The position numbers and the translations under genes are program-made. The notes under the pieces were generated by a model, which did no database searches, was not told where the DNA came from, and saw nothing but the letters and a program-made list of their open reading frames with translations. A stretch of DNA of 34,412 nt from Halobacteriales archaeon SW_7_65_23 (GTDB lineage Archaea; Halobacteriota; Halobacteria; Halobacteriales; Haloarculaceae): positions 1 to 34,412 of the forward strand of contig PXSQ01000083.1 of the NCBI GenBank assembly GCA_003022725.1, written 5' to 3'. This document shows, in pieces, positions 1-34,412 of the stretch (the first letter of the stretch is position 1; every line of letters begins with the position of its first letter).

Positions 1-97
1 GGCGTGCATGGGACACCTCTTGATTGGACACCAGAGGCGTCCCCTTCGACAGAGGAGTCAGTTGCTACTGAACTCTAGAGGACTTTGCGACGCGACC

Positions 98-193
98 AAT
101 TCTTTTACTCACCAGTCTCTGCTCTCTGCGGAGACAGACCCGTTCCGCCTGGATTCTCAGTTCGAGTTTTCACGTACTTACAGCCACCAGTAT
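98..193 (+). repeat. MITE-1 copy 1, left terminus missing
   Basis: attcttttactcaccagtctctgctctctgcggagacagacccgttccgcctggattctcagttcgagttttcacgta..cagccaccagtat nearly identical to 15346-15440; ends beside the stop codon of the 193-726 gene. Confidence 0.8.
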
Positions 194-726
194 CAGTACG
201 TCGGGTTCTCTTCTGGCACGCCGTCGCGTTTGTTGACCACGCGTGCGAGCGTGAACAGCGCGTCGGAGAGCCGATTGAGGTAGACGACGGCCGTCCCGTT
301 GGCGTCCTCTTCGCCGGCGAACGCGACCGCGCGGCGTTCGGCCCGGCGACAGACCGCGCGGGCGTGGTGGAGCCGCGACCCCGTCTCGGAGCCGCTGGGG
401 AGGATGAACGATTCGAGGGGGTCGAGTTCGTCGTCGTAGCCGTCGATTATCGCCTCCAGCGCGTCGACGTGGTCCTCGCGGACTCTGGGGTCGTCTTCGT
501 CGGGTTCGGGGTTGGCGAAGTCCGCCTGCACCACGTGGAGGTGGTTCTGGATCGCCCGGAGCTGGTCGTCGACATCGTCGTACCCCGTCGGCCGGACCGA
601 CCCCACCAGGGCGTTGACCTCGTCGACGCTGCCGTACGCCTCGATCCGCGGGCTGGCCTTCGAGACGCGGTCCATGTTCCGCAGGTCCGTCTGGCCCTCG
701 TCGCCGCGACCGGTGTAGATCTTCAT
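193..726 (-). CDS. cob(I)yrinic acid a,c-diamide adenosyltransferase (PduO-type)
   Basis: MKIYTGRGDEGQTDL...RIEAYGSVDEVNALVG...RRAERRAV...YLNRLSDALFTLAR, PduO-type family signatures; start taken at internal Met 20 of the ORF. Confidence 0.92.
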   Translation of the reverse strand: MKIYTGRGDEGQTDLRNMDRVSKASPRIEAYGSVDEVNALVGSVRPTGYDDVDDQLRAIQNHLHVVQADFANPEPDEDDPRVREDHVDALEAIIDGYDDELDPLESFILPSGSETGSRLHHARAVCRRAERRAVAFAGEEDANGTAVVYLNRLSDALFTLARVVNKRDGVPEENPTY

Positions 727-983
727 GTCCGCCTCTCCGCCCGAGACGGACTTAATCGCGGTGGTTGTCCCCGCTCGCCGCAAGGTTCCCGGTCGCTGCA
801 GACGTCGGCCCGCCGATCGCGAGCCCGCTGACCCGAACGCCCGAAATCCTCGGTATCGCGTCCCATCCGGCGGGTTTCCGAGCCGGAGTCCGACCTTTCT
901 GAAACCCGGATCAGTACGGCAGCTCGCACTGAAACGTGGTTCAGCGAGGCTATTTGGTGGTCACGACCCAGGTTTTCGTCTCG

Positions 984-2267
984 ATGAGCGACTCCGGCGG
1001 CGCCCGGTCGGCCGTGCTGAGCTACTACCTGTTTAGGGTCACGGACTCGGTGGGGTTCATCTGGCCGGTGTTCACGCTGTTTCTGCTGTGGAACGACCTG
1101 ACGTTCACACAGATCGGGACGCTCAGCGCCATCTCGGCGGTGCTGGTCGTCGTCTTCGAGGTGCCGACGGGGTATCTCGCCGACCGGATCGGCCACCGGA
1201 ACACGCTGGCGATCGGGATGGGGGCAACGGCGACGTCGATCGCCGGATTCGTCGCCGCCTCGACGTTCCGCCAGTTCGTCGCCCTCTATGTGATCTGGGC
1301 GCTCGCGAACGCGCTCCGCCACGGGGCTGCCGACGCCTGGCTCTACGAGATGCTCCGCGAGCGCCTCGACAGCGACGCGTTCACCCGCGTCCGTGGGCGA
1401 GGCGGGGCGGTCTACCAGGTCGTCACCGCCGTCACGATGATTGTCGGCGGGCTGCTGTACGCGGTCCATCCGACCTACCCGTTCGCCGCGTCGGCGGTCC
1501 TCAGCGGGCTCGGCGTCGGCGCGATCCTCCTGATGCCGCAGACGGATGCCGACGCCGACCAGCCCGGCGTGACGGACGCGCTGACGACGCTCCGCGAACG
1601 GTTCACCCGCCCGTCGCTGCGCGCGTTCGTCCCATTCATCGCCCTATTTTTCGCGATGGTGACGACCGCCGATACGTATATCCAGCCGATCACCGTCGAC
1701 GTGATTGAGCGGCTGTCGGCGGCGCTCGCACCGGTCGCCGAGGACGCCGTCGGGCGCGACGGCTCCAGCCTCAGTGTCCCCGAGGAGGCGACCCTGGGGT
1801 TCGTCTACGCCGGCTTTGCGTTCGCCGGCGGGATCGCCAGCTACAACGCCGAGCGGATCCGCGGCTGGCTGGGACTCCGGCGGGCGCTGTTGGCCGTCCC
1901 GCTCGTGACCGCCGCGGCGCTCGTCTTCCCGCTCGCGGTGCCACTGCTCGCGGTGCCCGCCTTCTTCCTGATGCGTGCCGCGACGGATCTCTCGAAACCG
2001 CTCGTCAACCAGTACCTCAACGACCGCGCGGGCTCGGCAAGCCGTGCGACCGTCCTGAGCGCCGCGCAGATGAGTTACGCCGTCGTGCGGGCGCCGCTGA
2101 AGCCGCTTGTCGGCGTGATCGCCGACGCGACGTCGCCGTTCGGTGCCATCGCCGCGCTCGGCGGTGGGTTCCTGATCGTGGGGCTGTCGATTGTCGTGGT
2201 CGCACAGTCTGTGATTGCTGACGGTCCGGCCGTAGAATCCACGGGCGTTGAGGAATCAGCGGGATGA
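984..2267 (+). CDS. MFS transporter
   Basis: MSDSGGARSAVLSYYLFRVTDSVGFIWPVF... multiple TM helices, GYLADRIGHR MFS loop motif. Confidence 0.85.
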   Translation: MSDSGGARSAVLSYYLFRVTDSVGFIWPVFTLFLLWNDLTFTQIGTLSAISAVLVVVFEVPTGYLADRIGHRNTLAIGMGATATSIAGFVAASTFRQFVALYVIWALANALRHGAADAWLYEMLRERLDSDAFTRVRGRGGAVYQVVTAVTMIVGGLLYAVHPTYPFAASAVLSGLGVGAILLMPQTDADADQPGVTDALTTLRERFTRPSLRAFVPFIALFFAMVTTADTYIQPITVDVIERLSAALAPVAEDAVGRDGSSLSVPEEATLGFVYAGFAFAGGIASYNAERIRGWLGLRRALLAVPLVTAAALVFPLAVPLLAVPAFFLMRAATDLSKPLVNQYLNDRAGSASRATVLSAAQMSYAVVRAPLKPLVGVIADATSPFGAIAALGGGFLIVGLSIVVVAQSVIADGPAVESTGVEESAG

Positions 2268-2278
2268 GACGATAGACG

Positions 2279-2423
2279 TGTTTCTGCCGGCCACACAGTC
2301 CGGGCCCCTGGCGGACTGAAAGGGCGAGGCTCGGTCGCGGTCGCTGAGCAGGCCCTATCCGAACGAACACAGTGAGTGAGGATATCCTGCTCAGCGAGAT
2401 CCGCGAGCGTGCCGAGGGCTTTC
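2279..2423 (+). repeat. Structured intergenic repeat, copy A
   Basis: GTTTCTGCCGGC...CCCTGGCGGACTGAAAGGGCGAGGC...GCTGAGCAGG...TATCC..GGATA..CCTGCTCAGC...GCCGAGGGCTTTC. Confidence 0.8.
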
Positions 2424-2553
2424 TTCGACGCTACGGTTGTAGTTGTGTCGAACGCGATTCCTGGCGAGCGCGCCGAGAGCGTTCTGCAGTACAGCAAGCA
2501 CGCTACTGTTCTCAACAGAACAGCTTAACACGAAGCAGCAAATAGCCGAGAAG

Positions 2554-2689
2554 ATGGACGTCACGCTACTCGGATCGGGAGACGCCATCGGCGTCCCGGT
2601 CCCACTCTGTCGGTGCGAGTACTGTCGATCGGCTCGCGGCCGACGACGGGTGCGAACTGGGCGACGATCTGACGCAGTACCCGGTGTGA
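2554..2689 (+). pseudogene. MBL-fold (PhnP-like) metallohydrolase remnant, N- and C-terminal ends fused out of frame
   Basis: MDVTLLGSGDAIGVPVPLCRCEYC in frame 1; VDRLAADDGCELGDDLTQYPV* in a shifted frame. Confidence 0.6.
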
Positions 2690-2708
2690 GTGCCGACCGC
2701 CCAGGTAC

Positions 2709-3089
2709 TTACTCCCGGGTCTCGTAGGTGACACGCCAGTCGCCCTCCGATCGGTCGGCGATCCGGTCGTACATCGCCCGCAGGCCGTCCGATTCCGTGT
2801 CGGGGAGGACGTGTAGCCGGATCTCGCCGTCGCGGATCGAGAGCCGGAACACGTCGCGGGTCTCCTCGTCGCGGACGAGATACAGCGGCATCGGGAGGTT
2901 AAGGAAGTCGCCGTAGCGGTACGGACCGCTCTCAAGGACTGTCAGGACGAGGTCGTCGAGGTCGGCGTCGGTGCGATCCGCCGCCGGGACGAGCCTGAAG
3001 ACGGTCTCGCCCTCGTACTTGACGCCGCCGCTGTAGGGGTAGGTCCGCTCCGGACGCTGGGGGATTGCGAACGACGGATCGCCGGCCAT
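2709..3089 (-). CDS. Conserved haloarchaeal hypothetical protein
   Basis: 126-aa ORF MAGDPSFAIPQRPERTYPYSGGVKYEGETVFRLVP... haloarchaeal composition. Confidence 0.7.
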   Translation of the reverse strand: MAGDPSFAIPQRPERTYPYSGGVKYEGETVFRLVPAADRTDADLDDLVLTVLESGPYRYGDFLNLPMPLYLVRDEETRDVFRLSIRDGEIRLHVLPDTESDGLRAMYDRIADRSEGDWRVTYETRE

Positions 3090-3265
3090 CACGCCGACGT
3101 ACGGCGCCCTGCCCCTTAATCTCGCGGCTATGCTGGGCTTTCTTTGGTATAAGGGGGCTCCATTGAATCGCCATACAGCAGTTGAATCCCTTGATACAGC
3201 GACCAACGTATCACTACCAGAAACGGCGCGAGACACTTAGGTATCCACGCCGTATACACACGCAC

Positions 3266-4171
3266 ATGAAGCGGCAATACGACTGGGGCCTCGGCGTCCG
3301 CATGGTGCTTGCCCTGCTGGTGCTCGGCGGGCTGTACATCGGCCTGGGCTACGCAGCGGTGCTGCTGTTTGGCTTCTTCGTCGCCGCGCCGGGCCTGGGC
3401 CACTTCGCCGGCATCGCCGTCGCCGTCCTCCTACTGGCGGGCAGCCAGTACTACTTCGGCGCCAACCTGGCACTGCGAACGATGGGCGCCGACGTAGTCG
3501 AGCGCGAGGAGTACCCGGATCTGCACGACCGGGTGACCTACCTCGCCCAGCAGGCCGGCGTGCCCAAGCCACGGGTCGCCGTCGCCGACAACGAAACGCC
3601 CAACGCGTTCGCGGCCGGCCGCAAGCAGGGCAACGCCGTCGTCTGCGTCACGACGGGCCTGCTGGAGGAACTCGACGACGAGGAACTCGACGGCGTGCTC
3701 GCTCACGAACTCGCCCACATCATGCACCGCGACTTCCAGCTGATGACCGTGATCGCGGCGCTGTCGATCATGGCCGGCTGGATCGTCCGCTGGGGCTTCA
3801 TCTTCGGCGACGGCGGCAGCGGCGGTGAGGGCGGCGGCTGGCAGCTGCTGGCGGGCTACGTCGCCGCGCTCGTCGTCTGGGTCGGCGCGTTCCTCGTCGG
3901 CCGGTTGATCTCGCGGTACCGGGAGTTCGCCGCCGACCGCGGCGCGGCGACGATCACCGGCAACCCCGCCGCGCTCGCCAGCGCCCTAGAGACGATCAGC
4001 GACGAGATCGAGTCAGTACCGGAGGAGGACCTCCGGGAGGCCGAGCGCGCCAGCGCGCTGCTGGCCGCCGAAGTCCGCGAGACCAAGCTCTCCCGGCTGT
4101 TCCGCACCCACCCCGCGGTCGAGAACCGCGTCGCGAAGCTGCGCGAGCAGGCCGTCGATATGGACGCCTGA
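3266..4171 (+). CDS. htpX: HtpX-like M48 family metalloprotease
   Basis: N-terminal TM segments, HELAH zinc motif, YREFAADRGAATITGNP, C-terminal FRTHPAVENRVAKL. Confidence 0.93.
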   Translation: MKRQYDWGLGVRMVLALLVLGGLYIGLGYAAVLLFGFFVAAPGLGHFAGIAVAVLLLAGSQYYFGANLALRTMGADVVEREEYPDLHDRVTYLAQQAGVPKPRVAVADNETPNAFAAGRKQGNAVVCVTTGLLEELDDEELDGVLAHELAHIMHRDFQLMTVIAALSIMAGWIVRWGFIFGDGGSGGEGGGWQLLAGYVAALVVWVGAFLVGRLISRYREFAADRGAATITGNPAALASALETISDEIESVPEEDLREAERASALLAAEVRETKLSRLFRTHPAVENRVAKLREQAVDMDA

Positions 4172-4254
4172 TCGGGTGACCTGATCAGCCGTCTGACACC
4201 TTCTCGACCGGGAATCGCGGGGCATTTGACTCTCGGTAGATGACTCAGGAGTAG

Positions 4255-5427
4255 ATGGTCACGTGGTCCGCCGAGCGGACGGTGCTCGCCGCCTGTACGG
4301 TCGCCTTCTTCGCGACGATGGTCGCGCGGCTGGTCATCAGCCCGGTCGTCCCGCTGATCGCCGACGACTTCGGCATCTCCAACACGGCCGTCGGCTTCTC
4401 GCTGACGGCCATGTGGTTTGCCTACGCGTCCTCGCAGTTCCCCAGCGGCCTGCTCGGCGGTCGTGTCGGCGAGCGGCGGGTCATCCTCGTCGCCGTCGGC
4501 GGGACGGCGCTCGCCAGCGGCCTGCTCGCACTGGCGCCGATCTTCCCGGCGTTCGTCCTGTTCACGTTCACGCTGGGCGGGGTCGCGGGACTGCACTACA
4601 GCGTTGCGACCACGCTGCTTTCGCGAACCTACACCGACATCGGGACGGCGATCGGCATCCACAGCGCCGGCGCGCCGATCGCGGGCCTAGTCGCGCCGGT
4701 GGCCGCCGCCTACGTCGGGACGCAGTTCGGCTGGCGCCCGGCGGTCGCGCTCGGTGCGGCCGCGGCGATCCCCTCGGTGCTGCTTTTCGCCTGGGCGGTC
4801 GCCCCGACTGAGCCGTCGCGGCCCGACGAGTCGATCCGCGGCCGGGTGTCGCCGGGCATCCTCGTCGAACTGCTTTCGCGGCCGCCGATCGCCGGCGCGA
4901 TGATCGTCTCGGTGTTGATGGCGTTCATCTGGCAGGGCACGGCCTCGTTTCTCCCAACGTTCCTGATCGAACACCGGGAGTACTCCGAGACCAGCGCCGG
5001 CGTCGTGTTCTCGGGCTACTTCGTCATCCAGGGCGCCGGCCAGCCGGCGATGGGCTGGCTCTCGGATCGCGTCGGGCGGGCGCTGGCGACCGGCAGCGCC
5101 GCAGTCGCCGGTGTCGCCGGCTACACGCTGTACGTCGCCGGCCCCGGCCTCGCGAGCGTCGTCGCCGCGACCCTGCTGGTCGGCGTCGCGATGAGCTGGG
5201 GCGCCGCGATGCTCCCGGCGTTTCTGGACAACATGACCGACGAGGAGGAGGGAATGGGGTTCGGGCTCGTCCGGACCGGCTACATGGTGCTTGGCGCCTC
5301 GGGCTCGGTCGGCGTCGGCCTGCTAGCCGACGTGTTCAGCTGGCGCGTCTCGTTTCTGACACTTGCCGGGCTCCAAGTGCTCGTCGCGTGTGCGCTGTTC
5401 GGAACGGTCGTTCGGAGCTGGCGGTGA
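4255..5427 (+). CDS. MFS transporter
   Basis: 12-TM pattern, GGRVGERRV and WLSDRVGRALA loop motifs. Confidence 0.9.
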   Translation: MVTWSAERTVLAACTVAFFATMVARLVISPVVPLIADDFGISNTAVGFSLTAMWFAYASSQFPSGLLGGRVGERRVILVAVGGTALASGLLALAPIFPAFVLFTFTLGGVAGLHYSVATTLLSRTYTDIGTAIGIHSAGAPIAGLVAPVAAAYVGTQFGWRPAVALGAAAAIPSVLLFAWAVAPTEPSRPDESIRGRVSPGILVELLSRPPIAGAMIVSVLMAFIWQGTASFLPTFLIEHREYSETSAGVVFSGYFVIQGAGQPAMGWLSDRVGRALATGSAAVAGVAGYTLYVAGPGLASVVAATLLVGVAMSWGAAMLPAFLDNMTDEEEGMGFGLVRTGYMVLGASGSVGVGLLADVFSWRVSFLTLAGLQVLVACALFGTVVRSWR

Positions 5428-5475
5428 GCGACGGCGGGGACGGCCGTCACGACGGGGGGGACGAAGCCGTCACCA

Positions 5476-6057
5476 TCAGTCGTCGGCGCCGACGTTCTGT
5501 TCGCTCTCGAAGCAGGCGGGGTCGGGTTCGATCCGGGCGTACTCGACGGCACGCTGGCCGAGGGTCTCGACGCGGTCTGCACTTTTCTCGTCGGTGAACG
5601 CACCGTTCTCGAACTTCTCGCTAGCGGTCGGGATCGCTGCCTGGTGGGGGAGCACCCACGCGTTCAGCGCCCGGCAGACTGAGCGGAGGTGTTCGAGCGA
5701 CATCGTCGGGAAACTCCCGCCAGCGACGGCCAGCAGGCCGACAGTCGTGCTCTCGAACTCGTCGAACCCGCAGTAATCGAGGGCGTTCTTCAGCGGCGCC
5801 GAGTACGAGCCGTGGTACATCGGCGACCCCAGCAGGACGGAGTCGGCCCGCTGGATCGCCTGCTTGAGACGCTCGGCGTCGCCTGCCTCCCGGTAATCGG
5901 CGTCGAACACCGGCAGGTCGTACTCCCGGAGGTCGATTAGCGTCGTCGACGCGCCGTGGTCGTCTGCAGCCTCAAGTGCATGTTCGAGCGCGATCCGCGT
6001 GTAGCTTTTGTCCCGGAGACTCCCGCAGACCCCGGCGACGTGTGGTGGCGTGCTCAT
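5476..6057 (-). CDS. NAD(P)H-dependent FMN reductase
   Basis: VAGVCGSLRDKSYTRIAL, DSVLLGSPMYHGSYSAPLKNALDY flavodoxin-like FMN reductase motifs. Confidence 0.9.
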   Translation of the reverse strand: MSTPPHVAGVCGSLRDKSYTRIALEHALEAADDHGASTTLIDLREYDLPVFDADYREAGDAERLKQAIQRADSVLLGSPMYHGSYSAPLKNALDYCGFDEFESTTVGLLAVAGGSFPTMSLEHLRSVCRALNAWVLPHQAAIPTASEKFENGAFTDEKSADRVETLGQRAVEYARIEPDPACFESEQNVGADD

Positions 6058-6179
6058 CATCGGCAGTTGGCCGCGGCGCTGCTTATGCATGGCGGACAGC
6101 GAAGTTCCCTAACCGACAGGAAGAACAGCGATACCTAGCGAACCGAATACTCAAAAGCGCGCACCCCGTTGTCGCCGTC

Positions 6180-7229
6180 GTGCACGAGTTCGGGTTCGAA
6201 CTGGAAGTCTGTCAGTGGGCCGATCACCACTGGCCACCCGGCCGCCCGCGCGACCGCCCGGTCGTCGTCGCCCGCCAACTCGGAACGAGACGCCGGCGCT
6301 GGGACACCCTCGTCATCGAGTGCGACCCGCAAGGCCTCACAGCCCGCGCCCGCTTCGGCGAGCACCGGCTCGACAGCGACCTGCTCGGCGTCGTCCGGCA
6401 CGCGCCCGCCGAGTGGGCGTGGTACCGCGACGCCCTCCCCGAACCCGACTACCCCTGGCGGTACGTCCGCGAGGCGGTCCATCGCGCCGCCGACCGCGGG
6501 GTCGTCGAGCGCCGCCGGGGCGAAAACGGCCGGATCGAACTCCGGCGCAAGTGGCGCTACCCCGACTGGGTGGAGCGGATCGTCGCCATCGAGAACAAGC
6601 CCGACCTCGACGCCAGCGCCGCCCGCGACCTGCTCGACCAGATCGAACGCGACGTCGCCCTCGCGCTGGCCGACGAGGTGTGGATCGCCACCCGCGCGAC
6701 CGACGAGCGCGTCGAGCCCGTCCTGCTTGAGGGCGCGCCAGTCGAGGCTGGCATCCTCCTCGTCGAGGAGAGCGCCCGCGGCGCGGGTGCCGCCGAGGCA
6801 GTCTGGCAGCCCCGGTCGCTCGCCGCCGAGGACTCGGGCACGCACATCCTCGACCGCCCCGAGGGCGGCGAGCACGACGCCTCCGCCTGCCGGTTCGAGT
6901 ACGCCGACCCGGACTGGAAGACCGACAAGCGCCGCGAAATCGCCGAGCGCGCCTACGAGCGGGGCTGGCGCTCCTACGCCGACTCGATGCGCCCCGACTG
7001 CCGGCAGTTCCAGTTGCGGCCCGAGACAGCCGTCGCACGGCCGTTCTGTGCCGCCAAGGACCGCGCCCAGACACCCGGCGAGTGCTCGCAGAGCTGCGAG
7101 CAGTTCGAACCAGAGCCGCCCGTGTGGCGGACGAAGGGGTGGCCCATCGACGGCGGTCCCGGCGCGGCGATCAAACGACTGCTGGCTCGGCAACGGAATC
7201 GGCAGCGGCCCGACCCGCCGGAGAAGTAG
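6180..7229 (+). CDS. DUF5787 family protein, possible PD-(D/E)XK nuclease with Cys cluster
   Basis: GTG start; EFGFELEVC...VVARQLG...RYPDWVERIVAIENKPDLDASAARDLLDQIERDVALALADEVWIATRA...PFCAAKDRAQTPGECSQSCEQFE. Confidence 0.75.
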   Translation: MHEFGFELEVCQWADHHWPPGRPRDRPVVVARQLGTRRRRWDTLVIECDPQGLTARARFGEHRLDSDLLGVVRHAPAEWAWYRDALPEPDYPWRYVREAVHRAADRGVVERRRGENGRIELRRKWRYPDWVERIVAIENKPDLDASAARDLLDQIERDVALALADEVWIATRATDERVEPVLLEGAPVEAGILLVEESARGAGAAEAVWQPRSLAAEDSGTHILDRPEGGEHDASACRFEYADPDWKTDKRREIAERAYERGWRSYADSMRPDCRQFQLRPETAVARPFCAAKDRAQTPGECSQSCEQFEPEPPVWRTKGWPIDGGPGAAIKRLLARQRNRQRPDPPEK

Positions 7230-7278
7230 TGTGTCGCTCCCAACCTGGTGGCGTCTTTTGAGAGACAGTAGTGACGGG

Positions 7279-7484
7279 GAAAGCCCTCGGCGCGCTCGAC
7301 TCCCGCGACTCGCTGCGCTTCTCGCTCGCTCCGCTCGCTGTGGTGCTTATTCCGAAAGACTCGCTCCGCTCGTCTTTCGACGTTCGCCTCACTTCGTTCG
7401 GCTCACCGTCGTCGGGGTTCGTCGAGCCCGCCTCGCCCTTTCCGTCCGCCAGGGACGGGAGTTATCGAGCCAGCAGAAACGGGC
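7279..7484 (-). repeat. Structured intergenic repeat, copy C
   Basis: Minus strand: aaccgcccgtttctgctggc...CCCTGGCGGACGGAAAGGGCGAGGC...GCGCGCCGAGGGCTTTC. Confidence 0.78.
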
Positions 7485-7570
7485 GGTTGAGTGGTCGTAG
7501 GCACGCGTGGGGAGTCGCGGTCAGCTGAATATCACCTGCTCGTTCGTCCGAGAGCCAGCCGAGGGAAGCG

Positions 7571-8062
7571 TCACTCTTCCGCGACGGCGACCTCGATCCG
7601 GTCGCGCTCCATCGCGAGCCGGAACGTCGGGACGGACTTGCGGACGCGCTCGACCAGCCCCTTCTCGGCCAGCGTGTGCAGCGCTGAGCGAACGTCGTCG
7701 ACGGCGGGGTCGGCGTCGGTCGTCCCCTGGATGTCGTGCAGCGTGGCGACCACGCTCTGTGGCTCCCCGTCGGCGGCGGGCAGAACGTCGAGCACCTGCT
7801 CCTGGAGAGCGGTACCGGTCACCGTGCGCAGCCCCCCGTTCTCGCCGATCTCCTCGCCGGTGATCAGCGCCTCCGCCTCCGGCGTCGCACAGATGAGGCT
7901 GTTCTCGTCGCGGTAGTAGTACTCCCCGAGGTCGGATTCGAGATAGCCGTGGACCTCGCTGCCGCTGTCGAGCGCCCAGCGCTCCTGGAGCTCCGCGTTC
8001 TTCGTCGGCTGTAACTCGACGATGTCAGCCAGCCGCGCACGCGCCTGCTCGGAGAGGGTCAT
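7571..8062 (-). CDS. DUF5797 family protein, winged-helix-like
   Basis: MTLSEQARARLADIVELQPTKNAELQERW...DSGSEVHGYLESDLGEYYYRDENSLICATPEAE. Confidence 0.8.
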   Translation of the reverse strand: MTLSEQARARLADIVELQPTKNAELQERWALDSGSEVHGYLESDLGEYYYRDENSLICATPEAEALITGEEIGENGGLRTVTGTALQEQVLDVLPAADGEPQSVVATLHDIQGTTDADPAVDDVRSALHTLAEKGLVERVRKSVPTFRLAMERDRIEVAVAEE

Positions 8063-8211
8063 CGCCTGTCGGTAATCGGAGCGGCTTAATCCGCGTTGTG
8101 GATTCGACCCTGTGTGTGAATGGGTCGCATTGGCACGGCAGGAGCCCCCGCCGGACTCGGGCCAGCGTAGAATCGGGTCATCGGCTCAGTCAGGTCATCG
8201 ACTCGATGGGC

Positions 8212-9951
8212 TCACTCGACGAACGAGCGGATCCCGTCGGCGTCGCGGGCGTTGAGCACGTCGTCGGCCTCGGCCCAGCCGCGGCGGGCCGTCCGGACGC
8301 CGTAGCGGATCAGCTCGTAGCTCGCCGGCCGGTGGGCGTCGGTGTTGATCGTGATCGTCGCCCCCTGCCCGAGCGCGGTCTGGACGCGCCGTCCCGAGAG
8401 GTCCAGGCGCTGGGGGTTCGCGTTGATCTCCAGCGCCGTTCCCGCGTCGGCGGCGGCCGCGGCGAGGCGCTCGATGTCGACCGCAAGCCCGGAGCGCTCG
8501 TTGAGCCGGCGGCCCGTCGGGTGGCCGATGATGTCGACCTCCGGATGCTCGGCCGCCGCGACGAGCCGGTCGGTGCCGTCGCCGTCCAGCGCGGCGTGTG
8601 GCGAAGCGACCACCAGGTCAAGGTCAGCGAGCAGGTCCTCGCCCACCGAGATGCTCCCGTCGGCGCCGACGTTCGCCTCGACGCCCGCGAACACGTCGAT
8701 CTCGGCGTCGGCGGCGACGTCCTCGATCTCCGCGCGCTGCTCGCGCAGTTCGTCGTCCGCCAGGCCGATCCCGCCGACGGTGCCAGGGCCGGTCGCGTGG
8801 TCGGTGAGACAGAGGTAGTCGTGGCCGAACGCGGCGGCGCCCTCGACCATTTCCGCGATCGTGTTCACGCCGTCGGACCACTCGGTGTGCAGGTGGAGGT
8901 CGCCCCGGATCGCGTCGGTCGTCACGAGGTCGGGTAGGTCGTCCTCGGCGGCGGCCTCGATCTCGCCGCGGTTCTCCCGCAGTTCGGGCGGGATCCACGG
9001 CAGGGAGAGTGCGTCGTACATCCCTTCCTCGGTTTCGCCCGCGACGCGCTCGCCGACCCGCTGGCCGGCATCGGGGTCCTCGACGTCGGAGACATCGAAC
9101 ACGCCGTACTCGTTCATCTTCAGCTCGCGGTCGATCGCCCGGTTGCGCAGCGCCACGTTGTGGTCCTTGCTGCCGGTGAAGTACTGCAGCGCGGCGCCGA
9201 ACTCGCCGGGGTCGACCACCCGGAGGTCGACGCGGACGCCCTCGATCCGAAGGCTGGCCTTGCTCGTGCCCGCCTCGATGACGGTCGCCGTCTCGCGCCA
9301 GTCGGTGAAGGCGTCGACGACTGCCTCCGGGTCGTCGCTGGCGGCGAGCACGTCGATGTCGCCGATCGTCGGCCGGAAGCGCCGCAGAGAGCCGCCGAGT
9401 TCGCAGCGCGTCACGGCGTCGACGTCGGAGAGGTGCGACCGGACGGCCTCCCCCCGCGGGAGGGCCTCGCCCAGCAACTGTCGCTTGCTGGCCTGGCGCG
9501 CGAACGCGATGCCGTCGAGGATGTTCCCCTCGGTCTTCGCGCCGAACCCCTTGATCTCCTGGATCTCGCCGGCCTCCGCGGCGGCTTCGAGGTCGTCCAG
9601 CGTCCGGATCTCCAGCGCCTCGTACAGCGTCCCGACGGTCTTTGGGCCGACGCCCTCGACGCGCGTGAGGGCGTCCATCTCGACGGGGAGTTCCTCGCGG
9701 AGGTCTTCCAACTCGGCGATCTCGCCGGTCTCGAAGTACTCGATGATCTTCGAGGAGATGGCGTCGCCGACGGCGTCGATCTCGGCGACGGCGTCCCTGC
9801 CCTCGGCGGCCAGCCCCTCGATTGCGGCGGGGTGCTCCCGGATGTTCTCGGCGGCCCGGCGGTACGCGCGGGGCTTGTACTCGACGCCCTTCGCCGCCAG
9901 CAGGTCGGCGAACTCCTCCAGGCGGGCGGCGACCTCGTCGTTGCGGCTCAT
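8212..9951 (-). CDS. polX: DNA polymerase X family with C-terminal PHP domain
   Basis: HhH motifs VEGVGPKTVGTLYEAL; GGSLRRFRPTIGDIDVL nucleotidyltransferase; GDLHLHTEWSDG, TDHATG, NTDAH PHP motifs; 579 aa. Confidence 0.93.
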   Translation of the reverse strand: MSRNDEVAARLEEFADLLAAKGVEYKPRAYRRAAENIREHPAAIEGLAAEGRDAVAEIDAVGDAISSKIIEYFETGEIAELEDLREELPVEMDALTRVEGVGPKTVGTLYEALEIRTLDDLEAAAEAGEIQEIKGFGAKTEGNILDGIAFARQASKRQLLGEALPRGEAVRSHLSDVDAVTRCELGGSLRRFRPTIGDIDVLAASDDPEAVVDAFTDWRETATVIEAGTSKASLRIEGVRVDLRVVDPGEFGAALQYFTGSKDHNVALRNRAIDRELKMNEYGVFDVSDVEDPDAGQRVGERVAGETEEGMYDALSLPWIPPELRENRGEIEAAAEDDLPDLVTTDAIRGDLHLHTEWSDGVNTIAEMVEGAAAFGHDYLCLTDHATGPGTVGGIGLADDELREQRAEIEDVAADAEIDVFAGVEANVGADGSISVGEDLLADLDLVVASPHAALDGDGTDRLVAAAEHPEVDIIGHPTGRRLNERSGLAVDIERLAAAAADAGTALEINANPQRLDLSGRRVQTALGQGATITINTDAHRPASYELIRYGVRTARRGWAEADDVLNARDADGIRSFVE

Positions 9952-10403
9952 CGACCCCGCCCTCCCATCGTACCGTGGCTGCTGTCGCTGTCGGCGTGGC
10001 CCAGCGCCTGCTTGAGGAACTTCATCCAGCGTTTCCGGTCGGCGGTCTCCTGGGCCTTCGCTTCGCCTTCGAGGTCGACCGGGCCGAGCTGCTCCAGCGC
10101 CGACAGCGCCCGGTCGATGCCGACGATCGACTCCGCGAGCCGTTCGCCCTCCTCGAAGCTGATCTCTTCGTCCTCGATGCGCTGTTTGCGCTGGAGGCGC
10201 TCGCGCCGCAGGTTCTTCTTCGCGCGCTCGACGCGGTCGCGCTCGCCCGGCGGGATCGTCTCCCGGCGCTTGATCTCGAAGACGAACGACTGGAGGTCGA
10301 TCGGCTCGCCCTGGACCGTGATCCGCTCCGGGATGTCGACGCCGACGGTCGCGCTCTCGCGCTCGATGCGCTCGAGCAGCTGCTTTCGCTCGAACTCTCT
10401 CAC
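9948..10403 (-). CDS. DUF5788 family protein
   Basis: MREFERKQLLERIERESATVGVDIPERITVQGEPIDLQSFVFEIK...; overlaps polX start by 4 nt. Confidence 0.8.
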   Translation of the reverse strand: MREFERKQLLERIERESATVGVDIPERITVQGEPIDLQSFVFEIKRRETIPPGERDRVERAKKNLRRERLQRKQRIEDEEISFEEGERLAESIVGIDRALSALEQLGPVDLEGEAKAQETADRKRWMKFLKQALGHADSDSSHGTMGGRGR

Positions 10404-10498
10404 GTGTGACGATACCAGTCTCGTACACTTCGCTTCTTCGCTGCCGGATACTTGCCACGCCCCTGCACATTTTTGCCCACAGCGGGCGCAGTCAGCCC

Positions 10499-11098
10499 AT
10501 GGAGATCGCTATCGTCGTCTACGACGGATTCGACGAGTTGGACGCCATCGGTCCGTACGAAGTATTCCAGAACGCGGCCCAGGCGGGCGCGGACTGCACC
10601 ACCTCGCTCAGAACGATTGACGCGGTCGAGGTCGTGGAGGCGAGTCACGGCCTCCGAATCGAACCCGACGGCCGCCTGGCCGACATCCGTCCGGACCTCC
10701 TGGTGGTTCCCGGCGGCGGGTGGAACGACCGCGGTGCGGCGGGCGCCTGGGCGGAAGCCGAGCGCGGCGCAATTCCTGAGGTCGTCGCCGGCGCACACGA
10801 CGCCGGCGTAACGATTGCGGGCGTCTGTACCGGCGGGATGCTGCTTGCCCGCGCTGGCGTCACCGACGGTCGGCCCGCCGTCACGCACGGTGGCGCGCTC
10901 GACGACCTCCGGGCGACGCCGGCCGAGGTAATCGAGGCCCGCGTCGTCGACGACGGCGATGTCCTCACCGCCGGCGGCGTCACCTCCGGGCTGGATCTCG
11001 CCTTCCACATCGTCGAGCGTGAGTTCGGGGACGACGTTGCCAAACAGGTCCGCACGGAGATGGAGTACGAGGACCACGGGAGCGTCTCCGAAGGCTGA
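10499..11098 (+). CDS. DJ-1/PfpI family protein
   Basis: MEIAIVVYDGFDELDAIGPYEVF; GVCTGGMLLARAG nucleophile elbow; THGGALDDL. Confidence 0.93.
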   Translation: MEIAIVVYDGFDELDAIGPYEVFQNAAQAGADCTTSLRTIDAVEVVEASHGLRIEPDGRLADIRPDLLVVPGGGWNDRGAAGAWAEAERGAIPEVVAGAHDAGVTIAGVCTGGMLLARAGVTDGRPAVTHGGALDDLRATPAEVIEARVVDDGDVLTAGGVTSGLDLAFHIVEREFGDDVAKQVRTEMEYEDHGSVSEG

Positions 11099-11164
11099 CC
11101 ACGGACCGGGTGCCGACTACACGGGTCCGCGGGTTTACGTAGGAAGCCGGGACCAGGCCGGCGT

Positions 11165-11741
11165 ATGCCCACGTCGACCCACGTGATCGCAGGCAGATGT
11201 ACCACCGAGTTCGACGGCTCGCGCGACCGCACCCAGCGCGGGGACGTCCTCGTTGTGATCAAACCCGATGGCACCGTCCTGGTGCACGACGCCGCCGGCT
11301 ACCAGCCGGTGGCCTGGCTCACCCGCGCTGACACCGTCACTGTGAGCCCCGAGGCCGTCACCGCACAGGACGGCGACCAGTCGCTGTCGGTCACGGTCCA
11401 CGAGGAATACGCCCGCAACCGCTACCGGACGAACGACGCTGGCGTGCCGGTCGGTACCTGCCCTCGAGGTGTGCCTGGACTACGAGTGTGAGTCGTTCGA
11501 CGACCGCGTCCGCGCGGCGTTCGACCGCGAGTTCGACTGTCCCGACTGCGGGGACGACCTGCGGGTCCTGCGCCGCGGCGGCCTGCTGCTTGGCTGTGAC
11601 GCCTACCCCGACTGCGAGACCGGGTTCTCGTTCCCTGTCGGCCGCCACGACGGCACCTGCGACTGCGGACTCCCGACGTTCGAGACGCCCACTGGCCGCC
11701 GCTGTCTCGACAGCGGGTGCGAGAAGTCGACAGCCCAGTAG
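11165..11741 (+). pseudogene. C4 zinc-finger (DUF91/topoisomerase Zn-finger type) protein, central part deleted out of frame
   Basis: MPTSTHVIAGRCTTEFDGSRDRTQRGDVLVVIKPDGTVLVHDAAGYQPVAWLTR...GVPVGTC in one frame; LEVCLDYECESFDDRVRAAFDREFDCPDCGDDLRVLRRGGLLLGCDAYPDCETGF in the next. Confidence 0.7.
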
Positions 11742-11902
11742 ATCGTCAATTCCAGGCGTGCACCCGGACGTGCGTTCGGAGAGACCGACGCCCCGGCGGC
11801 GAAGGTGGTCTACCGGCGGCGTCGCTCCGCCCGGCAACCGAGACGCGACGACACCGCTCAACCCCACAGAGGATTTATGCGGCTGCCAGTCGAGGAGTGC
11901 GT

Positions 11903-12346
11903 ATGTTCGATTCGTTCGGCACAGGGATGGGGTTCGCCGGCGGCTTCGCGACGGGACAGCTCATGCAGGACCTGCTGCGGGGAGCGGGCAGTTACGGCGA
12001 CTGGGCGCGAGCCGCGATCGAAGTGACCACCAACGTCCAGGCGAGCTACCGCCACCACCTCGAGGATGCTGAGGAGCCAAACAGCCGCGAACTTGCCCGG
12101 GATCTGGACGCGCTCGGGCGGGAAGCCCAACGCCTCGCAATCATTGCAGAACAGCGCAACTACGGCGAAACCGAGGTCGACCTGATGCGCCGCCTCGACC
12201 GGCTCTGTCTCCGATTCACGAACGGCGCACCGAACACTGAGGGGAGTCCCGAGGACCTGCTCCGGGACGAACTACCCGATCTTGTCTCGGAGATTTTCGA
12301 CCACCTCGACCGCGGAACGACGCCCTCGGACGCATCCGAGGAGTAA
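11903..12346 (+). CDS. Haloarchaeal hypothetical protein
   Basis: 147-aa acidic ORF MFDSFGTGMGFAGGFATGQLMQDLLRGAGSYGDW... Confidence 0.7.
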   Translation: MFDSFGTGMGFAGGFATGQLMQDLLRGAGSYGDWARAAIEVTTNVQASYRHHLEDAEEPNSRELARDLDALGREAQRLAIIAEQRNYGETEVDLMRRLDRLCLRFTNGAPNTEGSPEDLLRDELPDLVSEIFDHLDRGTTPSDASEE

Positions 12347-12576
12347 CTGACTCTCCCGCACAGACGCGAGCGATACTGGCACCTCTCCAGATCCGTCCCG
12401 ACATTTAAGTATCAAACCGGGACCAGAAGCCGTGTGCGCTGACGGATACCCACGGAGGCGCCACGGCAGTGCGACACCACCTCCGTGGCGGCGTGGTCCC
12501 CACAGGACAGGGCGTGACCGCGGTGTCGCCTGTCAGCTACCGGCTGTAAGCCACGCCCGAAGCGACAGCGGCGGGC

Positions 12577-13677
12577 TTACCGTTCGAGCACGGCGGGCCG
12601 CTGGAACATCTCGTCGTAGCCGACGGCCTCGACAGTGATCGTCGGCCAGTCCCCGACAGTGAGCGTCTCGTAGCCGTTGGCATCGACGAGCACCGTATCC
12701 TCACTCTTTGCCCCCTCGACCGTCGGGTTCCAGGCGTAGGCCATCGGCAGGTAAACGGATTCCGTGGAGTCGGGCGTCGCGATCCACTCCCGGCCAGCAA
12801 ATCCTGCGGCGCCACCCTGGTGGTGTCGGCGCCATTCCCCGTCCCAGCCGACTGCGTCGTAGGCGTCCTGGATCATCTCGAACACGTCGCCGGCGGTTCC
12901 GCCCTCGGTGCCGATTTCCCGCGTCGCTGCGAGTGCCGTCGCCTCGACGCGTGCAGCCGCATGATGACGCTCCAGCAGCCATTCCGGCGGATCGAAGGTG
13001 ATCGTCCGGGTACAGGACGCGAACAGCCCGTCGCGTTCGGCGGTCACGACCACCAGCGCATACCCCCCAATACCCGTCTCCGTCGGCGTCGGGTGCCGAT
13101 AGTGGGGTGCCCGCTCCTCGCCGCCGATCAGCACCACCGGCGAATCGATCCCGTCCTCGGCCAGCCGTCCGCAGAGCCGCGCTGCGATCATCTGCTCCGT
13201 ATCCTCGGGTGACGCCTCGCGACAGGTCGCCTCGACCGCCTCCGCGGTCGCCGCACCCAGTTTCCGGTAACGCTCGGTCTCGGGTTCGGTCAACGGCTGC
13301 CGCAGGTCCGTGGTGTCGAGCGTCTCGAACCCTGGCACGTCGAAATCCGCGGCCGCCGGCTCCGGGCTTCGTGCTTTCACCGCTGTCGCGAGCGACGACT
13401 CGTGCCACTCGTAGGACTCCACTGTCACGGTGTCGGGCAGCTCCTCGGTCGCGAGCCGCTCGGCCTCGATGCTGTTCGTGATCATGCGCACCTCGTCGCC
13501 ATCGTAGCCCGCCGCGGCGACCCCCACCGACCCCGCTCTGTCGACCACGTTGGAGCCGCCGGTCAGCCACGCGAACCCGTTCGGGCGAGCAATCCAGATC
13601 GCCGCCAACGAGCGTGCTGCCAGCCGTTCGTCGAGGCGGCGCAGGTGCTCGGAGTCGAATCCCGGGTAATTCTCCAT
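12577..13677 (-). CDS. M24 (creatinase/Xaa-Pro peptidase fold) family protein, degenerate metal site
   Basis: MENYPGFDSEHLRRLDERLAARSLAAIWIARPNGFAWLTGG...APHYRHPTPTETGIGGYALVVVTAERDGLFASCTRTITF...HHQGGAAG...GAKSEDTVLVDANGYETLT. Confidence 0.85.
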   Translation of the reverse strand: MENYPGFDSEHLRRLDERLAARSLAAIWIARPNGFAWLTGGSNVVDRAGSVGVAAAGYDGDEVRMITNSIEAERLATEELPDTVTVESYEWHESSLATAVKARSPEPAAADFDVPGFETLDTTDLRQPLTEPETERYRKLGAATAEAVEATCREASPEDTEQMIAARLCGRLAEDGIDSPVVLIGGEERAPHYRHPTPTETGIGGYALVVVTAERDGLFASCTRTITFDPPEWLLERHHAAARVEATALAATREIGTEGGTAGDVFEMIQDAYDAVGWDGEWRRHHQGGAAGFAGREWIATPDSTESVYLPMAYAWNPTVEGAKSEDTVLVDANGYETLTVGDWPTITVEAVGYDEMFQRPAVLER

Positions 13678-13733
13678 TGGTATTAATTCCATCTTGAGTA
13701 AAGTTCTTAACTCTGGCGCTGGAACGGATAGGT

Positions 13734-15167
13734 ATGGCAACAAAAGATCACTCATATCCGGACGGGCTGTATCTAGAGGGGGCCTGGCAGGCCACGTCGG
13801 AGACCATTGAGGTAACCGATCTGACCAACGGCGAGCCGTTCGCGTCCGTCGCCGCGGCGTCGGCGGGGGATGTCGATTCGGCGCTGGAAGCCGCCAAGGA
13901 CGCCGAGCGCGAGATGCGGGAGAAAACGATCGTCGAGCGCGCCAACTGGCTTGAGGCCATCGCGGACGAGATCGAGGAGCGAAAAGCCGAACTCGCGGAG
14001 GTCATCGTCCGGGAAGCCGGGAAACCGATCTCCAGCGCCCGCAGCGAGGTCGACAGCGCCGCCGAGCGGTTCCGGCGGGCCGTCGGCGAGGTGCGGGAGC
14101 TGCAGGGCGAATACGTCGAGGGGACGACCGAGGGCCACGAGGGCTGGAAGGCGATCGTGCAGTGGGAGCCGGTCGGGACCGTCCTCTGTGTCACGCCGTA
14201 CAACTACCCCCTCGCGACGACCGCGCTGCAGGTTGCGCCGGCGATCGCGGCCGGCAACTCGGTGATCATGAAGCCCGCGAGCAAGACGCCGGTCAGCGGG
14301 GTGATCCTCGCGGACATCATCACCGACGCCGCCGACCTGCCGGACGGCGCCTTCGCGTTCGTTCCGGGCCGGGCCAGCGACATCGGCGACCTGCTCGCTG
14401 GCGACGACCGGATCAACGCTATCGCGATGACCGGCTCATCAAACGCCGGCAAGCACGTCGCCTCGGTCAGCGGCATGGTCGAGCTCCACATGGAACTCGG
14501 CGGCAACGCTCCCGCAGTTGTATTCCCGGACGCGGACCTCGCCGAGGTCACGTCGAACTGTGCCGCCGGGTCGTTCAAATACGCCGGCCAGCGCTGTTCG
14601 GCCGTCTCGCGCATCCTCGCCCACGAGGACATCCACGACGAGGTCGTCGACCGCCTCGAAGTGGAGCTGGACAACTGGGTGACGGGCGACCTCTTCGACC
14701 CCGACACGAAAGTCGGCCCGCTGATCTCCGAATCCCAGGCCGACTGGGTCGAGGAACTGATCGACGACGCTGTCGAGAAGGGCGCGACGCTGGTCCGCGG
14801 CGGCGAGCGCGATGGACAGTTCATCCAGCCGGCGCTTCTGGCCGACGTGCCCCACGACGCTCGGCTCATCCACGAGGAGCAGTTCGGCCCCGTCGCCGCC
14901 GTGACGAGCGTCGCCGGCGAGGAGGAGGCGCTCGAGCTCGCAAACGAAAGCGACCTCGGCCTCGACGCCTCCGTGTTCACCAAGGACTACGACCGCGCGA
15001 TGCGGGTCGCTGAGCGCCTCGAAGCCGGCGGCGTCCGCATCAACGGCAAGCCGAGCCACGGCCTCGGCGACATCCCGTTCGGCGGCGTCAAGGACTCCGG
15101 TATCGGCCGCGAGGGCATCGGCTACACCATCGAGGCCTTCGTCGAGCGCAAGAGCATTATTCTCTGA
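13734..15167 (+). CDS. Aldehyde dehydrogenase family protein (GapN/lactaldehyde dehydrogenase-like)
   Basis: VTPYNYPLATTALQVAPAIAAGNSVIMKPASKTP; MELGGNAP; GQRCSAVSRI catalytic Cys. Confidence 0.93.
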   Translation: MATKDHSYPDGLYLEGAWQATSETIEVTDLTNGEPFASVAAASAGDVDSALEAAKDAEREMREKTIVERANWLEAIADEIEERKAELAEVIVREAGKPISSARSEVDSAAERFRRAVGEVRELQGEYVEGTTEGHEGWKAIVQWEPVGTVLCVTPYNYPLATTALQVAPAIAAGNSVIMKPASKTPVSGVILADIITDAADLPDGAFAFVPGRASDIGDLLAGDDRINAIAMTGSSNAGKHVASVSGMVELHMELGGNAPAVVFPDADLAEVTSNCAAGSFKYAGQRCSAVSRILAHEDIHDEVVDRLEVELDNWVTGDLFDPDTKVGPLISESQADWVEELIDDAVEKGATLVRGGERDGQFIQPALLADVPHDARLIHEEQFGPVAAVTSVAGEEEALELANESDLGLDASVFTKDYDRAMRVAERLEAGGVRINGKPSHGLGDIPFGGVKDSGIGREGIGYTIEAFVERKSIIL

Positions 15168-15330
15168 CGCGGCGGCCGCGCTTCCGCTGCCGTCACGCTG
15201 GCTCGTGACCTCCAGTATTGACAATCGGCAGATTGAACGGGGCAGCTATCGGTGCTGGTGTAGAATCTGATGCCACTGTCGTTCGTTTCCGAGTACACGA
15301 TCATGCAGCCGCTACGGTCAACCGTGGTAA

Positions 15331-15440
15331 TACTGGTGGCTGTAATTCTTTTATTCACCAGTCTCTGCTATCTGCGGAGACAGACCCGTTCCGCCTGGAT
15401 TCTCAATTCGAGTTTTCACGTACTCACAGCCACCAGTATA
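15331..15440 (+). mobile_element. MITE-1 copy 2, complete 110-bp element
   Basis: Terminal inverted repeats ATACTGGTGGCTGT ... ACAGCCACCAGTAT with no coding capacity. Confidence 0.85.
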
Positions 15441-15568
15441 AGCGTGCGCCACACCATCCAGAGCCGCGCCGGTCCGAGGACGCGGGCAGTTCAGGCCATC
15501 CGACAGACGAACAGGCGCACGGTGGGAATCGTGGGCACGGGTGGGTCTCGCTTCGGTTGCCGGCTGCG

Positions 15569-16631
15569 TTACCGGTCGTCAGCGGGGACGAACGGGCGGG
15601 GCTCCGGACCGACGTACCGGCCGCGCGGCCGGATGAGGCGGTTGTCTTGCCAGTACTCCAGCACGTGTGCCACCCAGCCGCCCGAACGCGACATCGCGAA
15701 GATGGGGGTGTACATGTCGATCGGAATGCCGAGCTTGTAGTAGACCGAGCCGGAGTAGAAGTCGACGTTCGGGGCGATCCCCTTGGCCGGCAGCTCTATC
15801 TCGTCGGTGAGATACTCCTCGATGGTGGTCGTGTACTCGGTGGCCCCAGCCGGGGATCCGGCCGCCGGCCTCGATGCGGTCCTGGACCCACTGCAGGGGG
15901 TCTTTCTCGCTGTCGTCGAGTTCCTTGAGCACCCTCATGACGTCCTGGTTGGCGCCGCCGTGCAGCGGGCCCGAGAGCGCGCCGACGCCGCCGGTGACGG
16001 CGCTGTAGAGGTCCGCCTGGGTCGAGGCGATCACCATCGCGGTGAACGTCGAGGCGTTCAGGCCGTGGTCGGCGTGGAGGATCAGCGCCATGTCGAACGT
16101 CTCCTCGGCGACCTCGCCGGGCTCCTCGCCGGTCATCATGTACAGGAAGTTGCCGGCGTGGGAGAGATCACTGCGGGGGGCGACGGGCTCCTCGCCTCGG
16201 CGGAGCCGGTCGTAGGCGGCAAGCAGCGTGGGGACCTTGGCGACGATCCGCCGACCCTCGCTCAGCGTCGCCTCCCGGTCCTCGACGTCCTTGTGTGGAT
16301 CAGGGTCGGCCGCCGAGAGCATCGAGACGCCGGTACGCAGTGCCGCCATCGGCGTCTCCCCGGCGTCAGCGAGCGCGGCGAGGGCGTCGAGGACGCTGTC
16401 TGAGACTTCGCGGTCCTCGACCATCGAGTCGCGAAAGTCGTCGAGCTGGTCCGCGGTCGGCAACTCGCCCTTCCAGAGAAGATGCAACACTTCCTTGTAG
16501 CTCGCCTCCCGCGCAAGGTCCTCGATATCGTAACCCCGGTAGATCAGCTGTCCCGCGTCCCCGTCGATGTCGCTGAGCGACGACTCGGCGACGAGCACGC
16601 CCTCGAGTCCCTTGTTGAGTTGCTCGGACAT
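15569..16631 (-). pseudogene. gltA: Citrate synthase with internal out-of-frame deletion
   Basis: MSEQLNKGLEGVLVAESSLSDIDGD...SGPLHGGANQDVMRVL...GRIPGWGHRV then +1 frame EYTTTIEEYLTDEIELPAKGIAPNVDFYSGSVYYKLGIPIDMYTPIFAMSRSGGWVAHVLEYWQDNRLIRPRGRYVGPEPRPFVPADDR*. Confidence 0.85.
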
Positions 16632-16717
16632 GATAGTAGGGCTTCTCAGTCCGGGCGGAAAATCATTGTGAATCGTCCTCATTTTCCCTGCCGGGATGGC
16701 GACGACGGGCGGGCCCG

Positions 16718-17470
16718 TCACTCGCCTTTCGGGCGGATCAGGTCGGCGAGCGTGACGATGGTGCCGAGGATCCAGCCCACGGGGAACGAGACGACGAACC
16801 AGATGATGACGTGGTGGTACTCCTGGCGCTCGAAGTTCTCCTCGAGGTAGTCGATGAGGCCGAACACGCTCGGACCCTCGTTGACGAACCACGACGCCAG
16901 CGAGTCGCTCCGGGTGAGGATGAGATCGGCGAGATACGTCGAGAACAGCGCGGCGACGACCGGCGGCAGGAAGATCGCCGTGAGCGCAAAGGGGTAGGCA
17001 AACAGGACGGTGAGCGGCCGGCCGTCGAGGCGCCAGAACCCGTACGACAGCGCCGAGGAGACGATCGCCACGGCGCTGGCTGCGGCGATCGCTAACGGAC
17101 CGTTCGAGGAGAACGCCCACTGGAACTGGAAGTACACCAGCGCCGCGAGGCCACCCCACAGCACGGTGAACATCACCACGACGCCGACAAAGCCCAGGCG
17201 GACCGCAGTGACGTTGATCTTCCGGGTCTGGTAGCGAAAGAAGTAGCCGAGCAACACGAGCGGATAGACGATGCTCACGACGGGGACGCCAAGCGCTGAC
17301 CAGAGCCGGTAGGAGATCACCTCGCCGGTCTCCTCGGGCTCCCACTTGCCGAGAACGGTGTCGGCGGCGTCTCGCTGGCGGGGAAAGACGAACTCCATCC
17401 ACGTCTCGTGCATCACCCTGACGTCGTACTTGATCGCCTCGACCAGCGTCTGCTCGTTCCCGGCAGCCAT
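16718..17470 (-). CDS. Haloarchaeal integral membrane protein of unknown function
   Basis: 250 aa, multiple hydrophobic segments: VVSIVYPLVLLGYFF, FVGVVVMFTVLWGGLAALVYF, VIIWFVVSFPVGWILGTIVTL. Confidence 0.75.
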   Translation of the reverse strand: MAAGNEQTLVEAIKYDVRVMHETWMEFVFPRQRDAADTVLGKWEPEETGEVISYRLWSALGVPVVSIVYPLVLLGYFFRYQTRKINVTAVRLGFVGVVVMFTVLWGGLAALVYFQFQWAFSSNGPLAIAAASAVAIVSSALSYGFWRLDGRPLTVLFAYPFALTAIFLPPVVAALFSTYLADLILTRSDSLASWFVNEGPSVFGLIDYLEENFERQEYHHVIIWFVVSFPVGWILGTIVTLADLIRPKGE

Positions 17471-17585
17471 GGTGGCCCATTTGCCCCCCCTTAGTATATG
17501 CTTTCGTGATTGCGTCCGGCCAAAACAGTTACAGGAAACGGCGTCCCTGCGTCGACGGAGGTCGCCCCCGTCGGCCGCGCAGCGG

Positions 17586-18413
17586 CTACCAGCTCTCCGG
17601 CGCGAAGTCGGGGTGGACCTCCCGGTTAGTCCGGCCGATGTCGTCGATCTGTGCGACGTCCCCTTCGTCGAGCGAGACCGCGAGGCTCTCGTAGTTGTCG
17701 CGGATGTGCGCCTCGCTCGTCGCCTTCGGGATCGCGGTCACGCCCTTCTCCCGGAGCCAGGCGAGCGTGACCTGCGGCGCGCTCGCGTCGTGTTTCCTCG
17801 CGACTGCCTCCAGCGCCGGGTGCCCGATGACCTCGCCCTGCGCCAGTGGCGAGTACGCGACCAGTTCGAGGTCGGTCTCCTCGGCGTACGCCCGGAGCTC
17901 CGCCTGCGGGAGAAACGGGTGCATCTCGACCTGGTTGGCGAACACCGGTGCGTCGAGCACCTCGCGCGCGCGGTCGACGTGTTCCGGTTCGAAGTTCGAG
18001 ACGCCGACGTTGCGGATCAGGCCCTCCTCGTAGAGGTCATCGAACGCGGGCAGGGTCGCCTCGGGGTCGTACTCGCCGGCCGGCCAGTGGACGTACAGCA
18101 GGTCGACGTAGTCAGTCGCGAGTTTCTCCAGGCTCTCCCGCGTCGAGGAGACGACGCTGTCGGGATCGAGCTTGGTGATCCAGAGTTTCGTCGCCAGAAA
18201 GATATCCTCGCGATCCACCTCGGCGGCGGCGATGCCCTCGCCGACGGCTTCCTCGTTGCGGTACGCCTGGGCCGTGTCGATGTGCCGGTGGCCCATCTCC
18301 AGGGCCGTCCGCACGCTCTCTACACACTGCTCGTGGTCGTCGTTCTGCCAGGTGCCGAGGCCGAGCATCGGCATGCCACTGGCTGTCGGGTAGCTCGTCG
18401 CAGGTTGCTCCAT
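17586..18413 (-). CDS. Aldo/keto reductase
   Basis: LGLGTWQND, GHRHIDTAQAYRNEEAVGEGI, TKLW, YVDLLYVHWP, VGVSNF. Confidence 0.94.
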   Translation of the reverse strand: MEQPATSYPTASGMPMLGLGTWQNDDHEQCVESVRTALEMGHRHIDTAQAYRNEEAVGEGIAAAEVDREDIFLATKLWITKLDPDSVVSSTRESLEKLATDYVDLLYVHWPAGEYDPEATLPAFDDLYEEGLIRNVGVSNFEPEHVDRAREVLDAPVFANQVEMHPFLPQAELRAYAEETDLELVAYSPLAQGEVIGHPALEAVARKHDASAPQVTLAWLREKGVTAIPKATSEAHIRDNYESLAVSLDEGDVAQIDDIGRTNREVHPDFAPESW

Positions 18414-18531
18414 ACTTACAGATGGGTCGCAGGACGGAAAGGGGTTTGGAGTTGCTCTCAGCGTCTGTGTCACCGGTTCACGCACGCCAGCTCGGCGACC
18501 TGCCACCGGCGACAGCCGGTGAACCAACCGC

Positions 18532-18719
18532 CTGTTTATGCCGGCCGATCAAACTACGCCCCTGGCGGACTGAAAGGGCGTTGACGGCTTCGCCGTCAGC
18601 TCGGGAAGCTTCGCTTCCCGGTGAGGCGCGGTCGCGTCAGCGAAGCGGTGCTGAGCGGGCCCTATCCGAGCGAAGCGAGGATATCCCGCTCAGCAGGCGC
18701 GACCGCATCGAGGGCTTTC
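18532..18719 (+). repeat. Structured intergenic repeat, copy B with extra two-hairpin insert
   Basis: CCGCCTGTTTATGCCGGC...CCCTGGCGGACTGAAAGGGCG[ttgacggcttcgccgtcagctcgggaagcttcgcttcccggtg]AGGC...GCTGAGCGGG...CCCGCTCAGC...GAGGGCTTTC. Confidence 0.82.
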
Positions 18720-18798
18720 TGCGATCCAACTGCCACACCCCCTCGAACGAACTCGCCCCGAACAACGCAAAAAACAGCCAGTCACGAACCGCAGTTCG

Positions 18799-19335
18799 CT
18801 ACGAGAGCCGATCTTTCGCGCGGTCGATCCAGGACATGGCCCTGGACTCGCCGGTCTTGGCCGCGTCGGCGACTGTCTCCGGGTCCGCGCTCGCAAGGTC
18901 GGCGACCGTCTCGATGTCGGCCTCTCCCAGCCGGTCGCTGTACGTCGGCCCGATCCCGTTGATAGCGCTGACTGATTCCGTCCCGGGGTCCCTCTCAGCT
19001 TCCCCCTCTTCCGCTTCGCTCTCTTCCATTTCCGTCTCTACCTCAGGCTCCGCTTCAGCTTCCGGTTGGGCCGCTTCCTCGGCCGTCGTTTCTTCGACCG
19101 TGTCGGGTGTCGTCTCAGCTTCGGCGGCGGCCTCGCCACCCGAGTTGGCCTCACCCGTTTCCGCCGCGGCCGCGGCGTCAGTTCCCGTGCCCGCACTGGC
19201 CTCCGACCCGGACCCGACGCGCTCGGGCTCACGTTCGACAGTGACGTCAGTTCCACCCTCGCCCGGCGATTCCGTCTCCGTCCCGCCCGCTGTCGAGAGG
19301 CCGAACACCTGCTTGATCTTGTTGATGATACTCAT
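18799..19335 (-). CDS. Acidic linker plus helix-hairpin-helix domain protein
   Basis: MSIINKIKQVFGLSTAGG, long E/A-rich linker, C-terminal VSAINGIGPTYSDRLGEADIETVADLASADPETVADAA HhH. Confidence 0.82.
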   Translation of the reverse strand: MSIINKIKQVFGLSTAGGTETESPGEGGTDVTVEREPERVGSGSEASAGTGTDAAAAAETGEANSGGEAAAEAETTPDTVEETTAEEAAQPEAEAEPEVETEMEESEAEEGEAERDPGTESVSAINGIGPTYSDRLGEADIETVADLASADPETVADAAKTGESRAMSWIDRAKDRLS

Positions 19336-19589
19336 ACCGTTCTCTTGCAGTGGCGCCTACTTAACTGTAAGCGGATCTCCGACTGTGCCCCCCTCCCTCT
19401 CACGAATGATAACTGCCCTCGAACGCCCGCCATCGATGTGTTTCCCCGCAGTTTCGGGGTTGCAGGCACTGTGATCCCGAACGCCTCCAGCGTGCCCCGG
19501 CCGTCTGCTGCCGACGTCGACGTGCCTACTTCCAGTTACTGCGCTGTCGAGTCGTGAAAGCTAACAGCCTGCCAGTCGAAATGGGTGGT

Positions 19590-20888
19590 ATGCGAGTAGA
19601 CGTCGGGAACGCGCTGGCGGCGGTGGCCGATCCGGGCATCGGCCGGAACGAACTGGAGACCCTCGACGAGCGCGTCGCGGACGCACACGACCGCATCAGT
19701 GCGGGCCGTGCCGACGAGGAGTTCGGGTACGCGGCGCTGAACCTCCCGGAGACGACCGATCCGGACGCGATCGAGGCGGCAGTCGAACCGGTCGCCGACA
19801 GCGAGGCCGTTCTCACCGTCGGCATCGGCGGGAGCGCGCTCGGGGCCGCGACGGTCTCGACTGCGCTCGACGACGGCGATGCCGCGGATCACTACGTGCT
19901 CGACAACGTCGATCCCGAGCACACGACGGCGCTGTTGGAGTCGCTCGATCTGTCGTCGATGGCGGTCAACGTCGTCACGCGGTCCGGGACGACCGCGGAG
20001 ACGCTGGCGAACTTCCTCGTGGTCCGGGAAGCGATGGACGCGGCGGGTGTCGACTGGCGCGAGCGGACGGTCGTCACGACCGGCGACGAGGGCCCGCTGC
20101 GGGCGCTCGCCGACACCCACGACCTGCCCGTCCTCGAGGTACCGCCGGGCGCCCCCGGCCGCTTCTCGGCGCTGTCGGCGGTCGGGCTGGTGCCGGCGGC
20201 GATCCAGGGCCACGATATCGAGGCAGTGCTCGCGGGCGGCCGCGAGGCGGCCGACTCGCTGACCGGGTCGCTGTTCGACTGCCCCGCGTACGCCTACGGC
20301 GCGGTCGCGTACGCGCTCGACCAGCGCGGGGCGAGTGTTAACGCGATGCTGCCGTACGCCGAGGGGCTGGAGCCGTTCGCCGAGTGGTTCGCACAGCTGT
20401 GGGCCGAGAGCCTCGGTAAGGACGGCCTGGGCCAGACCCCCGCCCGCGCGCTCGGCGCGACCGACCAGCATTCCCAGCTCCAGCTGTACCGCGCCGGCCC
20501 GCGGGACAAGCTGGTCACGCTCGTCCGGGCGCGCGAGCGGACCGGCCGCGAGATTCCCGAAACCGACATCGACGAGCTCGCCTACCTCGGCGGGACGGGC
20601 CTGGGGGAGCTGCTCGACGCGGAGTTCGAGGCGACGGAGGCGAGCCTGGCGGCGGCCGGCCGGCCGAACGTCCGGATCGAGCTCGACCGCCTCGACGCCG
20701 AAGGCATCGGCCGCCTGCTGTACGACATGGAGGCCGCCTGCATCCTCGCCGGCGAACTGTACGGCGTCGAGACGTTCACCCAGCCCGCCGTCGAGTGGGG
20801 CAAGCGCGCCGCGCGCGGCCTCCTCGGCGGCGGCGAGTTCGAGGAAGCCGACGCCGTCGCCGAGAAAGACCAGCTCGTGGTGGAGTGA
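19590..20888 (+). CDS. pgi: Glucose-6-phosphate isomerase
   Basis: LTVGIGGSALGAATV; TRSGTTAETLANFLVVR; GATDQHSQLQLYRAGPRDK; QPAVEWGKRAARG. Confidence 0.93.
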   Translation: MRVDVGNALAAVADPGIGRNELETLDERVADAHDRISAGRADEEFGYAALNLPETTDPDAIEAAVEPVADSEAVLTVGIGGSALGAATVSTALDDGDAADHYVLDNVDPEHTTALLESLDLSSMAVNVVTRSGTTAETLANFLVVREAMDAAGVDWRERTVVTTGDEGPLRALADTHDLPVLEVPPGAPGRFSALSAVGLVPAAIQGHDIEAVLAGGREAADSLTGSLFDCPAYAYGAVAYALDQRGASVNAMLPYAEGLEPFAEWFAQLWAESLGKDGLGQTPARALGATDQHSQLQLYRAGPRDKLVTLVRARERTGREIPETDIDELAYLGGTGLGELLDAEFEATEASLAAAGRPNVRIELDRLDAEGIGRLLYDMEAACILAGELYGVETFTQPAVEWGKRAARGLLGGGEFEEADAVAEKDQLVVE

Positions 20889-20968
20889 CCGGGAGAGCCA
20901 GCACCGCATCCTGCGGATCGGACACCGGTGCAATCTTGGTGCTAAAACCGCTACGGTGAGACGAACTG

Positions 20969-21760
20969 ATGACGACGGACCCCTCCAGTGAGCCGGCGGT
21001 CGTGGACGCGGAGCCGGAACGGCCGCTGTTCCGGTTCGGGAGCCACGAGGAGCGGACGCGCGCGATCGCCCACTCGCTGCTGCTCGTGGCCGGCGCGTTC
21101 CTGGTCGCGATGGTACTGGGCGCGGTGGCGCTGGAACTGCTGCGGACGATGGGGCTCACTGAGGAGTCGGCCCCGGTCGCGTACAACCTGGTGTCGACGG
21201 CCGTGCAGTTCGTGGCATTTCTGGCCGTCTGCATCGGATACATCGCCTGGCAGGACTGCCGGTCGCTCGTTCCGACAGGCAGGCCCTCGCTGCGGAGCAT
21301 CGCGGTGATCGTCGTCGGGTTCGTCATCCTCGTGGGATCGCTGAGCGCACTCGAGTTTCTGTTCTCACAGCTCGGCCTCGAACCCGCCGACAATGCGGCC
21401 GTCGAGGCGGGCAGGGACAACCCCGAACTGTACCTGTTCATGATCCCGCTCGTGATCCTACTGAACGCCCCCGCGGAGGAGCTGCTGTTCCGTGGGCTGG
21501 TCCAGGGGCGGTTCCGGCGCGCCTACGGCGTCGTCCCCGGGGTCCTGGCGGCGTCGGCGGTGTTCGGCATGGTCCACTTCGTCGCCCTCGTCGGGACGGG
21601 CAGCCAGCTGGTGTACGTCGCTATCGCGGCCAGCGCCGGCCTCATCCTCGGCGCCGCCTACGAACTCACCCGGAACCTGCTGGTGCCGATCGTGATGCAC
21701 GCGCTATGGAACGTCGCCATCTACCTGGTGCTGTATCTCGAAGCGACCGGCGGCCTGTGA
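20969..21760 (+). CDS. CPBP family intramembrane metalloprotease
   Basis: EELLFRGLVQGRFRR, GMVHFVALV, ELTRNLLVPIVMHALWNVAIYLVLY. Confidence 0.93.
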   Translation: MTTDPSSEPAVVDAEPERPLFRFGSHEERTRAIAHSLLLVAGAFLVAMVLGAVALELLRTMGLTEESAPVAYNLVSTAVQFVAFLAVCIGYIAWQDCRSLVPTGRPSLRSIAVIVVGFVILVGSLSALEFLFSQLGLEPADNAAVEAGRDNPELYLFMIPLVILLNAPAEELLFRGLVQGRFRRAYGVVPGVLAASAVFGMVHFVALVGTGSQLVYVAIAASAGLILGAAYELTRNLLVPIVMHALWNVAIYLVLYLEATGGL

Positions 21761-21903
21761 TCGGACTCCCGGCCGCGACCCCCCCGGGAGCAGCGACTGC
21801 CCGGCGACCGCTGCAGCGACGGCAGTCGTGGCGCTCGCCGCACCCGCCGCGTCAGTCAGGCGTCTGACAGGTGTTTACAGTCCTAGAGGGTCGACTACGG
21901 AGT

Positions 21904-22059
21904 ATGCCGACGCGCTTCACGATCGTCTGCGACGACGGTCGTGCGCGGGAGATCAGACGGCTGGCCCGGAAGTTCGACCTCACGGAGGAGGAGGTGCTCC
22001 GGCAGCTGGTCGAGCTGGGGTTAGAGAACCTGGACGAGGAGGCGCCGGCCTCCCGCTAA
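21904..22059 (+). CDS. Small ribbon-helix-helix-like (CopG-like) protein
   Basis: 51 aa MPTRFTIVCDDGRAREIRRLARKFDLTEEEVLRQLVELGLENLDEEAPASR. Confidence 0.55.
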   Translation: MPTRFTIVCDDGRAREIRRLARKFDLTEEEVLRQLVELGLENLDEEAPASR

Positions 22060-22514
22060 GCTGGATTCTTGCGCGAGAGCGGGCTGCCACAGATCGGACA
22101 GCGGTCGTGCTGGTCGTCGAACTCCCGGCCACAGCCCTGGCACTGGAACGTCCAGTCGCGCTGTTCGTCGATGCCGTCGCGGGCGATCACCTCGACAGCG
22201 ACGTTGAGCTTCTCGGCGACGTTCTGCATCGCGTAGTCGTCGGTGACGAGTTCGCCGTCGAGTTCGAACGCCGCGGCGATCAGCCGGATGTCCGTCCGGG
22301 AGAGCTCCTCGAAGTCCCCCGTCTCGCGTGCAGCCCGTTCGATGCGCTCGACCGTCTCCGCGTCCGGAATGTGCAGGTGCATCCCCGACCCTTCGAGCGC
22401 GTCGAACCGATAGGCGCTCTCGTCTCCGAGTTCCTCGCGCACGAGCGGCACCGACGCGACCGTCTCCTCGGTGTGAAACTCGTTGATAAAAGCGGACGAA
22501 TCCAGAACGTACAT
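22056..22514 (-). CDS. nob1: rRNA maturation endonuclease Nob1 (PIN domain plus zinc ribbon)
   Basis: MYVLDSSAFINEF; LVTDDYAMQNVA; CQGCGREFDDQHDRCPICGSPL. Confidence 0.92.
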   Translation of the reverse strand: MYVLDSSAFINEFHTEETVASVPLVREELGDESAYRFDALEGSGMHLHIPDAETVERIERAARETGDFEELSRTDIRLIAAAFELDGELVTDDYAMQNVAEKLNVAVEVIARDGIDEQRDWTFQCQGCGREFDDQHDRCPICGSPLSRKNPA

Positions 22515-22518
22515 TCGA

Positions 22519-22758
22519 CTAACGCTCGATGATCATGTGGTCTTTGACTGCCTGTACGCGGCTGACGGGGATGAGGGGGCGCCCCTCCCGGTCGGTGTCG
22601 AACTCCGTCGTGGTGTAGCTCTCGTCGGGCGTGACGACGAGATGTTTGAGCTCGCCCGACTCGAGGTCCATCGTGATGTTGTACAACATGCCGAGCTCGG
22701 CACCGTCCGAACCCATCACCGCTTTCCCGGACAGATTCTCCGCGAGTATCTCTGCCAT
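22519..22758 (-). CDS. PRC-barrel domain protein
   Basis: MAEILAENLSGKAVMGSDGAELGMLYNITMDLESGELKHLVVTP. Confidence 0.9.
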   Translation of the reverse strand: MAEILAENLSGKAVMGSDGAELGMLYNITMDLESGELKHLVVTPDESYTTTEFDTDREGRPLIPVSRVQAVKDHMIIER

Positions 22759-22888
22759 GCACGCCTTTACTGAGCCCGCGCAATTGAATCTTACCCTGCG
22801 TCAGACACGCCGCCCGCGCGGCTGCGATCCGCCACCAGTATGAGCCGTGACCCCATCGTTGAAGGGCAATCACTCCGTAGGGGCGGGT

Positions 22889-23011
22889 ATGCCGGCCACA
22901 CTCGAAATCGTCTGCAACGACGACACCTGCGAACTCGACATGTTCGAACTGGCCGACTTCTCCTGTCCGTACTGCGGGCAAACGGAGTCGCTCTCGGAGG
23001 TGGAGCTGTGA
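22889..23011 (+). CDS. Small zinc-finger protein (DUF7559-like), possibly shortened internally
   Basis: 40-aa ORF not in the supplied track: MPATLEIVCNDDTCELDMFELADFSCPYCGQTESLSEVEL*; CxxxxC and CPYC. Confidence 0.65.
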   Translation: MPATLEIVCNDDTCELDMFELADFSCPYCGQTESLSEVEL

Positions 23012-23481
23012 TCGGGGAGCTGGGGGACGCGATCGGCTCGCGAGTGCTCGAGTCGCTCGGACGGACCGTCGGGCGTGCACAGGAGCGCCGGCCCCTTCCG
23101 GTCGACCTCCTGGAGAGCGACGATGCGTACCTGGCAGTGTTCGACGCCCCGGGCGTGATGAAAAGCGACATCCAGGTCCGGTTCGACGACGGCGCTGTCG
23201 TCGTCCGGATCGACCGCTTCCGGGAGTTCCGCGAGGGGTACGAGATGCAGTTCCCGGGCCGCGGGCTATCGCTCGACGGGCGCGTCGAACTGCCGGCGGA
23301 CGCGACCGTCGATCCGACCCGCGCGACCGCGACGCTCAAAAGCGACGGCACGCTCCACGTGCGCCTGCCGAAAGTCGACGAGGCCGGCGCAGGGAGCGGC
23401 GAACCGGAATCCGTGAATGTCGACGACGGCGAGGGTGGGACCGGCGACGCGACTGACGCTGACGGGGACGCAAGCGCCTGA
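23008..23481 (+). CDS. Hsp20/alpha-crystallin-like protein
   Basis: GTG start overlapping upstream TGA; LAVFDAPGVMKSDIQVRFDDGAVVVRIDRF...GRGLSLDGRVELPADATVDPTRATATLKSDGTLHVRLPK. Confidence 0.85.
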   Translation: MIGELGDAIGSRVLESLGRTVGRAQERRPLPVDLLESDDAYLAVFDAPGVMKSDIQVRFDDGAVVVRIDRFREFREGYEMQFPGRGLSLDGRVELPADATVDPTRATATLKSDGTLHVRLPKVDEAGAGSGEPESVNVDDGEGGTGDATDADGDASA

Positions 23482-23513
23482 TACTGACTGTTGTGATCGC
23501 TCCTGTGGCGTAG

Positions 23514-23666
23514 ATTGTTGGTGGCGAGTTGCCTTGCGGTTTTGCAAAGTTCAACGCTCTCGAACCATCCTTCCAGAACGGACGTTACTCCCGCTGAACC
23601 GTGGCTTCCCGGGGCTGACTGAACTAGCGAGCCCTCACCAACAATCCTCTACCCAAGAGCGTTGAA
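23514..23666. repeat. Interleaved inverted repeats (A-B-A'-B' order)
   Basis: attgttggtg (23514-23523) with caccaacaat (23636-23645); gttcaacgctct (23549-23560) with agagcgttgaac (23655-23666). Confidence 0.7.
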
Positions 23667-23794
23667 CAAAATCATTATAATAAACAAAATATTTTTCTGG
23701 TCTAAGTTTTCTACTCGCATATCGATTGGCAAGACTGTTACTGAGGACTTTTCGGGACGAGAGATTGGAGAAGAAAGTTCAGAATTGACATCCT

Positions 23795-24112
23795 CCTCCG
23801 CGTGAACGCGGAGGAATCCTGAGCGTTGGAGATTTCAGGTTTGCAGTCCCACCAAGCATCCAACCGGTAAGAATCCGTGGGGATGCTCGTGGTCTGAGGC
23901 GGACGAGACTGCTGGGAGTGCCAAGCCCCCGGTACTCCTATCCTTCGTCGTATTCGGACTCCCGGTGTTGTTTGTGCCACGGGGAGTCCGGCATCCTACC
24001 GTATTCGATGGGTGCCTGCCACTTCAAAGCACGGATGAGAAATCTCGACGTGGCTCTCGTAGCGTGATTTGATGCTATGTTGCCGGATTCATCCTGCGGC
24101 TGAAGCCGCAGG
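23795..24112 (-). mobile_element. Possible IS200/IS605-derived remnant or palindrome-bounded non-autonomous element
   Basis: Two 8-bp-stem TGAA-loop hairpins: CCTCCGCG-TGAA-CGCGGAGG (23795-23814) and CCTGCGGC-TGAA-GCCGCAGG (24093-24112); no intact transposase between them. Confidence 0.4.
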
Positions 24113-24277
24113 TATTCTCCTCGCTCTTTATAACCGCAATTCTTGATTGGGGAACTGATAGTATGAGGTCTACTTTTACAGTTACAGACTAAAATCACTA
24201 TGAGGCGAAGCACGTCCGGGTGTATATGAGACCGGAGTATGGCGAATCGACGGCGGTAACGAGTCACAACAATCCTA

Positions 24278-24865
24278 TCACTCCGCCGTCAGCAGCGACC
24301 GGGCGAGCGCGAACACCCAGACGCCAAACGCGACCGAGGCGATCATCTCCGGGACGGCGAACCAGGTCTCGCCGTCCTCAGCCGTCAGAATCCATCCAAG
24401 CCAGCCGGCGACGTGCACGAGGCCCAGTGCGGTGGAGATAGCGCCGAACCGGCCGTCGCCAGCGAGTGCCTGTCCGGCGCCGTAGAGCCACTGCGTGATC
24501 GGCCCGCCGACGAAAAACAGCAGGGCGACCGGACCGTGCAGGTCCCTCGGGAGGTGAAAGACGCCGACTAGCCCGAGGCCGACGACCGTCACCGCGAACG
24601 TGACGGTGCCGATTAGTTCGACCAGGTTCCGGCTCCGGCGCCACAGCGGCCAGGCGAACGTCAGTCCCAGCACGCCGCCGAGGATTAGCCCGGCATTGAA
24701 CAGCAGAAACGTCCGCGCGTCGGGCCGACCCAGATCCGAGAGAGCGTATGCCTGCCAGGTGAACTCCGAGGCCGGGGCGAGGACTGTCGCGAGGGTGGTG
24801 CTTCCGAGCGAGACGACCGGTGCCAGCAGCCCACAGTAGATCGCGTACCGCTTCGGGGACGACAT
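24278..24865 (-). CDS. DUF998 family membrane protein
   Basis: MSSPKRYAIYCGLLAPVVSLGSTTLATVLAPASEFTWQAYALSDLGRPDARTFLLFNAGLILGG. Confidence 0.88.
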   Translation of the reverse strand: MSSPKRYAIYCGLLAPVVSLGSTTLATVLAPASEFTWQAYALSDLGRPDARTFLLFNAGLILGGVLGLTFAWPLWRRSRNLVELIGTVTFAVTVVGLGLVGVFHLPRDLHGPVALLFFVGGPITQWLYGAGQALAGDGRFGAISTALGLVHVAGWLGWILTAEDGETWFAVPEMIASVAFGVWVFALARSLLTAE

Positions 24866-24944
24866 AGGCCGGGGTTCTCGGGTTCAGTGTAAGAAACTGG
24901 CGCTGAGAAGCGAGCGGGTGCCGGGCGGCAGCGAAACCGTAACG

Positions 24945-25106
24945 CTACTCACCCCCGTCGAGCTCCAGCGGAATCCGCTTCACGTCGACATCCTCGTAGT
25001 CCTGCTCCGAAGAGAGCACGTTTAGCTGACGGGTTTCCGCGGTCGCCGCGTGGAACTCGTATCGCTCACGCGCGAGCAGAAAGTCGGTCTCGACGTAAAC
25101 GGTCAT
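24945..25106 (-). pseudogene. PIN-domain toxin remnant (VapC-like), internally shortened
   Basis: 53 aa MTVYVETDFLLARERYEFHAATAETRQLNVLSSEQDYEDVDVKRIPLELDGGE; N- and C-terminal PIN motifs present, middle absent. Confidence 0.65.
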
Positions 25107-25378
25107 TGCTCCATTCCGTCCCCGCCGGCGTCGGCTTCGGCCTGGGCGTCGATGTCGCGTTCGATTTCGGCGATGGGCGTCTCCGCCAGCTCGCCCGCTG
25201 CATCCCGGACGGCGGCGAGGGGGTCGTCCGCGACCGGAAGGAGTTCGATTCGGTCCTCGTACGTGACGATCTGGAACTTTTCGCCGAACTTTTCCCGCAG
25301 CTCTTTGAACTGATAGAGGCAGAGGGGCGTGAGGAACCGGACGCCAGTCCGGTGACGAGCGGCCCGAACAACGCGGAA
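25103..25378 (-). pseudogene. AbrB/MazE-type antitoxin fragment lacking an obvious start
   Basis: Frame reads LYQFKELREKFGEKFQIVTYEDRIELLPVADDPLAAVRDAAGELAETPIAEIERDIDAQAEADAGGDGMEQ*; ATGA overlap with the PIN ORF; TGA immediately upstream. Confidence 0.6.
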
Positions 25379-25389
25379 TCACCCATTCA

Positions 25390-25432
25390 ATACTGGCGGG
25401 CGAAAATCCGTCGGATTTTCGTCCGTCAGTAT
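25390..25432 (-). terminator. Strong hairpin at the end of fumC
   Basis: ATACTGGCGGGCGAAAATCC-GTC-GGATTTTCGTCCGTCAGTAT: 20-bp stem, two non-Watson-Crick positions are G-T. Confidence 0.6.
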
Positions 25433-26844
25433 CAGTCCTCGTCGCTGAGGATCACGCGCTCGGTCATCTTCCGGGGATCGAGCACCTCGTCGGCCTCCGC
25501 CTCGGTGAGGTAGCCCTTCTCGATGGCGACCTCGCGGACAGTCTTGTCCTCCTTGAGGGCAGCTTTGGCGACCTCGCTGGCCTTGTCGTAGCCGATAGCG
25601 GGGTTGAGCGCCGTCGCCAGCGCCATGCTCTGCTGGACCTGGCGCTCGCAGTGCTCGCGGTCCGCGTCGAGCTTGGCGACGAACTTCTCGGCGAAGGCCT
25701 CGCTGCCGTTGGCGATCAGGTCGGCAGACTGCAGGAAGTTGTGTGCCAGCACCGGCTTGTAGAGGTTGAGATCGATCTGGCCCTCCGCGGCACCCGCCGA
25801 GACGGCGGCGTCGTTGCCGACGACCTGCTTGTGGACCTGATTCACTGCCTCGGCGACGACGGGGTTGATCTTGCCGGGCATGATCGACGACCCGGGCTGG
25901 TTCTCGGGCTGGTCGATCTCGCCGAGGCCGTTGCGCGGGCCGGAAGCCAGCAGGCGGAGGTCGTTGGCGATCTTGTTGAGGCTCCCGGCCACCGTCCGCA
26001 GCGCGCCGTGGGCCTCGCTCATCGCGTCGTGGGCGGCCTGGGCCTCGAAGTGGTTGTCGGCCTCCCGGAAGTCGATGTTCGTCTCCTCGGAGATGTACTC
26101 CGCCGCCAGCGTCGGGAACTCGGGATGAGTGTTCAGCCCCGTACCGACGGCGGTGCCGCCGAGCGCGAGTTCCGAAAGGTGCTCGCGCACCCCGCGGACG
26201 CGCTCGATGCCTTTCTCGACCTGCGCCCGGTAGCCGCCAAACTCCTGGCCGAGCGTGATCGGCGTCGCGTCCTGGAGGTGGGTCCGGCCAGTCTTGACGA
26301 CATCCTCGAACGCTGACTCCTTGGCGGCAAGTTCGTCCCGCAGCGCGGCGAGTGCGGGCAGGACGTCGCGCTCGACGGCCTCCAGGCTGGCGACGTGCAT
26401 CGCCGTCGGGATCACGTCGTTGCTCGACTGGCCGTAGTTGACGTGGTCGTTGGGGTGGATCTCGCGGCTCCCCAACTCGCCGCCGTATAGTTCGGTCGCG
26501 CGGTTGGCGATCACCTCGTTTGCGTTCATGTTCGAGGAGGTACCCGACCCGGTCTGGAACACGTCGACCGGGAACTGGTCGTCGTGCTCGCCGGCGATCA
26601 CCTCGTCGGCCGCCTCGATGATGCACTCGGCGCGCTCCTCGTCGAGCAGGTCCAGGTCGCGGTTGGCCTGGGCTGCCCCCTTCTTGACGACCCCGAGCGC
26701 GCGCACGAACCGGCGGCCGAACGTGATCCCGCTGATCGGGAAGTTCTCGACGGCCCGCTGGGTCTGTGCGCCCCAGTAGGCGTCTGCCGGCACCTGCATC
26801 TCCCCGAGGCTGTCGCGTTCGGTCCGAAAACTGTCGTCTGCCAT
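25432..26844 (-). CDS. fumC: Class II fumarate hydratase
   Basis: QTGSGTSSNMNANEVIANRA; HPNDHVNYGQSSND; GSSIMPGKINPV signature; 470 aa. Confidence 0.96.
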   Translation of the reverse strand: MADDSFRTERDSLGEMQVPADAYWGAQTQRAVENFPISGITFGRRFVRALGVVKKGAAQANRDLDLLDEERAECIIEAADEVIAGEHDDQFPVDVFQTGSGTSSNMNANEVIANRATELYGGELGSREIHPNDHVNYGQSSNDVIPTAMHVASLEAVERDVLPALAALRDELAAKESAFEDVVKTGRTHLQDATPITLGQEFGGYRAQVEKGIERVRGVREHLSELALGGTAVGTGLNTHPEFPTLAAEYISEETNIDFREADNHFEAQAAHDAMSEAHGALRTVAGSLNKIANDLRLLASGPRNGLGEIDQPENQPGSSIMPGKINPVVAEAVNQVHKQVVGNDAAVSAGAAEGQIDLNLYKPVLAHNFLQSADLIANGSEAFAEKFVAKLDADREHCERQVQQSMALATALNPAIGYDKASEVAKAALKEDKTVREVAIEKGYLTEAEADEVLDPRKMTERVILSDED

Positions 26845-26948
26845 ATCGGCCGAGGGTTCGGCCGCCGGCGCGTAAAAGCTACTGATACGGACTGCTGTGA
26901 CTCCGTATCGCCGTAGGGTACGGTCTACGGTGTCGCATAGTGATCGTT

Positions 26949-27060
26949 ATACAGCCAGACGTGATTCACTCAAGTCATGCTGTCCCAATTCCCGTTGTTC
27001 GCGCCATGACACAGCCGATGGACTGTCCTGGCACTGTACGGAGTCACGTCTGGCTGTATA
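26949..27060. mobile_element. MITE-2 copy 1, complete, flanked by 8-bp direct repeats
   Basis: ATACAGCCAGACGTGA...TCACGTCTGGCTGTAT; flanks TGATCGTT at 26941-26948 and 27061-27068. Confidence 0.85.
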
Positions 27061-27247
27061 TGATCGTTTTCGTGCCCAGATCACGTGAACGGGTGGTTTG
27101 CGGGCTGATTGTGAGTCGGTCCGAGAGCGACCGCGTGACAACGTGCAGTCGACCCGGTACACAGTCACAATCGCTCTTGCCGAATATAGTGAAACAGCGG
27201 CATCTATCAGAAGGTTGTTAGGTGGGCCAGTGCAAGATGTAGTACAA

Positions 27248-27772
27248 CTATTCAATGATGGACTTTTTGTACAGTACCAACTCAAATGATAGATCTCCAA
27301 AGTGGATGGACACCTCCTGCTGGAATTGGAATCCAAGGCTCTCGTAGAAAGCACGCGCGGTGTCGTTCTCGACGCCTGTGTCCAACACAAACTGTTCATA
27401 TCCATCGTGCCGCGCACGCTGTTCAAGGTCGTGGTAGACAGCCCTCCCAACCCCTTGCCCATGGCACTCAGGATCAACACGCATTCGTGTCAGTTCAGTA
27501 GTTTGGCTATCGAGTTGAATGAACTCCTCTTTCCACTCATCCGGTGTCGTGTAGGCTCCCATACCAACGATTGTACCATCTACAATCGCAACGAGAAATT
27601 CCCTGCCACTGCCGAGGTAGTTGCTTTGAACATCTCGGAGGTCCTTGTCTGGAACATCTGGCTCAAACTCAGGAGTCGTGGCCATTGCAATTTCGTTCAA
27701 CTCACGGATACGCTCGCCATCCTTGGACTGAAACCGACGAATTTCAACGGCTGATGTTCTTTTCTCCGACAT
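27248..27772 (-). CDS. GNAT family N-acetyltransferase
   Basis: LTRMRVDPECHGQGVGRAVYHDLEQRA; ARAFYESLGFQF; lower GC than surroundings. Confidence 0.9.
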   Translation of the reverse strand: MSEKRTSAVEIRRFQSKDGERIRELNEIAMATTPEFEPDVPDKDLRDVQSNYLGSGREFLVAIVDGTIVGMGAYTTPDEWKEEFIQLDSQTTELTRMRVDPECHGQGVGRAVYHDLEQRARHDGYEQFVLDTGVENDTARAFYESLGFQFQQEVSIHFGDLSFELVLYKKSIIE

Positions 27773-28032
27773 GTGTGCCCCATGAATTCCGATTTGGTTA
27801 AATTGATTGGTGAAATTACAGAGTCGCTAGTAGCTCCCCTGTCGATATTGATCAGTATGCGCGTCGTATTTTGTGTACCAACCGTTATCAATATCATACA
27901 TACGACAGTTGTTTCGCCAGATTAGGTAAGAGCCGTCATAATAATCAGTATGGCCAGAAAACTCCAGGAGTGCGAAGGAGACCTAAAAAACAATCACAGC
28001 AGTCCGTACGAACGGCGTGCTCGTCGCGGCGG

Positions 28033-29214
28033 CTACATACCCGGCGGGCCCTGGCCGGGGCCGCCGATCCCGCCGCCGCCACCGGTCGCGGGCCCGCCGC
28101 TGCTTTCCAGGCGGGCAGTGCCGGACGGCTGGTCGTCGAACGCGGAGCCGCCGTCGATCGTCTGGAGCTTGCCGGCGACTTTCCGGCGGTTGATCTCGCC
28201 GATCCGGTCGGCCAGCTCCTCGACCAGCTGGACGGTCGGCTCGTGGACCGGGCTGTCCTCCTTTTTGATGACGGGCGCCTCCGAGCCGTCGGCGCCGTAG
28301 TCCTCGTGGATCGGCAGCTTGCCCAGCAGGGAGACGTCGTAGTCGGCGACGATCTTCGCCGCCCCTTCCGAGCCGAATGGGTCGTGGTTATCGCCGCAGT
28401 TCGGGCAGTGGAACGTGCTCATGTTCTCCACCAGACCGAGCAGCGGCGTGTCGTGCTTCTCGAAGAGGCGCAGTCCCTTCCGGGCGTCGTCGAGCGACAT
28501 CTGCTGGGGCGTCGTGACGATCGCGGCGCCCGTCACCGGCAGCGACTGCAGCAGGTCCAGCGAGGCGTCGCCGGTGCCCGGCGGGAGGTCGACGACGAGG
28601 TAGTCGAGGCTCCCCCACTCGACGTTCTCCAGGAAGTGAGTCATCACGTTGTTGACCATCGGCCCGCGGAGGATCGCGGGGTCGTCTTTGTTCTTGACGA
28701 GAAAGCCCATGCTCATCAGCTTCACACCGTCGGAGACGCCGGGGATGAGTCGCTCCTCGTCGGGCGTCACCGTCGGCTCCTCCTCGACTGGTAGCACGCG
28801 CGGGACGTTCGGCCCGTGGATGTCGGCGTCGAGCAGCCCGACGCGGGCGCCGAGTTTGTCGAGGCCGGCGGCGAGGTTCGCCGCGACAGTCGTCTTGCCG
28901 ACGCCGCCTTTCCCGGAAGCGACCGCGACCACGTTGCGGATGTTCGGGAAGATCTCGTCGTCGTACCAGTCCTGATGTGAGACATCCGCCGACAGCTGAG
29001 GATCGAGGCCGGCGTCGCCGACGACCTCCCGGATCTCCGCCCCGAGCTCCATCTCCGTCGGCGCGTACGGGGAGTTGAACGCCACCGAGATGTACGCGAC
29101 ATCGCCGTCGATGGTCACGTCGTTGATGAGGTCCAGCGAGACAATGTCGTCGCCGATCAGTGGCTCCTCGATCTCGCCGAGGCGCCGTTCGAGTTCGTCT
29201 TCCGTAATGGACAT
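28033..29214 (-). CDS. Mrp/NBP35-type iron-sulfur cluster carrier ATPase
   Basis: VASGKGGVGKTTVAANLA deviant Walker A; N-terminal MIP18-like domain; ENMSTFHCPNCG. Confidence 0.95.
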   Translation of the reverse strand: MSITEDELERRLGEIEEPLIGDDIVSLDLINDVTIDGDVAYISVAFNSPYAPTEMELGAEIREVVGDAGLDPQLSADVSHQDWYDDEIFPNIRNVVAVASGKGGVGKTTVAANLAAGLDKLGARVGLLDADIHGPNVPRVLPVEEEPTVTPDEERLIPGVSDGVKLMSMGFLVKNKDDPAILRGPMVNNVMTHFLENVEWGSLDYLVVDLPPGTGDASLDLLQSLPVTGAAIVTTPQQMSLDDARKGLRLFEKHDTPLLGLVENMSTFHCPNCGDNHDPFGSEGAAKIVADYDVSLLGKLPIHEDYGADGSEAPVIKKEDSPVHEPTVQLVEELADRIGEINRRKVAGKLQTIDGGSAFDDQPSGTARLESSGGPATGGGGGIGGPGQGPPGM

Positions 29215-29389
29215 ACCTGAAGTTAGGAGTGCAGACGTGTGACCCTTTCGGGTTGGAATCGACGGCAGAATCGACGCTGGAGGGCCTGAGCGTGCATTGA
29301 ATGCGGAATGAGAGTCGCCCGAACCGCGGATTGAAAGCGACGCGAATGCGGAACAAATGGCGGGAACGCAGGAGAATCGAGGGTGCCGG

Positions 29390-29659
29390 TCAGCCGAAAA
29401 ACATCGCGCGGATGACCAGCGTGGTCGCGAACAGGCCGCCCCACAGCGCCGTCACGAGCGTCAGGAACAGCGTGACGCCGAGCGCGCTTGTTTTGAGCTG
29501 GCGGGGCTTGCCGAGGAACCACCCCAGGAAGGCGATGTACACCGGGAGGCCGATGACGCCGAAGATCAGCCATATGCCCGGCGGCATCACCTCCCAGGGG
29601 TCGAGCTTGGTCGCCAGCGGGACGACGCCGAGCGCCGCGTTCAGCAGTGCGGGGATCAT
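29390..29659 (-). CDS. Small membrane protein of the NrfD/Fe-S cluster
   Basis: 89 aa, hydrophobic helices; start overlaps the NrfD stop by 4 nt. Confidence 0.75.
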   Translation of the reverse strand: MIPALLNAALGVVPLATKLDPWEVMPPGIWLIFGVIGLPVYIAFLGWFLGKPRQLKTSALGVTLFLTLVTALWGGLFATTLVIRAMFFG

Positions 29660-31005
29660 GAGCTCACCTCCTCGTCGTGGGCAGGTTCATGGTCGTCGTG
29701 GTGGTCCTCGACAGCGTGCAGTTCCACGACCGGGAACAGCTTGAGGATCACCAGGAAGAAGATCGTACACAGCGCGACCGTGCCGGCGAGCGACGAGAAC
29801 TCGACGAGGCTCGGGAAGTAGTGGCCCGGCACCGCCTCGTAGAGGCTGAAGTGCGGGTACAGCAGGCCCTCGAACACGAACAGCACCTTCTCGGTCAGCG
29901 TCGCCACCAGCATCAGGACCGACGCCACGACCGAGCGGGCGAGGCTGAACTGGCGCTGGTCGACGGCCTGAGCGAAGATGTACGCCAGGATCACGATCAC
30001 CGTCCCGATGGCGAAGATGTAGTACGGCTGGGTGATCCGGGCGACCATCGCCGTCTCGCCGGCGATGGGCTCGGCGTAGACGCCGTTGATGACCTGCTGG
30101 AGCTGCAGCCAGAGGAACAGCAGGCCGAACAGGCCCAGCCAGTTCGTCAGCCCGCGGAACATGGCGTCAGAGAAGATGTGTTCCCAGTCGTAAGCCCACC
30201 GGCAGATGTACGAGAGGATGATCACGCCCGCGATAGCGGAGGTCAGCGCGATGGTCAGGAACTGCGGACCCTGGACCGCGCCGTCCCAGCCGGGCATCGA
30301 GGGGACCAGCGAGAACAGCCACGGGATCACACCACCATGCAGCAGCAGCGGCGCCAGCACGATGATCCCCAGCGCCAGCCACCAGACCATCCGCTCGATG
30401 ACTTCCTCCTCGATCTCGCTGTACCCCAGCGTGACCAGGCTGTAGAACGGGCCGAGGTAGTTAGGCAGGCGGTCGCGCAGGTGGTAGACGTCGTACCGGA
30501 TCGTCAGGCCGAGATACGTCGCGGTCATCACGAAGTACAACGTGATGACCGTCACGTCCCAGGCCAGCGGTGACGTCCGGACCGTCCAGGGGTAGGCGGG
30601 CACGACGCTCAGCACGAGGCGATCTGGCCGCCCCATGTGCACCAGGATGTACAGGCCGGCCATGCTCAGCGCGCCGAGCGTCAGCAGCTCCGCCATCCGG
30701 GCGACGGGCTGGTAGCGTTCCATCCCGAACAGCCGGACCGCCGCTGACAGGATGATCCCGCCGTGGGCGATACCGACCCACCAGATGAACGCGCCGATGT
30801 ACAGGCCCCACGGGCTGCCGCCGCCGCTACCCCAGTCTGCCAGGTTCGTGACGATCAGCCCTTCCTCGAGCTGCCAGCCGTACACCGCCGACCACAGCAG
30901 CGCGATCGCGGCCGCGACACCGAAGGCGATGTAGTACTTCTTGGAGGTGTTGAGGATCGGCCGGATGATGTCCTCGGGTTCGCCGGGGCTCGTCGCCATC
31001 CTCAC
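29656..31005 (-). CDS. NrfD/PsrC-type membrane quinol-interacting subunit
   Basis: 449-aa polytopic protein; FIWWVGIAHGGIILSAAVRLF, LYILVHMGRP; overlaps Fe-S gene. Confidence 0.9.
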   Translation of the reverse strand: MRMATSPGEPEDIIRPILNTSKKYYIAFGVAAAIALLWSAVYGWQLEEGLIVTNLADWGSGGGSPWGLYIGAFIWWVGIAHGGIILSAAVRLFGMERYQPVARMAELLTLGALSMAGLYILVHMGRPDRLVLSVVPAYPWTVRTSPLAWDVTVITLYFVMTATYLGLTIRYDVYHLRDRLPNYLGPFYSLVTLGYSEIEEEVIERMVWWLALGIIVLAPLLLHGGVIPWLFSLVPSMPGWDGAVQGPQFLTIALTSAIAGVIILSYICRWAYDWEHIFSDAMFRGLTNWLGLFGLLFLWLQLQQVINGVYAEPIAGETAMVARITQPYYIFAIGTVIVILAYIFAQAVDQRQFSLARSVVASVLMLVATLTEKVLFVFEGLLYPHFSLYEAVPGHYFPSLVEFSSLAGTVALCTIFFLVILKLFPVVELHAVEDHHDDHEPAHDEEVSS

Positions 31006-32483
31006 TCACCCCCTTCTTCGCCCTCTTGCTCGGGCGGTCCGCTCGGCCCGTAATCGAGGTGTTCTTTCCGTTCGTCGACCACCTCGACGCCCCACTTGTT
31101 GCCGCTGCCGCTGTACACCTCGTACGGCGTCGGCGGCTCGGTCTGCTCGGTCTCCGGCCCCGGCTCGTTGCCGAGGTAGACGATGTTCGGCTGCGTCCCG
31201 AGGTCCTCCAGCAGCCGGAACGTGGAGATCTCCGACGTCGGGCTCGCGGTCGTCTCGATGTCGAGGTCCTCGTCCTCCACGCCTTCCCACTTCTCGAGGA
31301 CGGTGTCCTCGACCTCGGTCCGCCGCTCCAGGTACCGGTTGGCGCGGCTCTCGGGGTCGTCGAGGTCGCCGAAGTGGATCGCGCTCATGCCCTGGGCGTC
31401 GCAGGCGTCCATGCAGGCGACAGTACCTTTGGGGTTGTCGGTGTGGCCGTCCTGTCGCGAGGGGCACATCGTACACTTGCCCATCGTCCCCTGGGGCGGG
31501 CGGCTGTCCGTCCAGCGGCCGCGGTAGTCGTAGACGTGGTCGTTGGCGTCCGAGAGCGCCTGGTACCGTTCGGAGTCCCGATCATCGTAGTCGCCGCCCT
31601 CGAGTTGCCGGACCTCTTCGGGCCGCATGTCGAGGTGTTCGAGCCGGCTCACCTCCACGTCGGGCTCGCCCCACTGGAAGTAGTTGACGCCGTAGGGGCA
31701 GGCGACCTGGCAGTACCGGCAGCCGATACAGGTCTCGTAGTCGGTCAGTACGAGGCCGTCCTTCCCCCGAGTGTGCCGTGCCCGGACGGGACAGACCTTC
31801 GCACACGGGGCGTTCGAACAGTGCTGACAGGGCCGCACCAGGAAGTTCTCCTGTTCGCTGTCCTCGTCCTCGTAGGTGAAGACGTACATCCAGTTGGCGC
31901 CCGTTGAGGTGCCATTTTCGTTGATACAGCCGGCAACGCAGGCGAGACAGCCGTCACAGCGCTGGAGGTCGATGACCATCCCCCAGCGGTGCTCGCGCTC
32001 GTCTTTCGGGGCTGGCCGGATGCCGCTGACGTTGTCCGGGGCGCCGTCCGCTGGCTGGAAGTCGTACGTCGCGTAGGCGCCGTACCCCAAAAAGGCCGCG
32101 CCGGCGCCCATCTTTTTCATCATCTCACGGCGCGAGGTCTCCTCGCCCTGCAGGTCCATCTCGGCGAGCGAGTCCAGCACTGACCCGTCCTCGATCTCCT
32201 CGTGGTTGGCCGGGTTGACGTCGTCGAACAGCGGCCGGTCGTCGGCTTCGAACTCCTCAGCGACGTCGTCGTGGTACTCCGCGTAGAACTCCTCTTCGGA
32301 GATCTCGCCGGCGACCAGTCGCTGGGCGTCCCGGGCCATCTCCATCCCGAGATCGGCGTCGTACTCCGTGTCCTCGAGCTCCTCGCGCATCCGGTCTTCC
32401 CATTCCTCCCCGAGCGGGTGGAACGAATCCTCCGTTTCGTAGGGATGTTTTGGTTCGTCGTTTTGGGTATCCTCTGTGCTCAT
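31002..32483 (-). CDS. 4Fe-4S ferredoxin-type electron-transfer subunit (PsrB/ActB-like)
   Basis: CDGCLACVAGC, CQHCSNAPCAKVCPV, CIGCRYCQVACPYG, CTMCPSR..CMDAC; internal SRREMMKKMGAGAAF. Confidence 0.92.
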   Translation of the reverse strand: MSTEDTQNDEPKHPYETEDSFHPLGEEWEDRMREELEDTEYDADLGMEMARDAQRLVAGEISEEEFYAEYHDDVAEEFEADDRPLFDDVNPANHEEIEDGSVLDSLAEMDLQGEETSRREMMKKMGAGAAFLGYGAYATYDFQPADGAPDNVSGIRPAPKDEREHRWGMVIDLQRCDGCLACVAGCINENGTSTGANWMYVFTYEDEDSEQENFLVRPCQHCSNAPCAKVCPVRARHTRGKDGLVLTDYETCIGCRYCQVACPYGVNYFQWGEPDVEVSRLEHLDMRPEEVRQLEGGDYDDRDSERYQALSDANDHVYDYRGRWTDSRPPQGTMGKCTMCPSRQDGHTDNPKGTVACMDACDAQGMSAIHFGDLDDPESRANRYLERRTEVEDTVLEKWEGVEDEDLDIETTASPTSEISTFRLLEDLGTQPNIVYLGNEPGPETEQTEPPTPYEVYSGSGNKWGVEVVDERKEHLDYGPSGPPEQEGEEGGE

Positions 32484-32544
32484 ATGATCCTCCTGTGTGT
32501 GCGTGCCTGACCGGTCGGACACCGGCCGGCGTACTGTCGTGCGC

Positions 32545-32883
32545 TCATTCGACGATCACCGCGCCTCGTTGCCCGGCGGATTTGTGCGGGGGAACGTCCT
32601 CGACCCACTCCCAGGTAACCTCGGTCCCGGCGTCGACGCGGGTGGCGGCCGGCTCGAACGCGTATTCGGGCGCATTCGTGCCGTTTCCGACGGTGACTGT
32701 GCCCGCTCCTGTCCGGTCAGCCACGGAGCCCTCGTAGCCGTTGGCGTCGGCGAGGTAGTTGTCCACCTCGCTGGGAACGTCACCGCTCCCGTCGTCGCCA
32801 CCGACACAGCCCGCGACGGCTGCCGCGAGAGCCGCGCCGCTGACCTGCCACAGGTCCCGTCGACCGCTGTCGATCCGATTCAT
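32545..32883 (-). CDS. Halocyanin-like lipoprotein with incomplete copper site
   Basis: AGCVGG lipobox; VDNYLADANGYEGSVADRTGAGTVTV, FEPAATRVDAGTEVTWEWV, ends PPHKSAGQRGAVIVE; Cys and first His ligands absent. Confidence 0.75.
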   Translation of the reverse strand: MNRIDSGRRDLWQVSGAALAAAVAGCVGGDDGSGDVPSEVDNYLADANGYEGSVADRTGAGTVTVGNGTNAPEYAFEPAATRVDAGTEVTWEWVEDVPPHKSAGQRGAVIVE

Positions 32884-32970
32884 TACTTGCTACGATTTGC
32901 GCTTACGACTACGTGTGATTGAAAGCTTCGGTTTTTCCCCTCCCATGGGGACGGATCCACATGGTTAATC

Positions 32971-33077
32971 ATACTGGTGGTTGTAAGTACGTAAAAACTC
33001 GAACTGATACTGGTGGCTGTACGTACGTGAAAACTCGAACTGAGAATCCAGGCGCAAAGGGTCTGTCTCCACAGATA
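32971..33077 (-). repeat. MITE-1 copy 3 with 36-bp tandem duplication of its end
   Basis: atactggtggttgtaagtacgtaaaaactcgaactg / atactggtggctgtacgtacgtgaaaactcgaactg followed by agaatccaggcg..gtctgtctccacagatag. Confidence 0.8.
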
Positions 33078-33178
33078 GACAGCCAGACGTGATTCAGTTA
33101 CGCCATGCCGTCCCAACTCTCGTTGTTCGGGTCATGACACAGCCGATGGACTGTCCTGGCACTGGACGGACAGGCACG
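33078..33178 (+). repeat. MITE-2 copy 2, degraded right end
   Basis: acagccagacgtgattca..gccatgccgtcccaactctcgttgttcgggtcatgacacagccgatggactgtcctggcactg matches 26951-27036. Confidence 0.8.
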
Positions 33179-33250
33179 TCTTCGGCCGGACAGTGGGCAA
33201 CTGGCTCGTTTCGCAATCCGTAAGCCCCGCGCCCGCCTCCCTCCCGTACT

Positions 33251-34192
33251 GTGGCGGACAGACAGCTCGGGGACGGCTACCTGCCCGTGATCGCGCTCGG
33301 CGTCGTCATCGTCGCGATCAGCACCGGTGCGATCCTGGTCAGGCTGAGCGACGCCCCCTCCGCGATCGCAGCGTTCTACCGCGTCCTGTTCACGACGCTG
33401 CCGCTGTTGCCCGTGGCCGGCTGGAAGTACCGCGACCAGTTCCGCGAGCTCGGCCGCCGGGACCTGCTGTTCGCGACGCTGTCGGGGCTGGCGCTGGCAC
33501 TGCATTTCGCCGCCTGGTTCGAGAGCCTTGAGTGGACCAGCGTCGCGGCCAGCGTGACGCTGGTCCAGTCCCAGCCGCTGTTCGTCGCCGCCGGCGCCTG
33601 GCTCCTGCTGCGCGAACGGGTCACCAGCCGCATGGTGCTTGGCATCCTCGTCGCCGTGGCCGGCATGGCGGCGATGTCGCTGGGCGACCTGCTCGGCGGC
33701 ACCCTGATCGGGTCTGCACCCTTGCTCGGTAACGCACTGGCGCTGTTCGGCGCCGTGATGGCCGCCGGATACGTCCTCGCCGGCCGGTCGCTGCGCCAGC
33801 GGATGGCGCTGATCCCTTACGTCGTGATCGTCTACAGCGTCTGTACGGTCGGCCTCCTCGCCATCGCCATCCTCCAGGGCGGGCCGCTGACCGGCTACCC
33901 GCCCCGCGAGTGGCTCATCTTCCTCGGCCTCGCGGTCGGCCCCGGCCTGCTCGGCCACACTGTCATCAACTGGGTGCTCGCACATCTCGAATCCAGCGTC
34001 GTCTCCGTCTCGCTGCTCGGCGAACCGGTCGGCGCGACGATTCTCGCGCTCGTGCTCCTGGGCGAGGCACCGACTGCCTTTACCATCCTCGGCGGGATCG
34101 TCGTCCTCGTGGGGATCGCGCTCACCGCCTCCGACAGCAGCCACGCCGCAGCCGAGGACCCTGCCGAGGCGACCAGTGTGGAGTCGTCGTAG
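33251..34192 (+). CDS. EamA/DMT family transporter
   Basis: GTG start; about 10 TM helices in two repeats: AFYRVLFTTLPLL, ALHFAAWFESLEWTSVAASVTLVQSQPLFVA, SLLGEPVGATILALVLLGE. Confidence 0.92.
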   Translation: MADRQLGDGYLPVIALGVVIVAISTGAILVRLSDAPSAIAAFYRVLFTTLPLLPVAGWKYRDQFRELGRRDLLFATLSGLALALHFAAWFESLEWTSVAASVTLVQSQPLFVAAGAWLLLRERVTSRMVLGILVAVAGMAAMSLGDLLGGTLIGSAPLLGNALALFGAVMAAGYVLAGRSLRQRMALIPYVVIVYSVCTVGLLAIAILQGGPLTGYPPREWLIFLGLAVGPGLLGHTVINWVLAHLESSVVSVSLLGEPVGATILALVLLGEAPTAFTILGGIVVLVGIALTASDSSHAAAEDPAEATSVESS

Positions 34193-34271
34193 CCCTCGAA
34201 ACTTGACCCCGGGAACCCCCTGGCACCCGGCAGTCGAAACCCCGAAAAGCGGGAATCGCCTACTCGCAGGT

Positions 34272-34412
34272 ATGGGAGACAACGACGACGGGACAGTGGA
34301 CGACGGGGCGGGCAGCGAGGACGAGGTCGCGGAGATGTACGGCGCGCCGGGCAGCGCCGGTGGGGACAGAAACGGCGGTGAAGGCAGCGACAGCGGCGAG
34401 GGGGGAGAGGGG
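34272..34412 (+). CDS. N-terminus of an acidic Gly/Asp-rich protein, runs off window
   Basis: MGDNDDGTVDDGAGSEDEVAEMYGAPGSAGGDRNGG... open to the end. Confidence 0.45.
   Translation, partial: MGDNDDGTVDDGAGSEDEVAEMYGAPGSAGGDRNGGEGSDSGEGGEG

Follow-up and report, generated by a model that had tools for sequence, protein, structure and literature searches.

DUF5787 in haloarchaea: two ancient paralogs predicted to be PD-(D/E)XK nucleases, one ending in a PIP-box-like tail

Several described protein groups resemble the haloarchaeal family DUF5787, which occurs as two copies, A and B, in one part or another of their architecture. The archaeal PIP box has the consensus QXXhXXaa; PCNA binding has been described for FEN1, NucS and NreA, the Pyrococcus abyssi NucS carries its PIP motif at the C-terminus, and the consequence of removing the tail from NreA has been reported (PMC4929162). 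With NucS/EndoMS (PF01939) DUF5787, on its predicted fold, shares a PD-(D/E)XK core, in which an ExK motif is followed by a glutamine at a near spacing: 13 positions in NucS as against 14 in copy B (ExK-x11-Q) and 14 in haloarchaeal Cas4, copy A being two longer than B. EndoMS/NucS is also among the top fold matches of a model of DUF5787 residues 1-200. However, an Sm/OB-like domain stands at the N-terminus of NucS, which lacks a Cys4 site, whereas DUF5787 has a predicted winged-helix insert and a Cys4 tail; NucS occurs in 22/40 genomes of the order, as against 109/118 for DUF5787, and a Pfam scan up to E=10 returned no match to the NucS_C profile. The Fe-S nucleases of the Cas4/AddB/Dna2 type (PF01930, PF12705) are similar in the ExK-x11-Q of copy B and in having cysteines that flank the core on both sides, but DUF5787 differs from them in cysteine number and spacing, in a QxxxD in place of QxxxY, in the winged-helix insert and in having neither a CRISPR nor an AddA partner. 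The MmcB-like DNA-repair proteins of bacteria and phages, also of the PD-(D/E)XK kind, are among the best matches in the viral fold library (E-values of about 0.003-0.2, with probabilities as high as 1.00 and TMt reaching 0.53), but the matched proteins come from bacterial phages and, at about 140-190 aa, are too short to accommodate the insert and the Cys4 tail. Finally, haloarchaeal FEN1 and NreA carry at the C-terminus a PIP box formed like that of DUF5787-B, the FEN1 tail being nearly identical; their folds are unrelated to DUF5787, and the likeness is confined to the tail.

The window, i.e. the whole stretch of 34,412 nucleotides from Halobacteriales archaeon SW_7_65_23 that was analysed, contains one member of the family in an intact frame, with a GTG start at 6180 and a stop ending at 7229. 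The choice of start codon agrees with the relatives, which share the opening M-x-E-F-x-F-E-L. The Pfam match spans residues 29-311 and covers model positions 1-278 of 278, with a score of 389.1 bits against a cut-off of 25 bits. This bears out the family assignment made in an earlier, sequence-only reading, and the residue strings quoted there were all found in the 349-aa protein at the places given. Its statement that the family has no assigned function also stands: no family in NCBIfam, PHROGs or PADLOC matched the window protein, a PDB sequence search (single-sequence and profile) gave nothing meaningful, and DUF5787 is mentioned nowhere in the literature searched. With no NCBIfam, PADLOC or PHROGs match, nothing marks the gene as one of defence or of a phage. 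A viral or CRISPR origin was rejected; the viral contigs searched held no relatives of either A or B. The features of the locus are as follows:

6180-7229, + strand: DUF5787 gene, A-type paralog, 349 aa (PF19100, E=1.9e-116; start backed by relatives)
6186-6230, + strand: predicted helix α1 (residues 3-17), carrying E3 and E7, both invariant, and the near-invariant C11 (6210-6212)
6261-6323, + strand: predicted strands β1-β2 (residues 28-48), bearing RQ(L)G and D42 (6303-6305), the candidate catalytic aspartate
6375-6548, + strand: winged-helix-like insert (residues 66-123) between β2 and β3, from the AlphaFold elements and Foldseek matches
6570-6599, + strand: predicted strand β3 with the ExK motif E138-N-K140 (6591-6599)
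6612-6662, + strand: predicted helix α2, with Q154 (6639-6641) and D158 (6651-6653)
6999-7097, + strand: four conserved C-terminal cysteines, C274 (6999), C290 (7047), C302 (7083) and C306 (7095), a probable metal site
7113-7208, + strand: A-type-specific tail aligned as EPPxWRxxxWPIxGGPGxxxxRLLxxRR, in the place of the PIP-box tail of B
7571-8062, - strand: convergent neighbouring gene for DUF5797 (PF19110, E=6.7e-68), present in the loci of 40/66 relatives

Residue conservation was read from an alignment of 105 rows, of which 86 are A-type (the type of the window gene) and 19 B-type; 66 haloarchaeal relatives were collected from public genomes. D42, in the WDTLVIE segment, E138, Q154 and D158 are each retained in 105/105 rows and K140 in 104/105, and E3, E7, R32, Q33, R39, Y127, P128 and W130 are likewise invariant. 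An additional 20 loci, 19 of them B-type, present the same picture. Judged from these sequences, the pattern is far beyond chance. One B protein (B_L098, genome G114) has IENNPDL in place of IENKPDL and has thus naturally lost the predicted catalytic lysine of the ExK motif.

The AlphaFold model of the A copy, built from the A-type alignment (pLDDT 84, pTM 0.83), arranges these residues in the order α-β-β-[insert]-β-α-β. Helix 3-17 is followed by strands 28-35 and 40-48, the latter bearing D42, by helix 50-59 and by the module at 66-123; strand 131-139 then carries E138, with K140 just beyond it, helix 145-161 carries Q154 and D158, and strand 166-172 follows. Modelling residues 1-200 alone gave the same fold order. 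The predicted model thus shows the core order that defines the PD-(D/E)XK superfamily, with the aspartate on β2 and the (D/E)xK on β3. On α2 the invariant Q154 and D158 are the counterpart of the RecB-family QxxxY, the QxxxY that marks Cas4, AddB and RecB nucleases being altered in every member by an Asp at the +4 position. Foldseek matches of the right superfamily comprise the MmcB-like proteins, the restriction enzyme PaqCI (probability 0.96), EndoMS/NucS, SfsA, BbvCI and OkrAI; none of the matches in the fold libraries reaches E<=0.001, and unrelated folds such as glycosyltransferases occur in the same lists. Profile comparison of DUF5787 with haloarchaeal Cas4 and NucS by hhalign was not significant, and the positive control, Cas4 against NucS, was likewise not significant, which leaves this comparison without weight in either direction.

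Within the core, the module at 66-123 consists of elements predicted at high pLDDT (helices 66-74, 82-85 and 93-105, strands 109-113 and 119-123), and the winged helices of Fur, Zur, MecI and MarR are among the Foldseek matches of the DUF5787-A models. Going by the order of secondary-structure elements, the nuclease core seems to be interrupted between β2 and β3 by a winged helix. Invariant D/ExK/Q residues and the modelled order together support the window protein as a PD-(D/E)XK nuclease, as the sequence-only reading had proposed, even with fold matches that are weak. Its candidate acidic position in WDTLVIE falls on the predicted β2 as D42, the helix it placed after the ExK is present in the model, and the D, ExK and Cys positions that it singled out for a conservation check proved nearly all invariant, the non-conservation of Cys or ExK that it named as damaging being absent. 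We place DUF5787 among the PD-(D/E)XK nucleases, as a novel variant outside the Cas4/AddB group.

The cysteines form the second conserved set. C274 and C306 are present in 105/105 rows and C290 and C302 in 104/105, the sole exception in each case being a gapped row, and in the window protein they are spaced C274-x15-C290-x11-C302-x3-C306. C11 is found in 85/86 A and 17/19 B proteins, with Ser or Ala in its place in three sequences, and C48 of the "IEC" string is not conserved. The four C-terminal cysteines, to go by their conservation, could by themselves hold zinc or an Fe-S cluster. A PD-(D/E)XK nuclease in which they form a plain zinc site that shapes a C-terminal module is a reading to which we give not quite an even chance: exactly four cysteines are always conserved, which suffices for one zinc, and Cys4 zinc sites are common among archaeal DNA enzymes, but the CxxC pair of a zinc knuckle is absent and the near-invariance of a fifth cysteine, C11, is left unexplained. 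The sequence-only reading had instead been reminded of the split Cys arrangement of Cas4 and AddB nucleases, under which a 4Fe-4S cluster would be bound by N-terminal and C-terminal cysteines together. The conserved cysteines at both ends are real, as is an ExK-to-Q spacing that resembles Cas4, and irregular spacing that is devoid of CxxC knuckles is probably commoner in Fe-S than in structural zinc sites; however, their number and spacing differ. Cas4 sequences from the same order have one N-terminal Cys and a C-terminal C-x2-C-x5-C, i.e. three C-terminal cysteines, whereas DUF5787 has four that are never substituted, even as C11 gives way to Ser or Ala, and its QxxxD stands where these enzymes have QxxxY. 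Because of the C-x15-C-x11-C-x3-C spacing and the replacement of the N-terminal Cys in three members, the Cas4-type cysteine pattern was rejected, and we regard a Cas4/AddB-type cluster as unlikely, if still worth weighing.

A second DUF5787 copy (B), 34% identical to the window protein, is encoded elsewhere in the same genome (G000:C19:6835-7680, - strand; locus L089), and this duality is the rule across the order. DUF5787 was found in 109/118 genomes, and exactly two matches occur in 100 of those 109; three genomes have three matches (in one, G162, a single copy is split in two pieces) and six have one, four of these six being less than 80% complete. The nine negative genomes fall into three families (f5, f31 and f35). 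In a phylum-wide genome sample the family was found in no other order. The search also recovers it in Haloferax volcanii, a model for archaeal DNA repair. A tree of 15 genomes, each contributing one A and one B, recovers A and B as reciprocally monophyletic with support of 100/100, from which we conclude that the duplication predates the sampled haloarchaea. On these counts and this tree, the DUF5787 of canonical haloarchaea is a pair of ancient paralogs, which is a new finding. The breadth of this distribution, the lack of viral relatives and the lack of a match to any defence family suggest a housekeeping role.

The neighbouring genes fix no function for DUF5787. The DUF5797 gene is convergent with and downstream of A in a conserved linkage, with no functional tie seen; its own matches to PqqD-like models are weak and sub-threshold. 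From position 8212 to about 9950 on the - strand, two genes from DUF5787-A, lies a PolX-type gene (polymerase β-like plus PHP, from a reading of the protein). PolX is found near A in 9/66 related loci, and apart from this minority case no replication or repair gene was among the conserved neighbours checked at the A and B loci. Some of the neighbourhoods could point another way, namely to proteins with the predicted fold that act on RNA, a nucleotide or tRNA, or that serve as winged-helix DNA-binding regulators, and are not DNA nucleases. A NUDIX hydrolase gene precedes A on the same strand in 50/66 loci, within 500 bp in 42 of them (e.g., L027:4342-4836, just upstream of A), whereas the window has in that position an FMN reductase gene on the opposite strand; B in most loci stands beside, and divergent from, the genes for aIF2gamma, a PIN protein and rpoE1; and the inserted winged helix would suit a regulator. 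Nevertheless, A and B alike keep the predicted catalytic residues invariant, which would be needless in a pure regulator, and the probable clamp-docking tail ties B to DNA, so we consider these alternatives improbable.

The two copies differ in that tail. The B protein of the window's own genome ends in EQSGLDQFGGS, which is PIP-box-like; in a first B set Q-x-x-L-x-[RQ]-F stands at or near the end of all 19 proteins, and in a second set all 19 have a like ending with F or Y as the aromatic, giving Q-x-x-L-x-x-[FY] in 38/38. In the A-type relatives the motif occurs in 0/85, and the window protein also lacks it; a C-terminal PIP box of the QxxhxxAA type, as expected of a PCNA-interacting protein, is found in copy B and is absent from the window's copy A. 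Positive controls from the same order gave the tail QTGLD[RQ]W-T/S for FEN1 and Q..L..F for NreA where the correct frame was read. In the background, drawn from the fetched loci as a small filtered set of ORFs, 7/938 gene-like ORFs match the tail motif, three of them being DUF5787-B entries (two from the same gene), and the remaining matches, about 4/935 other ORFs, are apparently incidental. A DNA pattern search for such tails in the window's own genome gave four matches that look accidental, the B copy not being among them. We consider it very improbable that the motif in the B tail is fortuitous or unrelated to PIP boxes: most B copies do lack the second aromatic of QxxhxxAA, but so does haloarchaeal FEN1 in its single-aromatic QTGLDRW, the background is low, and the motif is conserved in 38/38 at the extreme C-terminus. 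Based on sequence, the B tail is very probably a PIP box. The A-type tail is strongly conserved among A proteins and absent from B, and is possibly a partner-binding segment.

We favour, as likely on balance, the reading that DUF5787 comprises metal-ion-dependent DNA nucleases of the PD-(D/E)XK superfamily that function in haloarchaeal replication or repair as a pair, A and a clamp-tethered B. The nuclease core would be built from helix α1 with E3 and E7, D42 on β2, E138-x-K140 on β3 and Q154 and D158 on α2; D42, E138 and K140 would carry out metal-ion-dependent DNA cleavage, the inserted winged helix would probably grip the DNA, and behind the core would come a Cys4 site that binds Fe-S or Zn. 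The family would have duplicated before canonical haloarchaea diversified, the window gene being copy A. The PIP box at the end of copy B makes it probable that the PCNA sliding clamp brings this copy to DNA, as it does FEN1 and NucS. For DUF5787 as a whole, a structure-specific nuclease in replication-coupled repair is the most likely predicted role. A bolder and rather improbable proposition is a signature repair system of haloarchaea, in which two ancient Fe-S nucleases of the PD-(D/E)XK superfamily, B tethered to the clamp and A free of it, would act jointly, possibly as a heterodimer, in an Okazaki-fragment or repair pathway that is not known from other archaea.

A 2012 survey of core haloarchaeal proteins listed 55 signature clusters, one alone of which had a predicted function (PMC3287961). 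Should the favoured reading of DUF5787 be true, a core haloarchaeal family that has been without a function would gain one, as a near-universal pair of unstudied predicted nucleases, and the archaeal PCNA interactome would gain a non-core partner, a nuclease whose clamp-docking tail resembles that of FEN1.
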